The notes beneath the pieces were generated by a model. The model did no database searches and was not told the DNA's origin. It was given only the letters and a program-made list of their open reading frames with translations. Made by a program: the position numbers and the translations under genes. A stretch of DNA of 64,000 nucleotides from Candidatus Sulfurimonas marisnigri (lineage in GTDB: Bacteria; Campylobacterota; Campylobacteria; Campylobacterales; Sulfurimonadaceae), in contig NZ_CP054493.1 of the NCBI RefSeq assembly GCF_015265475.1, positions 2,418,001 through 2,482,000 on the forward strand, in the 5' to 3' direction. Positions 1 through 64,000 of the stretch are shown here, one piece after another (the first letter of the stretch is position 1; the number at the start of each line of letters is the position of its first letter).

Positions 1-71
1 ATAATTATCCAAATTATCCCCAAATCTTAAAATTCACCTTGTCTTTAACTTAATTTTAATTATATTTAAGC

Positions 72-77
72 TAATAT
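72..77 (+). promoter_or_regulatory. putative -10 element upstream of rpsT
   Basis: A TAATAT hexamer lies in the AT-rich leader 39 bp before the rpsT start, with TTTAA runs upstream but no clear -35, as is usual in epsilonproteobacteria. The only other element seen in bases 1-110 is the AGAAGG ribosome-binding site just before the rpsT ATG. The promoter call is inferred from position and composition. Confidence 0.35.
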
Positions 78-110
78 TCTGCACTAAAATTTAATGAGAA
101 GGACTCATAC

Positions 111-371
111 ATGGCAAATCACAAGTCATCAATTAAGAGAATTCGCCAAACTATCGTTCGTACAGAGCGTAATCGTTTCTACAGAACTCGTCTTAAAAAC
201 ATTGTTAAGGATGTTCGTTCTGCAATCGAAGCAGGCAACAAAGAAGAAGCATCGTCAGCAATGACAGTAGCTAACAAACAAATTCAAAAATTTGTAAGCA
301 AAGGTATCTTAAAAAAAGAAACTGCTGCTAGAAAAATAAGTCGTCTACACAGAGCTGTAAACGCAATATAA
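111..371 (+). CDS. rpsT: 30S ribosomal protein S20
   Basis: This is ribosomal protein S20, which binds 16S rRNA directly during early assembly of the small subunit. The 86-residue length and the strongly basic, all-helical composition with the N-terminal stretch [13 protein letters not shown] are typical of the family. An AGAAGG ribosome-binding site precedes the ATG. It is followed after 13 bp by prfA on the same strand, the usual rpsT-prfA pairing of epsilonproteobacteria, so the two are probably co-transcribed. Confidence 0.97.
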
Positions 372-384
372 GGTTAACAATTAA

Positions 385-1452
385 ATGTTAGCCGATAAAC
401 TAAATCCGTTTATCAATCGATATAATGAACTTGGCGAAATGCTAAGTTCACCTGACATAACTTCAGACATCAAAAGAATGACTCAACTCTCCAAAGAACA
501 ATCTTCACTTTTACCAATAGTTGAAAAAGCAAAAGAGTACAAATCAGTTATTGCACAAATTACTGAATCTAAAGAGATGTTGAGTGATCCAGAGATGATA
601 GATATGGCGAAAGAAGAGCTTAAAGAGTTAGAACCTCAACTTCCAATTATTGAAGAAGAGATTAAACTTTTGCTTTTACCAAAAGATCCAAATGATGATA
701 AAAATATCATTGTTGAGCTTCGTGCTGGAGCTGGTGGAGATGAAGCTGCTATCTTTGTTGGTAATCTTTTCGATGCTTACACGCGCTATGCAGATCTAAA
801 AGGGTGGAAGATTGAGCTTTTAAGTACATCTCCATCTGATGCTGGCGGATTTAAAGAGATTATAGCACTTATTAAAGGTGATCAGGTTTATAGTAGATTG
901 AAGTATGAAGGTGGAACTCACCGTGTTCAACGTGTTCCTGCAACAGAGTCACAAGGTCGTGTTCACACTTCAGCAATTACAGTCGCTGTTATGCCTGAAG
1001 TTGATGACGTTGAGATAGAGATAAATGAGAACGATCTAAAAATCGATGTTATGCGCTCATCTGGATGTGGAGGGCAAAGTGTAAATACAACAGATTCCGC
1101 TGTTCGTATAACTCACTTGCCTACTGGTTTAGTTGTTACCAACCAAGACCAAAAATCTCAACACAAAAATAGAGAAAAAGCTATGAAGGTTCTAAAAGCT
1201 AGACTTTATGACTTAGAGATGCGAGAAGCACAAGCTAAAGATAGTGCAACAAGGTCTGTTCAAGTTGGAACCGGAGATAGAAGTGGAAGAATTAGAACAT
1301 ATAATTATCCACAAAATCGCATAAGTGATCATAGAATAACGTTAACGCTTTACAGATTGAATGAGATTATGAGTGGTGGACTTCTCGATGAAGTTATTGA
1401 CAATCTTATAACAGATCATCAAGCTAAAATAGTAGAGGCAGCTGGACTCTAG
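385..1452 (+). CDS. prfA: Peptide chain release factor 1
   Basis: RF1 reads UAA and UAG stop codons and triggers peptidyl-tRNA hydrolysis on the ribosome. The 355 residues match the family length. The catalytic GGQ motif sits near residue 230 in [13 protein letters not shown], where its glutamine is normally methylated by PrmC. The anticodon-like PxT-type recognition region precedes it ([10 protein letters not shown]). The gene lies 13 bp after rpsT and ends in a hairpin shared with the convergent dapF. Confidence 0.97.
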
Positions 1453-1480
1453 TCTCAAAAGAGACTAGGCTTTAGTGCCT
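1449..1480. terminator. convergent prfA/dapF terminator hairpins
   Basis: A perfect 8-bp stem, CTAGTCTC / GAGACTAG with an AAAA loop (1449-1468), begins on the prfA stop codon. It is followed by a short AGGC/GCCT hairpin reaching the end of dapF. No long U tract follows in either direction, so this is probably a compact bidirectional terminator; its function is inferred. Confidence 0.55.
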
Positions 1481-2237
1481 AAATCTCCCAGTCAGTTTCA
1501 AAGACCTTCTTAACCATACCCTTAAAAGTAATAGTTTTATCATTCATACCCAAATAAAGAGTATCGCCGCTTTTTGGATAAACCTCAATGTTGCTACTAA
1601 TTTTTTTCTCTGCTAGTGCCCTATAAAAACAAGCAGCCATTCCCGTCCCACACGCTAAAGTTTCATCCTCAACACCGCGCTCATACGTTCTAACTCTTAA
1701 GTTATTTCCATCAACAAAAGCTATATTTACATTTGCATTATATTTATATCTTAGTTCTCTAGCTTCTAGTATGTTAAACTCTTCTATATTGTCTGTAAAG
1801 CTTACCATATGAGGAACACCTGTATCTAGTTTCCACCAATTTTTTCCGCCAAATATTATATCTTTTTCTAAAATCTTTGGCTGGGTAAGCTCACTAAGGA
1901 CCATTCCACTATTAGCACTATTTGCATCAACCTCAGCCTTTATTACGCCTGCTTCAGTTAAAAAACTCATATTTTTTGGAGCCAATTCATTGTAAAAAGC
2001 ATAATGAGCACAGGCACGACTTCCATTTCCGCACATCTCTGCCGTACTTCCATCAGAGTTATAAAATTGCCATTCGAAGTCATATTCATCGTGAGGAACT
2101 ATAACAATCAGACCATCAGCACCTATTCCATCTTGTCTATGACAAATCTCTTGTGCTAATTTACTTCTATCCTTTTTAACATCTAGGTGAAAAATAACAA
2201 AGTCATTTCCATTTCCACTATATTTTGCTACTTTCAT
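1479..2237 (-). CDS. dapF: Diaminopimelate epimerase
   Basis: DapF interconverts LL- and meso-diaminopimelate, the last step before lysine and the source of the peptidoglycan cross-linking residue. The two catalytic cysteines are visible: Cys69 in MCGNGSRACAHY and Cys196 in ACGTGMAAC. The length of 252 residues is normal. It heads toward prfA and lies 7 bp downstream of coaE on the same strand, so dapF, coaE and the speE-like gene probably form one unit. Confidence 0.96.
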   Translation of the reverse strand: MKVAKYSGNGNDFVIFHLDVKKDRSKLAQEICHRQDGIGADGLIVIVPHDEYDFEWQFYNSDGSTAEMCGNGSRACAHYAFYNELAPKNMSFLTEAGVIKAEVDANSANSGMVLSELTQPKILEKDIIFGGKNWWKLDTGVPHMVSFTDNIEEFNILEARELRYKYNANVNIAFVDGNNLRVRTYERGVEDETLACGTGMAACFYRALAEKKISSNIEVYPKSGDTLYLGMNDKTITFKGMVKKVFETDWEI

Positions 2238-2244
2238 TTTTGTC

Positions 2245-2838
2245 CTATAAGTACTTTTCTTTAATCATATCTACAAACTCTTCACACTCTTGTTGTAGAT
2301 GCTTTAAATTTTTAGAGTTATCAATAACCCATGTAGCTCTTTTTTTCTTCTCTTCTATAGGCATTTGCGAGGCTATTCGTCTGAGTGACTCATCTTTTGA
2401 GTAACCATTTCTCTTCATAAACCTCTCTAGTTGAATATCACTTGGAGTGTAAACAACCACACAATCTTTAATATCATAAGCACCATTTTCAAAAAAGAGA
2501 GGAATATCTATAAGATATGGGAATTTAAAACTATCTTGCTTAATACTTCTTAATTCTATTTCAGCTCTTATTTTTGGATGAAGAAACTCTTCTAATTTTT
2601 TCTTGGCATCAACGTTTGAAAAAACCAAACTTCCAAGTTTAGCTCTGTCAACTTTTGAGCCATTAACATATTCATCACCAAAGTTCTCTCTAACCCAAGA
2701 AGAAGACGCATCCAAAATCTCATGAGATATACTATCGGCATCTATAACTCTCATTCCATTGAGAGCTAAAAGGGACGCTACAGTACTTTTACCTGTAGCA
2801 ATTCCGCCGGTTAAGGCAATAGCATACTTAAATGCCAT
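2245..2838 (-). CDS. coaE: Dephospho-CoA kinase
   Basis: CoaE phosphorylates the ribose 3'-hydroxyl of dephospho-CoA, completing coenzyme A synthesis in the cytoplasm. The P-loop GGIATGKS spans residues 11-18, followed by the family's conserved DADSISHEIL segment. The length of 197 residues is typical. Its start shares one base with the stop codon of the upstream speE-like gene, indicating translational coupling. Confidence 0.95.
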   Translation of the reverse strand: MAFKYAIALTGGIATGKSTVASLLALNGMRVIDADSISHEILDASSSWVRENFGDEYVNGSKVDRAKLGSLVFSNVDAKKKLEEFLHPKIRAEIELRSIKQDSFKFPYLIDIPLFFENGAYDIKDCVVVYTPSDIQLERFMKRNGYSKDESLRRIASQMPIEEKKKRATWVIDNSKNLKHLQQECEEFVDMIKEKYL

Positions 2839-3383
2839 TAGTTTTTCACAATACCTAAATACTCTTTACGAATATAGTTACCCATTGCAAAAGAAGCTAC
2901 ATGTACATCGCAGTTATAATAACTTAACCCATCAATCATATCAGAACGATGAAGATTGATATCCGCAGTCGGATGATACTCTTTAGAGCTAAGAAGTGCA
3001 GTAGAGCAGTTGCCCAGATTGTATGGCATAATCACTTTAAAATATCTACCCAAAGTTTTCATTAAAATTTTGTTTGCTTCAGTCTCATCTAAAGTTGGAT
3101 GAATAGTAACAAACTGCCCATCATCTTCTAAAACACGGTCGATATGTGAGATAAATGCCGCATCTGCTTGCATTTCAGAAATAACAACATCATATGCCTT
3201 GTCCTCTAAAGCACTGATCGCCTCAAGCTTACAAGAGATAACTTTTGAACCAACTTCAACATGTCTTTCTAGCTCTTCACTTAATAACTCTGCATTATCG
3301 CTGATTATTAAAACATTTTTTGGATCTTTGCTAGTACATAGAGGTACGTGAACCATCATTTCTGGATATGTAAATTCATTCAT
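2838..3383 (-). CDS. Spermidine synthase-like protein
   Basis: The protein resembles a compact spermidine synthase (SpeE family), the aminopropyltransferase that makes spermidine from putrescine. A Rossmann-type stretch NVLIISDNAELLSEEL and the later DVVISEMQAD resemble the methyltransferase-like core. At 181 residues it is much shorter than typical SpeE (about 280), lacking most of the N-terminal beta domain, as in the short epsilonproteobacterial versions. Catalytic activity cannot be judged by eye. It is first in a probable operon with coaE and dapF. Confidence 0.6.
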   Translation of the reverse strand: MNEFTYPEMMVHVPLCTSKDPKNVLIISDNAELLSEELERHVEVGSKVISCKLEAISALEDKAYDVVISEMQADAAFISHIDRVLEDDGQFVTIHPTLDETEANKILMKTLGRYFKVIMPYNLGNCSTALLSSKEYHPTADINLHRSDMIDGLSYYNCDVHVASFAMGNYIRKEYLGIVKN

Positions 3384-3525
3384 TTTTTTTATTTCCTAAT
3401 TTTTTTAAAGATTTTATCATATTTGTATTAAATAGCATTAAAAACCTTAGTAATTAGATATATTTAAGCATTAATTGATAATTAGATATAATTTCATGAA
3501 ATATTTAAATCAATAAGGATAAAAA

Positions 3526-3714
3526 ATGAATTATAACAAAGTAAAAACTACATGTAGAGTTGTTCGTATTGTAGCAGGGATAGCATTAATAGTGACAGGT
3601 GTAATAACAGGTAACGCATGGTTTTATTTAGGTGTTCTTCCTCTAATTGCTGGTATAGTTAACTTCTGCCCAATATGTATAGTAAGTAAAAAGTGTGACC
3701 TACCTAATGGGTAA
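3526..3714 (+). CDS. DUF2892 family small inner-membrane protein
   Basis: This 62-residue protein has two hydrophobic segments (about residues 13-28 and 31-50) and a CPICIVSKKC cysteine cluster near the C terminus, the pattern of the DUF2892/YgaP-type membrane domain. That domain is often found beside rhodanese or sulfur-metabolism genes. It lies 71 bp upstream of the flavocytochrome-type sulfide dehydrogenase flavoprotein on the same strand, which suggests a sulfur-related role, but its function is unknown. Confidence 0.7.
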   Translation: MNYNKVKTTCRVVRIVAGIALIVTGVITGNAWFYLGVLPLIAGIVNFCPICIVSKKCDLPNG

Positions 3715-3747
3715 AACTTTGCTATAAGAATCTAACAAGTCAAAATA

Positions 3748-3761
3748 TGATAATATTATCA
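3748..3761. promoter_or_regulatory. TGATA-N4-TATCA palindrome upstream of FCSD flavoprotein
   Basis: A perfect 14-bp palindrome, TGATAATATTATCA, ends 24 bp before the ATG of the sulfide dehydrogenase flavoprotein. Similar sites sit at nearly the same distance before two other exported-protein genes in this window (8125-8142 and 45910-45923). A shared operator is inferred; the regulator is not identifiable from the sequence. Confidence 0.5.
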
Positions 3762-3785
3762 CAAAAAATTTCATAAGGAATTTAT

Positions 3786-5117
3786 ATGAGCATCTCAAGA
3801 AGAGAGATTTTAACATTATCAGGTTTAGCAGTTGCTTCTACTGCACTTAGTGCTTCCAATAAAACAAAGGCTAAACTAAATACTGAGTATAAAGCACCAA
3901 TACCTGATACTACTAAACCAAGAGTAGTCGTTGTTGGTGGTGGATGGTCTGGACTCTCAATTGCAAAAAATACAAAAATATTTGCTCCTGATGCAGAGGT
4001 AATCCTTGTTGAACAAAGACATGAATTTACATCTTGTCCGCTTAGTAACCTGTGGCTGGTAGATAAAATTGAACTAGAATATTTGACACATGATTATCTG
4101 CAAGCCGCTAGAAACTATAACTATACTTATTTCCAATCAACAGCAATTGGTCTAGATAAAGAGAATCAAATCCTTGAAACTAGCGACGGCAGTATCAAAT
4201 ATGACTATTTAGTTATGGCTCCTGGAATTGACTATGATTATTCTCGCTGGACAAAAGATTTAACTTTTGAAAATAGACTAAGACGTGATTATCCTGCAGG
4301 ATTTATTCCTGGTTCTGAACATATCACATTAAAAAATAAAGTTTTAAACTTCAAAGGCGGCAACTTTTTATTAACAGTGCCAGCTGGTAACTACAGATGT
4401 CTTCCTGCTCCCTACGAGAGAGCTTGTATTATAGCTGACCATTTTAAGCAAAACAATATAAAAGGCAAAGTGATTTTACTTGATGAGAACAATACTATCA
4501 CTATCAAAGAAAAAGGTTTTCAAAGTGCTTTTACTGAGCTATATGCTGACTACATAGAGTATGTACCAAGCTCAGTAATCAATAAAATTGACTTAGATAA
4601 CAAAATTGTTTACACAGAGTTTGATGAGTTTGAATTTGAAGATGCATCCTTTTATCCTCATGTGAGAGGTGCTAAGATTCTAGAGAGAATGGGGCTAGCA
4701 AAAGATGCAAAAAATATGATGGAGGGTCATATTAACCCTCTAACTTATGAAGCTATTGATGCAAAAAATGTATTCATTACTGGTGATGCTCGTCCTATGG
4801 GATTCTCAAAGTCAGGTAATACTTCAAACTCTGAAGGGTTCATTGTAGCAGCTAATATCGCACAAAGAATCAATAAAACGCCTGTCCTAGCCTGGGAACC
4901 ACCAACCACAACTTGCTTCTCTGCTATATCAACAGCACCTGAAAAGGCAATATACATCTATACTCAATACTCTTATGACAAGAAAACTAAAGCTTTTGAT
5001 TTTGCTGGAACAATAAGTAGTGAAGACTGGAAAAAACACGGTGAAGTTAATGCAAATTCTATTTATGACTGGGCTACTGCTTTGTACCATGATATGTTTG
5101 GATCTAAAAACTCCTAA
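3786..5117 (+). CDS. Flavocytochrome c-type sulfide dehydrogenase flavoprotein (FccB/SoxF-like)
   Basis: This is a periplasmic FAD enzyme expected to oxidise sulfide or polysulfide. The N terminus carries a twin-arginine signal (SRREILTLSG), then the FAD-binding VVVVGGGWSGLS near residue 50. Active-site cysteines typical of FCSD are recognisable in YRCLPAPYERAC and in the C-terminal flavin-binding domain (PPTTTCFSAIS). The 443 residues fit FccB/SoxF. No cytochrome subunit gene is adjacent; the upstream neighbour is a DUF2892 membrane protein. It may use a soluble cytochrome encoded elsewhere. The start has an AAGGAA ribosome-binding site. Confidence 0.85.
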   Translation: MSISRREILTLSGLAVASTALSASNKTKAKLNTEYKAPIPDTTKPRVVVVGGGWSGLSIAKNTKIFAPDAEVILVEQRHEFTSCPLSNLWLVDKIELEYLTHDYLQAARNYNYTYFQSTAIGLDKENQILETSDGSIKYDYLVMAPGIDYDYSRWTKDLTFENRLRRDYPAGFIPGSEHITLKNKVLNFKGGNFLLTVPAGNYRCLPAPYERACIIADHFKQNNIKGKVILLDENNTITIKEKGFQSAFTELYADYIEYVPSSVINKIDLDNKIVYTEFDEFEFEDASFYPHVRGAKILERMGLAKDAKNMMEGHINPLTYEAIDAKNVFITGDARPMGFSKSGNTSNSEGFIVAANIAQRINKTPVLAWEPPTTTCFSAISTAPEKAIYIYTQYSYDKKTKAFDFAGTISSEDWKKHGEVNANSIYDWATALYHDMFGSKNS

Positions 5118-5140
5118 ACTTGATTTATGCTCCAATAAGG

Positions 5141-5146
5141 TATAAT
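5141..5146 (+). promoter_or_regulatory. -10 element of purM promoter
   Basis: The sequence AAGGTATAATCCC, 27 bp before the purM start, has the strong TATAAT -10 with no clear -35 that characterises epsilonproteobacterial sigma-70 promoters. Confidence 0.6.
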
Positions 5147-5172
5147 CCCACACTTTAAAATTGGAGTTCTAA

Positions 5173-6171
5173 ATGAGCCAAATTAGCTACAAAGATGCCG
5201 GTGTTGATATAGATGCTGGTAATAGTTTCGTTGAAAACATCAAACCTCTTGTTAAATCAACAAAAATTCCGGGTGTTATAGGTGGTATAGGCTCTTTCGC
5301 CGGTGCATTTGAGTTACCAAAAGGTTTTAAAGAGCCTGTAATGCTCGCGGCAACTGATGGAGTTGGTACAAAGTTAAAACTTGCTATTGACTCAGGGATT
5401 CACAATACAGTTGGAATTGATTTAGTTGCGATGTGTGTTAATGACCTTCTTTGTAACTTCGGTACTCCATCTTTTTTCTTAGATTATTATGCAACTGGCA
5501 AACTTGATGTAAACGTAGCAACAAATGTAGTTGCTGGAATTGCTGAGGGTTGCATAAGAAGCGAATGTGCTCTTATCGGTGGTGAAACTGCTGAAATGCC
5601 TGGAATGTACTCTGAAAATGATTATGACTTAGCTGGCTTTGCTGTAGGTGTTGCTGAAAAATCTGAGATGGATAGAGTCTCACTTGTTCGTGCTGGCCAT
5701 AAGCTTATAGCACTTCCAAGTTCAGGACTTCACTCAAATGGTTTCTCGCTAGCTAGAAAAGTTCTTTTTGAAAAAATGAATTTAGACTTCAATGAAGACT
5801 TCAACGGTAAACCCCTTATTGAGACTCTGCTTGAACCTACCAACATCTATGTAAAAACATTCAAAGCACTAAAAAATGAGATAGTGGCTATGGCTCATAT
5901 TACTGGTGGTGGAATTGTAGAAAATTTACCTCGTGTTTTACCTGAGAACTTAATGGCTGAAGTAAAAAAAGACTCTATAAAAGTTCTTCCAATATTTGAG
6001 TTAATAGGTCAACATGTAGATTTAGATGAAATGTATAGAGCATTCAATATGGGTGTCGGTATGATTTTAGTTGTAGAAGATAAAAACGTAAATGCCGTTT
6101 TAGCTAAAGCTGAAGGTTCTTACTTGATAGGTGGAATAAAAGAAGGCTCTCGTGAAGCAGTAATGATATAA
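5173..6171 (+). CDS. purM: Phosphoribosylformylglycinamidine cyclo-ligase (AIR synthetase)
   Basis: PurM closes the imidazole ring, converting FGAM to AIR with ATP in de novo purine synthesis. The protein begins with the family signature YKDAGVDIDAGN, and DGVGTKLKLA, IGGETAEMPGMY and SSGLHSNGFSL are all present. The length of 332 residues is standard. It is a single-gene unit with its own promoter, and it ends in a strong hairpin region facing the lipoprotein gene. Confidence 0.97.
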   Translation: MSQISYKDAGVDIDAGNSFVENIKPLVKSTKIPGVIGGIGSFAGAFELPKGFKEPVMLAATDGVGTKLKLAIDSGIHNTVGIDLVAMCVNDLLCNFGTPSFFLDYYATGKLDVNVATNVVAGIAEGCIRSECALIGGETAEMPGMYSENDYDLAGFAVGVAEKSEMDRVSLVRAGHKLIALPSSGLHSNGFSLARKVLFEKMNLDFNEDFNGKPLIETLLEPTNIYVKTFKALKNEIVAMAHITGGGIVENLPRVLPENLMAEVKKDSIKVLPIFELIGQHVDLDEMYRAFNMGVGMILVVEDKNVNAVLAKAEGSYLIGGIKEGSREAVMI

Positions 6172-6178
6172 GGTTGTA

Positions 6179-6233
6179 GGGACAAATGTCCCAGCCACCC
6201 ACCACATAATGGGCATTTTGCTCATTATGGTGT
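6179..6233. terminator. bidirectional terminator between purM and lipoprotein gene
   Basis: Two hairpins lie between the convergent genes: a perfect GGGACA/TGTCCC stem (6179-6192), and a longer structure with CATAATG (6205-6211) pairing CATTATG (6223-6229) and an inner GGCA/TGCT stem. The symmetry suits termination from both sides; this is inferred from structure. Confidence 0.6.
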
Positions 6234-6238
6234 ATAGA

Positions 6239-7087
6239 TTACTTAAAAGGCTTCTTTAAGTCTTTAATAACATCACCAGGAACAGACGCAATAGTAGCAA
6301 ATTGCATCATACCTAGCAATGGATAATTCATAGCTATATAATACTCAGCTTGAAGCATAGTAGCTTTTCCACCACTTACAACAATTGGCCAAGGCAATAA
6401 ACCAGCATTAGCACGTCCAATTTTCTTTACAAATCTTTGTGTACCACGACCAACACTATAACCAACTAAAGTAGTATCGTCCGAAATTTTAAGCTCATAT
6501 GCAAGCCCTTTACCTTTTTTGTAATTTTTTAGCTTAGCCAATAACTCTTCATTTGAGCCTTCTCCAAGTACTTTTGTATCTTCGTAGTAAGGCATTCCTA
6601 AAGTAAAGTGAAAACCTGCTAAGTCATCAAATTCCATTTTATCTTCAGAATTTTTAAGACCAGGAAATGCACCTTCAAGCTTAGCTTTTACAGCTGAAAA
6701 TGTTGCATGATTATAATCATCTTGCATGTAAGCTTTGCCAAAATAAACTGGATTACTAAATGAGATTGTTTTTTCTTGATCATCTACAAAAAGTTTCATA
6801 ACAGCAATATTCGCACGATTTGGCTTTGCAGCCTCTTTTTTAAGTGTAGGACAAGTAAAAACAATAGTCTTACCCTCTTTAACACTTTTAAATTTTGAGA
6901 GAACTTCAAATCCAGCAGCAGTTAGTTTAGCTTCAGAATCAGCTACACTAACATAAGCACCTTGAAGATATGCGCTTACATCACCACTTGGCTCAGAGCT
7001 AGAAGCTTGAGCTTGAGTACTCTTACCGGCACAACCACAAAAAGTAAGTGCAGTTACACTAAAAATTAATGTTAAAAACTTTTTCAT
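6239..7087 (-). CDS. Putative lipoprotein of unknown function
   Basis: The N terminus is a lipoprotein signal: MKKFLTLIFSVTALTFCGC with a lipidation-type Cys19 followed by a low-complexity Ser/Ala linker. The 282-residue protein should therefore be membrane-anchored in the periplasm. I do not recognise a domain. Its start overlaps the stop of the upstream DUF302-like gene by four bases (ATGA), so the two are translationally coupled and probably act together. The FadL-type porin gene lies further upstream on the same strand, after its own terminator. Confidence 0.7.
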   Translation of the reverse strand: MKKFLTLIFSVTALTFCGCAGKSTQAQASSSEPSGDVSAYLQGAYVSVADSEAKLTAAGFEVLSKFKSVKEGKTIVFTCPTLKKEAAKPNRANIAVMKLFVDDQEKTISFSNPVYFGKAYMQDDYNHATFSAVKAKLEGAFPGLKNSEDKMEFDDLAGFHFTLGMPYYEDTKVLGEGSNEELLAKLKNYKKGKGLAYELKISDDTTLVGYSVGRGTQRFVKKIGRANAGLLPWPIVVSGGKATMLQAEYYIAMNYPLLGMMQFATIASVPGDVIKDLKKPFK

Positions 7088-8097
7088 ATCTCTTTAGCTC
7101 CTAAGCTTGTCATAATTTCTTTAATTTTACTATCCATGTCTTTAATAAACTGAAGTCTTTTAGGGTCAGTAATTTTCCCAAAAACAGCCCAGTTATCAAC
7201 ACTTGGCATACCAACTTTTAAAGTACTTGAATCTTTATCTAAGTACATGTACATTGAACATGGAGCTGAAGCACCTAATTCTGGGTGTTCCCATACATTA
7301 AACACTGTATATGAAAAAGTAAAGTGACAAAGTGAGTAAACCCAATAAGCATCATATTTATCATTTTCTAAATCATTATCAACCCAATACTCAGCAAAAT
7401 CTCTTTTACCGGCAATAATATACTCTTCAGCTTCGAATGCTTTCTCGAACTTTTCCATAAAGTCAAATTTTGCATCTAAAACATCTTCGCCTCTATCAAA
7501 AGGGATTTCCCACTCAATTAAAGTTTTAGCAGGAAGTTTGTCTATTTCAACATACTCAACTTCTCCGCCCATGCCTTCGTCGGTAGCATCACTTAAAGCA
7601 TCAATTTTTTCAGTGAAAGCCGCTCTAACACCAGCATCTTTAATCTCTGCAATATCTAGCATCGCTTGAGGGGTTAAGGTACCAACATAAGTTTTATCTT
7701 CACTTTTTTTCTTGTATATAAGGTAGTTAAGTGGAGCAAATGAGCCAAGTTTTGGTTCTTTCATAAGAAGTTCACGCATCCACTCTTCATTAGAAATAGT
7801 GATAAAACCAAGGTTATCTAAGTTTCCAACATAGTCTGTTTTAAACTGAGGATTTGGCTTACCGTCTTTTAGTAGTTTAGTACCGTAAAAAAGCTTGTAA
7901 TAGTACTCAATTTTTGGGTGAATGTCTTTTGGAGTAAATCCAGCATCTTCTAAATCAACTTCCAATATACCATTGAACGCGTCATTTCTCTCTTTATATG
8001 TACCTTCTGATACATTCAATCTTATAGCCTGATAACCAAATGCCATACTTGCTGTCAACGATAATAAAACCGCTATTTTTACAAATGCTTTAAACAT
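7084..8097 (-). CDS. Exported DUF302-like protein
   Basis: This 337-residue protein has a cleavable signal peptide (MFKAFVKIAVLLSLTASMAFG). Its C-terminal 90 residues, including APCSMYMYLDKDSSTLKVGMP and a following DNWAVFGKITDP, resemble the DUF302 fold seen in epsilonproteobacterial periplasmic proteins. The function is unknown. It forms a coupled pair with the lipoprotein gene at 6239-7087, and a TGTGATA-N4-TATCACA operator-like palindrome precedes it. The ribosome-binding site AAAGGAA fits the chosen start. Confidence 0.65.
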   Translation of the reverse strand: MFKAFVKIAVLLSLTASMAFGYQAIRLNVSEGTYKERNDAFNGILEVDLEDAGFTPKDIHPKIEYYYKLFYGTKLLKDGKPNPQFKTDYVGNLDNLGFITISNEEWMRELLMKEPKLGSFAPLNYLIYKKKSEDKTYVGTLTPQAMLDIAEIKDAGVRAAFTEKIDALSDATDEGMGGEVEYVEIDKLPAKTLIEWEIPFDRGEDVLDAKFDFMEKFEKAFEAEEYIIAGKRDFAEYWVDNDLENDKYDAYWVYSLCHFTFSYTVFNVWEHPELGASAPCSMYMYLDKDSSTLKVGMPSVDNWAVFGKITDPKRLQFIKDMDSKIKEIMTSLGAKEI

Positions 8098-8124
8098 GTG
8101 TTTCCTTTTTATTTAACTTAATTA

Positions 8125-8142
8125 TGTGATAGTTTTATCACA
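8125..8142. promoter_or_regulatory. TGTGATA-N4-TATCACA inverted repeat upstream of DUF302-like gene
   Basis: A perfect 7-bp inverted repeat with a 4-bp spacer lies 27 bp upstream of the DUF302-like start. It matches the core of the sites at 3748 and 45910. The spacing differs from the CRP (TGTGA-N6-TCACA) and FNR (TTGAT-N4-ATCAA) consensus sites, so neither name is assigned. Confidence 0.5.
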
Positions 8143-8305
8143 AAAAATCTGAAATAATTATATCATACAAATCTGTAAACTTTCTGAATTTTTGAACTAT
8201 ATTGTATTAAATAAGAAGTATTAACATACTTTGAAACACTTAAATTCATAAAGGTAAGAAAGTTAGTAGTAAATGTAAAAGTTTATGATTGGTTTTAGTT
8301 GTATT

Positions 8306-8335
8306 GCTTACCCCATGCGGAGCATGGGAGTAAAG
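8306..8335 (-). terminator. terminator of FadL-family gene
   Basis: A CCCATGC / GCATGGG 7-bp stem with a GGA loop, extended by CTTAC/GTAAAG, lies just downstream of the porin stop codon. On the minus strand it is not followed by a perfect U tract, so efficiency is uncertain. Confidence 0.55.
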
Positions 8336-8343
8336 TTGTATTT

Positions 8344-9678
8344 CTAGAAAGCGTAGTTAAGTTGGAAACTGTAACTTGTTTCTGAGTGAGCCACTTTAAT
8401 ATCTTGTCCAGCAAAATTCGTAAAAGTTTGCTCATTCTCAGCAGCAAATACAGCAGCTAAATCAACAGAAATCATTTCACTTATCTTATAAGTTCCACCA
8501 ATTGTAAAGTGTGATTCAACATTCCCTGGGAAACCTAATGCATTAAATGTATTAATTGTTCCTGCTGATAATCCAGCACTGTTGTATGTAGTTTCAAGTG
8601 GATCTCCACCTGGTGAAGCACCCCATGTTACAGTTTGCTCTTTTACTGCACTATCAGCAAAAGCGTAACCACAACGAACAGCCCAGCCAGTTGTTGCATA
8701 TTCATAACCAATAGAAATTACATCCTGGTCTTCCCACTCAAAATCTTCATAACCTGCAGCATCAGACCAGTTAATATTTTTCCAATCAAGTGCAATAGTA
8801 TGCTCATTCATATTGTAACTAACACCAACACCCATTTCAGCTGGACTAGAAAGCTTATCATTAGTGTATCCGGAAGGATTAAGTTGAGTATTAACAAAAG
8901 GGCTAATTGTGCTACTCATAACACCCTTATACTCCATTTCTATCTCTGATTTATATACAGCACCAATTGTAATCCCATTAGTCTCATAAGCAAGACCTAT
9001 GTTATAACCGAATGCTAAATCATCATTTGCGCCTGAGCCATACTTAGTTCCTGGGTCAACTGCATAGCCACCAATAAGATCTCCTGAAGCATTTCTACTT
9101 GGTTGACCTGGATGTTCATAGTCAATATCTAATGAACCATATTGTATGATTGGAGTAATACCAATTGAGTAATTATCTCTTACATAAACCAAAGGAACAC
9201 CAAATTGCATAAGTTGTAAAGCTGTAACCATTTGCATATTAGAGCCACCAAGTAATACAGAAGGTGTATCACGGTAATCAACACCTAAGCCACCTGTTCC
9301 CCACATACCAACACCAGCATAAAAGTTATCATTAATTTTGCTAGCAACTGAAACAGAAGGAATAACGAACATATCAGAATCACTGTCAGCTGAACCACTA
9401 GTAAATGCTGAAACACCATCGTGTAGAGTATTAGACACTTCTACATCTGGCATAAATAATGTTCCACCAAAAGAGATTTCATTGTCTTTCTTAATTGTAG
9501 TAATTAGAGCAGGATTAGATAGGGCAGACTCTGCGCCATGACCCATACCAATACCGATTCCACCTATACCACGAGTTTTTGCACCCATACCAAGCATAGT
9601 TGAACCATTTGTTGCGAATGCCGATGTTGCACCTAAAGCTAACGCAGCTACTACTGCTAATTTAATTGTTCTTTTCAT
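8344..9678 (-). CDS. FadL/OmpP1 family outer membrane protein
   Basis: This is a FadL-type outer-membrane beta-barrel for uptake of hydrophobic compounds. The start at 9678 is preferred over an in-frame upstream codon because AGGAGAG lies six bases before it and it opens a clean signal peptide (MKRTIKLAVVAALALGATSAFA). The mature N terminus (TNGSTMLGMGAKTRGIGG) carries the family's hatch region, and ESALSNPALI is the NPA signature. The protein is 444 residues and ends in phenylalanine (QLNYAF), as barrels do. In a sulfur oxidiser the substrate might be hydrophobic sulfur or fatty acids; that is speculation. Confidence 0.85.
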   Translation of the reverse strand: MKRTIKLAVVAALALGATSAFATNGSTMLGMGAKTRGIGGIGIGMGHGAESALSNPALITTIKKDNEISFGGTLFMPDVEVSNTLHDGVSAFTSGSADSDSDMFVIPSVSVASKINDNFYAGVGMWGTGGLGVDYRDTPSVLLGGSNMQMVTALQLMQFGVPLVYVRDNYSIGITPIIQYGSLDIDYEHPGQPSRNASGDLIGGYAVDPGTKYGSGANDDLAFGYNIGLAYETNGITIGAVYKSEIEMEYKGVMSSTISPFVNTQLNPSGYTNDKLSSPAEMGVGVSYNMNEHTIALDWKNINWSDAAGYEDFEWEDQDVISIGYEYATTGWAVRCGYAFADSAVKEQTVTWGASPGGDPLETTYNSAGLSAGTINTFNALGFPGNVESHFTIGGTYKISEMISVDLAAVFAAENEQTFTNFAGQDIKVAHSETSYSFQLNYAF

Positions 9679-10152
9679 TTTCTCTCCTACGAGTAATTTT
9701 GAATACAAGCATTATAGGCAAGTAAAATTTAACTGTATCTTAAACTAGGAATGAATATTTTTAATTAAAGTAAAAACTTATTATTTAAAATTTATTTATA
9801 TAATAAATATATATAAATAAAATCATATTTATATATAAAATATTAATTTTAACTTATATAAATAAGATATTTATATGTTTGGGATAAGTTTTATGAAATT
9901 TAATACATAAACTTATTTGTGATAAAAACATTACATAGTGTAGTTTTGTAACATAATTATTACAAAAAATTTAAATAGAACTCTTAATATATCAAAACAT
10001 ATATCATTATGTAAAACAAAAACCTCTTTATTAGTTTCTTGAAGCGTAAAATCATAGTAAAAAGAGTAAGTATTAAGAAGTAAAAAATAGTTAAAGTATA
10101 AAAAGTTTAATATATTGAAGTAAATTTGATTATTGAGAAGTAAATTGATCAA
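9679..10152. other. gene-free AT-rich interval between porin promoter and 5S rRNA
   Basis: This 474-bp interval is extremely AT-rich, with runs such as TATATAAATAAAAT at 9800-9860. It must contain the minus-strand porin promoter at its left and the end of the rRNA operon transcript at its right. A weak hairpin (AAAC/GTTT) with a U-rich tail on the minus strand near 10015-10045 may terminate the rRNA transcript. The long open frame on the minus strand here has the composition of noncoding AT-rich DNA and is not called. Confidence 0.5.
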
Positions 10153-10267
10153 CTAGGCAGCGACCTACATTTCCACACCTGAAAGATGCAGTATTATCAG
10201 CGATGAGAGGCTTAGCTTCTGGGTTCGGAATGGGACCAGGCGTTTCCCTCTCTCTATAGCCACCTAG
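10153..10267 (-). rRNA. rrf: 5S ribosomal RNA
   Basis: The minus strand carries the conserved 5S core (GGGAAACGCCTGGTCCCATT, then CCGAACCCAGAAGC and GGTGTGGAAATGTAGGTCGC). The ends pair through CTAGGTGGC / GCTGCCTAG. It is the last gene of the rRNA operon, about 200 bp after 23S. The ends are estimated to a few bases. Confidence 0.93.
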
Positions 10268-10419
10268 ACAATCAAGTGTAAAGACATCTAAATGTTCTTA
10301 CATTTGACTGTTAGAGTCAATTGAGTGAGTGTTTATACTATTTCTAGTATACATTATTGTTTAAGTCAACATAATTTCTAAATAACTGTATCAGTACACG
10401 GTTCATTAAATAGTGTGTT

Positions 10420-10442
10420 TACACTAAGTAAGGTAGTGAACG
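10420..10442 (-). other. 23S rRNA processing stem, 3' arm
   Basis: The 23 bases just 3' of 23S rRNA are complementary to 13371-13393 just 5' of it (CACTACCTTACTTA with AAGTAAGGTAGTG at the core, one wobble). The complementarity continues as CAGTACAC (10391-10398) with GTGTACTG (near 13414-13421). This is the classical long-range precursor stem cut by RNase III, inferred from complementarity. Confidence 0.75.
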
Positions 10443-10467
10443 AAGTTGTGTTCTATTCAAAGAACTG

Positions 10468-13358
<2,891 letters not shown>

Positions 13359-13370
13359 TTTTCTAATTTG

Positions 13371-13393
13371 CGTTCACTACCTTACTTAATGTA
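13371..13393 (-). other. 23S rRNA processing stem, 5' arm
   Basis: This is the partner of 10420-10442: CGTTCACTACCTTACTTA lies immediately 5' of the 23S gene in the transcript and can pair with the 3' flank to loop out the whole 23S. Confidence 0.75.
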
Positions 13394-13588
13394 TCTCTAC
13401 TTTAAGTAAGTCAGTGTACTGTTGATTGTAGTTATTTAGTTAATATAATTAATAATTGAATAAATTCTTTTATCTTTTATATATGTTGACTTTGACAATA
13501 ATAATTTAATGAACGATAGACTTTGAAGTCTAATCTAAACTCTCTGTTGAGAACTTAGATTAAGCTTTTTCTATTGATAAGTGTGAAA

Positions 13589-13664
13589 TGGTGGAGAGTA
13601 GCGGGATCGAACCGCTGACCTCCTGCGTGCAAGGCAGGCGCTCTCCCAGCTGAGCTAACCCCCC
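13589..13664 (-). tRNA. tRNA-Ala (UGC anticodon)
   Basis: The 76-nt cloverleaf is complete on the minus strand: acceptor GGGGGGT pairs ACTCTCC, discriminator A with encoded CCA, D arm GCTCAGCTGGGAGAGC, anticodon stem CCTGC/GCAGG with TGC anticodon, and T arm AGCGG-TTCGATC-CCGCT. It is the only tRNA in the 16S-23S spacer; the tRNA-Ile often found beside it is absent. Confidence 0.97.
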
Positions 13665-13679
13665 ATTTCAAATGAAAAT

Positions 13680-13720
13680 AGATCACTGAAAACTAAGCAA
13701 GCAAATAAACTAATAACTAA
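13680..13720 (-). other. 16S rRNA processing stem, 3' arm
   Basis: This spacer segment is the near-perfect complement, in the transcript, of the leader segment 15568-15609; the shared core is GAAAACTAAGCAAG. Together they bracket the 16S gene and form its RNase III precursor stem. Inferred from complementarity. Confidence 0.8.
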
Positions 13721-13782
13721 CAACATCTCTCGTGAGATTTTCTTTGTATGTCAATTCAAATGAATGATTGACTTTACTCTAG

Positions 13783-15299
<1,517 letters not shown>

Positions 15300-15567
15300 A
15301 AATTATGTAAAGATCACATTGCTGTGAAATTACTGATCATTGCCCAAGAATTAAAATTCATTGGCTTTGTTGCCACTATCTATAAATAGTTAGTGGACTT
15401 TTTTCTAAAGAAACTTTTTATCTTGCGATAAAATCGGTTCCCCTAGTTTTGTATAGTATCTATTTCTATTGGGTATCTATATTGCTATAGACCAAATAGA
15501 ATAGACGGTTGTTGTTATATTAGTTATTTCTAAGTAAACTTATAGTGACTAATTAACTAATTTGTTA

Positions 15568-15609
15568 TTAGTTATCTCGTCTATTTACTTGCTTAGTTTT
15601 CAATGATCT
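15568..15609 (-). other. 16S rRNA processing stem, 5' arm
   Basis: This leader segment pairs in the transcript with 13680-13720 across the whole 16S gene. It lies about 270 nt upstream of the mature 16S 5' end. Confidence 0.8.
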
Positions 15610-15682
15610 CAAACATATTCAAAAGCTTCTACTCGAAGTCTCTCTAGGCCTTAACTTAAGGTCTCATTGTTTGTGGATGGGA

Positions 15683-15711
15683 ATTATAGGAGATTATGTA
15701 TTCAATGTCAA
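15683..15711 (-). promoter_or_regulatory. consensus sigma-70 promoter of the rRNA operon
   Basis: On the minus strand a perfect TTGACA (15706-15711) and a perfect TATAAT (15683-15688) are separated by exactly 17 bp. A/T tracts directly upstream could act as an UP element. Transcription should start near 15676. This is the only fully consensus two-box promoter I saw in the window, as expected for rRNA. Confidence 0.9.
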
Positions 15712-15914
15712 GGCTTTTTTGAAAGAATTTAAAAAGTTTTTCTTGGGTGTTTAGTTTCTATGCTTTTTTAATTTTCTTTGTTAATAAAATATAAATTACT
15801 CTATACATATTATAGGACTTATCAAGCATGTTGCTATGTATTAACTCTTTATATATAAAATTCTTATATACAATTGTATAGTATATTATTGCTATACACA
15901 AATAAAGGATAAAA

Positions 15915-16613
15915 ATGGGACTTTACGATCGTGATTATGCAAGAGGCAATGCTTCTACTTATACTACTAATACTAAGAGTGACACGCAATTAATTTCTTT
16001 TGTAAAAGAGACTTATAAATTGTTTGCTGCTTCAATGATGGCTGGTGCCGTTGGCGCTTATGTAGGGGTACCAATGGCTGGAACTATTGCAGCATATTTT
16101 TTTCCTCTATTTATTTTAGAGATTGGACTTTTAATTGGACTGCATTTTGTAAAACATAAACCAGGCATTAATCTAATGGTAATGTTTGGCTTTGTATTTA
16201 TGACAGGTCTAATGTTAGCACCTCTACTTTCTCGTACGCTTGGAATAAGTGGTGGCGGTACTATTGTTGGAAATGCTTTTGCTATGACATCAGTTATATT
16301 TGGAGCTATGAGTTTTTATGCAATTAAAACAACAAAAGATTTTTCAGGATATGGAAAACCTCTTATGATTGCTTTAGTTGTGATAATTGTTTTTTCTGTA
16401 ATAAATATGTTTATGGGCAGTCCATTGATGTCAATACTAATCTCTGGAGTTGTTGTTGTACTGTTTAGTATCTTGGTAACATATGATACTCAAAATATTA
16501 TCAAAGGTGCTTATGAAACACCTATTGATGGTGCTATTGCACTTTACTTAGATTTCTTAAATATTTTTACAGCTCTTCTTCATTTGCTTGGTATATTTAG
16601 AGGCGATGACTAA
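15915..16613 (+). CDS. Bax inhibitor-1 / YccA family membrane protein
   Basis: This is a polytopic inner-membrane protein with about seven hydrophobic segments between residues 35 and 232. The late segment ending VTYDTQNIIKGAYE and the downstream acidic residue in the last helix region match the BI-1/YccA family. In bacteria these proteins are linked to ion leak and, for YccA, to FtsH inhibition. The 232-residue length is typical. Its stop codon overlaps the start of the ThiD2 gene by 8 bp, so the two are coupled though functionally unrelated. Confidence 0.88.
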   Translation: MGLYDRDYARGNASTYTTNTKSDTQLISFVKETYKLFAASMMAGAVGAYVGVPMAGTIAAYFFPLFILEIGLLIGLHFVKHKPGINLMVMFGFVFMTGLMLAPLLSRTLGISGGGTIVGNAFAMTSVIFGAMSFYAIKTTKDFSGYGKPLMIALVVIIVFSVINMFMGSPLMSILISGVVVVLFSILVTYDTQNIIKGAYETPIDGAIALYLDFLNIFTALLHLLGIFRGDD

Positions 16614-17016
16614 TCAACTTTCGCCCGAACTATTTCGGGTGATTGATGCAAATCTAAACCGCCTCAAAGAGGGGATTAGAGTTGTTGAAGATATAATGAG
16701 ATACCGCGATAACAATAAAGAGATATCAACAAAACTAAAACTCCTAAGACACAAGTCAAAAATCAAAGAATCTATAGAATTACTTAAATATCGTGACAGC
16801 ATTAATGATGTTCAACGAGCAACTATAAAGAGTGAATTAAACCGTCCAGACATAGATAGTATTATTATTGCCAATCTAAAAAGAGCCCAAGAGTCATCGA
16901 GGGTTCTAGAAGAGTTATATAAACTTCAGAGTATTGAGTATAGTGAAAACTTTAAATATATAAGATATGAATTGTATACTATAGAGAAGGAAATTTTAAT
17001 TGAGACTTCTGAGTAA
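16606..17016 (+). CDS. ThiD2 domain protein (HMP-phosphate kinase type, thiamine synthesis)
   Basis: The 136-residue protein matches the ThiD2 domain: LFRVIDANLNRLKEGIRVVED, then RYRDN and a late NLKRAQESSRVLEEL. ThiD2 phosphorylates hydroxymethylpyrimidine phosphate and is often fused to the N terminus of ThiE. Here it stands alone with no ThiE part. The start at 16606 (ATGACTAA overlap with the preceding stop) is chosen over the earlier in-frame codon because the family begins near this point. The assignment rests on motif recognition. Confidence 0.75.
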   Translation: MTNQLSPELFRVIDANLNRLKEGIRVVEDIMRYRDNNKEISTKLKLLRHKSKIKESIELLKYRDSINDVQRATIKSELNRPDIDSIIIANLKRAQESSRVLEELYKLQSIEYSENFKYIRYELYTIEKEILIETSE

Positions 17017-17083
17017 ATAATAAATTAGATTCAAAATCAAGTTTAAGTTAATAATTTTTCAGATTGTTCTATTCCCATTTACA

Positions 17084-17138
17084 AAATATCAGCAATAGCT
17101 TTTCATTATCTTCATACCAATATATCTTGCTGATATTT
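17084..17138. repeat. 12-bp perfect inverted repeat in intergenic DNA
   Basis: AAATATCAGCAA (17084-17095) is repeated inverted as TTGCTGATATTT (17127-17138) with a 31-bp loop. It lies between thiD2 and the metallo-beta-lactamase-fold gene, which converge. It could be a terminator base, a small structured RNA or a protein-binding site; nothing decides between these. Confidence 0.5.
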
Positions 17139-17240
17139 ACTTTATAAATAAATTCAATATAAGCATTGTCAATTAACAGAAGTACGTATTTAAGAGTTTT
17201 ATTAAGATTTGTTTTCGTGAGGATTATAGTTGGAAGAGGT

Positions 17241-17266
17241 GATTTGACTTAATTAAAAGTCAAATC
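17241..17266. terminator. hairpin downstream of metallo-beta-lactamase-fold gene
   Basis: GATTTGACTT pairs with AAGTCAAATC around a short A/T loop, flanked on both sides by AGAGGT. It lies 15 bp past the stop codon of the minus-strand gene. No U tract follows, so it may be a protective or weak terminator hairpin. Confidence 0.5.
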
Positions 17267-17280
17267 AGAGGTTGAAAAAG

Positions 17281-18282
17281 TTATTCCATCATCTCAATCT
17301 CTTGATATGCAAAATCAAGATTGTTGTTGTGTAAAATATCGTACATTGCTTTTTCTTTAAATTCTGCCATTGGTACTGCCTTTTGAATATCAGCAGCATC
17401 TACATCATCTTCGATAGCTTTAGCAACTCTATCTCTCATAAATGTAAAGTAGTCTCTTGCTTCATTAACGGCTGTCTTATCTGTTATAAAACCATGTCCT
17501 GGAATTAGTGTTTCCCAACCTTTAGCATCAATCATATCAAGTGCTTTGATTTGACCAAGAACCGCACCATCACGACCTGAAGTAATACGGCCATTCATAA
17601 CCAAGTCACCAGCAAATAATACTTTTGATTTTGGCATAAAAAGAAAATAATCCTCAGCAGTGTGTGCTTTAACGCCTATTGTTATAACTTCAAAATCAAT
17701 ACCTTTTACATTAAACTTGTAGTTCTCTGTAAGTGTTCTATCAACTTTAATAATATTTGTGCCAGCAATTGCATTTTTTGGTAAAACTCTATACATTCTA
17801 GTTTTATCACCAGCTTTATACTTAGTGTTAATTACTGATGGCCCAATCAATTCTGCACCAAACTTTTGTTTATAAAAATCATTACCTAACCAATGGTCGT
17901 CATGCTCATGTGAGTTTACAACAACTTTAACTGGCAGAGCACCGGCAACTTTACTCATAGCTTCATAAGCTTGTTTAGCAAATATAAAAGATGGACCTGT
18001 ATCAAATACTACAAAACTGTCATCTGTTTTAACGTAACAGTTATTTGCCATATTACCAGCATTTTCTTTTGTTGGTGCCTCTATTGCCCCAAAGAAACAC
18101 CATACATTATCACTGACTTGCTTTGGCTTTAATTTGTAATTAAATTCATCACTTTTTACAGTCTTAGCAGTTGTCGCAGCTGCTGCAGAAGCTTCAGTTT
18201 TTGAAGAGTCTGAACAAGCTGTCATCATTGGAAGTAAAGCAATTGCAGATACTACTAATGGATTAATCATTTTTTTTATCAT
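17281..18282 (-). CDS. Metallo-beta-lactamase-fold lipoprotein (SoxH-like)
   Basis: An exported zinc hydrolase-fold protein: the lipoprotein signal ends MMTAC, and metal ligands are visible in SHEHDDH, KAHTAEDY, FAGD and PGHG. It resembles the SoxH/quinoprotein-relay-associated hydrolases found with sulfur oxidation genes, whose substrate is unknown. The start at 18282 has AAAAGG eight bases upstream; an in-frame GTG nine bases earlier lies on top of that site. It follows soxZ on the same strand but after a strong terminator hairpin, so it may have its own promoter. A second exported relative lies at 45947. Confidence 0.8.
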   Translation of the reverse strand: MIKKMINPLVVSAIALLPMMTACSDSSKTEASAAAATTAKTVKSDEFNYKLKPKQVSDNVWCFFGAIEAPTKENAGNMANNCYVKTDDSFVVFDTGPSFIFAKQAYEAMSKVAGALPVKVVVNSHEHDDHWLGNDFYKQKFGAELIGPSVINTKYKAGDKTRMYRVLPKNAIAGTNIIKVDRTLTENYKFNVKGIDFEVITIGVKAHTAEDYFLFMPKSKVLFAGDLVMNGRITSGRDGAVLGQIKALDMIDAKGWETLIPGHGFITDKTAVNEARDYFTFMRDRVAKAIEDDVDAADIQKAVPMAEFKEKAMYDILHNNNLDFAYQEIEMME

Positions 18283-18377
18283 AAGGTTCACCTTTTTTTT
18301 AGTTTATTCTAGAAAGAATATATTTAACATGTCATAAACTTATCAACAGGTTGAATATATTCTATCTTTACATATAA

Positions 18378-18412
18378 AGTTTAGATTCTGAATAAACATC
18401 AGAATCTAAACT
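18378..18412 (-). terminator. terminator of the soxCDYZ operon
   Basis: A perfect 13-bp stem, AGTTTAGATTCTG with CAGAATCTAAACT around a 9-nt loop, lies 11 bp after the soxZ stop. On the minus strand it is followed by TTTATATG. It separates soxZ from the metallo-beta-lactamase-fold gene. Confidence 0.7.
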
Positions 18413-18423
18413 AAAAGAAAATA

Positions 18424-18717
18424 CTATTTAATTTTCTTACTTGCTTTAGCAGTTTTACCTAAATTATTAACCCAGTCAATATCAATAGTATCACCTTCTT
18501 TTGCTCCAGTGAATGAAAATTGAAAATAAGGATCTTTAGATAGGAATGGTCCTGTAGACGCCTCCCATACAACTGTACCGTTTAATTTTGCAGTCATGTG
18601 AGTGATAAACTCTACATTGATTTTTTTAAGTTTTGCTTCTTCTTTACCAGCCATTGGGCTTTTAGCTAAAACTTTAACTTCTACTACGCCTTTTTTTAAC
18701 TTTGCTTTTACTTTCAT
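18424..18717 (-). CDS. soxZ: Thiosulfate-oxidising carrier complex protein SoxZ
   Basis: SoxZ pairs with SoxY in the periplasm to form the carrier on which sulfur intermediates are processed. The 97-residue all-beta protein has the SoxZ pattern: VEVKVLAKSPMAGKEE, FITHMTAKLNGTVVWEA and DPYFQFSFTGA. It has no signal peptide, as normal, since it is co-exported with SoxY. It follows soxY by 55 bp and ends the operon. Confidence 0.93.
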   Translation of the reverse strand: MKVKAKLKKGVVEVKVLAKSPMAGKEEAKLKKINVEFITHMTAKLNGTVVWEASTGPFLSKDPYFQFSFTGAKEGDTIDIDWVNNLGKTAKASKKIK

Positions 18718-18772
18718 AATTATTCCTTTTTAATTTCTATTTATTTTATTTCAATGAGCGGCGGGGGTTAAA

Positions 18773-19225
18773 TCAACCTCCACAACCACCAATAGAAACT
18801 TCTACTTTTTGTACAGCTGAGTATAATTTACCATCTCTACCTTTTGCAACAACAGTTACATTAGCAGTTTTTCTCATTTTGATTTTAGTTTTAATGTCAA
18901 AAACACCATTTTCACCTAATTCAAATACTACAACAGCAGATCTAGGATTAGCATCTTGAAATAAAGCAACAGACTCTACTGCTAATTTAGAACTAATTCC
19001 GATTGGCACAGCGCCACCATTTTCAGCTAGTTTAGGAGCTTTAATCTTGATTTTACCGTCAATCATAGGAGCTTTTCCGAATAATGCTTCAATAGCCTCT
19101 TTACTTCCGGCAGCTTCCCAAGCTTTTGGAGCAGTCGCTCTGAAATCTGTAGCACTTAAGCTAGCTGGTAATACTGATGCAGCAGCAGCTACTGCACCTA
19201 AACTTAAAAATTTTCTTCTTTGCAT
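18773..19225 (-). CDS. soxY: Thiosulfate-oxidising carrier complex protein SoxY
   Basis: SoxY carries covalently bound sulfur on a C-terminal cysteine arm. The protein ends in GGCGG with the carrier Cys148 of 150 residues. A twin-arginine signal (QRRKFLSLGAVAAAASVLP) exports the SoxYZ pair folded. It lies 42 bp after soxD and 55 bp before soxZ. No soxX, soxA or soxB is in this window, so thiosulfate loading enzymes must be elsewhere, consistent with the split sox clusters known from Sulfurimonas. Confidence 0.95.
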   Translation of the reverse strand: MQRRKFLSLGAVAAAASVLPASLSATDFRATAPKAWEAAGSKEAIEALFGKAPMIDGKIKIKAPKLAENGGAVPIGISSKLAVESVALFQDANPRSAVVVFELGENGVFDIKTKIKMRKTANVTVVAKGRDGKLYSAVQKVEVSIGGCGG

Positions 19226-19267
19226 TTTAATTCCTTTTTATAATGTTGAGCAAACCCTAGTAAGTTT

Positions 19268-20362
19268 TTACTTACTAGATTCTACCATAAATTTAACAAT
19301 ATCTTTTACTTGCTCATCAGTTAGATCCATAGCACCACCCTTAGGAGGCATCCCATTAAATCCATTGATAGCGTGACTATTGACTTTCTCCATACCTTGA
19401 GCTATAACAGCTGCCCATGCATCGTGATCGCCAACAGCTGGAGCACCCATTGCATCAGTTTTATGACAAAGTGAACAAGCAGCATCGTACATTTTTTCAG
19501 CAGCTGATTTAGAACCCGTAGAAGTCTCTACCGGTAAATCCCTTACAGTTGAATATCCAGGTACAACAGCTGTTATCTCATTTTTAATTTTCATTACAGA
19601 CTCTTTGACACAGTTAGTCATACAACGAGTACCAACCGCACCATAGTTTTTACGATCAGCAAAAAAAGCTCTTACATTTTCAATACCTTCTGGACCATTC
19701 ACATCAGGGAAAAAACCATCACGATTTGGAAGAACAACTTTCAATAGTTTTTCTTTGTCAAGAACATACTCATCATCTAATGTTTCACCATCGATTTTTA
19801 TCTCATTTGCAGCTAATAAGTAAGCAGTCATTGCATACAGTTCATTGTCTGTAAGGCTTTTTGGGTGAGCATATGGCATTGCATCACGGATGTACCACAT
19901 AAGTGTAGAAACTTGTGGCCAATATGAACCGATAGTTCTCTTTGGAGCATCTTTACCTGGACATGTTCTTTGGTTTTTCAGTGATGCTACTGTACCACCA
20001 GCAAGAGTTGGATAACCCTTACCGCCAGCACCAAACTCACCGTGACAAGAAGCACATTGTGCCTCATATAATTCATCACCCTCTTCAACAGAGCCTTCAC
20101 CATCCGGGAAACCTGTTCCATCTGGCATCATATCTCTGTCCCAAGCTGCTATCTCATTAGCAGTAGGAACTCTACCGTAGTTAAGTTTTGACATAGCTTG
20201 CGTATTGTATCTATATGCAGTTTCAACACCGTTAGCTCTAGGGTAAGTCATACCACCATCTAAAGCATCTTTTTTTCCATTGTAAACACCAGCAGTTGCA
20301 AGAGTTGATGTTAGTGCTAAGATAACACTAGTAACAATTAATTTATTATTTAATTTAAACAT
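19268..20362 (-). CDS. soxD: Sulfur dehydrogenase cytochrome subunit SoxD (diheme)
   Basis: SoxD is the cytochrome partner of SoxC in the sulfane dehydrogenase that oxidises SoxY-bound sulfane sulfur. Two heme sites are present: CASCH near residue 105 and CSLCH near residue 295, with later Met ligands in the NGMPPKGG region. A signal peptide occupies the first 24 residues (ending STLATA). The length of 364 residues fits. It starts 17 bp after the soxC stop with an AGGAGG ribosome-binding site. Confidence 0.88.
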   Translation of the reverse strand: MFKLNNKLIVTSVILALTSTLATAGVYNGKKDALDGGMTYPRANGVETAYRYNTQAMSKLNYGRVPTANEIAAWDRDMMPDGTGFPDGEGSVEEGDELYEAQCASCHGEFGAGGKGYPTLAGGTVASLKNQRTCPGKDAPKRTIGSYWPQVSTLMWYIRDAMPYAHPKSLTDNELYAMTAYLLAANEIKIDGETLDDEYVLDKEKLLKVVLPNRDGFFPDVNGPEGIENVRAFFADRKNYGAVGTRCMTNCVKESVMKIKNEITAVVPGYSTVRDLPVETSTGSKSAAEKMYDAACSLCHKTDAMGAPAVGDHDAWAAVIAQGMEKVNSHAINGFNGMPPKGGAMDLTDEQVKDIVKFMVESSK

Positions 20363-20379
20363 TTATACATCTCCTCCTA

Positions 20380-21702
20380 TTAACTTGGACAATTATCTGT
20401 TCTAACTTGAACATTATGTACTGAATTATCCGCTCTTACTTCCCAAGTAACAATTGAGTTTCTGTGATAAACACCTTCTACACCAATAATACCTTTTTCT
20501 TGAGTAACTGTTGGCTGAACATTACCACTATCATCAACTGAACGAGACTGAAGTAATAATGGTTTACCATCATACTTATGCATATATGAGAATCTAGTCC
20601 ATGATTTAGGTAATACTAAACCTTTTAACTGAGCTTCTTTATAGTTTTGTCCACCATCAATAGAAACATCGACATTTGTGATAGTTCCGTGACCAGACCA
20701 TGCTAGACCTTCTATCTCAATCATTTGACCAACTTTAAGATTTTTCCATGGTTTTTCAGGACATGGAGAAGTAATAATTGAGTTAGTCTCTAGTGGATAG
20801 AAATGTTGGATTGCTTTACCGCTCTTAGTAAGAACTGTATATTTAGAAGTCTCTTCTTTACAGTACCAAGGCTCTGCACCGAATTCTAAACGTTTCAACC
20901 ATTTAATACATAAGTTTGCTTCCCAACCTGGTAACATTAAACGAACAGGATAACCTTGTTCTGGTCTAAGTGCTTCACCATTTTGAGCCCAAACAATCAT
21001 TGCATCGTCTAAAACTTTTTCAACTGGAATTGTTCTACTCATTTCTGAACCATCAGAACCTTCAGCTAACATCCATTTTGCAGTTGGTTTGATACCTAAA
21101 TCATCAAGAATTACTGAAAGACGAACACCTGTCCACTCAGAGTTACTCATCATACCTTTTACGAATTGTAAAGAGTTGAACTGAGGACCTTTCCATTCAG
21201 CAGCACCATTCGCAGGACACTCCAAGAAAAGAATTCTGCTTTCAGATGGGTATTGCTTTAATTCATCAAGAGTTAAAACTATTGGCTTATCAACTAAACC
21301 GTGAATCATAAGTCTAAATTTATTAGGATCTATATGTGCAACACCGTTGTGAGTTCTAGTAAAGTGCAAACCATTTGGTGTAATGATACCTTCTAACTCG
21401 TGTAATGGTGACATAGAAACGGCAGCATGCATATCTCCAGCAGATGACATAAGACTTGAAGTTCTTCTTACAACATTATGCTCATATTTTGACGGAATAC
21501 CATACGGATACTTGTTAAGTTCATCACCTAAAGTTGTTCCCCATTTAACGTGGTGTATTATATTTTCGTCGTCAGCTAACAACTTAGCAGGCGCTAATAC
21601 AGCAGCTGCAGTGATAGCACTAACAGAATAAACAGCAGTTTTCTTAAAGAAATCTCTTCTACTATTAGTAGTTTCTAAATTATTTTCAGAAATTTTACTC
21701 AT
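20380..21702 (-). CDS. soxC: Sulfane dehydrogenase molybdenum subunit SoxC
   Basis: SoxC is a molybdopterin enzyme of the sulfite oxidase family that, with SoxD, removes electrons from the SoxY-bound sulfane. The molybdenum-ligating cysteine is in LECPANG, and a twin-arginine signal (SRRDFFKK) directs export. The C-terminal dimerisation domain begins near WSGHGTITNVDVSIDGG. The length of 440 residues is typical. It is the first gene of the soxC-D-Y-Z operon, with AGGAGG upstream. Possession of SoxCD predicts full oxidation of thiosulfate to sulfate without sulfur storage. Confidence 0.95.
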   Translation of the reverse strand: MSKISENNLETTNSRRDFFKKTAVYSVSAITAAAVLAPAKLLADDENIIHHVKWGTTLGDELNKYPYGIPSKYEHNVVRRTSSLMSSAGDMHAAVSMSPLHELEGIITPNGLHFTRTHNGVAHIDPNKFRLMIHGLVDKPIVLTLDELKQYPSESRILFLECPANGAAEWKGPQFNSLQFVKGMMSNSEWTGVRLSVILDDLGIKPTAKWMLAEGSDGSEMSRTIPVEKVLDDAMIVWAQNGEALRPEQGYPVRLMLPGWEANLCIKWLKRLEFGAEPWYCKEETSKYTVLTKSGKAIQHFYPLETNSIITSPCPEKPWKNLKVGQMIEIEGLAWSGHGTITNVDVSIDGGQNYKEAQLKGLVLPKSWTRFSYMHKYDGKPLLLQSRSVDDSGNVQPTVTQEKGIIGVEGVYHRNSIVTWEVRADNSVHNVQVRTDNCPS

Positions 21703-21742
21703 TTAATATCTACCTCCTTTATGTAACTTGTAGATTTTATAG

Positions 21743-21780
21743 TATGCATAGTACAAAACTTAATTATGCATAGTACAAAA
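21743..21780. promoter_or_regulatory. two direct repeats of TATGCATAGTACAAAA upstream of soxC
   Basis: The 16-bp sequence TATGCATAGTACAAAA occurs at 21743-21758 and again at 21765-21780. The 22-bp period puts both copies on the same face of the helix, about 40-78 bp before the soxC start. This is the arrangement of tandem operator or activator sites; the regulator is unknown. Confidence 0.6.
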
Positions 21781-21985
21781 TGCAAGGTAAAGATTATATA
21801 GCAAGTTTTGCCAAATTGTCAAGTATTCTAACAAAAATGTAATAATTTTCTCACATTTTTATAATTACTACACACTTTGTTCATATCCATATTCATTTAT
21901 ATATTGATAATAATAATAAAAGTATATTATTTGCTTAAATGAAAACTATGTTAAAATTACAAATATACTAACACAAGGCGCGTTT

Positions 21986-22426
21986 ATGTCAAAGAGGAAA
22001 GTTGGAGGGGTTTTGAAGCTTTTTATATCTAAATCTGGCACTTCACAAAGATTTGAAAAGTCAGAGATTGTTTTGGACGCGTTAGGTGTACTTGAAGATA
22101 AGTTTTACAATAAAAATGTCCAGCGCTCCGTTTTGATTGCCTCTATGGATAGTTATGAACTAATTCAAAAGTATGGTATAGAGATGCCGTTTGGCTATTT
22201 AGGTGAGAATATTTTACTGGACTACAATCCATACGATTTAGAGATAGGGACACAACTTAAAATAGGTGAAGCAATTTTGGAAATAAGTCAAAACTGCACT
22301 ATATGTAACCATCTTGCTGTTTTAGATGTAAAGATACCAACACTGCTAAAGGATGACAGGGGTATATTTGCGCAAGTTATTAAAGAGGGTGAGATAAAAG
22401 AGGGTGATAGCGTCTATTTAGTATAA
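21986..22426 (+). CDS. MOSC domain protein
   Basis: The 146-residue protein fits a stand-alone MOSC domain (molybdenum cofactor sulfurase C-terminal fold): GVLKLFISKSGTSQRFEK at the start, GYLGENILLD in the middle, and the conserved cysteine in ISQNCTICNHL. MOSC proteins bind sulfur or molybdenum cofactor. It is divergent from soxC, a molybdoenzyme gene, which may not be accidental, and its 3' end overlaps the convergent methyltransferase gene by 13 bp. Confidence 0.8.
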   Translation: MSKRKVGGVLKLFISKSGTSQRFEKSEIVLDALGVLEDKFYNKNVQRSVLIASMDSYELIQKYGIEMPFGYLGENILLDYNPYDLEIGTQLKIGEAILEISQNCTICNHLAVLDVKIPTLLKDDRGIFAQVIKEGEIKEGDSVYLV

Positions 22427-23100
22427 ATGAAAGCTACTTCAAACTCCAAGTAGTTGAGTGGGTACCCATTAAGAAGCTTTTTGCTTTCTCTATATGAGAG
22501 TATTTTTCTAGCTCCGCTCACACCACTTTTTTTTATATATTTAAACATATCCCTTGTAGATTCAAACTCCATCTTATAGCTTACAATTTCAAATTCTACA
22601 TTGAAGTATTTTTTCTGAAGTTTATTTACCTCATCAGCACTTATTAGTAGTGAGCTTATAGATGCTGTCTCATTTAGGGTTCTAAATGTGTTTGATGTAA
22701 AGATAGCCAAGGCAACAGGGGCATTGAGTTGCTTAATACTTGCAAATACACTCTCCAAATTATTAGCCCACTGAAGTGCCGAAGCTGAAAATACATAATC
22801 GTATTTATATGTTAGCAGATTATCAAAGAGTGTCTCATCATTAAAGTCACCATAAACAGACTCTATCTTTTTAGACTTAGGGTGAAGTTCTAACATCCCA
22901 GGAGCGAAATCAACTCCAGTGAAGTGCTCGTAATCCCAATCTATGGCTTTGCATAAACTCCCGCTTCCACAACCAAGATCTAAAATATTTTTTGGTTTAT
23001 GCATTACTGTGCTTAGTAATTTTTCTATAACTCTATTTTGTATTACGTTATAAGTATTGTAATCCAAGGCATGTTTTGAAAACTCTGAGCTTATTTTCAT
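22414..23100 (-). CDS. SAM-dependent methyltransferase, BioC-like
   Basis: The protein has a class I methyltransferase core with ILDLGCGSGSL near residue 40. The layout matches malonyl-ACP O-methyltransferase BioC: FSKHALDYNTYNVIQN at the N terminus and SASALQWANNL at the middle. BioC starts pimelate synthesis for biotin. Length 228. It overlaps the upstream permease gene by 4 bp (ATGA), although it is unrelated to metal transport. The specific substrate is inferred from resemblance only. Confidence 0.65.
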   Translation of the reverse strand: MKISSEFSKHALDYNTYNVIQNRVIEKLLSTVMHKPKNILDLGCGSGSLCKAIDWDYEHFTGVDFAPGMLELHPKSKKIESVYGDFNDETLFDNLLTYKYDYVFSASALQWANNLESVFASIKQLNAPVALAIFTSNTFRTLNETASISSLLISADEVNKLQKKYFNVEFEIVSYKMEFESTRDMFKYIKKSGVSGARKILSYRESKKLLNGYPLNYLEFEVAFIYTK

Positions 23101-23894
23101 CTTCTATTTACTATTAAAGATGTTATAAAAATAGTAATTACACACAGAACTATAGTCGCACCAGATGGAATAGAAAAATAAAAGGAGAGAATCATTCCGA
23201 CAGTAACGCTAACAATAGCAATAAGAAGAGAAATTATCACTGTTTTTAAGAAGCCAACTTTAAATTGCAGAGCAGACACTGTTGGGATAACCATAAGCGC
23301 ACCTATGAGTAAACTTCCTACCACTCTGATGGAGAGTGCAATAATGACAGCAACCACGCTTACCAATAAAAAATTTAGCAGTTTCACTTTGATGCCGCTT
23401 GTTTTTGCCACCTCTTCATCATAAGCTATAAAATATAACTCTTTTGAAAAAAACAATAAAGTACTCAATGATATAGTTCCAAAGATGGCTATGGTCACAA
23501 CATCTTCACTGCTTACTGAGAGAATAGAGCCGAAAAGATATGAGAACAGTGAGTTGTTAAAAGCACCTCCGAGTGAAACAATTATGACTGCTACTGCCAA
23601 TGAACCAGAGAGCAAAATAGCCAATACCGCATCTGAGTAAAGAGCAAAAGAGCTTCTTAAATACTCAATAAGCCAAGCAGACAAAATCGCAAAAACAACA
23701 GCCATCCAAAGAGGGTTAAGTCCGGCTACAAGGCCTACTGCAACGCCGACTAAAGCCGAATGTGCAAGTGTTTCACTAATCATAGAATAGCGACGAAGCA
23801 CAATAAAGGTCCCACTTACAGAAGCAAGTATGGCAATAATAATACCTGCTAAAAAAGCTCTTTGCATAAATTCATATTCAAATATTTCTAACAT
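23097..23894 (-). CDS. znuB: Zinc/manganese-type ABC transporter permease
   Basis: This is an ABC-3 family inner-membrane permease with about eight hydrophobic segments. The family features LRRYSMISETLAHSALVGVA near residue 32 and GALMVIPTVSAL near residue 200 are present. It is transcribed with the ATPase gene 2 bp upstream and the binding-protein gene. Together they form a ZnuABC-type importer; zinc is more likely than manganese given the histidine-rich loop of the binding protein. Confidence 0.88.
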   Translation of the reverse strand: MLEIFEYEFMQRAFLAGIIIAILASVSGTFIVLRRYSMISETLAHSALVGVAVGLVAGLNPLWMAVVFAILSAWLIEYLRSSFALYSDAVLAILLSGSLAVAVIIVSLGGAFNNSLFSYLFGSILSVSSEDVVTIAIFGTISLSTLLFFSKELYFIAYDEEVAKTSGIKVKLLNFLLVSVVAVIIALSIRVVGSLLIGALMVIPTVSALQFKVGFLKTVIISLLIAIVSVTVGMILSFYFSIPSGATIVLCVITIFITSLIVNRR

Positions 23895-23896
23895 AC

Positions 23897-24664
23897 TTAA
23901 TGCTCGTGCTTGTGCATGTGAATTAGGTGAGCATCTATACCGTAAAGCTCACTCATCTCTTGGCAGCTAAGTACCTGCTTTGGATTATTGCAGATTGTAG
24001 CTTTTTGATTTATAGTAAACAGCCTTGCTATGTCATCGGCTATCACACCAATGTCATGTGTTATAAAAACGATAGTAATCCCTTCATTGTTTAGTTCTCT
24101 TAAAAGGGTATAAAAACGCTTTTGTGAGAGCATATCAACACCTGTATTTGGCTCATCTAGTATCAAAATGTCTGGTTTAGAAGAAAGGGCACGGGCAATC
24201 ATAACTCTTTGCCTTTGACCTCCTGAGAGAGTTCCTATCATCTTGTCTTTCAAATTGAGAACATCCATTTTAGACATTGCATCATTCACTAGTTGTTTAT
24301 CCAGCTCACTATATGATGAGAAAAAACCTCTTTGAGAAGTTCTTCCCATCTTTACAATATCTAAAACTGTTGCAGGAAAAGAGGAGTCTACATGTGAAGC
24401 GCGCTGAGGAACATAGCCTATTTTATGCCAAGCTTTAAAATCTTTGAGCTTTTTGCCAAATATTTTTATCTCGCCGTCTGTTTGTTTCTCAAGACCTAAA
24501 AGCATACGTATTAAAGTGGTTTTACCACCACCGTTTGGTCCGATTATAGCAATATATTCTCCACTGAAAATTTCCAATGATATGTTTGAGAGAATACTCT
24601 GACCCTTAACACTGAAGCTTAAATTTTTAATGTCAAAAATAGGAACTTTAAATTTCATTTGCAA
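23897..24664 (-). CDS. znuC: Zinc-type ABC transporter ATP-binding protein
   Basis: The cytoplasmic ATPase of the metal importer has Walker A GPNGGGKTT (around residue 44), the Q loop, signature LSGGQRQR and Walker B ILILDEPN. The C-terminal tail ends in a His-rich HLIHMHKHEH, often seen in metal ABC ATPases. Its start overlaps the end of the binding-protein gene by 10 bp. Confidence 0.9.
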   Translation of the reverse strand: MQMKFKVPIFDIKNLSFSVKGQSILSNISLEIFSGEYIAIIGPNGGGKTTLIRMLLGLEKQTDGEIKIFGKKLKDFKAWHKIGYVPQRASHVDSSFPATVLDIVKMGRTSQRGFFSSYSELDKQLVNDAMSKMDVLNLKDKMIGTLSGGQRQRVMIARALSSKPDILILDEPNTGVDMLSQKRFYTLLRELNNEGITIVFITHDIGVIADDIARLFTINQKATICNNPKQVLSCQEMSELYGIDAHLIHMHKHEH

Positions 24665-25575
24665 ACAAGAGCCTTTGAAATTTTTTCTAAATTACTTCTC
24701 ATAATATCTTCATAACTAAGGTTCTGCTCTGCTTCATTTGCTGTAATATTTCCCAGAGGCTGAAGAGCATCAACACTTACCTTTGCTTCGTTAGCTATGC
24801 TTTTAATAGCTTTATCACTTGCAAAACTCTCAAAAAATATAGTTGAAACATTGTGTTCTTTCACATGTTCAATCAAGTTTAGCATACTTTTTGCACTTGG
24901 CTGTGCATCTGGGGAAAGACCGCTAATTGCTTTTACGTTAAAGCCGTAACTGCTTGACAGATAAGAAAAAGCGTTATGATTTACTATTATAGTTGAAAGC
25001 TTACATGTAGAGAGTTTTTCTTTGTAATCTTTGTGAAGAGTTATTAACATCTCAACATAGTTATCTCTATTTTTATTGTAAAGCTCTTTATTCGCTGGAA
25101 ACAGTACTGTAAACTCTTTGGTAATCAACTCTGTAGCTTTTATCATATTTTGTATATCCAGCCAATAATGAGGGTCAACTTTAGTATGGTTTTGATTATC
25201 TTCATCATACTCATGTGTTAAGTTCTTCAAATTTACATGTAAACTCATATCAATAGCTCTGTTTTTAAAATCAAAACCGTCTATCCAAGGTTCTAAGCCT
25301 GCTCCACTATAAACTACCAAGTCACTTTTATAAAGCTTTATGACCTCTTTTGGTGAAGGTTCATAGCTGTGAGCATCAACACCCAAAGGTAAAATCATAA
25401 AAGGTTCTGCTGTATCACCTAGAATATTTTTTGCTATATCGTACAGAGAAAATGTGCTAAGTGCAATAGTTGGTCTATCAGCGGCTTCTTTTATTTGTGC
25501 GTCTTGCTTCATTACTACTAATTGAAAAAGAAAAAGTATAATAACAGCAATAAAAATAGTGTTTTTAAAATTCAT
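24655..25575 (-). CDS. znuA: Zinc-type ABC transporter substrate-binding protein
   Basis: A periplasmic cluster A-I metal-binding protein of 306 residues, anchored or cleaved at an N-terminal hydrophobic segment (residues 5-20). Metal-binding histidines are expected in GVDAHSYEPSP and DPHYWLD, with a short acidic, His-containing loop HEYDEDNQNH between them. It is first in the operon znuA-znuC-znuB-bioC-like and is divergent from secG. No obvious Zur box could be picked out by eye in the 96-bp gap. Confidence 0.88.
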   Translation of the reverse strand: MNFKNTIFIAVIILFLFQLVVMKQDAQIKEAADRPTIALSTFSLYDIAKNILGDTAEPFMILPLGVDAHSYEPSPKEVIKLYKSDLVVYSGAGLEPWIDGFDFKNRAIDMSLHVNLKNLTHEYDEDNQNHTKVDPHYWLDIQNMIKATELITKEFTVLFPANKELYNKNRDNYVEMLITLHKDYKEKLSTCKLSTIIVNHNAFSYLSSSYGFNVKAISGLSPDAQPSAKSMLNLIEHVKEHNVSTIFFESFASDKAIKSIANEAKVSVDALQPLGNITANEAEQNLSYEDIMRSNLEKISKALVCK

Positions 25576-25635
25576 AATATTTCCAACTGATTTTTTGAAA
25601 TTATAGCTAAAATTGTATTATAAAAAATTTTTGGG

Positions 25636-25641
25636 TATAAT
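25636..25641 (+). promoter_or_regulatory. -10 element of secG promoter
   Basis: TTTTTGGGTATAATTCGC precedes secG by 31 bp. The TTTGGGTATAAT form is a textbook epsilonproteobacterial housekeeping promoter. Confidence 0.75.
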
Positions 25642-25671
25642 TCGCAACTTTTATAAACTCAGGATATATAT

Positions 25672-25998
25672 ATGACAACCAGTTTTCTACTTATTGTTCA
25701 AATCATTTTAGTAGTAATACTAGTGATAGCAGTACTATTACAAAAAAGTTCTAGCATAGGTCTTGGTGCCTACAGCGGCTCAAATGAGTCTGTTTTTGGA
25801 GCAAAGGGTCCAGCTAGCTTTTTAGCAAAAATGACATTCCTTATAGGCTTTTTATTTGTTGCAAATACAATAACCTTGGGTTACATGTACTCATCAGCTA
25901 AAGAAGAGTCTGTTGTAGATAACATGGTTGAGTCTACAAATGTAGTAGCTCCAACTGCAACTACTACCCCTATGGCACCTACACCTGCTGTAAAATAA
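25672..25998 (+). CDS. secG: Protein translocase subunit SecG
   Basis: SecG is the small accessory subunit of the SecYEG channel in the inner membrane. Two membrane segments (residues 3-22 and 52-72) flank the conserved loop KSSSIGLGAYSGSNESVFG. A Thr/Pro/Ala-rich tail follows, giving 108 residues. It heads a run with frr and pyrE on the plus strand but frr has its own promoter. Confidence 0.93.
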   Translation: MTTSFLLIVQIILVVILVIAVLLQKSSSIGLGAYSGSNESVFGAKGPASFLAKMTFLIGFLFVANTITLGYMYSSAKEESVVDNMVESTNVVAPTATTTPMAPTPAVK

Positions 25999-26082
25999 CT
26001 TCACAAAGAGTAGTTGCATTTTTTGCAGCTAACCATATCCGCTTTTCTTTGTCCACTTTTCTTTCTTTAAACATTTCTATTG

Positions 26083-26088
26083 TATAAT
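26083..26088 (+). promoter_or_regulatory. -10 element of frr promoter
   Basis: ATTGTATAATCCCG lies 35 bp before the frr start, with T-rich DNA upstream. Confidence 0.65.
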
Positions 26089-26122
26089 CCCGAATTATTT
26101 TTCATATATTAAGGAAACAAAC

Positions 26123-26680
26123 ATGCTAAACGAAATATTTGACAAGTGTGAAGCAAAGATGAAATCAAGCATAGAACATATGCAAAGAGATTTTAAAACG
26201 CTTAGAACAGGAAAAGTTACAACATCAGTTTTAGATAATGTAAAGATTGATTATTACGGAACTTTAACTTCATTAGACCAAGTAGGTTCAATCATAGTAG
26301 CAGACGCTACGACTGTAGTTGTAAACCCGTGGGAAAAAAATCTTCTGCCTGATATTGAATCAGCAATATCAAAAGCGAATGTTGGAGCAACTCCAAACAA
26401 TGATGGTGAGCAGATCAAACTGTTTTTTCCAGCTATGACAGTTGATCAGAGAAAAGAGTCTGTAAAACAGATGAAAGTAATGGGTGAAAATGCAAAAGTA
26501 TCTGTTAGAAATGACAGAAAAAATTCAAATGACCAAATTAAAAAACTTGAAAAAGACAAAGAAGTAACTGCTGATGAGTCTAAATCTGCGCAAGATAATA
26601 TACAAAAAATAACTGATAAATATTCTGCAATGATTGAAACAATATTAAAAGACAAAGAAGTTGAGATACTAAAGGTTTAA
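26123..26680 (+). CDS. frr: Ribosome recycling factor
   Basis: RRF splits post-termination ribosomes with EF-G. The 185-residue protein shows the family sequence MQRDFKTLRTGKVTTSVLDNV and, late, VRNDRKNSNDQIKKLEKD. It lies 3 bp before pyrE, so the two are co-transcribed. Confidence 0.97.
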   Translation: MLNEIFDKCEAKMKSSIEHMQRDFKTLRTGKVTTSVLDNVKIDYYGTLTSLDQVGSIIVADATTVVVNPWEKNLLPDIESAISKANVGATPNNDGEQIKLFFPAMTVDQRKESVKQMKVMGENAKVSVRNDRKNSNDQIKKLEKDKEVTADESKSAQDNIQKITDKYSAMIETILKDKEVEILKV

Positions 26681-26683
26681 GAA

Positions 26684-27292
26684 ATGAACGTTAAAAAAAT
26701 ATATATGGATGCAGATGCTCTTTTAGAGGGGCATTTTAAACTAAGCAGTGGCAACCACTCACAGTTTTACCTGCAATCTGCAAAAGTTTTAGAAGATCCA
26801 AAAACGGCAAAACTTCTTGCTGATGCGTTAGCACTACAAATTAGAGAGAGTGGACTTGAGATAGACACAGTTTGTGCTCCTGCTCTTGGTGGGCTAATTG
26901 CAGGTTTTGCTCTTGCTCAAGCTCTTGATGTTCGTTTTATATTTGCTGAGAGAGTTGATGGTGTGATGAATATTCGCCGTGGCTTTGAAGTGAGCAAAGG
27001 TGAGAGAATTTTAATGTGTGAAGACATCATTACAACCGGTGGTTCTGCTATGGAAGCTGCCGCTGTTGTCAAAGAACTTGGTGGAGAGATAGTTGGTACT
27101 GCCTCATTAGCAAATCGCGGTTTTTGTAAACGTGAGCATAGTGATGTTAAAACTCAGCCAAACTGTAAACTTCCTCAGAATATTCCATTTTTTGCACTTG
27201 CTGATTTTACATTTGAGATGTATACACCAGATGATTGTCCACTCTGCAAAGATGGAAGCGAAGCTATAAAACCCGGCTCTAGAGGTAACTAA
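26684..27292 (+). CDS. pyrE: Orotate phosphoribosyltransferase
   Basis: PyrE converts orotate and PRPP to orotidine monophosphate in pyrimidine synthesis. The PRPP-binding motif [16 protein letters not shown] is at about residues 109-124, and [17 protein letters not shown] is conserved in the family. The 202-residue form with a C-terminal CPLC segment is the version common in this group. It is 20 bp upstream of the exported NagZ gene. Confidence 0.95.
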
Positions 27293-27312
27293 ACTTTTTT
27301 AAGGCATCGTTT

Positions 27313-28419
27313 TTGAAATTAATCAAACTACTTTTAACTCTTGTACTTGCTCTTCAAACTCTAAGTGCAAGCCAGACAACAAATGATGATACAAAACTCA
27401 AAAAGATGATAGGAAGAATGCTTCTTATCGGATTCCCAAATGAAGATATAAATGAAAACAGTGAGATAGTAAGACAAATCAAGAGCTATGAACTTGGTGG
27501 TGTCATCCTTTTTGACCGTTTTTACAGCGACAGAAGTAAAACAAAAAACATAAGCTCACCTAAACAACTTCAACGCTTAACCTCAAAACTAAAATCTTTT
27601 TCAACTAAACCTCTTTTAATCTCTGTAGACCAGGAGGGTGGAAAAGTTGCACGTCTAAAACCAGCTTATGGCTTCAGCCAAACAGCCTCCGCAAAGCAAA
27701 TTTCTGCTCTACATGTAGAAGAGGCAAAAGCAATATATAAAGCTCAGGCTCAAATGCTTAAAAAGAGTGGAATCAACTGTGATTTTGCACCTGTTGTTGA
27801 CTTGGCAGTAAATCCTAAGAATATGGTTATTTACGGACTTGAACGCTCTTATGGAAGTGATTCTAAAGAGGTAGTAAAATACGCGAAAATATTTATGGAT
27901 TCACTTAAAAATGAGAATATTTTCAGTGTTTTAAAACATTTCCCTGGTCATGGTTCATCTCTTGGGGATTCACATAAAGGGTTTGTAAATATATCTAACA
28001 CATGGAGCGAAATCGAGTTAGAACCTTACAAAGAGCTGATAAAATCAAATGATATTTCTATGATAATGACAGCACATGTCTTTAATTCACAGCTTGACGC
28101 TAAATATCCTGCAACACTCTCATACAAGGTAAACACACAGCTTTTAAGAGAGAAGCTTGGCTATAGAGGTGTTTTAATCAGCGATGATTTGCAGATGAAA
28201 GCAGTCTCAAAACACTATTCATTAAAAGAGATAGTAGCTTTAGCCATTAACTCAGGAGTTGACATCTTGCTTTTTGGAAACCAGCTTGCTACTCAAGATG
28301 TTGATGAACTGATAGAAGTTATTTTATCTCAAGTAAAAAGCGGTGCAATCTCACAAAAAAGAATTTCAGAGTCGAACAAGAGAATTGAAGAGCTTCACAA
28401 AAAAAGAAAAAAACTATAA
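27313..28419 (+). CDS. nagZ: Exported glycoside hydrolase family 3 beta-N-acetylhexosaminidase (NagZ-like)
   Basis: NagZ removes GlcNAc from GlcNAc-anhydroMurNAc fragments of peptidoglycan. The family motif KHFPGHG (residues 208-214), the DSH acid/base loop (219-221) and the nucleophile region SDDLQM (290-295) are intact. Unlike the cytoplasmic enterobacterial enzyme, it opens with a clear signal peptide (MKLIKLLLTLVLALQTLSA) from a TTG start at 27313. The catalytic domain begins near residue 30 (LKKMIGRMLLIGF), so without the signal the enzyme would still be complete; the location is inferred. It overlaps the next gene by one base (TAATG). Confidence 0.85.
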   Translation: MKLIKLLLTLVLALQTLSASQTTNDDTKLKKMIGRMLLIGFPNEDINENSEIVRQIKSYELGGVILFDRFYSDRSKTKNISSPKQLQRLTSKLKSFSTKPLLISVDQEGGKVARLKPAYGFSQTASAKQISALHVEEAKAIYKAQAQMLKKSGINCDFAPVVDLAVNPKNMVIYGLERSYGSDSKEVVKYAKIFMDSLKNENIFSVLKHFPGHGSSLGDSHKGFVNISNTWSEIELEPYKELIKSNDISMIMTAHVFNSQLDAKYPATLSYKVNTQLLREKLGYRGVLISDDLQMKAVSKHYSLKEIVALAINSGVDILLFGNQLATQDVDELIEVILSQVKSGAISQKRISESNKRIEELHKKRKKL

Positions 28420-29882
28420 TGCAAAGTGCCTTCTCAATCCTTGACTGGCTGGTATTTGGCTCATACTTTTTACTTCTTGCCGTCACTTCCATAATTTTAA
28501 GCCGTACAAAAATAACCTCTTCGCGAGAGTACTTTTTAAGTCCCACTGCAATGCCAATGTTTGCTGTTGCCATCTCAGTTCTTGCGACCTCACAATCCGC
28601 TGCTACATTTTTAGGCGTTCCTGAATTCGCTTATGCTCATGACTTCACATTTATAGGCTTTTACTTCTCTGCACTGCTCGCTGTTATTTTTGTAGCATTT
28701 GTTTTGATTCCCAAATATTATGAGATGAAAGCAGTGACTGTTTATGAACTACTGCAAATACGTTACGGAGAGAGTGCAAAAAAACATGCTGGAGTAATGT
28801 TTCTAATTGGTCGAGTATTGGCGAGCGGAGCAAGACTTTACATCGGTGCACTCGCTATCTCCATGATTCTATTTGGTGACATCATTTTCTTACATGTAGC
28901 CATTTCTATTTTAGTTTTAATGTTTGGAGCACTCGCATACACCTACTTCGGCGGTGTACGCTCTGTAATACTTAGTGATATTATCCAAGCCGTTACTTAC
29001 GTCGGTGCCGGTGTGGCGGTTTTAGTGTTTCTTTACTATTCGCTGGAAAACATAGAGATATTCGCAACACTAAAAGAGCACAGTAAACTAAACTTTTTGG
29101 ATACAAGCATTGATGGAAAGTTTAGTCTTATAGGACTTTTAAGCGGTTGGTTATTACTCAACATTGCGGCATTCGGACTTGACCAGGATATGACCCAAAG
29201 AGTTCTTACATGTAAGAATAAAAACGAGGCTGCGAAATCTCTTATTGTCTCTATAGTTTTAACTATACCTATTGTTCTTCTTTTTTTAAGTATCGGCGCA
29301 CTTCTCTTTCTTTTTTACCTGCAAAGCGATGTTACGCAGAATTTTGAGGGTGAGAAAATCACCATTTTTATGTACTATATTTTAAATGAGATGCCTGAGG
29401 GTCTGCGAGGATTGGTTACTGTTGGAGCAATTGCTGCAGCACTCTCAAGCACTAACTCAGTTCTAGGGGCTATGGCTTCAGTTGCAGTTGAGGATCTATA
29501 TAAGCCGTGGAAGTTAAAGCAGGGCAAAATAGATAAGTACCATTTTGTTAAGGCATCCAGAGTTGCGGTACTCCTCTTCGCTTTGCTACTCTCTATAATG
29601 GCAATGGTTAGTTACTTCTGGCAACACTACAGCGACCTATCTCTAATTAGCTTCGCACTCGGTGTTATGGCGTTTGCATACACTGGACTTTTAGGTGTCT
29701 ACTTCTCGGCAATCTTTACCTCCCGCGGAAATGAGAAAACTGTTCTTTGGGCACTTGTTGGCGGATTTATTACCGTATTGGCACTTCAGCCATACACTTT
29801 TGGAGTCAGCATCGGCTTCTCGTGGCAGATAGTTATTGGGACTTTGGTTTCGTTTATCATCATGCAGAGTGCAAAGAGATAA
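28419..29882 (+). CDS. Sodium:solute symporter family transporter
   Basis: A 487-residue inner-membrane protein of the SSS family with about 13 hydrophobic segments. Family features include SREYFLSPTAMPMFAVAIS, ATSQSAATFLGVPEFA, and YTYFGGVRSVILSDIIQA. The substrate is not predictable from sequence alone. Translational coupling to the exported NagZ and its place directly before anmK-amgK-murU suggest it imports anhydro-MurNAc, MurNAc or a short muropeptide, the role AmpG plays elsewhere. That role is inference. Confidence 0.85.
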   Translation: MQSAFSILDWLVFGSYFLLLAVTSIILSRTKITSSREYFLSPTAMPMFAVAISVLATSQSAATFLGVPEFAYAHDFTFIGFYFSALLAVIFVAFVLIPKYYEMKAVTVYELLQIRYGESAKKHAGVMFLIGRVLASGARLYIGALAISMILFGDIIFLHVAISILVLMFGALAYTYFGGVRSVILSDIIQAVTYVGAGVAVLVFLYYSLENIEIFATLKEHSKLNFLDTSIDGKFSLIGLLSGWLLLNIAAFGLDQDMTQRVLTCKNKNEAAKSLIVSIVLTIPIVLLFLSIGALLFLFYLQSDVTQNFEGEKITIFMYYILNEMPEGLRGLVTVGAIAAALSSTNSVLGAMASVAVEDLYKPWKLKQGKIDKYHFVKASRVAVLLFALLLSIMAMVSYFWQHYSDLSLISFALGVMAFAYTGLLGVYFSAIFTSRGNEKTVLWALVGGFITVLALQPYTFGVSIGFSWQIVIGTLVSFIIMQSAKR

Positions 29883-29898
29883 AATTATTGATTTTGGA

Positions 29899-29904
29899 TA
29901 TAAT
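29899..29904 (+). promoter_or_regulatory. putative internal promoter before anmK
   Basis: ATTTTGGATATAATTTAATC, in the 56-bp gap after the symporter gene, matches the TTTGG-TATAAT style seen at secG. It would give anmK-amgK-murU a transcript of their own in addition to read-through. Confidence 0.5.
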
Positions 29905-29938
29905 TTAATCTTTTAGAAAAACTCAAAGGTTGTTGAAA

Positions 29939-31024
29939 ATGGGTGAATTATATATTGGTGTAATGTCAGGAACATCTCTTGACGGTGTTGATGTAGTTTT
30001 ATGTAAAATAGACTCTCAATCTTGTGAACTTGTATTTTCGTGCGAATACCCCTTTGATGATGATTTAAAAGAGGATATTTTAAGTGCTATTAGCACAACC
30101 ACCACTTTAAAAGCCATAGGTGAGATTGACACCCGTTTGGGCAAACTTTATGCCAACCACATTTCTGCCTTTATGAATCACTATAAAATCAACCAAAAAG
30201 ATGTCAGAGCTATTGGTCTTCACGGTCAAACGCTTTGGCATGAGCCAAATAGCGAGTATCCTTTTTCTATGCAGCTTGGAAATGCCAGCGTTATAACAGC
30301 ACAAACAGGTGTTAGTGTTGTTAGTGATTTTAGACAAAAAGATATAGCACTCGGCGGTCAAGGCGCACCTTTTGCACCTGTCTTTCACCAAGAGATATTT
30401 TCCAATCTAAACAGCAAAACTGCCGTTTTAAACATTGGAGGGATGGCAAATATAAGCATCTTAGGTGAGAAGCTTATAGGGTATGACACTGGGTGCGGAA
30501 ATGTTCTTTTGGACTACTGGATTTTTAAAAACCACAATAAAGTTTATGACAAAGACGGAGAGTGGGCAGAGTCCGGACATGTAAGCGCGGAACTCCTTGA
30601 CTCAATGCTAAGTGAGCCGTACTTCAAAAAAGAGGCTCCTAAAAGCTGTGGTCGTGAACTATTTAATGCAAAGTGGCTTGAGAAACATTTAGAAAATTTC
30701 TCACATGTGATTACCGAAGATGTTCAAGCAACACTTTTGGAGCTAACTGCAGTGACTATAGCAAACGAGGTGAAAAAAACCTCAACAGAGCTACTTATAG
30801 TTTGTGGAGGAGGTGCGAGAAACGGTGCACTTATGAAAAAGCTACATGTAGAACTAAAAGAGATTAATGTAACACTAAGTGATAAACATGGTGTTAGTAG
30901 TGAGTTTATGGAAGCGATGGCGTTTGCGTGGCTTGCTTACAAACGTATTCACAAAGAAGAAGTTGCACTCTCATCGGTTACCGGTGCTTCAAGAGACTCT
31001 ATTTTGGGGTGTATATATGAATAA
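29939..31024 (+). CDS. anmK: Anhydro-N-acetylmuramic acid kinase
   Basis: AnmK hydrolyses the 1,6-anhydro bond of anhMurNAc and phosphorylates it to MurNAc-6-phosphate in the cytoplasm. The N-terminal phosphate-binding motif GVMSGTSLDGVD, the DFRQKDIALGGQGAPFAP segment and the late CGGGARN are diagnostic. ATG at 29939 is chosen over an in-frame TTG at 29930 because AAAGG lies just upstream. It is 361 residues and overlaps the amgK start by 8 bp. Confidence 0.95.
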   Translation: MGELYIGVMSGTSLDGVDVVLCKIDSQSCELVFSCEYPFDDDLKEDILSAISTTTTLKAIGEIDTRLGKLYANHISAFMNHYKINQKDVRAIGLHGQTLWHEPNSEYPFSMQLGNASVITAQTGVSVVSDFRQKDIALGGQGAPFAPVFHQEIFSNLNSKTAVLNIGGMANISILGEKLIGYDTGCGNVLLDYWIFKNHNKVYDKDGEWAESGHVSAELLDSMLSEPYFKKEAPKSCGRELFNAKWLEKHLENFSHVITEDVQATLLELTAVTIANEVKKTSTELLIVCGGGARNGALMKKLHVELKEINVTLSDKHGVSSEFMEAMAFAWLAYKRIHKEEVALSSVTGASRDSILGCIYE

Positions 31025-31955
31025 CATAAAAAAGTGGCTCTCTACTACAAAATACAAAAATCATAAGCTTGAGATTGCTTCTGCAGATGCAAGTTTTAGA
31101 AAATACTACAGACTTAGTAAAGATGGAGAGAGTGTACTTTTAATGGATTCATCACTTGAAAAAGAGTCCTTAAAACCTTTTTTAGATGTAACCCAGAGAC
31201 TTCTACATGTAGAGGTTAACGCACCAAAGATTTTAGAGAAAAATTTGGAGGATGGTTATTTAATAATTAAAGATTTTTCAAACACACATTATCTCAATGT
31301 GCTTAACCAAGAGAACTTCAAAACTCTTTACTCAGATGCCATTGACACCATTATAACAATGCAAAAAGCAGATACTTCCGGGCTGCCGATTTACGACAAA
31401 GCTTTTCTACATGCAGAGATGGATTTGATGCAAGATTGGTACTTACAAAAACTTCTACATGTAGAGTTGGACGCACCTCAAAAAGAGCTTATAAAAACCA
31501 CTCTGGATGCTATTTCAGACGTTGTGCTTGAACAGCCTCAAGAGATGTTTGTACACCGCGATTTTCACTCAAGAAATATAATGATTACAGATGATAAAAA
31601 AATCGGAGTGATTGACTATCAGGATGCTATGAGCGGCGCTGTTACCTACGACTTGGTCTCACTTTTAAAAGATTGCTACATAGCCTATGGGAGAGAAGAG
31701 ATAGAGAGATTAGCACTAAAGTTTCGAGATAAAAAAAATCTGCACATAGATGATGAAACATTTATAAAATGGTTTGATTTTATGGGTCTGCAAAGACATA
31801 TAAAAGTGTTAGGAATATTTTCGCGCCTATACCTTCGTGATACCAAAGACGGCTACCTAAAAGATATTCCACTTACACTAAAATATGTTATAGAGACGGC
31901 AGGCAGATACAGCCAAACCAAAGAGTTGGCAGAGTTTTTAAAAGGTGTTTCATGA
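31017..31955 (+). CDS. amgK: N-acetylmuramate/N-acetylglucosamine kinase AmgK
   Basis: AmgK phosphorylates the anomeric hydroxyl of MurNAc (or GlcNAc) to give the 1-phosphate. It has the aminoglycoside-phosphotransferase fold: SADASFRKYYRL at the N terminus, catalytic HRDFHSRN at residues 180-187, and metal-binding IDYQD at 199-203. The start at 31017 (312 residues) fits the family and overlaps anmK. The next gene, murU, supplies the partner step, which strongly supports AmgK over a generic phosphotransferase. Confidence 0.9.
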   Translation: MNNIKKWLSTTKYKNHKLEIASADASFRKYYRLSKDGESVLLMDSSLEKESLKPFLDVTQRLLHVEVNAPKILEKNLEDGYLIIKDFSNTHYLNVLNQENFKTLYSDAIDTIITMQKADTSGLPIYDKAFLHAEMDLMQDWYLQKLLHVELDAPQKELIKTTLDAISDVVLEQPQEMFVHRDFHSRNIMITDDKKIGVIDYQDAMSGAVTYDLVSLLKDCYIAYGREEIERLALKFRDKKNLHIDDETFIKWFDFMGLQRHIKVLGIFSRLYLRDTKDGYLKDIPLTLKYVIETAGRYSQTKELAEFLKGVS

Positions 31956-32611
31956 AAGCAATGATTTTAGCGGCTGGACGCGGTGAGAGGATGAGACCGC
32001 TTACCGACCATATTCCCAAGCCACTGCTTGAGATTCACGGCAAGCCACTTATTATCTGGCATATAGAAAAACTCGCCTCTTTGGAGTTTAACGAAATCAT
32101 AATAAATATCGCTCACTTAGGTTATAAGATACCGATGGCTCTGGGTGACGGCTCCAAATGGGGTGTTAAACTAATATATTCTAATGAGCAAAAAGAGGGA
32201 GCACTAGAGAGTGCAGGCGGTATTATAAAAGCCCTTCCACTACTTGGAGAAGGTACTTTTTTGGTAGTAAATGGAGATATCTGGTGTGATTATGAGTTTG
32301 ATTCCAGTTTTGATTTGGGAGATGATTTAGCTCATCTGATTTTAGTTCCAAACCCAAAACATAATCAAAATGGTGATTTTACCTTAGACAATAGAAGAGT
32401 TTTCAACGATGGTGAAAATAAGCTTACTTTCTCTGGAATTGGCTACTATAGCCCGAAACTTTTTATTGGTTTGACAAGTGAAAAAAAGGCCTTAGCCCCC
32501 ATACTGCGTATGGCTATTGAAAAAGATAGAGTTAGCGGTTCCCTGCACAAAAGCAGATGGTATGATATTGGAACGCCGCAAAGACTTAATAACATAAACA
32601 ACGATATTTAA
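31952..32611 (+). CDS. murU: N-acetylmuramate-1-phosphate uridylyltransferase MurU
   Basis: MurU converts MurNAc-1-phosphate and UTP to UDP-MurNAc, feeding recycled muramic acid straight into wall synthesis and bypassing fosfomycin-sensitive MurA. The nucleotidyltransferase signature MILAAGRGERMRPLT is at the N terminus, then IPKPLLEIHGKPLI and, near residue 103, VVNGDIWCD. The length of 219 residues is typical. It overlaps amgK by 4 bp (ATGA). Confidence 0.92.
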   Translation: MKAMILAAGRGERMRPLTDHIPKPLLEIHGKPLIIWHIEKLASLEFNEIIINIAHLGYKIPMALGDGSKWGVKLIYSNEQKEGALESAGGIIKALPLLGEGTFLVVNGDIWCDYEFDSSFDLGDDLAHLILVPNPKHNQNGDFTLDNRRVFNDGENKLTFSGIGYYSPKLFIGLTSEKKALAPILRMAIEKDRVSGSLHKSRWYDIGTPQRLNNINNDI

Positions 32612-32684
32612 TGAACTATACAGACAAGGCGATGTACAATGTCTTCAAAAGCAGACAATCAACTTATTATATAAAGTATAAACA

Positions 32685-34190
32685 ATGACAATTAAACAGA
32701 TTATTTTTCGTATTGCAGCAATTTTACTTGTTGTAGAAGCCATCATCATGCTAGTCCTTGAATTTATGGAATTAGATTTGGATTGGATATCAGAAGCGTG
32801 TGTTGATGCACTCTCTTTAACTATATTTGCAACGCCAATTATATACAAATGGGTTATAAAGCCATTTGTGTTAATGAGAGAAACAGCAGAGAACCGAGTA
32901 ACTTATTTGGCATATCACGATGAGTTGACATCCCTTGCAAACAGAGCAAAACTTTTGGAGTGGCTTGATCACAGTATTAAAACATCTCATGGGAAAAATA
33001 ATATTTCTCTAATATTATTGGAATTAGACCGTTTTAAAGATATACAAGATACCTTTGGTCATGCAATTGTGGATGATCTTATTGTAAACATTGCAGAAAA
33101 ACTAAAGTGCAACATAAGCGGTGTAGACCTATTTGCTAAAATAGATACCTATATGCTTGCCTTTGTTGCAGAAAATACTCTCTCAGATGATGACATATAC
33201 TTAAAATCAAAACAAATTATCAGCATTATACAAACGCCGATTCTCTGTAGTAATGGTCACACCTTTAACCTAGAGGCAAGTGCAGGGATAAGTAGATTTC
33301 CAAAAGATGCTGCAAACAAAACAGACCTGCTGAAATACGCTTACACAGCGATGAGACAAGCTAAAACAATTAGCAAAGATAAAATAAGTTTTTACACACA
33401 ATCTCTTACTGAGGTGTCGCAAAGACACCTTACTCTTGAAGAAGATCTTAGACATGCCGTTGAAAACAATGAGTTTTATCTGCTTTATCAGCCAAAGATT
33501 GATGCACTCACTAGTAAACTCGTTGGCGTGGAAGCTCTTATACGATGGCAACATCCACAAAATGGGCTTATAAACCCTATAGACTTTATTCCTTTGGCTG
33601 AAGAGACAGGGCTAATCATACCTATAGGCGAATGGGTTTTACAAGAAGCACTCAAGCAGCAGGAGATATGGCAAAAAGATGGCAAAGAGCCAATTGTTAT
33701 GTCTATAAACCTATCTGGCAGACAGCTGCAAGTAGAGCACATAGACCAGATAATAAGAGTCTTACACTTGACACCAATACCTAAGAAATACATAGATTTT
33801 GAAATAACAGAGACATTTTTGATGGAAGATTCTTTTTTATCGCAAATGCTTCTTGAAAAACTTCACTCCACTGGTGTATCATTATCGATGGATGATTTTG
33901 GCACCGGCTACTCTTCATTGGCATATCTAAAACGTTTCAAAGTAAATACGCTTAAGATTGACAGAGCACTTATAAAAGATATAGAAGAGGATAAAAATGA
34001 TTTTGCTATTGCCAAGGCAATTATCGCTATGGGTCATACTCTGGAGATGAAGGTTGTGGCAGAGGGTGTTGAAACTGAAGAACAAGCAAGAATGCTTAAA
34101 CAGATAAGCTGTGACTATATTCAAGGATTTTACTATTCAAAACCAGTTTACCCTTATAGTGTATACTCTAACGATAACTACACATGCTAA
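32685..34190 (+). CDS. EAL-domain cyclic-di-GMP phosphodiesterase with degenerate GGDEF domain
   Basis: The protein has two membrane segments (about residues 7-27 and 42-58), then a GGDEF-type domain starting YLAYHDELTSLANRA, then an EAL domain. Where GGDEF should be, the sequence reads FAKIDTYMLAF, so the cyclase signature is lost. The EAL domain keeps GVEALIRWQHP, DDFGTGYSSLAYLK and EGVETEEQ, so c-di-GMP hydrolysis is expected. It lies 73 bp after murU and 9 bp before the lytic transglycosylase gene, suggesting c-di-GMP input to wall turnover; that link is inferred. Confidence 0.88.
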   Translation: MTIKQIIFRIAAILLVVEAIIMLVLEFMELDLDWISEACVDALSLTIFATPIIYKWVIKPFVLMRETAENRVTYLAYHDELTSLANRAKLLEWLDHSIKTSHGKNNISLILLELDRFKDIQDTFGHAIVDDLIVNIAEKLKCNISGVDLFAKIDTYMLAFVAENTLSDDDIYLKSKQIISIIQTPILCSNGHTFNLEASAGISRFPKDAANKTDLLKYAYTAMRQAKTISKDKISFYTQSLTEVSQRHLTLEEDLRHAVENNEFYLLYQPKIDALTSKLVGVEALIRWQHPQNGLINPIDFIPLAEETGLIIPIGEWVLQEALKQQEIWQKDGKEPIVMSINLSGRQLQVEHIDQIIRVLHLTPIPKKYIDFEITETFLMEDSFLSQMLLEKLHSTGVSLSMDDFGTGYSSLAYLKRFKVNTLKIDRALIKDIEEDKNDFAIAKAIIAMGHTLEMKVVAEGVETEEQARMLKQISCDYIQGFYYSKPVYPYSVYSNDNYTC

Positions 34191-34199
34191 GGCTACACA

Positions 34200-35174
34200 A
34201 TGTTAAAATCCATACTGATACTATCTTTAAGCACTCTGCTTTTTGCTAAATATACAAACTGCGAGTTTCAAAACAAAGACTATATAGATGTCTGTAAAAA
34301 AGTTGTAAAAAACGGTGTCTCATATAAGTATGCAAATAAATTTCTGCTCTCATATTTTAAGACAAAAAAGTTTGATGAGATAAGCTATAAGTATCTGCAG
34401 CCAAAATATATTAAAACTCATAAAAAAAATGAAAAAAAAGCTAACAATGTTTTAGTAAAATATGTACCTGATATGATTGAGCATCTCAATAAATACTCTG
34501 AAGTTTATGACTATTCTGAGAAAAAATATGGTGTAAACCGTGAGGTTATAGCTGCTATTTTAATAAAAGAGACCAGACTGGGTAAGATTAAACCAACACA
34601 TGATGCATTTATAGTATTTAACACTTTAGTGGTGCGTACAAAGCCAAATACAAAGCGTGAAAAATGGCTCATAAACATGGGCAAGACAAATATGGTATCT
34701 ATAATCACCCACTGTTATAAAAAAGGTGTGACACCAGAGGGATGCAATCTACCTAGCTCATACGCTGGAGCTGTTGGAATACCGCAGTTTATGCCAAATA
34801 GCTTTATATATGCAGATGGCTACAAAAGTAAAGTTCCTGATTTGACAAAAATGGAAGATGCCATAATGTCTGCGAGTAAATTTTTAAATAAAAAAGCCAA
34901 TTTCTTCAAGCTGATAGATTGGGATATTATGCCTGATATTGAAGATATAGAATCTCAGTGGTATGAGTATGAGTTCAATAATGACAATGCTTCATTTGTT
35001 TATGAGAAAAGCACAAAGTCTGGAAAAAAATATGACTGCTTCGCATGTGGAAAAGATGAGCTTGCATACCTTAAAGAGTATACAAAAAAAATTATGCGCT
35101 ACAACAACTCTTCAAACTATGCCGTTGGGGTAATGCGTTTGGCTTATGATTCGCACAAAGGCCTTAGTAAATAG
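34200..35174 (+). CDS. MltB-family lytic murein transglycosylase
   Basis: An exported transglycosylase of the SLT_2/MltB family that cleaves glycan strands to 1,6-anhydroMurNAc ends. A signal peptide covers residues 1-16 (MLKSILILSLSTLLFA). The catalytic glutamate is in AAILIKETRLGK, and SSYAGAVGIPQFMPNSF is the family signature. The 324-residue length fits. As last gene of the nagZ-to-murU run it would generate exactly the anhydro-fragments that NagZ, AnmK, AmgK and MurU recycle. Its 3' end overlaps the convergent mutarotase gene. Confidence 0.88.
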   Translation: MLKSILILSLSTLLFAKYTNCEFQNKDYIDVCKKVVKNGVSYKYANKFLLSYFKTKKFDEISYKYLQPKYIKTHKKNEKKANNVLVKYVPDMIEHLNKYSEVYDYSEKKYGVNREVIAAILIKETRLGKIKPTHDAFIVFNTLVVRTKPNTKREKWLINMGKTNMVSIITHCYKKGVTPEGCNLPSSYAGAVGIPQFMPNSFIYADGYKSKVPDLTKMEDAIMSASKFLNKKANFFKLIDWDIMPDIEDIESQWYEYEFNNDNASFVYEKSTKSGKKYDCFACGKDELAYLKEYTKKIMRYNNSSNYAVGVMRLAYDSHKGLSK

Positions 35175-36012
35175 TAGCCTTAAGGGTGAGTGATTCATTT
35201 GATTTTATCACTCTCTCATCTTCAAATGCATTAGCAGACTCTATGCAGAGCATGCTCTTGTAAGCATCATCTCTCATAGCACTCATTCTTTTGCATTTAG
35301 CTATCCATGGATTCCAAACTACAACAGAGCAAGAGCCTTCATTCTCTACATGTAGGATTCTATTTTTATCTTTTAACAAAACTTCATCTGAGACTTCTTG
35401 ATAAACTCTATCTACCTCTTGGTTAAAAGTTATATCTCCGCTTTGAATCTCTTTTTTAAATGTAAGGGCATCCAAATAAGGCTTTTTATCTAAACCGCGA
35501 ATAGCTACATGTAGAATGTCTGATACACTAAAGTAGGTGTGAAGGGCTTGAGTTATCTCAAAAGATTTTTCATCAATATTTGTGGTTTTTAACTCCATAG
35601 TCAGTCTATCTGAAATGCTTACATGTAACTCTAGTTCAAACTTATATGGCCACAATTTTAATGACTCTTTAGAGTATTCAAGTTTTAGAGTTATCAAAGT
35701 TATATCAGCACTGCGCTCGTCTGTATTGGCAACTCCCCAAATGGAGGTTCTTGCAAAGCCGTGCTGAGGCAAACTATCATCTTTGTTCAACCCAAACCAT
35801 GGCCAACAAATTGGAACTCCGCCACGAATTGATTTTCCTATCTCAAAATCGCTCGTCTCACTCAACCAAAGTATAGGCTCTTTTGAGTTTTGTTCGTAAT
35901 GAAAAATATGTGCGCCCTGAAGTGCTATTTTTGCATAAGCCAAACTATTTTTAATTTCAATATACTCAAAGCCGTTGGAGAGTTTTTTGTACTCAATCAA
36001 TGCATTTTCCAA
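35164..36012 (-). CDS. D-hexose-6-phosphate mutarotase (YeaD-like aldose epimerase)
   Basis: The 282-residue protein matches the YeaD branch of the aldose 1-epimerase family: IRGGVPICWPWFG, PQHGFARTSIW with the catalytic histidine, and ITQALHTYFSVSDI. Members interconvert anomers of phosphorylated or free hexoses. It overlaps the upstream transporter gene by 16 bp, so its sugar is probably the transporter's sugar. Confidence 0.8.
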   Translation of the reverse strand: MENALIEYKKLSNGFEYIEIKNSLAYAKIALQGAHIFHYEQNSKEPILWLSETSDFEIGKSIRGGVPICWPWFGLNKDDSLPQHGFARTSIWGVANTDERSADITLITLKLEYSKESLKLWPYKFELELHVSISDRLTMELKTTNIDEKSFEITQALHTYFSVSDILHVAIRGLDKKPYLDALTFKKEIQSGDITFNQEVDRVYQEVSDEVLLKDKNRILHVENEGSCSVVVWNPWIAKCKRMSAMRDDAYKSMLCIESANAFEDERVIKSNESLTLKATIY

Positions 36013-37265
36013 GATGTGATTTTATGCCACTTCATTGCGTATGCCAAAATGAAAGAGTAGCAAATTATCCCTATCAGGTATGTTGATTGCATATCTCCGC
36101 TCATATATGAAATTTTTCCAAATATAAGAGGCAAAATTGCTCCCCCTGCAATTGCCATAATCAAAAGAGCACTCCCCTGAGCTGTATATTTTCCCAAACC
36201 CTCAAGTGCCAGCGGCCAGATTGTAGGCCAAACAAGGGCGTTTGCAAAACCTAAAAGTGCTACAAATGTAACAGTGTCCGGCAGTGTTCTTATACCGCTC
36301 CATCCCCACAATATCTCTGAAACCAAACTGCTCTGCGCCGATGAATACACAACGCCAAAGAGAAATAAAATACCAAAGAGTGCAGAACCGATAAGTGCTT
36401 TTTCCTGCGAAAGATATTTAGGTATAAAAGCTACCCCTATAAGGTAGCCAAATACCATAAAAGTCATAGTGTATGAAGTTAGGGAGGTGAAGTTTTTCAG
36501 ACCTAAAAACTGCCCGTAAAGCCCGATGGTATCCCCAGCTATAACCTCAATACCAACATAAAAGAAAAGTGCAGTTGCTCCCAAAACCACACGTGGAAAC
36601 TGAAATATACTGCTCTTGTCTGAGTGTTCATCTTTTTCAAACTCAATCTCTGGAAGTGATGAGTATTTAACTAAAGCAATAAGCCCTGTCAAAACAGCTG
36701 CCATAATAATATATGGAACAATAAGACGTGAAGAGAGAGACTCTTTTGTTTCGTTTGAAAGATTCTCTAACGAGCCTATATCTGAGAGTACAATAGCGGT
36801 AAAAAGAAGAGGAACTATAACCCCTGCGCTTTTATTTATAAGTCCCATTATACTTATTCTCATTGCAGCACTCTCTATAGGTCCTACTAAAACTATATAT
36901 GGATTTGATGCTGTTTGCAGTATTGTAAGTCCGGTTCCCAGTGTAAAAAGAGCAACCAAAAAAAGTGTGAAACTTGCACTCTGCGCTGCAGGTATAAATA
37001 TAAGAGAGCCGACAACCATAACGCCTAAACCTGTTGCCATTCCATCTTTATAGCCGGTTTTATCAAGCACAAAGGACATCGGAAGAGCCATAACAGTATA
37101 AGCGATGTAAAAAGCAAAAGTCACAAAGAGTGCCTGAAACTCATTGAGATCACAAATGACTTTTAAAAACGGGATTAGTGAACCGTTTAGCCAAGTTACA
37201 AAACCGAAAATAAAAAATAAAATCCCTATAATCACCATAGGTATAAGAGTTGATTTGTTATCCAT
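35997..37265 (-). CDS. FucP-family sugar transporter (MFS)
   Basis: A 422-residue major-facilitator protein with about 12 membrane segments. FIFGFVTWLNGSLIPFLKVICDL at the start and LGTGLTILQTASNPYI near residue 108 are typical of the FucP/GluP/NagP group, which imports fucose, glucose, galactose or GlcNAc. It is embedded between a hexose mutarotase and a Cof-type phosphatase. With an exported NagZ across the way, GlcNAc is an attractive substrate, but glucose or galactose fit equally. Confidence 0.85.
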   Translation of the reverse strand: MDNKSTLIPMVIIGILFFIFGFVTWLNGSLIPFLKVICDLNEFQALFVTFAFYIAYTVMALPMSFVLDKTGYKDGMATGLGVMVVGSLIFIPAAQSASFTLFLVALFTLGTGLTILQTASNPYIVLVGPIESAAMRISIMGLINKSAGVIVPLLFTAIVLSDIGSLENLSNETKESLSSRLIVPYIIMAAVLTGLIALVKYSSLPEIEFEKDEHSDKSSIFQFPRVVLGATALFFYVGIEVIAGDTIGLYGQFLGLKNFTSLTSYTMTFMVFGYLIGVAFIPKYLSQEKALIGSALFGILFLFGVVYSSAQSSLVSEILWGWSGIRTLPDTVTFVALLGFANALVWPTIWPLALEGLGKYTAQGSALLIMAIAGGAILPLIFGKISYMSGDMQSTYLIGIICYSFILAYAMKWHKITSWKMH

Positions 37266-38085
37266 TTTTAAGCCCTTTTAAATAGTTTGCAACTGCATCT
37301 TCATCATTTGTATGCTGTAGTACAATATCTGCCAATTTTTTAACACCCTCTTGTGCATTTGCAACTGCTACAGAGACTCCAGCTAATTCAAACATTCCTA
37401 CATCATTGAAGTTATCCCCAAAAACGGTTAATTTTTTTAAGTCAAAACCGCTGTATTGGCTAACAGTTCGAATACCGTGAGACTTATCTGCGTCTTTATG
37501 CAATATAGTTAAAAAATAGCAACCCACATAAGCTTCTGGTGCGAGGATATATTTTAAATTATTGCCAAAAATAGCTTCTACATGTAGAGCCAATTTTCGC
37601 AACAGTTTTTCCTCACCCATATAAACAATCTTAAAGTTATCATCCATTGCACGTATATCTTTGTGCTCAACTAAATTGTCATCTTCTGAGTAGCGGGTGA
37701 GAACTTTTTTTTGGTGTTCGTTTAAAATAGCAGAGTATAAAAAAGCTTCGTTTAATTTCTTGTCTGCAAGAGCTAAGACAAAAGGGTAGATACCAAACTT
37801 AGCACCTTCGTCTATAATGGCATCTCCTACCTCTTTGTTTATAAACTTTGTATCTATTATCTTCTTATCCATTGTTGCAATAAGAGCACCATCAAGGAGA
37901 ATCATCGGGGAATTAACTTGTACATTCTTTAAAAATTGTGCTGTTTTTTTATATGTTCTTGCTGTTGCTACGCTAACAATTGAGTGTGCAGAGAAGCCAT
38001 TCCAAATCTCTTTTGTAAAAGTACTTACAGAGAGGTCATTTCTTAAAAATGTGTGATCGAGATCTGTTATATATATTTTTTTCAT
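37258..38085 (-). CDS. Cof-type HAD family sugar phosphatase
   Basis: A 275-residue HAD hydrolase: DLDHTF at the start (first catalytic aspartate), SVATARTYK (motif II), and TVFGDNFNDVGMFELAG (motif IV), the Cof/type IIB layout. Substrates are usually sugar phosphates. The start at 38085 is preferred because the alternative at 38109 lies inside the upstream antiporter gene. In this context it could dephosphorylate a sugar phosphate, including possibly MurNAc-6-phosphate, a step otherwise unassigned here. Confidence 0.78.
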   Translation of the reverse strand: MKKIYITDLDHTFLRNDLSVSTFTKEIWNGFSAHSIVSVATARTYKKTAQFLKNVQVNSPMILLDGALIATMDKKIIDTKFINKEVGDAIIDEGAKFGIYPFVLALADKKLNEAFLYSAILNEHQKKVLTRYSEDDNLVEHKDIRAMDDNFKIVYMGEEKLLRKLALHVEAIFGNNLKYILAPEAYVGCYFLTILHKDADKSHGIRTVSQYSGFDLKKLTVFGDNFNDVGMFELAGVSVAVANAQEGVKKLADIVLQHTNDEDAVANYLKGLKNG

Positions 38086-38090
38086 ATTCT

Positions 38091-39710
38091 CTAGTACTTC
38101 AATTTGCATTCGGCCATTCTCTCAACCAGTATTCGACCTATCTCTTCTTTACTGTCAATAACAGATGTAATATCCAAATCTTTTAGATTGTTTTTATCTC
38201 TTAGAGTTGATACCTTTACTATTAAATTAATATTTTTTGTATGAGCAAGAATTGTCTCGCAGATTGCTCTTTTTTTATCCATATTATCTAGGGTTACTAT
38301 CACTCCGGCCGAACTCTCGGCATGGATAGCTTCCAAAAGAGACAACTTGGACATATCACCCAAATATGCTTCTTTTCCTTCTGCTAAAGCCTCTTGAACA
38401 TGTTTTGGGTTATTGTCTATAATTACATAAGGCGCATCTATATTATCTAAAGATTTTGCTGCGAACTTACCTACAATACTGTATCCACACAAAATCACAT
38501 GGTTTTTCCTTGAAAGAAAGTCGGAAGTATCTAATCCCAGATATTCAAAGTGTGTAAAGTGTCTTACTAGCATGTTGATTTTAGAGATAAAAAATGGAGT
38601 GACAATCATAGAGAAAATAACCACTAGAATAAAGAGTGACTCCAACTCTTTGTCTAAAAGGCCACCCATGCTCGCAACTGCAAATATTACAAAAGAGAAC
38701 TCTCCAACTTGAGATAGTGCTAAAGCAGTTTTAAGTGATAATACATGCGAAGATGTTATACGAAGTAAAAGATATATAATAATGGCTTTTAAAACTAACA
38801 CCAGCAGAAAAATACCTATAATTATTCCAATGTTGTCTATAAAGTATAGTACATCTATCTTCATACCAACAATGATAAAAAATGTACCTAAAAGGATATC
38901 TTTGAACGGAGCAATATCTGATTCAACCTTATGATGATACTTAGTTTCTGCAATTACCATACCGGCAACAAAAGCACCAAGAGAGTATGTGAAGCCCATA
39001 TATGATGCAAAAAGAGAAGCGGCAACTACAATAAATAAAACTGAACCCATAAAAAGTTCATCAACTTCACTTGAAGCAGAGAAGTGCAGCAACCATGCAA
39101 TAACCCTTTTACCTACAACAAACAAAAGCACCATAACGATAACAGCACTTATAAAAGTGTCTCTTAAAATCACTCCAACCGATTGGTCACCCTCGCTTGT
39201 TAGAAAACTCAGAAAAATCAAAATAGGAATAACTGCAATATCTTGAAAAATAAGTATCCCTGCTGCGCGCTGGCCATAAGGATTATGTATCTCTTTTGAA
39301 CTTTTAAGGTAGCTCAAAACAACCGCAGTAGAGGAGAGTGCGAAAGCTAGGGAGAGTATAATGGCTGACATTGAGTCAAGTGAAAAAATATAGTGGCTGA
39401 CAGCATAAACAACTAAAGCAGTGAAACTCACTTGTAAGAAGCCGTTAAAGAATATCTCTGTTTTCATACTGTTCATTTTACGCAGAGATATCTCAAGACC
39501 GATAGTAAACATCAGAAACACTATACCAAACTCACCAATATACTCTAAAGTGTGCGAACCATTAATGTCTCTTAAGTCAAAAGCATAGACCAGAATTGTA
39601 CCGGTTATGATATAACCTATAATCTGTGAAACACCCATGTGTTTTAAAAAGAGGTTTAAAACCGTTGAGACACCCAGAGCCATAACAATATAAAGAAGTG
39701 CAGAATCCAT
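38091..39710 (-). CDS. Monovalent cation:proton antiporter with TrkA-N domain (KefB-like)
   Basis: The first 380 residues form a CPA2-type antiporter with about 12 membrane segments (EFGIVFLMFTIGLEISLRK, then LSLAFALSSTAVVLS). A Rossmann RCK/TrkA-N domain begins at HVILCGYSIVGKFAAKSL. Such proteins expel K+ or Na+ in exchange for protons under nucleotide or redox control. At 539 residues it is complete. It is the first gene of the minus-strand run, overlapping no neighbour. Confidence 0.88.
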   Translation of the reverse strand: MDSALLYIVMALGVSTVLNLFLKHMGVSQIIGYIITGTILVYAFDLRDINGSHTLEYIGEFGIVFLMFTIGLEISLRKMNSMKTEIFFNGFLQVSFTALVVYAVSHYIFSLDSMSAIILSLAFALSSTAVVLSYLKSSKEIHNPYGQRAAGILIFQDIAVIPILIFLSFLTSEGDQSVGVILRDTFISAVIVMVLLFVVGKRVIAWLLHFSASSEVDELFMGSVLFIVVAASLFASYMGFTYSLGAFVAGMVIAETKYHHKVESDIAPFKDILLGTFFIIVGMKIDVLYFIDNIGIIIGIFLLVLVLKAIIIYLLLRITSSHVLSLKTALALSQVGEFSFVIFAVASMGGLLDKELESLFILVVIFSMIVTPFFISKINMLVRHFTHFEYLGLDTSDFLSRKNHVILCGYSIVGKFAAKSLDNIDAPYVIIDNNPKHVQEALAEGKEAYLGDMSKLSLLEAIHAESSAGVIVTLDNMDKKRAICETILAHTKNINLIVKVSTLRDKNNLKDLDITSVIDSKEEIGRILVERMAECKLKY

Positions 39711-40095
39711 TAAAATCTTTCTAATAATAATTTTAGAAGCATTATATAGTATTTAATTGATTTGTTACATATGTAATCTTAACAGATACGATTCAGATGA
39801 AATGAATATAACCGTAATAGATATAAATTCTCACTACTTCATTTATTTATCTAAATGCTTAAAAGTACATTTTTTGAACTATTTAACTCTCTTGAAAACA
39901 TCTTTTAATTAAAAAAAATATTTTACAGCCATTTTCTAAAAAATATAGTAATTTTTTTTAAGCTTTAGAATCCCTTATTCTTGGTCTTATCTAAGGTAAT
40001 ATTAATAGTTTAAAATCACATGAAAGAAAATTACTGTACAATACTGACAGTAATTTTTAAGTTATAGTAAAAATGTTTAGAGGGGAGACTAACAT
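39711..40095. other. gene-free AT-rich interval before tetraheme cytochrome gene
   Basis: This 385-bp interval separates divergent genes. It contains long A/T runs at 39900-39965, the promoter of the antiporter at its left, and a perfect 11-bp inverted repeat at 40027-40057. A plausible -10 (TATAGTAAA) lies near 40064. I saw no gene. Confidence 0.5.
40027..40057. promoter_or_regulatory. 11-bp inverted repeat before cytochrome gene
   Basis: AAAATTACTGT and ACAGTAATTTT flank a 9-bp spacer, ending 38 bp before the cytochrome ATG. The position around -35 suggests an operator. The flanking A and T tracts would also fit a bidirectional terminator, so the role is open. Confidence 0.5.
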
Positions 40096-40803
40096 ATGAA
40101 AAAATCTATTAATAAATATTTATATACTTTAATTCTATTATCAACAAATCTTTTAGCAATGGGTGGACCGCATATAGGTTTAACTGCCGGCGCTGGCAGT
40201 AGTGATAATGGCCAAATTTGTGTTTATTGCCATACGCCTCACGCCGCAAATGACTTTGCAAGCCAAGTTACAGTTCCGCTTTGGAATAAGCCAGTTACAA
40301 ATGTTTCTTTTAAAATGTATGGTGCTAGTGTTAGGGGTGTTCCAGGTGTTACAATGGCAGGAACTCCTACAGATGCGACACCAACTGACACCTCTTTAGC
40401 TTGTCTTAGTTGTCACGATGGGGTCACTGCTATGAACAGTGCTGTAAATGCTCCCGGCTCTGGAGGTATCAATCCAATTGGTTCTCTTATTGGCTCTCCA
40501 ACACCTGTATGGATGGGTGTTAATGATGTTAAAGCGGTTGGTGCCAATTATACAACTAAAGAATCTGGTGATTTAACTGATGACCACCCAATATCAGTAG
40601 TTTATACACCAGGCAGGGCAGGTTTAAGACCTACAGAGACGGCTCTTGATAATTTTGTAGGTGCTGAAACCGTTTCTGATTTGCTAAGGGATGGAAAAGT
40701 TCAATGTTCTAGTTGCCATGATCCTCATGAATATAGTAATGGGATATATCTAAGAAAATTTAATGGAGGCAGTAGCCTTTGTCTTGGTTGCCATAACAAG
40801 TAA
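40096..40803 (+). CDS. Exported tetraheme c-type cytochrome
   Basis: The 235-residue protein has a signal peptide ending near LLAMG and four CxxCH heme sites: CVYCH, CLSCH, CSSCH and CLGCH. Additional histidines in HTPHAA, DDHPISV and HDPHE are likely distal ligands, a layout of doubled-CxxCH domain cytochromes. It should work in periplasmic electron transfer; partners are not encoded next to it. AGGGGAG provides a good ribosome-binding site. Confidence 0.85.
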   Translation: MKKSINKYLYTLILLSTNLLAMGGPHIGLTAGAGSSDNGQICVYCHTPHAANDFASQVTVPLWNKPVTNVSFKMYGASVRGVPGVTMAGTPTDATPTDTSLACLSCHDGVTAMNSAVNAPGSGGINPIGSLIGSPTPVWMGVNDVKAVGANYTTKESGDLTDDHPISVVYTPGRAGLRPTETALDNFVGAETVSDLLRDGKVQCSSCHDPHEYSNGIYLRKFNGGSSLCLGCHNK

Positions 40804-40896
40804 CACCAAAAAATATAACCACACTATTCACGAAGTTTTCTTTAAAACTTTGTGAATCTCCTTCATAAACTACATAGATTTTAAGAGATTTTATAA

Positions 40897-40902
40897 TATA
40901 AT
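40897..40902 (+). promoter_or_regulatory. -10 element of pyrG promoter
   Basis: ATATAATTCGCGATTATT lies 33 bp before the pyrG start and resembles the secG promoter (TATAATTCGC). Confidence 0.55.
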
Positions 40903-40934
40903 TCGCGATTATTAAAATATTTTTGGAGTTTTGC

Positions 40935-42554
40935 ATGACTAAATACATTTTTGTTACCGGTGGGGTTTTAAGCTCTCTTGGAAAAGGGATTACAGCTGCT
41001 AGTGTTGGTACTTTACTTAAACACTCTGGTAAAAAAGTGGGCATGCTAAAAATAGATCCATATATCAATGTTGACCCTGGAACAATGTCTCCGTTGGAAC
41101 ACGGTGAAGTTTTTGTTACAAAAGATGGAGCGGAAACTGATCTTGATATAGGAAACTATGAGAGATTTTTGGACTCTTCTTACCTCAAATCAAGCAATTT
41201 TACTACTGGACAAGTTTACTCAAGCGTTATCGAGCGCGAACGTGCTGGTGGATATCTGGGTCAAACTATTCAGGTTATACCACACATTGTTGGCGAGATT
41301 GTCAAGCGGATTAAACTAGCAGGAGAAGGTCACGATATTCTTGTGGTTGAACTCGGCGGAACCGTTGGTGACATTGAGGGACTTCCTTTTATGGAAGCTA
41401 TTCGTCAGATGAAACATGATGATGAGGTTGAGGGAACTTACTTTATACATGTAACACTTATACCTTACATAAAAGCTGCCGGTGAGCTGAAATCTAAGCC
41501 GACTCAACACTCGGTACAAGAACTTCGCCGTATCGGTATCACTCCACAAATGATTATTGCCAGAAGTGAGAATGCTCTTCCTAAAACTTTCAAGAAAAAA
41601 CTCGCAATGAGCTGTGATGTACATCCTGACTGTGTTATTGAAGCATTAGACGCTGCAACTATTTACGATATACCTGTTACATTTTTAAGACAACATATCT
41701 TAAAACCTATTTCAAAAGAGCTCGACCTTGGTGAACTAGACCCTGACATGGAAGAGTGGGACTCTTTAGTTAAGAAAATTGTTCAACCTAAGAACAAAGT
41801 TGTTGTCGGTTTTGTCGGAAAATATCTTGAACTTAAAGAGGCTTACAAATCTTTAACAGAATCACTTATTCACTCTGGAGCCCATTTAGATACTCGTGTC
41901 GAAATATGCTGGGTTGACAGTGAAGAGATTGAAGAGAGAGGGGCCGAAGCTCTTCTTGGAGACTGTGATTCAGTTTTAGTTGCTGGTGGTTTTGGAAATC
42001 GTGGAGTTGAGGGTAAGATTTTAGCAATCGAGTATGCACGTGTTAACAAAGTTCCATACCTTGGTATTTGTCTTGGTATGCAGCTTACACTTGTTGAGTA
42101 CGCTAGAAATGTTCTCGGACTAGAGGGTGCAAACTCTATAGAATTTGATGAAAATACACCACACCCGATGATTTATCTAATTGACAACTTTTTAGACCAA
42201 AGCGGTGGTATGCAACTAAGAACTCACACATCACCAATGGGTGGCACTCTAAGACTTGGAGAATATCCATGTGATACAAAAGAGGGTTCAATCATCAGAG
42301 AAGCGTATAGTGGCCAAAAGACAATTTTTGAAAGACATCGTCACCGCTATGAAGCAAATCCTGCATACCGTGAGCAGTTAGAAAAAGCTGGTATGATTGT
42401 AACTGGTGAATCCAATGGTCTAATAGAGAGTGTTGAGATAGAGGGTCACCCTTGGTTCTTAGGTGTTCAGTTTCACCCAGAGTTTACATCAAGACTTCAA
42501 ACTCCAAACCCATCTATCTTAGCATTTGTTCAAGCTACTTTGAATGTAGAGTAG
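40935..42554 (+). CDS. pyrG: CTP synthase
   Basis: PyrG aminates UTP to CTP using glutamine. The N-terminal synthetase domain begins [18 protein letters not shown]; the C-terminal amidotransferase has the catalytic cysteine in LGICLGMQL and the His/Glu pair in FHPEFTS. The start at 40935 gives the standard N terminus and 539 residues; an in-frame TTG four codons earlier is rejected. TTTGGAG precedes it. Confidence 0.97.
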
Positions 42555-42574
42555 AAGGAATTAGTTTCCTTTTA
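42555..42574 (+). terminator. weak hairpin after pyrG
   Basis: AAGGAA pairs with TTCCTT around TTAGT just after the pyrG stop, followed by TTT. It is short and probably a leaky terminator, letting some transcription into recJ. Confidence 0.35.
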
Positions 42575-42593
42575 CACAGAAAAGATTTTTTAT

Positions 42594-44200
42594 ATGCCAA
42601 ACTATGACAATACTCCTCTTTTAGACAAATCTTCTCTTTTTGAAATACTTACGCAAAGATTTGACAAAGAAGAAAAAAAACTCTCACAAATACCTAGCCC
42701 TACTCTACTTCAAAATGCTCCAAAAGCTGCTAAAAAATAGCCGATGCTATAAGAGAGAACAAAAAAATAACTCTTGTTGGTGATTACGATGTTGACGGAG
42801 TAAGCTCTACTGCAATAATGGTAGATTTTTTCAGACAAATTCCTTATCCGCTTGAAGCTATCATACCTAACCGCTTCAACGATGGCTACGGAGTGAGTCC
42901 AACTGTATTAGAGAGAATAGAGGCTGATTTAATTATTACGGTAGACAATGGCATAAGCGCTATTGAAGCCGCAACTGTTTGTGCAAAAAGAGGGATAGAG
43001 CTTATAATAACCGACCATCACACACCCTCTGAGGTTCTACCTGAGGCTTATGCAATAGTTAATCCAAAACTCCTTACATGTAAATACCCTTTTAAAGAAA
43101 TTTGCGGAGCACAGGTAGCATGGTTACTGCTGGGGCTTGTAAAAAAAGAATTAGATCTAAAAATTGATATGAAACAGTTTTTAGATATCTTATCTATAGC
43201 TATCATCGCTGATGTTATGCCTCTAATAGATATAAACCGTATACTAGTAAAAGAGGGTTTAAAGGTTTTAATGAGCTCAAGCAGACCGGCATCTATAATT
43301 ATAAGGGATTTTTTAAACAAATCAATTATCACCTCAGAGGATATCGGATTTCAAGTAGCTCCACGCATAAATGCGGCAGGAAGACTGGAAGATGCAAGTA
43401 TTGCTCTTGAGTTCTTCACGGCAACCAATAATAACATAGCATATATGCAATTTGAAAAACTAAATGCACTTAATGAACTTAGACGTGAGACTGAAGCTCA
43501 AACAACCAAAGAAGCATTATCTCAAGGAAACAGTTCGGATAATGTAATAGTTGTCTCTGGAGAGCATTGGCACGAAGGTGTAGTTGGGATTGTTGCATCA
43601 CGATTGGTAGACTACTTTCTTAAACCTGCGATTGTACTAAGTTGTGAAAATGGAGTTGCCAAAGGGAGTGCAAGAAGTATAGGCAACGTAAGTATATATG
43701 AGCTTATAAAAGATAATCAAACTTATCTTAGTAAATTTGGTGGTCATAAGATGGCAGCTGGCCTTGGCCTTGAAGCTAGCAATATAGATAGTTTTAGAAG
43801 TGCAATAAATAAAAGTGCTTCTAAGCTTGACCCTAATGATTTTATTCCATTAGATGATTTAGTTGGAGTAATGCCAAGTAGTGAGATTGATTTAGAACTC
43901 TTGGGTCTGTTGGATAATTTCGAACCTTATGGTGAGGCAAACTCTCGTCCTACTTTTTTAATAAAAGATGGTGAGATAGTAGAAATAAAACTTTTTGGAA
44001 AAGATAAGTCTCACTCTAAAATAAGTGTTAGACAATTTTCACATGAAAGAAAAATAATCGAGTTAATTCTATTCAAAAAAATATTCAATATGCCTGATAA
44101 CAAAAAGCTTACATGTAGCTACAGAGTGGCTAAAAATGAGTTTAACAATAGAGTATCAGCTCAACTTATTATAAATAAAATCTATGATTATCCATTATAA
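42594..44200 (+). pseudogene. recJ: Single-strand DNA exonuclease RecJ, interrupted by a -1-type frame break
   Basis: RecJ is the 5'-3' single-strand exonuclease of recombination and repair. The first frame runs from ATG 42594 for 48 codons to TAG at 42738, ending NAPKAAKK. The family sequence continues in another frame as IADAIRENKKITLVGDYDVDG, including catalytic motif I, then TDHH and the rest to 44200. The break falls on a run of six A (42732-42737); one more A would restore a single frame. The downstream open frame from ATG 42818 would lack motif I. Possibilities are a real mutation, a homopolymer sequencing error, or ribosomal slippage on AAA AAA TAG. The rest of the gene shows no decay. 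Confidence 0.85.
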
Positions 44201-44327
44201 AATAATGGTAAAAATTGCTACAAAACACCTAATATAGAGTAAATCATAAAAAAAACCTTAAAATTTAAAACTATCTTAAGGCTCAAGAATGTAGAATTGG
44301 TGACTTTATCAAAAAAAAGGGAAAAAC

Positions 44328-45824
44328 ATGAACAAAAACCAGATTTTAGAAGAAATTTTAAACGAAGTAGACAAACACCCAGAGATTATGTCTCGTCGTG
44401 ATGCTCTAAAGTATTTAACAATATCTCCATTAGCTGCGTCAGTTTTAGCTAGTGCAACAGTAGGTACTACAGCAGCAGTTGCATCAGCAGATGTAAGTGG
44501 AAAAATAGTTATCGTTGGTGGTGGTCTAGCTGGTATGAGTACAGCAGCACGTCTTAACAATTCAATTAGCAATGCTGATATTACTGTTATTGAGCCAGAT
44601 CCGTTATCTGTATCTTACCAGCCTGGTCAAACTCTAGTTGGTGGTGGTATTTGGGATCTTTCTGATATTCAATACAAAACAGATGATTATGTACCAAGCG
44701 GCGTTAAGCTAATAAAAGGTAGTGTTACTGCTTTTGACCCTGATAACAATAAAGTTACTGTTGATGGCAGCAAAGAGATTTCTTACGATCAATTAGTTGT
44801 AGCAACTGGTGTAGTACTTAACTATGCTGCAATTAAAGGTCTTGACGGTGTAATCACTTCATCTGGTAAAGACAATGCAGCTACAAAACAAACAATCACT
44901 AGAGATGGTCTTCACTCAATCTATTTCCAAGATGGTGCAGAAGCTACTTGGAAAGGTATTCAAGAGTTAATTGCAAAAGCTAAAGCTCATACTGGCAGCG
45001 AAAAATTACAGGCTGTATTTACTCACCCTAACACACCTCTTAAATGTGGTGGAGCTCCTAAAAAAATCATGTATCTAACACACTCTCGCTTAGTAGAAGC
45101 TGGTGTACGTGACAAAGTTGAACTTACTTTTTATCCAAATGGTGGTGGTATGTTTGGTATCAAAGATTACCATAATGCAATCGTTAAGCAATTTGAAGAA
45201 AGAGGTTTCAAATGGAACTACAAGCATAACTTAATTGCAGTAGACACAGCAACTAAAACAGCAACTTTTGACAAATGGTCAATGGTAGAAAAAGATGTTG
45301 AAGACGATATGGGTGATATGGTTAAGAAGAAGGTAAGAGTAAGCGAGCCGGTTGAAGTTAAATATGACTTTATGCATGTATCTCCTCCTCAAAAAGCTCC
45401 AGATGTTGTTGGTAAGTCTAAACTAGGCTCTGCTAAAAGCTGGGTAACAGTTGACAAAGAGACTTTACAAAGTTCTTTCTACCCTAATGTTTGGTCTTTA
45501 GGAGATTGTGCTGGTGTTCCAATGGGTAAAACTGGTGGATCTGCTCGTAAACAATACAAAGTAGTAGTTGATAATGTTATATCTGTTATGGGCGGTAAAA
45601 CACCTACTGCTAAATATGACGGTTATACTGTTTGTCCACTTATTACAGGTATTGGTACTGTTATGCTAGCTGAGTTTAACTGGGCTTCTAAAAAGACAGG
45701 TAGTGGTGTAAATGCTGCATCATTCCCATTAGATCCAACTAAAGAGAGATGGTTAATGTGGTTATTAAAAGTTTATCTTCTTAAGCCAATGACTATCCAT
45801 GGTATGCTTTCAGGTAGAGCGTAA
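44328..45824 (+). CDS. sqr: Sulfide:quinone oxidoreductase family protein, Tat-exported
   Basis: The enzyme oxidises sulfide to (poly)sulfur and passes electrons to quinone. A twin-arginine-like signal (SRRDALKYLTIS) precedes the FAD-binding IVIVGGGLAGMST near residue 63. SQR cysteines are recognisable in TPLKCGGAPKK and in YTVCPLITG. The long Tat leader and 498-residue length differ from the minimal 430-residue type I enzymes; the SQR type is not assigned. A metallo-beta-lactamase-fold gene follows after a hairpin. Confidence 0.85.
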   Translation: MNKNQILEEILNEVDKHPEIMSRRDALKYLTISPLAASVLASATVGTTAAVASADVSGKIVIVGGGLAGMSTAARLNNSISNADITVIEPDPLSVSYQPGQTLVGGGIWDLSDIQYKTDDYVPSGVKLIKGSVTAFDPDNNKVTVDGSKEISYDQLVVATGVVLNYAAIKGLDGVITSSGKDNAATKQTITRDGLHSIYFQDGAEATWKGIQELIAKAKAHTGSEKLQAVFTHPNTPLKCGGAPKKIMYLTHSRLVEAGVRDKVELTFYPNGGGMFGIKDYHNAIVKQFEERGFKWNYKHNLIAVDTATKTATFDKWSMVEKDVEDDMGDMVKKKVRVSEPVEVKYDFMHVSPPQKAPDVVGKSKLGSAKSWVTVDKETLQSSFYPNVWSLGDCAGVPMGKTGGSARKQYKVVVDNVISVMGGKTPTAKYDGYTVCPLITGIGTVMLAEFNWASKKTGSGVNAASFPLDPTKERWLMWLLKVYLLKPMTIHGMLSGRA

Positions 45825-45838
45825 CTATTTTCCCCCTT

Positions 45839-45859
45839 TTTCCCTCTTTTTGAGGGAAA
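45839..45859 (+). terminator. hairpin after sqr
   Basis: TTTCCCTC pairs with GAGGGAAA around a TTTTT loop just past the sqr stop. The tail is not U-rich on the plus strand, so this is a probable but imperfect terminator. Confidence 0.5.
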
Positions 45860-45909
45860 CACTATCCCATGTTTTATAATCTTAAGTTTAAAAAAGTATA
45901 ATATTTTTG

Positions 45910-45923
45910 TGATAATTTTATCA
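45910..45923. promoter_or_regulatory. TGATA-N4-TATCA site upstream of metallo-beta-lactamase-fold gene
   Basis: TGATAATTTTATCA followed by an A tract ends 23 bp before the ATG, matching the sites at 3748 and 8125 in sequence and position. Confidence 0.5.
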
Positions 45924-45946
45924 AAAAAAATATATTAGGAGAAATA

Positions 45947-46921
45947 ATGAAAAAAATAAGTTTAATAATTGCAATGATTGTTACATTTTCTTTATCATTA
46001 AATGCGTTTTCTTTAGGAAAACTAGGTGAATTTAAATTTGAAAAAGTAAATGGTAACGTTTGGATTATGCACGGTCCACCGGAGAATCCAAGCGTGGAAA
46101 ACGAAGGTTTTATGAATAACCCATCATTTGTAGAGGGTGAGAATGGTACTATTGTAATTGACCCAGGTGGAAACTACAATGTTGGTAAAAAAATTGTTGC
46201 TGAATACAAAAAAGCTACAGACAAGCCTGTTCTAGCTATTCTAAATACTCACAAACATGGAGATCACTGGTTTGCTGGTAAAGCATTTGCTGAAGCGTTT
46301 CCAAATGCTCAAAGCTATGCTCATCCAAATATGATTAAGGCATCAAAAGATGGTGAAGCTAGGTTATGGTACAACATCTTAGAGGGTCTTTCTAAAAACC
46401 TAAAAGGTACTGATGGTCCATTCCCTTTCCCAACTAAAGTTTTACATGATGGAGATGTTCTTAAAGTTGATGGACATACTTTTAAAGTTTTTCATCCAGA
46501 ACGTGCACATACAGATACAGATATCTTAATAGAGCATGTAGAGTCTAAAACACTTTGGTTAGGTGATAATCTTATGGATTGTCGTCTTGGTGGTATGGAT
46601 GAAAGTTCTAGTGTTCATGGGAATATAGCACTTCTTGAAGATATCATTGCTCAAAGAAATGGTTATAAACAATATGATTTATATGTTCCAGGACACGGTC
46701 CATCAGATAAAATGCATAAAGTTATTGATCCTTTCCTAAACTACTTTAAAACAGTTCTAAAATGGGCTAAAACAGCTTATGAGGATGGAAAAGAGAGTTA
46801 TGAAGTTAAAAAAGATGTTGCAGCTGATTTAAAAGATATCCAACATTGGGATGAGTTTGACCGTCAAATGGGCAAACACCTAATGAAAGCAATGTCAGAA
46901 GTTGAACAAAAAGATATGTAA
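45947..46921 (+). CDS. Exported metallo-beta-lactamase-fold protein (SoxH-like)
   Basis: A 324-residue exported hydrolase-fold protein with a signal peptide (residues 1-20, ending SLNAF). Metal ligands are visible in NTHKHGDHW, ERAHTDTD, LGDNLMDC and PGHG. It is a diverged relative of the lipoprotein at 17281 and, like it, sits beside a sulfur-oxidation gene (sqr, 122 bp upstream). The substrate is unknown; persulfide or thioester hydrolysis would suit the fold and context but is only a guess. Confidence 0.8.
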   Translation: MKKISLIIAMIVTFSLSLNAFSLGKLGEFKFEKVNGNVWIMHGPPENPSVENEGFMNNPSFVEGENGTIVIDPGGNYNVGKKIVAEYKKATDKPVLAILNTHKHGDHWFAGKAFAEAFPNAQSYAHPNMIKASKDGEARLWYNILEGLSKNLKGTDGPFPFPTKVLHDGDVLKVDGHTFKVFHPERAHTDTDILIEHVESKTLWLGDNLMDCRLGGMDESSSVHGNIALLEDIIAQRNGYKQYDLYVPGHGPSDKMHKVIDPFLNYFKTVLKWAKTAYEDGKESYEVKKDVAADLKDIQHWDEFDRQMGKHLMKAMSEVEQKDM

Positions 46922-46928
46922 TACACCC

Positions 46929-46966
46929 TTGCTTGAGTCACAAATAGTGACTCAGCAACCTATTTT
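46929..46966 (+). terminator. intrinsic terminator after metallo-beta-lactamase-fold gene
   Basis: TGAGTCAC pairs with GTGACTCA around AAATA, extended by TTGC/GCAA with one bulged T, and followed by CCTATTTTT. This is the most convincing classical terminator in the window. Confidence 0.8.
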
Positions 46967-46982
46967 TAAGATATAATATTTC

Positions 46983-49127
46983 ATGTCAAGAATCTATGAA
47001 TGCCAAATATCTAAATCAAATATTACCAGTTTAAAAGTTTTAGATAACAACAATTTTGCTTACAGCACTAAACTTCATGGTATCATACTCATAGACTTAA
47101 ATAAATGTGAAACCAAGAAAAATATTACAAATAAATATTTAAATCCAAGCGCAACTGCCCACTCCTTTAGTCCAAACTCCAAAATATTTGCTTTTACAAA
47201 TAACCACATGATATATGTAATAGATATAGAAACAAATGAGACTCTACAAACCATACAAACACCAGATGAAGATATTACAATGTTGAGTTTTGATTCATCA
47301 TCTACATATATTATTGCAGGAACTGCAAATGGAAGAGTGCTTCAATATAGACATAATAAAACATCTCTTCTTGCAAGACTATGTTCATTTCCTCATAATC
47401 GCTCTAGTATATATTTAAATATTAAAGATAATGAAATCTTTGTGAGTGCCTTTGCATTTCATAAAAAAATGTTTGCAAGTGCCGGTTATGACGGTGCAAT
47501 TTTTATAATAGATTTATTCTCTCATAGTGATAGAAAGATAATCACTCACAATAGAACACGAGTTGAGACCTTATGTTTTGCAGATGAAAACACTTTAATA
47601 AGCGGCAATAGTGATGGAACCATTGATATTACATCACTTGGCAATACAAAAGTTCATAAAACTATAAACACTCCTTTATCAACTGTAAAACATATTATTT
47701 TAATGCCAAACCCTGACTACATAATGGTGGCAGGAAGAACAAATATTGTTACAATAATTGATATTAAAAAATTAAAAATTACACATAATAAGTATCTTGA
47801 ATTAAGCTCAAATATTGTTAAAATAGACATTGCTAATGGTGAATATTTAGTAGTTGCTCAGGAGAATAATAAAATAGTAATTATAGAGCTTCCTAGTATA
47901 GCAAAATTAAAATCACTAATTACCCACAACTCTCTTGAGGATGCCTACAAACTTATACTTAAAGAGCCAATGCTTCAAGGTTCATATGAGCATAAAGCAC
48001 TTGAAGATAAATTTAGAGATGATTATTTGTATGCTACAAAAGCATTAATAAATCAAAATAAAATCCTAGCAGTTAATAAACTAGAAATATATAAAAATAT
48101 ACACTCAAAGCAGAATGAAATTAAAAATCTTTTTGAAGCATTTGCAAATTTTGAAAGATTTAATAGTCTCTTTTTAGAAAATAAGTATGCCTTAGCTTAT
48201 TCTATGTCTTCCAGGTTCCCTCCTCTTAAACTTACCCCCCAATATATAAAAATGGAACAGATATTTAAAGTAGCCTTTTCAAATGCTCAAAGACATATAG
48301 CGAGAGGAGATATAGATGGTGCTAAAGCTCTTTTGTATGGATACAATACAGTAATATCCAAAAAACAAATAATAAGGCTTATATTGACTCAAAATAAAGA
48401 GTTTATTGAGTTTTTAGAAGCCGTTAAAAATAAAGACTTTATTAATATAAACAGATTAATAAACATAAATGCTCTATTTACGCAAATCCCTAATTATCTT
48501 CTACTCAATGATGAGATAGAAGATAAATTGGAAAATATAAAATATAATATCAATATTGGTGAGATTGATACTGCAAAAAAGTTTATTTGCGCACTTGAAA
48601 ATATCCCATCAGTTAGTAAAAAAGTTCAAATGCTTGATATTGAATGCAAAAACTTACTTCTACTTCAAGCAGCATATGAAATAAATAATTTTAAATCATG
48701 TTATGAAATTTTAGATTCACATAAATCTCTTGCTCAAACAGAGTTAGCAATACTTCTTGAGAAACATTGGTCAAAACTAATGCATCAGTGTGAAGAGTAT
48801 GCACTGAACGGGAATATAAAAGATATCAAAAAAACACTTGGTAATCTTATTGGCTTATCAACTAGGAACAATAAAATTGGTGACCTCATAAGAGTAAGTT
48901 TTCATGTTAGAATAAAAATGTTAATACAAACAAAAAACTTTGGAGGTGCGGAAACTATTATTTACACATATATAGATATATTTGGTATTGACAGCGAAAT
49001 AAGCCAGATAATGAAAAAATTTGAAAAAATATCATCTATTAAGTTAGCTATTAGTCAAAACCAATCAGATAGACGCTCAAGAAACAGCTGGACACATTCT
49101 GATATTATAATGAAGCAGGAGCCATAA
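46983..49127 (+). CDS. WD40-type beta-propeller plus alpha-solenoid protein of unknown function
   Basis: The 714-residue protein lacks a signal peptide and should be cytoplasmic. Residues 1 to about 320 form repeated beta blades with WD40-like spacing (SFDSSSTYIIAGTANGRVLQY, KMFASAGYDGAIFIIDL, LISGNSDGTIDITSL). The remainder is helical and repeat-like, with paired helices such as RHIARGDIDGAKALLYGYN and MLIQTKNFGGAETIIYTYID. I do not recognise a named family. It ends overlapping fliI by 23 bp on the opposite strand. The fold order (propeller, then solenoid) resembles scaffold proteins. Confidence 0.75.
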   Translation: MSRIYECQISKSNITSLKVLDNNNFAYSTKLHGIILIDLNKCETKKNITNKYLNPSATAHSFSPNSKIFAFTNNHMIYVIDIETNETLQTIQTPDEDITMLSFDSSSTYIIAGTANGRVLQYRHNKTSLLARLCSFPHNRSSIYLNIKDNEIFVSAFAFHKKMFASAGYDGAIFIIDLFSHSDRKIITHNRTRVETLCFADENTLISGNSDGTIDITSLGNTKVHKTINTPLSTVKHIILMPNPDYIMVAGRTNIVTIIDIKKLKITHNKYLELSSNIVKIDIANGEYLVVAQENNKIVIIELPSIAKLKSLITHNSLEDAYKLILKEPMLQGSYEHKALEDKFRDDYLYATKALINQNKILAVNKLEIYKNIHSKQNEIKNLFEAFANFERFNSLFLENKYALAYSMSSRFPPLKLTPQYIKMEQIFKVAFSNAQRHIARGDIDGAKALLYGYNTVISKKQIIRLILTQNKEFIEFLEAVKNKDFININRLININALFTQIPNYLLLNDEIEDKLENIKYNINIGEIDTAKKFICALENIPSVSKKVQMLDIECKNLLLLQAAYEINNFKSCYEILDSHKSLAQTELAILLEKHWSKLMHQCEEYALNGNIKDIKKTLGNLIGLSTRNNKIGDLIRVSFHVRIKMLIQTKNFGGAETIIYTYIDIFGIDSEISQIMKKFEKISSIKLAISQNQSDRRSRNSWTHSDIIMKQEP

Positions 49128-50421
49128 GTTTTAAAAGAATTTCCAAACCCTCGTCAAATGGACTTTGAAATGTTGAGCCTTGGCTCATAAATCTCTCCAT
49201 CTCCTCTTTTTTATTTATTGCTTCATCCAACTCATAATCACTCCCTTTTGCGTATGCACCTATGCGGATAAGAACTTCATTCTCTTTTAAAAGTGTGTAT
49301 AGTCTTCTGAATTTTATTACAGCTCTAAAATGTTCAGGGGAGATTATATCATTCATCACTCTAGACGCTGAATTTAAAATATGAATAGGGGGATAAATTC
49401 CGAAATCTGTAAGCTCACGAGACAAAACTATATGCCCGTCTAAAATAGAACGAGACTGATCAGCGATTGGGTCGCTCATATCGTCACCTTCTATTAAAAC
49501 TGTAAAAAATGCAGTTATAGAACCTTTTCCTTCCTCTTTTCCGGCACGCTCCATTAGTTGGGGAAGTAACGTCAAAGATGAAGGGGGATAGCCTTTTGAG
49601 GTTGGCGGTTCACCGAGTGCTAGACCAATCTCTCTTTGAGCCATTGCAAATCTAGTAACAGAGTCCATAATAAAAAGAACATCCAATCCCTGATCTTTGA
49701 AAAATTCGGCAACACTCATAGCTGCAAAGGCACCATATTTTCTCATAAGCGGAGAGTCATCGCTTGTCGCAACTACAATGACGGTATTCTCTAAATTTCC
49801 ACCTAAATTTTTCTCTATAAATTCAGGTACTTCTCTGCCCCTCTCACCAATAAGAGCAACTACTTTTATGGGTGCATCTGATCCCCGAACAATCATCCCC
49901 ATAAGAGTTGATTTTCCGACTCCACTTCCTGCAAATATTCCTAGTTTCTGACCTTTTCCACATGTTAAAAGTCCATCTATACTTTTCACTCCCACACTAA
50001 ACACTTCGTCTATCATTCCACGCTTCATGGCTGCAATTGGGGATTTTATAATTGGTGCTAGTTTAGAGGTGTTGATAACTCCCTTGCCATCAATTGGCCT
50101 CATAAACGGATCTACCACTCGCCCAAGTAAAGAATCGCCAACAGGGATGTTAAGACCTGTCTGATCTAGAAACACTTTGTCACCTGAGCAGAACCCCTCA
50201 ACGAAACTAAACGGAGTTATGAAAAAAGTTTCCCCATCAATCTCAGTAACCATTCCCATAGTTTCCTGATTTTTGTCATTAGAAACAATCTTAACCATAT
50301 CACTAATGCTAACTTTAAGGCCTGTAGCAGTTACTACAGTAGCATTTATTTTAACAACCTGACCAAATGATGTAGAGTAGTTTCTGTCAGAGATTCTTTT
50401 CTTTAGTGAGCTAAATGGCAT
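49105..50421 (-). CDS. fliI: Flagellum-specific ATP synthase FliI
   Basis: FliI is the hexameric ATPase of the flagellar type III export gate. Walker A is FAGSGVGKST near residue 165, the Walker B region VLFIMDSVTRFAMAQREIGLA follows, and the family's EPPTSKGYPPS is present. The 438-residue length is standard. With fliW at 62491 it shows the organism is flagellated. It is 5 bp downstream of folE on the same strand. Confidence 0.95.
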   Translation of the reverse strand: MPFSSLKKRISDRNYSTSFGQVVKINATVVTATGLKVSISDMVKIVSNDKNQETMGMVTEIDGETFFITPFSFVEGFCSGDKVFLDQTGLNIPVGDSLLGRVVDPFMRPIDGKGVINTSKLAPIIKSPIAAMKRGMIDEVFSVGVKSIDGLLTCGKGQKLGIFAGSGVGKSTLMGMIVRGSDAPIKVVALIGERGREVPEFIEKNLGGNLENTVIVVATSDDSPLMRKYGAFAAMSVAEFFKDQGLDVLFIMDSVTRFAMAQREIGLALGEPPTSKGYPPSSLTLLPQLMERAGKEEGKGSITAFFTVLIEGDDMSDPIADQSRSILDGHIVLSRELTDFGIYPPIHILNSASRVMNDIISPEHFRAVIKFRRLYTLLKENEVLIRIGAYAKGSDYELDEAINKKEEMERFMSQGSTFQSPFDEGLEILLKLMAPASL

Positions 50422-50426
50422 ATATA

Positions 50427-51011
50427 TTAGTATCTAGTTCCGGTCGGAGAATTGATTAAAGAGAAGAATTCACTTCTGGTCTTTTCATCTTTTTTAAATA
50501 AACCGCGAAGAGCCGATGAAGTTGTAGTTGAGTTAATCTTTTCAACTCCTCTCATCTCCATGCACATGTGACGTGCTTGAATTACAACAGCAACACCTTT
50601 TGGTTGAATTGACTCCATTATTGAATCTGCTATCTGCTCAGTCAGTTGTTCTTGAATCTGCATGCGGCGTGCAAACACATTTACAACACGTGGAATCTTA
50701 GATAAACCTACAACTTTTCCATCAGGAATGTAAGCTACATGCACTCTACCTATAATAGGCAGAAGGTGATGCTCACATGTAGAGTAAAACTCTATATCTT
50801 TTAGTAAAACCATCTCATCGTTAGAGCTTGTAAACATAGCAGATTCAAGTATCTCTTTTGGATCTTCTTTGTAGCCGCCAAAAATAAACTCATGAGCTTT
50901 TCTAACCCTCTGAGGTGTTTTTAAAAGCCCTTCCCTGCTTGGATTCTCTCCAACGTGGAACATCATCGTTTTGACAGCATTTTCAAATTCTAAATCTTGT
51001 TTGTTTGACAA
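50427..51011 (-). CDS. folE: GTP cyclohydrolase I
   Basis: FolE makes dihydroneopterin triphosphate from GTP at the start of folate synthesis. Zinc and active-site residues lie in [20 protein letters not shown], with [12 protein letters not shown] and [12 protein letters not shown] following. The longest frame opens at a TTG at 51050; a second TTG at 51011 is chosen because AAAGG sits seven bases before it and the protein then starts near the conserved region, giving 194 residues. Neither start is ATG. Confidence 0.92.
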
Positions 51012-51090
51012 CTTTATACCTTTAAAGTTTTTATTATGATAGGGTATCAATAAATAGCTGAAAGTTTATATATGGAAGATATTAATAGCG

Positions 51091-51120
51091 ATTAACATGT
51101 AGAAATTTCTACATGTTAAT
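51091..51120. repeat. 30-bp perfect palindrome between folE and rnj
   Basis: ATTAACATGTAGAAA is followed immediately by its exact reverse complement. The palindrome has no loop, lies 19 bp after the rnj stop and about 80 bp upstream of folE, and each arm contains ACATGTAG. It may terminate rnj as an RNA hairpin or act as an operator for folE. Confidence 0.7.
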
Positions 51121-51138
51121 AAATTAAATATTTATGGC

Positions 51139-53064
51139 TTATTGTACGAATACATGTGGAACAATAAGTGGATACTTTTTCATTTTTCTATAGATGTGTT
51201 TTCTAATAACTTGACGAAGATCATTCTCCATCGCTCTAGGGTTTTCAATTAATCCATCTTTTATATTTAATAAAAACTGCTCCAAGGTATCTTCAATCTC
51301 TTTAGCAAAATACTTATCTTGTTTATCAGCAACTAAACCAAATGTAGTAACCAGTGGTTTAGATAGAAGTTTAGAGTGCTGTCCATCAACCTGAGCAACA
51401 ATCATAACAATACCATCGGAAGCTAGTTTTTGTCTGTCTATTACTATATCATCTTCAATCTTATGATTATTTTGATTATCAATATATGTTTTTCCTGTTC
51501 TAACAGACTTCACTTTTCTCATATATTTTGGTGCAATCTCTACCGTATCACCATCATTCATAATATAAATATTACGTTCAGGAACACCACACATCATACC
51601 TGTCTCTTTATGTCTCATAACATGGTTATACTCACCATGTATTGGTAAAAAGAACTTAGGATTTACAAGACGAAGCATTAGCTTTTGCTCTTCTATAGAA
51701 GCGTGACCTGATACATGAATGTCTTTTTCAGATGCCACTTTAGCCCCAGCGCGTTGTAGATGATTCAACATTCCAGATATTGAACCCTCATTACCAGGTA
51801 TAGCACGAGATGACAGAACTATTAAATCCGTTGGCTTAATCTTTACATGTCTATGTTCACCGATTGACATTCTAAATAGAGCTGAACTTGGCTCACCTTG
51901 TGAGCCTGTTGTTACAATAAGAATATCTTTATCGCTCATTGAAGCAATCTGATCTGGTTCTACAAAGATACTTTTTGGTAACTTAATATAATCATACTGC
52001 ATAGCAATTTCTATATTTCTCTCCATTGAACGACCAATTACACAAACTTTACGGCCATATTTTACACCATACTGAATAGCTTGATAAACACGGTGAATAT
52101 TTGAACTGAATGTAGATAAAATTACTCTACCTTCAGCCTTTGAAAATACTCTGTCCAGTGCAGGAGCAACACTAAGTTCTGATGGAGTAGGGTTCGTGTT
52201 GTATGAGTTTGTAGAGTCACTTAACAGAGCTAAAACACCTTTATCTCCATAATAAGCAAGTCTATGTAAATCTGCTGTATAACCATCTACTGGAGTATGA
52301 TCAATTTTAAAGTCACCAGTGTGGATAACTGTTCCAGCAGGTGTAGTGATTGCTAATGAAGATGAATCTAAAATAGAGTGAGTCATATGCATCCACTCAA
52401 TTTTAAAATCTTCACCTATCTCATAAATTTTTCTTTTCTCAATAGGATTAAAATATTTTCTAAACTCTTTAATATGGTGCTCATCAAATTTATTGCCTAT
52501 CATTGCCAATGGAAGCGGTGAACCATATATAGGAAATTGCATCTCTTTATAAAGATATGGCATAGCGCCAATATGATCTTCATGGGCATGAGTTATAATT
52601 ACGGCTTTAATCTTATCTTTTATCTCTCTAATGTAAGTGAAATCTGGAACTAAAATATCAACACCATGCATATCTGGATCAGGAAAACTCATACCAACAT
52701 CAACTAAAATTGCTTCAGTTTCAGTTTCAAAAACTGTAATATTTCCACCAATTTCACCTAGTCCACCAAGTGGAGTAATGCGAACCTTACTTCTAGAATT
52801 TAAATCTAATTTATAGTGAGGGTTAAGTCTCTGCTTATGAGCTTCTTGATTAATAACAACGAAAGACTTTAGATTTTCATCTACTGGTGTGCTTTGACGA
52901 CGACGTCCTCTTGCAGCACCTTTATTTTTGTTGTTATTGTTTGGCTTACCGCCGCTATTGTTATTTGGTCTTCTATTGTTATTTGTATCTGGTTTGCTCT
53001 TTTCTTGAGGGCTCTCTACGCTAACTGTATTGCTTACGTTATTTCCCTGATTCTCTTCTGCCAT
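51139..53064 (-). CDS. rnj: Ribonuclease J
   Basis: RNase J is a 5'-3' exo/endoribonuclease of the metallo-beta-lactamase/beta-CASP class. The metal motif THAHEDHIG and RVILSTFSSNIHRV of the beta-CASP domain are present, with a late HVSGHASIEEQK motif. The first 65 residues are a low-complexity Asn/Lys/Arg extension (NNNRRPNNNSGGKPNNNNK), matching the N-terminal extension known from Helicobacter pylori RNase J, where it affects RNA handling. The 641-residue length fits. It is 15 bp downstream of rsmA. Confidence 0.94.
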   Translation of the reverse strand: MAEENQGNNVSNTVSVESPQEKSKPDTNNNRRPNNNSGGKPNNNNKNKGAARGRRRQSTPVDENLKSFVVINQEAHKQRLNPHYKLDLNSRSKVRITPLGGLGEIGGNITVFETETEAILVDVGMSFPDPDMHGVDILVPDFTYIREIKDKIKAVIITHAHEDHIGAMPYLYKEMQFPIYGSPLPLAMIGNKFDEHHIKEFRKYFNPIEKRKIYEIGEDFKIEWMHMTHSILDSSSLAITTPAGTVIHTGDFKIDHTPVDGYTADLHRLAYYGDKGVLALLSDSTNSYNTNPTPSELSVAPALDRVFSKAEGRVILSTFSSNIHRVYQAIQYGVKYGRKVCVIGRSMERNIEIAMQYDYIKLPKSIFVEPDQIASMSDKDILIVTTGSQGEPSSALFRMSIGEHRHVKIKPTDLIVLSSRAIPGNEGSISGMLNHLQRAGAKVASEKDIHVSGHASIEEQKLMLRLVNPKFFLPIHGEYNHVMRHKETGMMCGVPERNIYIMNDGDTVEIAPKYMRKVKSVRTGKTYIDNQNNHKIEDDIVIDRQKLASDGIVMIVAQVDGQHSKLLSKPLVTTFGLVADKQDKYFAKEIEDTLEQFLLNIKDGLIENPRAMENDLRQVIRKHIYRKMKKYPLIVPHVFVQ

Positions 53065-53079
53065 CCAAACTCCTTTTAA

Positions 53080-53850
53080 TTATATTATTTTATTATAGAG
53101 TTGGTGATAGTCAACGGTAGAAACCTGATGAGGACGAATCGATGGTGTAAGTTTTAGCTCTGAAAAAGCTTCCTGAAGTATAGTTTTTTCGTAAATAACC
53201 GATAAATTCTTCATAAGAGTTTTTCTAGGCTGCTTAAATGCAACTCTAAGCATGCCCTCAAAATTCTCATCACATCTATCGGTTTTTTTTTCAATCAAAA
53301 AAACTGCAGAATCTATTTTTGGCGGAGGTTCAAAAGCAGTTGGCGGAACTTTCACAACTATATGTGCATTCCCTACACTTTGAGTTATTATACTCAAAGA
53401 ACCAAATACCTTTTCACCCTCCTTTGCACAAAATTTTTCTGCAACTTCAAGTTGTACCATTACAAGTATATTTTTACATTTTGGATCTGCGAGCGCTTTA
53501 AGAATTATATTTGTCGCTATGTAATATGGCAAATTTGCCACCAAATCATACGACTCTTCTATTAAACTACCCTGCCAAGCATCAAGTACATCCCCACAAT
53601 TTATATGGAGCTGCTTGGTAGCGATCTCTTTATCAAATTTACTTTGTAACAGTTTACACAAATCGGTATCGACCTCAAAAGCTTCTACACTTTTGACATC
53701 TACTAAATATTTAGTTAAATCACCTAAGCCAGGTCCAATTTCAATGATTTTATTATCATTATTGGGCATCGCTTCGACGATTTTTTGTAAAACAGTTTCA
53801 TCTTTTAAGAAATTTTGTCCAAACTTCTTTTTTGCTACAATTTTTTCCAT
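53080..53850 (-). CDS. rsmA: 16S rRNA dimethyladenosine transferase RsmA (KsgA)
   Basis: RsmA dimethylates two adjacent adenosines near the 3' end of 16S rRNA (A1518 and A1519 in E. coli numbering). KKKFGQNFLKD at the start, the SAM-binding IEIGPGLGDLT and catalytic NLPYYIATNI are intact. The length of 256 residues is typical. It precedes rnj in a two-gene RNA-processing unit. Confidence 0.95.
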   Translation of the reverse strand: MEKIVAKKKFGQNFLKDETVLQKIVEAMPNNDNKIIEIGPGLGDLTKYLVDVKSVEAFEVDTDLCKLLQSKFDKEIATKQLHINCGDVLDAWQGSLIEESYDLVANLPYYIATNIILKALADPKCKNILVMVQLEVAEKFCAKEGEKVFGSLSIITQSVGNAHIVVKVPPTAFEPPPKIDSAVFLIEKKTDRCDENFEGMLRVAFKQPRKTLMKNLSVIYEKTILQEAFSELKLTPSIRPHQVSTVDYHQLYNKII

Positions 53851-53931
53851 TAACCAGCAGTGTATAGTAATTTTGCTTATAGTTAGTTAATATCAACTAT
53901 TTAAAATTACTTTTTATAATATGTATCCATT

Positions 53932-53940
53932 TTATTCACA
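53932..53940 (+). promoter_or_regulatory. DnaA-box-like 9-mer
   Basis: TTATTCACA, identical to two of the 9-mers in the cluster at 57079-57356, lies in the rsmA-hisF gap 40 bp from the parS-like site. A single copy is weak evidence on its own. Confidence 0.4.
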
Positions 53941-53970
53941 TCTATTTCATATATGTTGTTTTAAGCGTAT

Positions 53971-54004
53971 AGATTTAAATGTTTCATGTGAAACATTTAA
54001 ATCT
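53971..54004. promoter_or_regulatory. parS-like centromere site within a 34-bp palindrome
   Basis: The core TGTTTCATGTGAAACA (53980-53995) differs from the canonical ParB-binding parS site TGTTTCACGTGAAACA at one central base. It sits in a near-perfect palindrome with 16-bp arms (AGATTTAAATGTTTCA and its complement) around TG. The same 16-mer recurs in inverted orientation at 57584. A ParB site is inferred from sequence match and pairing. Confidence 0.75.
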
Positions 54005-54113
54005 AAATAATTGCTAAAAACTAATATACTATTTACACACTAAGCAACATAGTATATCTGTTTATAAGTCGTAAATAGTATAATTTCAAATATATAAATT
54101 GGATTATTAAACT

Positions 54114-54872
54114 ATGAACTATTTTGCTAAAAGAATTATCCCTTGTCTTGATGTTAAAGATGGGCGTGTCGTTAAGGGTGTTAACTTTGTTGGACTGAAG
54201 GATGCAGGTGATCCTGTTGAAGTTGCAAAAAGATACAACGAAGAGGGTGCTGACGAAATTACCTTTTTAGATATAACAGCATCAAGTGATAATCGCGATA
54301 CTATAGTAGATATAGTTGCCCAAGTAGCACGCGAGATTTTCATACCGCTAACTGTTGGTGGCGGAATAAGAAAACTAGATGATATTTACAAACTTTTAAA
54401 CGTTGGCTGTGACAAAGTTAGTGTTAACTCTGCAGCTATTAAAAGACCTGAGCTTATAGACGAAGGTGCTAAAAGATTTGGTTCTCAATGTATAGTAACA
54501 GCAATTGATGTTAAAAAGTGTGGAGACAGATATCATGTGTTTTTAAATGGTGGTCGTGTTGATACAGGTATTGATGCTGTAGAATGGGCTAAAGAAGTAG
54601 TTAATCGTGGTAGTGGGGAGATACTCCTAACTTCCATGGACGCGGATGGGACCAAGGCAGGATTTGAGCTAAACATTACAGAGCAAATATCTAAGGCTGT
54701 CAATGTCCCTGTTATTGCAAGTGGTGGAGCTGGAACTATGAAACATATAAAAGAAGCATTTGAAGCAGGTGCTGATGCTGCACTTGCTGCTAGTATTTTT
54801 CACTATAAAGAAATAGATATTATGGATTTAAAACATTATCTACATGACAACAATATACCAGTAAGGCTATAG
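54114..54872 (+). CDS. hisF: Imidazole glycerol phosphate synthase subunit HisF
   Basis: HisF is the cyclase half of the enzyme joining histidine and purine synthesis. The (beta/alpha)8 barrel has catalytic aspartates in [12 protein letters not shown] (Asp11 position) and [10 protein letters not shown], plus [10 protein letters not shown] and [10 protein letters not shown] phosphate loops. The length of 252 residues is standard. HisH is not adjacent. It precedes the nucleosidase-family gene by 10 bp. Confidence 0.96.
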
Positions 54873-54882
54873 GGAGCTACAT

Positions 54883-55428
54883 ATGATAATCTGCGCAGGA
54901 AACAATGAAACTTTTGATTTTGCACAACCAACGGGAGTAGGGCTAATAGAAACAGCAATGAACCTGACAAGACTTTGTCTATTTGATAAACCTGAGTTTT
55001 TGCTTTTTGTAGGAAGTGCAGGTAGTTATGGAGAACATAAAATATTTGACATAATCGAATCAAAAACAGCTTCAAACATTGAACTTGGCTTTTTAAATAA
55101 TGATGCTTACTCTCCTTTAGATAATGTTGTTTCTACTAACATAGATAAAACAAAAAAAGATGTTATAGTCAACTCATCAAACTATATATCAACAAACGAA
55201 GAACTAACAAAAAAATTTCAAAACTTTGGTATAGGGTGTGAAAACATGGAATTTTTCGCTGTTTTAAGAGTAGCACAAGAGTTTGATATTCCTGCTGGCG
55301 GTGTTTTTTGTATAACAAACTATACTAACAAAAATGCTCATGAAGATTTTATAAAAAATCACGAAGAGGCAAAAGAGTTACTAACTTTACATGTAAGAAA
55401 GAGAATTAAGGAACTAACAGCTAAATGA
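54883..55428 (+). CDS. Nucleoside phosphorylase/nucleosidase family protein
   Basis: The 181-residue protein resembles a short PNP/MTA-nucleosidase family member: LLFVGSAGSYG near residue 45 and CENMEFFAVLRVAQEFDIPAGGVFCITNY, which matches the nucleoside-binding MExE-type region. It is shorter than MTA/SAH nucleosidases (about 230). It may act on a purine nucleoside or futalosine-type compound; the substrate is not decidable here. It overlaps rlmN by 4 bp (ATGA). Confidence 0.7.
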   Translation: MIICAGNNETFDFAQPTGVGLIETAMNLTRLCLFDKPEFLLFVGSAGSYGEHKIFDIIESKTASNIELGFLNNDAYSPLDNVVSTNIDKTKKDVIVNSSNYISTNEELTKKFQNFGIGCENMEFFAVLRVAQEFDIPAGGVFCITNYTNKNAHEDFIKNHEEAKELLTLHVRKRIKELTAK

Positions 55429-56504
55429 GCGAAATAAAACCTTCACTGCTAGACTTCACACAAAAAGAGTTAATGCTCCTAATAAAACCACCATTTCGTG
55501 TAAAACAGATTTTTGGTTGGCTTTATCACCAATACGCAGAAGATTTTGATGATATGAAAAATATTCCAAAAGCTCTTAAAGATGAACTATCAGATAAGTT
55601 TGTCGTTAATCCTCTAACTATCATTAATAAAGAGGAATCAATTGATGGGACTATTAAGTATCTTCTACAGATGCAAGATGGCAAAACAATGGAGGCTGTT
55701 TGGCTAAAGATGAAAGATACTCAATTTGATGAGAGTGGTGAAGTTATACAAGAAGCAAAGTACACAATCTGCGTTTCTACACAAGTAGGATGCAAAGTAG
55801 GATGCACATTTTGTCTTACAGCCAAAGGTGGATTTACAAGAGATTTAACTGCCGGCGAAATAGTTGCTCAGGTAGTAACCCTTAAACGAGATAACGACCA
55901 TAAACATAATCGAAAAATAAATATAGTCTACATGGGAATGGGTGAGCCACTTGATAACCTAAGTAACTTAGCTAAAGCGATAGAAATATTCAAAGAGGAT
56001 AATGGGCTTTGTATCTCAGCAAAACGTCAAACAGTATCTACAAGTGGCTTAAGCAACAAGATAGACCAACTAGGGGCAATGGACCTTGGAGTTCACATTG
56101 CTATATCTCTTCATGCTGTAGATGATAAGCTTAGAACTGAGCTAATACCTATGAATAAAGCTCACAATATCAACTCTATTATAGAAGCAGTTAAGCGCTT
56201 TCCAATAGACACCAGAAAAAGAGTTATGTTTGAATATTTGGTAATTAAAAATAAAAATGACGATATTGCTTCCGCAAAGAAACTCGTTAAACTTTTAACT
56301 GGAATCAAAGCTAAAGTCAATCTTATATTTTTCAACCCTTATCCAGGAACTGACTATCAAAGACCTACAAGAGCCAATATGGTAGCTTTTCAAGAGTATT
56401 TAGTTAACCATGGCTTACTATGTACTATTCGTGACTCGAAAGGGATAGATATTAGTGCTGCATGTGGGCAACTAAAAGAAAAAGAGTTAGGTAAAGAAAA
56501 ATGA
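55425..56504 (+). CDS. rlmN: Dual-specificity RNA methyltransferase RlmN
   Basis: RlmN is a radical-SAM enzyme that methylates C2 of A2503 in 23S rRNA and A37 in some tRNAs. The iron-sulfur motif is GCKVGCTFC, and the methyl-carrying cysteine is in ISAACGQL near the C terminus. The length of 359 residues is typical. It overlaps both its upstream neighbour and a 34-residue membrane-protein ORF downstream by 4 bp. Confidence 0.96.
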   Translation: MSEIKPSLLDFTQKELMLLIKPPFRVKQIFGWLYHQYAEDFDDMKNIPKALKDELSDKFVVNPLTIINKEESIDGTIKYLLQMQDGKTMEAVWLKMKDTQFDESGEVIQEAKYTICVSTQVGCKVGCTFCLTAKGGFTRDLTAGEIVAQVVTLKRDNDHKHNRKINIVYMGMGEPLDNLSNLAKAIEIFKEDNGLCISAKRQTVSTSGLSNKIDQLGAMDLGVHIAISLHAVDDKLRTELIPMNKAHNINSIIEAVKRFPIDTRKRVMFEYLVIKNKNDDIASAKKLVKLLTGIKAKVNLIFFNPYPGTDYQRPTRANMVAFQEYLVNHGLLCTIRDSKGIDISAACGQLKEKELGKEK

Positions 56505-56605
56505 GTTATGTAGATATATTTCAGATAGTTTTTTTAGTCGTAGTCTTCATTGTCGGTGTGATTGCTTTTCTTAAAGCTGCTACGAGTGATAAAAAAGAAA
56601 ATTAG
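56501..56605 (+). CDS. 34-residue putative membrane protein
   Basis: A very short open frame starts at ATG in an ATGA overlap with the rlmN stop. It encodes a single hydrophobic helix (roughly residues 7-24, IFQIVFLVVVFIVGVIAF) with a charged tail TSDKKEN. The coupling and the clean single-span layout support a real small protein, although conservation cannot be tested here. Confidence 0.55.
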   Translation: MSYVDIFQIVFLVVVFIVGVIAFLKAATSDKKEN

Positions 56606-56675
56606 TAAACTAATTATAATCTTCTTATGATAAAATTACAAAAGTAAATAAATCTGTCTTAAAAGGAATATAATA

Positions 56676-56915
56676 ATGGCTGAGAATAAAACAAATACAG
56701 ATCGCATTAAAAGAATTTATGACCTTTGTGAAGATCACTTTGGAGATGTTCGTTTCGTTGGAGTAAAATTACAAAATAAAATTGGCTGGGTAGCAAAAGT
56801 ACAATTTGATGGTGATTTTGAAAATTTGACTGCAGATGGTGAAACAAGTATTGATGCTCTACGTAAACTTAAAAATCGTGTTAAGAAAATCATAAAAAGA
56901 TATAACGGTGTTTAG
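56676..56915 (+). CDS. Conserved-looking hypothetical protein
   Basis: The 79-residue protein is charged, with no membrane segment: helix (TDRIKRIYDLCEDHFG), strands (VRFVGVKLQN, GWVAKVQFDG), then helix (SIDALRKLKNRVKKIIKRY). I do not recognise it. AAAGGAA precedes the ATG, and a hairpin terminator follows, so it looks like a genuine single-gene unit. Confidence 0.65.
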   Translation: MAENKTNTDRIKRIYDLCEDHFGDVRFVGVKLQNKIGWVAKVQFDGDFENLTADGETSIDALRKLKNRVKKIIKRYNGV

Positions 56916-56933
56916 TAAATAGTTCTACAAGTA

Positions 56934-56962
56934 AAACGACCAACACACCAGGGAGGTCGTTT
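56934..56962 (+). terminator. terminator of hypothetical gene
   Basis: AAACGACC pairs with GGTCGTTT around a 13-nt loop, 19 bp after the stop codon. The U tract is short (TTTATAAAT). Confidence 0.6.
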
Positions 56963-57078
56963 ATAAATGTAATAATACCTTACTATTCTTATAAATAAAT
57001 AATCTTTCCCTATTTCTATTTCTCTCTTAAAAATATTTTATTATTTGAAAATATTACTAAATTCTTTTAATATGTGTA

Positions 57079-57109
57079 CTATTCACACAGTGCTCTAATG
57101 TGTGAATAG
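57079..57109. promoter_or_regulatory. paired inverted DnaA-box-like 9-mers
   Basis: CTATTCACA (57079-57087) and its inverted copy TGTGAATAG (57101-57109) form a 12-bp perfect inverted repeat with a 9-bp spacer. They match the YTATTCACN consensus described for Helicobacter DnaA. Confidence 0.55.
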
Positions 57110-57288
57110 TTTAAACCTTTACTCTATCTAAATTTGATAATTCTTTATTTTTTTAAGAACTAATTTATATAAATGTTTTCTTAAAAAAGTATATTTTCCA
57201 ATTGCCTTTGTTCCTATAATAGGGCTTGTTGAGCTTTTATTACTTACACTTATTTTTATAATTATTTTTTACTAATACCTATCTTTAG

Positions 57289-57356
57289 TTATTCACATTG
57301 GAGCTTCCAAAATATAATAATTTATCTTTAACATATAAATAATCAATTGTGAATAA
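57289..57356. promoter_or_regulatory. second pair of inverted DnaA-box-like 9-mers
   Basis: TTATTCACA (57289-57297) and TGTGAATAA (57348-57356) face each other around a 50-bp stretch containing AATATAATAATTTATC, which could melt easily. Confidence 0.55.
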
Positions 57357-57366
57357 ACTGTCTTTA

Positions 57367-58278
57367 TTAAATACTCATACTGTCAAAACAAATTTTAAAA
57401 AAGTCAACTTCGCTATTAATATGAAATTTTTTATTGTAAAGGTCAAACTCCAACTCATTAGCATGGAGAAGTAGTCTTGATGCGCCACTGTTGCTTATTC
57501 TCTGTAATGGAGTTAATTCCTTATCTAAAAACTTTACTATATTCTCTTCGCTCTGTCCATAAATTGGATCACCCACAATAGAATGTTTCACATGAAACAA
57601 ATGAACTCTAATTTGGTGCTGTCTTCCAGTAAAGGGTGAACACTCAACTAGAGTCATATCTTTGTCTGGAAAGTATTTTAAAGGCTTTACATCTGTTTTT
57701 GACTTCTTTCCATCTTCATGCACTTTAACTACCATTCTTACTATTGCACTCTCATCCTGCTTTCTTAAAAGTGGGGCTTCTATACAGATATCATTTTTTA
57801 CTTCTCCATGAACCATAGCTAAGTACTTTTTTTTCATATCTCGTTCTTGAAACATCATCTTTATATCTCGTTCACTATTTTTATTTTTAGAGCATAATAC
57901 TAATCCGCTTGTCTCTTGATCTATTCTATGAGCAATATTAGCATCTCTTCCAAATTGGTATTTAAGTTCATCAATAAGTGAGTATGGTGTATTTCTATTT
58001 TGAGGATGAATAAGAAGCCCACTAGGTTTGTCAAAAACAACAAACTCATCATATTCTACATGTACTTGCAACCCTTTACTGATTGGCTCAAAACATATAA
58101 ACTCAATTTCACCCTCTATCTCTGTAGATGATTTATCCATTATTTCACCATTAACAAGCACTCTTCCTTTTGATATAAAACGCTGTGCTTCTTTTTGCGT
58201 GTAACCTAACTCTTTAACAATAAATAAGAAAGCTCTCTGCTTTTCTTTAATAAACATTTTTTTTAAAATAAATGGCAA
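57367..58278 (-). CDS. RluA-family RNA pseudouridine synthase
   Basis: The 303-residue enzyme has an N-terminal S4 RNA-binding domain (AQRFISKGRVLVNGEI) followed by the pseudouridylate synthase core. The catalytic aspartate is in HRIDQETSGLVL, and FTGRQHQIRVHL is conserved. The target uridine is unknown. A TTG start at 58278 is kept because TAGGAA lies eight bases before it; an in-frame ATG at 58257 has only A-rich DNA upstream. A parS-like site lies inside the coding region at 57584-57599. Confidence 0.88.
   Translation of the reverse strand: MPFILKKMFIKEKQRAFLFIVKELGYTQKEAQRFISKGRVLVNGEIMDKSSTEIEGEIEFICFEPISKGLQVHVEYDEFVVFDKPSGLLIHPQNRNTPYSLIDELKYQFGRDANIAHRIDQETSGLVLCSKNKNSERDIKMMFQERDMKKKYLAMVHGEVKNDICIEAPLLRKQDESAIVRMVVKVHEDGKKSKTDVKPLKYFPDKDMTLVECSPFTGRQHQIRVHLFHVKHSIVGDPIYGQSEENIVKFLDKELTPLQRISNSGASRLLLHANELEFDLYNKKFHINSEVDFFKICFDSMSI
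57584..57599. promoter_or_regulatory. parS-like site inside the RluA-family gene
   Basis: TGTTTCACATGAAACA is the exact reverse complement of the core at 53980-53995 and differs from canonical parS by one base. Conservation of a 16-mer palindrome inside a coding sequence suggests selection for ParB binding. Confidence 0.75.
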
Positions 58279-58391
58279 ACTTTAATTCCTATTTAATGAA
58301 TCTTTAATCAGTATTTTACATAGATTTATGTAGAATAAATCACTGAATTTTAACATAAAAACATAAGATAATTATCATAAGGGTTTAATAT

Positions 58392-59720
58392 ATGATCGAA
58401 AGATATTCTAGAGAAGAGATGAGTTCAAAATGGACTATGCAGGCAAAATATCAAGCTTGGTTAGACGTAGAAAAAGCGGTTGTAAAAGCTTGGGCAAAAC
58501 TAGGAAAGATACCACAAGACGATGCAGATAAGATTGTAGCAAATGCTGGTTTTAATATAGAGCGAATTGATGAGATAGAAGCAGTTACTCGTCACGACCT
58601 TATAGCATTTACTACAAGTGTGTCTGAAACACTTGGTGACGAGAGCAGATGGTTTCACTATGGTATGACAAGCTCAGACACAGTTGACACTGCTGTTGCT
58701 CTCCAAATGAAATCTTCTTTGGAGTTAGTTATTGAAGATGTTAAGATGATTATGGAGTCAATCAAAAAAAGAGCTATGGAACATAAAATGACTCTTATGG
58801 TTGGTCGAAGTCATGGTATACACGGCGAGCCAATAACATTCGGTCTTGTGTTAGCTGTATGGTACGATGAGATGGCAAGACACTTGGAAAATTTGGAACA
58901 AACTCTTGTTGTCATAGGTGTTGGTCAAGTTAGTGGAGCAATGGGTAATTTTGCTCACGCACCATTAGAGCTCGAAGAGTACGCATGTGAAGAGTTGGGT
59001 CTCAAACCTGCACCGGCATCTAACCAAGTTATACAACGTGATAGATATGCTAGACTTGCTACTGCTTTGGCATTAATGGCAAGCTCTATTGAAAAATTTG
59101 CGGTACAAGTTCGTCACTGGCAAAGAACTGAGGTTTATGAGTGTGAAGAGTATTTTGCAAAAGGTCAGAAAGGCTCATCTGCTATGCCTCATAAAAGAAA
59201 CCCTATATTAACAGAGAATATAACGGGATTAGCTAGAATGATTAGAGCTTATGCAATGCCCGCTATGGAAAATGTTGCTCTTTGGCATGAAAGAGACATC
59301 AGCCATTCTTCAACAGAAAGGTTTTGGTTACCAGATAGTTTTATAACAACTGACTTTATGCTTCATCGCATGAATAACGTTATTGCCAACCTAACTGTAT
59401 ACCCTGAGAACATGATCAAAAACCTAAACCTTACTGGTGGATTGGTTTTTTCTCAACGCGTTTTACTGGAACTTCCTATTAAAGGTGTTAGCCGTGAAGA
59501 TGCATATAGAATAGTTCAGAGAAACGCTATGAAAGTTTGGGAAGAGATTCAACAAGGCAAACCTACTACAAATGAAGCTGGAGAGTCTTTGTATCTAAAC
59601 CATTTATTGGCAGATGAAGAGCTAAGAAACTCTCTTTCAAAAGAACAGATAAGAGAGTGTTTTAACTATGACTATTACACTAAAAATGTAGATAATATTT
59701 TTGCAAGAGTTTTTAAATAA
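58392..59720 (+). CDS. purB: Adenylosuccinate lyase
   Basis: PurB removes fumarate from SAICAR and adenylosuccinate in purine synthesis. The fumarase/lyase signature GSSAMPHKRNPILTEN is present, as are TSSDTVDTAVALQ and the catalytic GRSHGIHGEPIT. The 442-residue length is typical. ATAAGGG is upstream of the ATG. It is followed after 26 bp by nrdA. Confidence 0.96.
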   Translation: MIERYSREEMSSKWTMQAKYQAWLDVEKAVVKAWAKLGKIPQDDADKIVANAGFNIERIDEIEAVTRHDLIAFTTSVSETLGDESRWFHYGMTSSDTVDTAVALQMKSSLELVIEDVKMIMESIKKRAMEHKMTLMVGRSHGIHGEPITFGLVLAVWYDEMARHLENLEQTLVVIGVGQVSGAMGNFAHAPLELEEYACEELGLKPAPASNQVIQRDRYARLATALALMASSIEKFAVQVRHWQRTEVYECEEYFAKGQKGSSAMPHKRNPILTENITGLARMIRAYAMPAMENVALWHERDISHSSTERFWLPDSFITTDFMLHRMNNVIANLTVYPENMIKNLNLTGGLVFSQRVLLELPIKGVSREDAYRIVQRNAMKVWEEIQQGKPTTNEAGESLYLNHLLADEELRNSLSKEQIRECFNYDYYTKNVDNIFARVFK

Positions 59721-59746
59721 AAAGTTTAAAATATATAGGATAACCC

Positions 59747-62113
59747 ATGATAACAATTATAAAGAGAAACGGCAGAACAGAAGCACTTGATATTACTAAA
59801 ATACAAAAGTATACATCAGCTGCAGTTTCTGGATTAAGTAATGTGTCACAAAGTGAATTGGAAGTTGATGCACAGATTCATTTTCGTGATGGCATAACAT
59901 CTAAAGAGATACAGCAAACATTAATCAAAACGGCTGTTGATAAAATTGACATTGACGCTCCTAACTGGACATTTGTTGCTTCGCGCCTTTTTCTATTTAA
60001 CCTATATCATCAAGTAAATGGTTTTACCGGTTACTGCTCACTGGAAAAATATTTTAAAAGAGGCGAGAAAGAAGGAAGACTTCTTTTAGGCATTAGTGAT
60101 ATGTACGACCTTGATAGATTAGAAAAACATATAAAGCCTGAACGTGATATGCTATTTAACTATCTAGGCGTTAAAACACTCTATGACAGATATCTAATCA
60201 AAGATAGAAACTCTGACCCTATAGAGCTTCCTCAGCATATGTTTATGGCTATTGCCATGTTCTTAGCTCAAAGAGAAGAAAATAAGCATGAATGGGCTAT
60301 TAAATTCTATGATATGGTAAGTCAGTTTCAAGTAATGCTTGCAACCCCTACTCTCTCAAATGCAAGAACAACTAGACACCAGCTTAGTTCTTGTTATATT
60401 GGCTCTACTCCTGACAATATAGAGGGTATCTTTGACTCCTACCAAGAGATGGCAATGCTATCTAAATTTGGCGGAGGGATTGGCTGGGATTGGACTGGAG
60501 TTCGCTCTATGGGTTCATATATAGATGGGCATAAAAATGCGGCAGGCGGAACAGTACCATTTTTGAAAATCACAAATGATATTGCTATAGCAGTTGATCA
60601 ACTAGGGACCAGAAAAGGTGCCATCGCTGTTTACTTAGAACCTTGGCATATAGATGTCAATGACTTTTTAGATTTAAAGAAAAACTCTGGTGAAGAGCGT
60701 CGTCGTGCTCATGATCTTTTTCCTGCTATGTGGTTAAATGATCTATTTATGCAGAGGGTTCAAGAAGATGCAATATGGACACTTTTTGATCCTTATGACG
60801 CAGGAGAGTTAGCTACACTTTTTGGTGATGATTTTAACAAAAGATACAAAGAACTTGAAGAAGACGAGAGCATCATAAAAGAGAAAGTTAAAGCTAAAGC
60901 TCTCTGGAAAAAGATTCTAACATCTTACTTTGAATCTGGTTCCCCTTTTCTATGCTTTAAAGATAATGCTAACAGAGCTAACCCAAATAATCACACTGGT
61001 GTTATTAGAAGCTCGAACCTATGTACAGAGATATTTCAAAACACTAACCCAAACACTTATAAAATAAAATTCATCTTTGAAAATGGTGATAGCATCTCTT
61101 ATGAAGAAGATGAAATAGTAAAAGTTGACAGTGGACTAGAAAAACCTGCGAAGAAAGTTACTGCACTTGACTCTCTTGGTGGTCAACCAATCTATGTAGT
61201 TGAAAAAGAGAAAATAAATGGAGATACAGCAGTTTGTAACCTAGCTTCTGTAAATCTCTCCCGTATAAATACAAAAGAAGAGATAGATAAAGTTGTTCCA
61301 ATAGCTGTCCGTGCTTTAGACAATGTAATTGACCTTAACTTCTATCCAATTGAAAAAGTAAAACGCACAAATATGAAGAGTCGCTCCATTGGTCTTGGTG
61401 TTATGGGTGAAGCTCAGATGTTAGCCGAGAAATCAATAGCTTGGGGAACTCAAGAACACTTTGATAAAATAGATGAGATTATGGAGGCTGTTAGCTATAA
61501 CACTATCTCAGCTTCTTCGGACTTAGCATTAGAAAAGGGCATCTATCCAGAGTTTAAAGGTTCTCAGTGGAGCAAGGGTGTAATGCCAATGGACCATGCT
61601 AGTGCTGAAGTAAAAAATCTTGTTGACCGTGGTGGACTTTTTGCCTCTTCTTATGAGTGGGATGAACTTCGGTCAAAAGTTAAAAATCAAGGGATGAGAA
61701 ACGGTTACCTTATGGCCATAGCGCCTACAAGTTCTATCTCTATTCTTACAGGAACAACGCAGGCTATTGAGCCGGTATATAAAAGAAAGTGGTATGAAGA
61801 GAATCTATCTGGTCTAATACCAGTTGTTGTTCCTAATCTTTCACCTGAGACTTGGTCTTACTATACTCCTGCTTATGATCTAAACCAAACTCTTCTTATA
61901 AAAGCGGCAGCAATTAGACAAAAATGGTTAGATCAAGGTCAGAGCCTAAATATATTTATTACATTAGATAAAGCGAGTGGAAAATACCTAAATGAGATTT
62001 ACATGTTAGCTTGGAAATTAGGTCTAAAATCTACATATTATCTACGCTCGCAATCACCAGAAGTCAATAATGACGTAGAAGACAGAAGTATGGAGTGTGT
62101 AGGTTGTCAATAA
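59747..62113 (+). CDS. nrdA: Ribonucleoside-diphosphate reductase, alpha subunit (class I)
   Basis: NrdA reduces ribonucleotides for DNA synthesis. An ATP-cone covers about the first 90 residues (ITIIKRNGRTEALDITKIQKY). The active site includes SSCYIGSTPDN, NLCTEIFQNTN and a second conserved cysteine in AVCNLASVNLSR. The C terminus ends ECVGCQ, the swinging redox pair. The 788-residue length fits class Ia. The radical-bearing NrdB subunit is not in this window. Confidence 0.94.
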   Translation: MITIIKRNGRTEALDITKIQKYTSAAVSGLSNVSQSELEVDAQIHFRDGITSKEIQQTLIKTAVDKIDIDAPNWTFVASRLFLFNLYHQVNGFTGYCSLEKYFKRGEKEGRLLLGISDMYDLDRLEKHIKPERDMLFNYLGVKTLYDRYLIKDRNSDPIELPQHMFMAIAMFLAQREENKHEWAIKFYDMVSQFQVMLATPTLSNARTTRHQLSSCYIGSTPDNIEGIFDSYQEMAMLSKFGGGIGWDWTGVRSMGSYIDGHKNAAGGTVPFLKITNDIAIAVDQLGTRKGAIAVYLEPWHIDVNDFLDLKKNSGEERRRAHDLFPAMWLNDLFMQRVQEDAIWTLFDPYDAGELATLFGDDFNKRYKELEEDESIIKEKVKAKALWKKILTSYFESGSPFLCFKDNANRANPNNHTGVIRSSNLCTEIFQNTNPNTYKIKFIFENGDSISYEEDEIVKVDSGLEKPAKKVTALDSLGGQPIYVVEKEKINGDTAVCNLASVNLSRINTKEEIDKVVPIAVRALDNVIDLNFYPIEKVKRTNMKSRSIGLGVMGEAQMLAEKSIAWGTQEHFDKIDEIMEAVSYNTISASSDLALEKGIYPEFKGSQWSKGVMPMDHASAEVKNLVDRGGLFASSYEWDELRSKVKNQGMRNGYLMAIAPTSSISILTGTTQAIEPVYKRKWYEENLSGLIPVVVPNLSPETWSYYTPAYDLNQTLLIKAAAIRQKWLDQGQSLNIFITLDKASGKYLNEIYMLAWKLGLKSTYYLRSQSPEVNNDVEDRSMECVGCQ

Positions 62114-62114
62114 A

Positions 62115-62480
62115 ATGAAGCCGATACTTGCAAAAGAGTTGCCAAATTTTTTAAAGAGGTTTGGCAATTTTGTTCATGGCGAACTTCGAAATATAGAAAT
62201 CATCTCACCAACTGTTATTAAACTCACTATAGCAGGGCAGGACAGTGCTAGAGGTTTTGATTGGCTAACAATAGAGTTAGAGTTAAGTGGTGTTAGCGAT
62301 GCAAAACTTTTGGATAGCTCCAAACTTCTACATGTAGATATGAGCAATGGCATAAATATAATCTTTGAAGAAAACAGTTTTGCTTTTGGCATTGGTGATT
62401 ATCATAATTTATCTGGTATAAAAAATGCTGTGTGCTACATAATATCTTCTAGTATAAAATACAAAGAAGGATTATTTTAA
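62115..62480 (+). CDS. Hypothetical protein downstream of nrdA
   Basis: The 121-residue protein is soluble, with alternating strands and no recognised domain: FVHGELRNIEIISPTVIKLTI, then FDWLTIELELSGVSDAKLL. It starts one base after the nrdA stop and is followed 10 bp later by fliW, so it is certainly in the same transcript. The function is unknown; proximity to nrdA may be only operonic. Confidence 0.65.
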   Translation: MKPILAKELPNFLKRFGNFVHGELRNIEIISPTVIKLTIAGQDSARGFDWLTIELELSGVSDAKLLDSSKLLHVDMSNGINIIFEENSFAFGIGDYHNLSGIKNAVCYIISSSIKYKEGLF

Positions 62481-62490
62481 GGAGAAACAG

Positions 62491-62880
62491 ATGAAAAAGT
62501 ACAATGTAAGAGGAAGTGTTTTAGGTTTTGAAGATACTATAAATATAGAGATACATGAAATTGATGAGCTTTTTTCAACGATGCAAGATATGGATAACAA
62601 AGATATATCTTTTACAATTATAAATCCTTACATGTTAAGAGAGTACTCATTTGATCTACCAACAGATATAAAAGTTATTTTAGGAATAAACGAAACATCT
62701 AATGTTAGTGTATATAACATAGTCATTATTCAAAAACCACTCGAAGATTCTACAATAAATTTTTTAGCCCCAATTATTATAAATAATGACAACAACAAGG
62801 TTGCTCAAGCTGTTCTTGATTCAAAAAGACATCCAGATTTCGGGATGAGTGAAACTATAAAATCTTTTAAAGAGCAATAA
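62491..62880 (+). CDS. fliW: Flagellar assembly factor FliW
   Basis: FliW binds flagellin and antagonises CsrA, coupling flagellin synthesis to secretion. The 129-residue protein has the family layout: RGSVLGFEDTINIEI at the N terminus, FTIINPYMLREYSFDLP, then NFLAPIIINNDNNKVAQAVL. AAGGAGA lies just before the ATG. It closes the nrdA transcript. Confidence 0.92.
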   Translation: MKKYNVRGSVLGFEDTINIEIHEIDELFSTMQDMDNKDISFTIINPYMLREYSFDLPTDIKVILGINETSNVSVYNIVIIQKPLEDSTINFLAPIIINNDNNKVAQAVLDSKRHPDFGMSETIKSFKEQ

Positions 62881-62956
62881 TAAATATTTTTAAAACTCGT
62901 TAACACTCTATAAACAATTTAGTTATAAACTTTTATCATTAGAATAAGGAATAACT

Positions 62957-64000
62957 ATGAAAAAATTACTTTTATTAGGTTTAGTAAATCTAAGCCTTTT
63001 ATATGCGCAAGATGGTGTAGAGTTTAAATACGCACCCACTGACACACAGAGACAACACCCAACAAGCCAAAATTATATACTCTCTTACAATAATATAATT
63101 GAAAATGTAAGAACAAGCGTTGTAAATATATCTACTAAAAAAACTATCAACAATAGAGGGGAAGAGTCTAACCCATTTATGAATGATCCATACTTTAGAG
63201 AGTTCTTTAAAAATCAAAGACAAATTCCACAAGAAAGAGTTCAAAGAGCATTAGGCTCAGGTGTTATAATCTCTCAAGATGGTTATATTATTACTAACAA
63301 CCATGTTATTGACGGTTCAGATACAATAAAAGTAAGTATTGCTGGAGATAAAAAAGAGTATGAAGCACAAATTATAGGTACAGATTCAAAAAGCGATTTA
63401 GCAATAATAAAGATAGAAGCAAAAGATTTAAATGCTGTGACTATCTATAACTCTGATAAAGTAAAAGTAGGTGATATTGTATTTGCTCTTGGAAATCCAT
63501 TTGGCATTGGTGAAACAATTACTCAAGGTATAGTTTCAGCAACAAGAAGAAGTGGTGTTGGCATAGTAGAGTATGAAGATTTCATTCAAACTGATGCTTC
63601 CATAAATCCAGGAAACTCTGGTGGTGCACTTATAAACTCAGCAGGATACCTAATAGGAATAAACTCAGCAATTCTTTCAAAAAGTGGCGGAAATGTTGGA
63701 ATAGGGTTTTCAATTCCTTCAAACATGGTCACCTCCATAGCAACTGAACTTATAAATAAAGGCAAATACAGTCGTGCTTATTTAGGTGTTGTGATTTCAG
63801 ATATAAGTGCTGAAATGAGCAGTTTTTACAATGATAATTTTGGAGCATTGATAACAAGTATAGAAGATAATAGTCCTGCTTTCAAAGCTGGTTTAAAAAG
63901 AGGTGATTTAATAATTTCAGTTAATGGGAAAAAAATTCAAAGTGCAAGTGAACTTAAAAATAATATAGGCTCCTACTCACCATTAAGAGTTGTTAATGTT
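62957..64000 (+). CDS. HtrA/DegP-family periplasmic serine protease (3' end beyond window)
   Basis: This is a Do-type protease/chaperone of the envelope stress response. A signal peptide covers residues 1-17 (MKKLLLLGLVNLSLLYA). The catalytic triad is His116 (TNNHVIDG), Asp147 (KSDLAII) and Ser221 (NPGNSGGAL). The first PDZ domain begins near YLGVVISDIS, and the second is outside the window. AATAAGGA precedes the ATG. The gene is truncated only by the window edge, with 348 codons visible. Confidence 0.93.
   Translation, partial: MKKLLLLGLVNLSLLYAQDGVEFKYAPTDTQRQHPTSQNYILSYNNIIENVRTSVVNISTKKTINNRGEESNPFMNDPYFREFFKNQRQIPQERVQRALGSGVIISQDGYIITNNHVIDGSDTIKVSIAGDKKEYEAQIIGTDSKSDLAIIKIEAKDLNAVTIYNSDKVKVGDIVFALGNPFGIGETITQGIVSATRRSGVGIVEYEDFIQTDASINPGNSGGALINSAGYLIGINSAILSKSGGNVGIGFSIPSNMVTSIATELINKGKYSRAYLGVVISDISAEMSSFYNDNFGALITSIEDNSPAFKAGLKRGDLIISVNGKKIQSASELKNNIGSYSPLRVVNV

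Follow-up and report, generated by a model that had tools for sequence, protein, structure and literature searches.

Where does a Gram-negative bacterium cut its muropeptides, and what crosses its inner membrane, when peptidoglycan-recycling genes are present and no AmpG is found? In textbook Gram-negative recycling, AmpG imports whole muropeptides, which are cut in the cytoplasm. A seven-gene run in the window analysed here (64,000 nucleotides from Candidatus Sulfurimonas marisnigri) points to another solution. On balance, we lean towards a peptidoglycan-recycling module that would dismantle muropeptides in the periplasm, import anhydro-MurNAc by a symporter and rebuild UDP-MurNAc. This reading draws on gene families, export-like leaders, co-occurrence, gene order and profile searches for AmpG and MurQ.

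All seven open reading frames named in the first-pass annotation were found at 27313-35174 on the plus strand, and their names agree with homology (Table 1). AnmK scored 478.7 bits against a cut-off of 367 in one of NCBIfam's AnmK models, and MurU 293.7 against 250. Scores were below cut-off for NagZ/PRK05337 (186.2 versus 207), MltB (68 versus 281.4) and AmgK (251.1 versus 550), the last being the top NCBIfam family for the fourth gene. The product of this gene belongs to Pfam family APH and has an intact HRDFHSRN kinase motif; its start lies most likely near 31017, within a longer reading frame listed from 30879. nagZ starts with TTG, has an export-like N-terminal leader (read from sequence and hydropathy) and encodes the motifs KHFPGHG, GDSH and SDDLQM. 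The mltB-like product has a signal-like N-terminus and a KETRLG motif, and the GGDEF-EAL protein retains its EAL motif and has lost GGDEF. The run had been described as contiguous and overlapping. Because intergenic distances were -1 bp for nagZ/SSS, 56 for SSS/anmK, -8 for anmK/amgK, -4 for amgK/murU, 73 for murU/EAL and 9 for EAL/mltB, this holds for nagZ-SSS and anmK-amgK-murU and not for the whole run. Promoter-like sites showed no excess (40 versus 47.6 in shuffles); terminator-like sites numbered 15 versus 8.3, and no conclusion is based on them.

Table 1. Genes of the run and of the convergent operon (positions within the window)
Feature	Position	Strand	Family evidence
nagZ, GH3 beta-N-acetylglucosaminidase	27313..28419	+	PF00933 1e-67
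SSS (SSF) sodium:solute symporter, proposed anhydro-MurNAc importer	28419..29882	+	PF00474 3.7e-28
anmK, anhydro-MurNAc kinase	29939..31024	+	PF03702 4.3e-139
amgK, anomeric MurNAc/GlcNAc kinase	31017..31955	+	best NCBIfam family AmgK, 1.5e-74
murU, MurNAc-1-phosphate uridylyltransferase	31952..32611	+	NCBIfam MurU; Pfam NTP_transferase
GGDEF-EAL protein	32685..34190	+	Pfam GGDEF+EAL
mltB-like lytic transglycosylase (SLT_2)	34200..35174	+	PF13406 8.4e-30
hexose-6-phosphate mutarotase-like protein, convergent operon	35164..36012	-	PF01263 6.2e-43
NagP-like MFS sugar carrier, proposed GlcNAc importer	35997..37265	-	NCBIfam NagP
HAD-IIB (Cof-type) phosphatase, candidate MurNAc-6P phosphatase	37258..38109	-	PF08282 5.1e-41

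The first-pass annotation had proposed a survey of gene order across the phylum. Of 48 other loci, 38 carry all six core genes (nagZ, SSS symporter, anmK, amgK, murU and mltB-like) in this order, so the cluster is not a chance arrangement, nor is its order unique to this genome. The idea of a cluster that joins murein turnover to anabolic MurNAc salvage and includes a transporter of its own is supported. amgK adjoins anmK in 48/48 loci. A GGDEF/EAL match between murU and mltB recurred in only 3/48 other loci (89, 36 and 30% identity), and we therefore rejected this gene, which had been regarded as joined to the pathway, as a module member; it is a local extra outside the conserved unit. G224 and G256 carry anmK-amgK-murU, and neither nagZ nor the symporter was found in the stretch examined. 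Among 200 Campylobacterota genomes, AnmK and MurU over cut-off and the symporter occurred in the identical nine, seven of which belong to one genus, so their co-occurrence represents few independent events. A single scan of genome contigs gave 19 loci, and 15 of these bore the name Sulfurimonas or Helicobacteraceae; Sulfurimonas was not mentioned among the open-licence literature matches listed. The arrangement differs at two Vibrio loci, L064 and L066, where nagZ is of the cytoplasmic type and a murQ-like gene lies next to anmK; SIS domains were found in L064. The genes of the route had been called scattered elsewhere, which holds only in part; amgK and murU are neighbours in pseudomonads too. 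Excerpts of PMC9790009 likewise place Agrobacterium AmgK and MurU side by side (Atu0026 and Atu0025), and give AnmK (Atu1827) and MupP (Atu1614) apart, as the claim would have it.

The AmpG model (TIGR00901) gave no match in the nine module genomes, this one included, and exceeded its cut-off in 0/200 Campylobacterota genomes, with weaker matches in 23; the same model was over cut-off in 2/14 control genomes. The MurNAc-6P etherase MurQ was over cut-off in 0/200 genomes (best 41.2 bits versus 302). The profile searches reject an AmpG, or a MurQ above cut-off, in these nine module genomes. NagZ bore an export-like leader in 43/45 cases, by a crude hydropathy-based rule whose threshold was also reached by 1/3 Vibrio cytoplasmic-type NagZ proteins. 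In some genomes a single protein, such as that of L047:4012-5694, joins NagZ to an AmpD-type amidase, so that one leader serves both activities, and 8/8 of the non-fused genomes tested encode the amidase as a gene of its own, with an export-like leader, suggesting that the two activities belong together, outside the cytoplasm. The sole Amidase_2 gene of the S. marisnigri genome (G000:C1:2100526-2100879) also has an export-like leader by hydropathy prediction. Amidase_2 was found in 9/9 module genomes versus 11/191 others; a Fisher test of this association gave p 1.4e-10 with kinship ignored, and we do not rely on such tests because seven of the nine genomes are from one genus. The predicted leaders on both enzymes match the exported NagZ and amidase of Bacillus subtilis-type rescue rather than the cytoplasmic NagZ and AmpD of AmpG-type recycling. 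What is unusual here, and was overlooked in the first-pass annotation, is this predicted export of NagZ and amidase without an AmpG match.

SiaT, a sialic acid symporter that carries an acidic amino sugar according to excerpts of PMC5931594, is the closest solved relative of the SSS symporter by sequence (5nv9, 2e-37) and by fold: a predicted model (pLDDT 85) aligned with 5nva at a VIA-align Z of 43.0 (rmsd 2.6, 458 aligned), the next family being NIS at 38.3. Together with the PF00474 match, this places the protein in the SSF family fold of SiaT-type symporters. It keeps the SiaT carboxylate ligands Ser60 and Thr63, whereas Gln82 is replaced by Tyr82 and no arginine equivalent to SiaT Arg135 was found, the alignment giving Ala135 there, such that the full sialic acid ligand set (Ser60, Thr63, Gln82, Arg135) is not retained; Arg132 and Arg139 are instead invariant across 45 aligned sequences. 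We infer that its substrate is anhydro-MurNAc.

The run had also been taken to be self-contained, which it is not, because its seven genes include neither a MurNAc-6P phosphatase nor an amidase. The likeliest phosphatase sits, probably, in the convergent operon beside the run. Relatives of its mutarotase-like protein in the PDB include hexose-6-phosphate mutarotase 2ciq (1.1e-31), and its NagP-like carrier scored 506.3 bits, below the NCBIfam cut-off of 625. In many Sulfurimonas loci, and also in G191, a mutarotase-NagP-HAD set lies facing the module, and the operon may provide both an import route for GlcNAc and the phosphatase.

In the pathway that we propose, MltB-type and other lytic transglycosylases would release GlcNAc-anhydroMurNAc-peptides, from which exported NagZ would strip GlcNAc and an exported AmpD-type amidase the peptide, leaving anhydro-MurNAc. 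The SSS symporter would take this sugar inward with Na+, replacing AmpG. AnmK would then yield MurNAc-6P, a phosphatase (probably HAD-IIB) MurNAc, AmgK MurNAc-1P and MurU UDP-MurNAc. AmgK can act on GlcNAc too; NagP may import the freed GlcNAc, which AmgK and GlmU could return to UDP-GlcNAc. The sugars would come from the cell's own wall.

This scheme has competitors. An amidase could act in the periplasm and the symporter then import the disaccharide GlcNAc-anhydroMurNAc, with NagZ wholly or partly cytoplasmic. In favour of this are genomes G201 and G281, whose NagZ proteins have no leader though the remainder of the module is present, whose amidases do have one, and whose symporters are ~59% identical to that of S. 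marisnigri. We consider this improbable, given the leaders on nearly all other NagZ proteins, the fusions in which a single leader serves both activities, and a NagP-like carrier that suggests free GlcNAc outside the membrane. Entry of intact muropeptides by a Yej- or Opp-type ABC importer, the symporter carrying something else, has a precedent in the YejBEF-YepA system of AmpG-less Alphaproteobacteria (excerpts of PMC9790009), and the SSS family is broad in its substrates; the exported appearance of NagZ and the confinement of the symporter, encoded between nagZ and anmK, to exactly the genomes with AnmK and MurU make this very improbable. The machinery might instead mainly scavenge wall sugars shed by other bacteria. 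Periplasmic digestion would suit outside fragments too, and AnmK has the distribution of an accessory nutrient gene, being present in part of the genus Sulfurimonas (71/100 genomes; 48/61 good ones) and patchy in the phylum (9/200). Scavenging nevertheless seems quite improbable as the main role for a cluster that includes a lytic transglycosylase gene and a route that ends in the wall precursor UDP-MurNAc, with no MurQ over cut-off to burn the sugar.

The phosphatase step is far more evenly balanced. That HAD-IIB is a general sugar phosphatase, and that another enzyme such as the Gph-like L136 dephosphorylates MurNAc-6P, comes close to an even chance. HAD-IIB orthologues occur in 9/9 module genomes, where they face the module in many loci, but also in 21/191 others without AnmK, so the gene is not specific to AnmK genomes; no nagP lay nearby in the six of these 21 that were read. 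The S. marisnigri genome has five HAD_2 matches, of which the three strongest, scanned with the MupP model, scored 87, 49 and 28 bits against a cut-off of 359, rejecting a canonical MupP among these three. L136 is the best of them, yet it scores higher as a phosphoglycolate phosphatase (117 bits).

Set beside known systems, as excerpts of the cited papers describe them, the proposed module shares parts with several. The anabolic AnmK-MupP-AmgK-MurU route of Pseudomonas leads to UDP-MurNAc (PMC5371407, PMC5371409), and the proposed module shares with it AnmK, MurU, probably AmgK, the presumed end product and the lack of MurQ over cut-off; there, however, AmpG imports whole muropeptides, NagZ and AmpD are cytoplasmic and MupP is a HAD_2 protein, whereas here the AmpG model gave no match, export is predicted for both NagZ and the amidase, and none of the HAD_2 proteins scanned reaches the MupP cut-off. 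The muropeptide rescue cluster of B. subtilis (murQ-murR-murP-amiE-nagZ-ybbC; PMC5061867) likewise has NagZ and amidase outside the cytoplasm and a dedicated sugar importer, but that importer is the phosphotransferase MurP and is followed by MurQ catabolism, in contrast to a sodium symporter and a MurU route in a Gram-negative organism. Rhodothermus marinus (RmNag3; PMC6987092) resembles the module in its proposed periplasmic NagZ, lack of AmpG and presence of AnmK; its NagZ carries a beta-lactamase domain instead of an amidase, and no sugar importer is identified in those excerpts. Agrobacterium YejBEF-YepA (PMC9790009) belongs to an AmpG-less Gram-negative bacterium with AnmK, AmgK and MurU, but is an ABC importer of intact muropeptides, with AmpD and NagZ substrates accumulating in the cytoplasm and MupP present. 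Tannerella forsythia MurT, the MurNAc importer of Bacteroidetes, would resemble the proposed symporter in bringing a free muramic sugar across the inner membrane, and its gene likewise lies in a recycling cluster, there with AmpG, MurK and MurQ; it is described as a new transporter family, and its genome is without AnmK (PMC7670621).

More tentatively, and at clearly less than even likelihood, the system may constitute complete AmpG-free Gram-negative recycling, comprising exported NagZ and AmpD-type amidase (fused in some lineages), a new family of Na+-coupled anhydro-MurNAc symporters, a HAD-IIB enzyme substituting for MupP, and a further operon, separate from the module (amidase-DUF819-epimerase), that would salvage the peptide half. 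The symporter and the HAD-IIB phosphatase are two single proteins whose roles are directly testable in vitro. If the proposal is true, an importer would be named for diderms with periplasmic NagZ and without AmpG, and muropeptides would no longer reach the compartment in which other bacteria sense them, the cytoplasm.

The genome carrying the window is a single contig of 2,488,728 bases, and its murein salvage locus comprises nagZ, an SSS symporter gene, anmK, amgK, murU, a GGDEF-EAL gene and an mltB-like gene. Expected motifs were found in every product checked (nagZ, anmK, amgK, murU, mltB, HAD and amidase), and the key residues of the checked enzymes, presumably catalytic, were invariant across aligned orthologues. 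The GGDEF-EAL protein retains its EAL motif and has lost GGDEF. Across 200 sampled Campylobacterota genomes, MurU exceeded its cut-off in nine; AnmK and a symporter at at least 60% identity occurred in the same nine, the next best symporter reaching 29%. Seven of these module genomes belong to one genus, G191 to another genus of the same family and G139 to another family. Within Sulfurimonas, 71 of 100 genomes encode AnmK (48 of 61 when only genomes with a completeness of 90% or more are counted). Searches within an open-licence literature library found no earlier description of the module.

Gene order is widely conserved: all six core genes (nagZ-SSS-anmK-amgK-murU-mltB) were in order in 38 of 48 other loci, and anmK and amgK were together in all 48. 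Of the ten other loci, L194, L196, L197 and L198 are cut off by contig ends; in G139 nagZ lies elsewhere, and the fetched stretch shows no mltB, as is also the case in G191 and G268; G224 (its right end also cut) and G256 have neither nagZ nor the symporter gene beside anmK; and G278 lacks murU and mltB within 8 kb. The module either adjoins pyrE, as in the window, or lies elsewhere, and in many loci of both settings, plus G191, a convergent mutarotase, NagP-like carrier and HAD-IIB set faces it. Only the HAD gene does so in G139; the set is grouped elsewhere in the genome in G129, G037 and G009, as are nagP and HAD in G143.

Coordinates of the features discussed
Feature	Location	Remarks
Seven-gene locus	window 27313-35174	
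Convergent operon	window 35164-38109	
HAD-IIB gene	window 37258-38109	
Kef-type cation antiporter gene	window 38091-39710	named by eye; first in convergent operon; 19-base overlap with HAD gene
Small exported multihaem-cytochrome-like protein	window 40096-40803	read by eye; several CxxCH motifs; before pyrG
Exported AmpD-type amidase, DUF819 membrane protein, enolase-family protein	G000:C1:2098261-2101071 (L140:2762-5572)	tight operon in the window's own genome, outside the window
Leaderless NagZ, Sulfurimonas G281	L168:6385-7413	carries module
Leaderless NagZ, Sulfurimonas G201	L175:11912-12940	carries module

Under an export rule requiring a mean hydropathy of at least 2.0 over ten residues near the start, 43 of 45 NagZ proteins from module genomes passed; the rule is imperfect, as three cytoplasmic-type Vibrio NagZ proteins scored 1.6, 1.6 and 2.0. 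The two failures, from G201 and G281, lack a leader, with stop codons in frame upstream, and perhaps represent a lineage that imports the disaccharide. All 14 NagZ proteins fetched from Campylobacterota without AnmK (L090-L108; 61 such genomes have GH3) also passed, which suggests that NagZ may be periplasmic across much of Campylobacterota.

Amidase_2 was present in all nine module genomes compared with 11 of 191 others. Twenty-four of the 45 NagZ proteins with a complete start have at least 540 residues; the extra part was Amidase_2 in all four scanned with Pfam (L043, L047, L048 and L061), and tblastn located the amidase after nagZ in some loci. In all eight short-NagZ genomes tested (G000, G126, G186, G139, G201, G281, G265 and G279) the amidase has a gene of its own and an export-like leader; it adjoins a DUF819 membrane protein in seven and the symporter in G139. 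The NagZ-fused copy is the only one in G009, G037, G129 and G143, and G191 carries an additional Amidase_2 gene. H60, E131, H170, K193 and D195, which we take to be AmpD-type zinc and catalytic residues, were invariant in 26 aligned amidases. The enolase-family protein of the G000 amidase operon is closest to L-Ala-D/L-Glu epimerases, which marks the operon as a candidate for the salvage of murein peptides, possibly carried by DUF819; relatives of all three also cluster in G145, G074 and G060, which lack AnmK.

An AmpG model matched none of the nine module genomes, and matches in 23 of 200 Campylobacterota fell below cut-off; a review describes AmpG as sporadic in Epsilonproteobacteria (PMC11382707). 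The symporter's closest solved protein is SiaT (5nv9, 2e-37), also the best fold match of its AlphaFold model (41 sequences; pLDDT 85.0, pTM 0.86; Foldseek 1.7e-19; Z 43.0 versus 38.3 for the next family). SiaT binds the sialic acid carboxylate through Ser60, Thr63 and Arg135 (PMC5931594). The symporter retains Ser60 and Thr63; Ser60 may be widely conserved across the family, so its retention says little by itself. Arg135 aligns with an invariant alanine. Nearby on that helix, at distances of three and four residues, Arg132 and Arg139 do not vary among the 45 sequences aligned. Because anhydro-MurNAc, like sialic acid, bears a carboxylate, the putative substrate could reasonably be an acidic amino sugar.

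MurQ exceeded its cut-off in none of the 200 genomes (best 41.2 bits versus 302), the weak matches in 197 all falling below it. The HAD-IIB protein, present in all nine module genomes (49-100% identity) and 21 others (38-49%), is by context the best candidate for the missing MurNAc-6P phosphatase, with about an even chance of being correct. A canonical MupP was rejected among the HAD_2 proteins scanned: of five HAD_2 matches in the window's genome, three were run against the MupP model and scored 87, 49 and 28 bits against a cut-off of 359.

Periplasmic NagZ without AmpG, and with no importer identified, has been proposed for Rhodothermus marinus (PMC6987092). The module would work as the extracellular rescue of B. 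subtilis does (PMC5061867), but would feed the MurU route (PMC5371407, PMC5371409).
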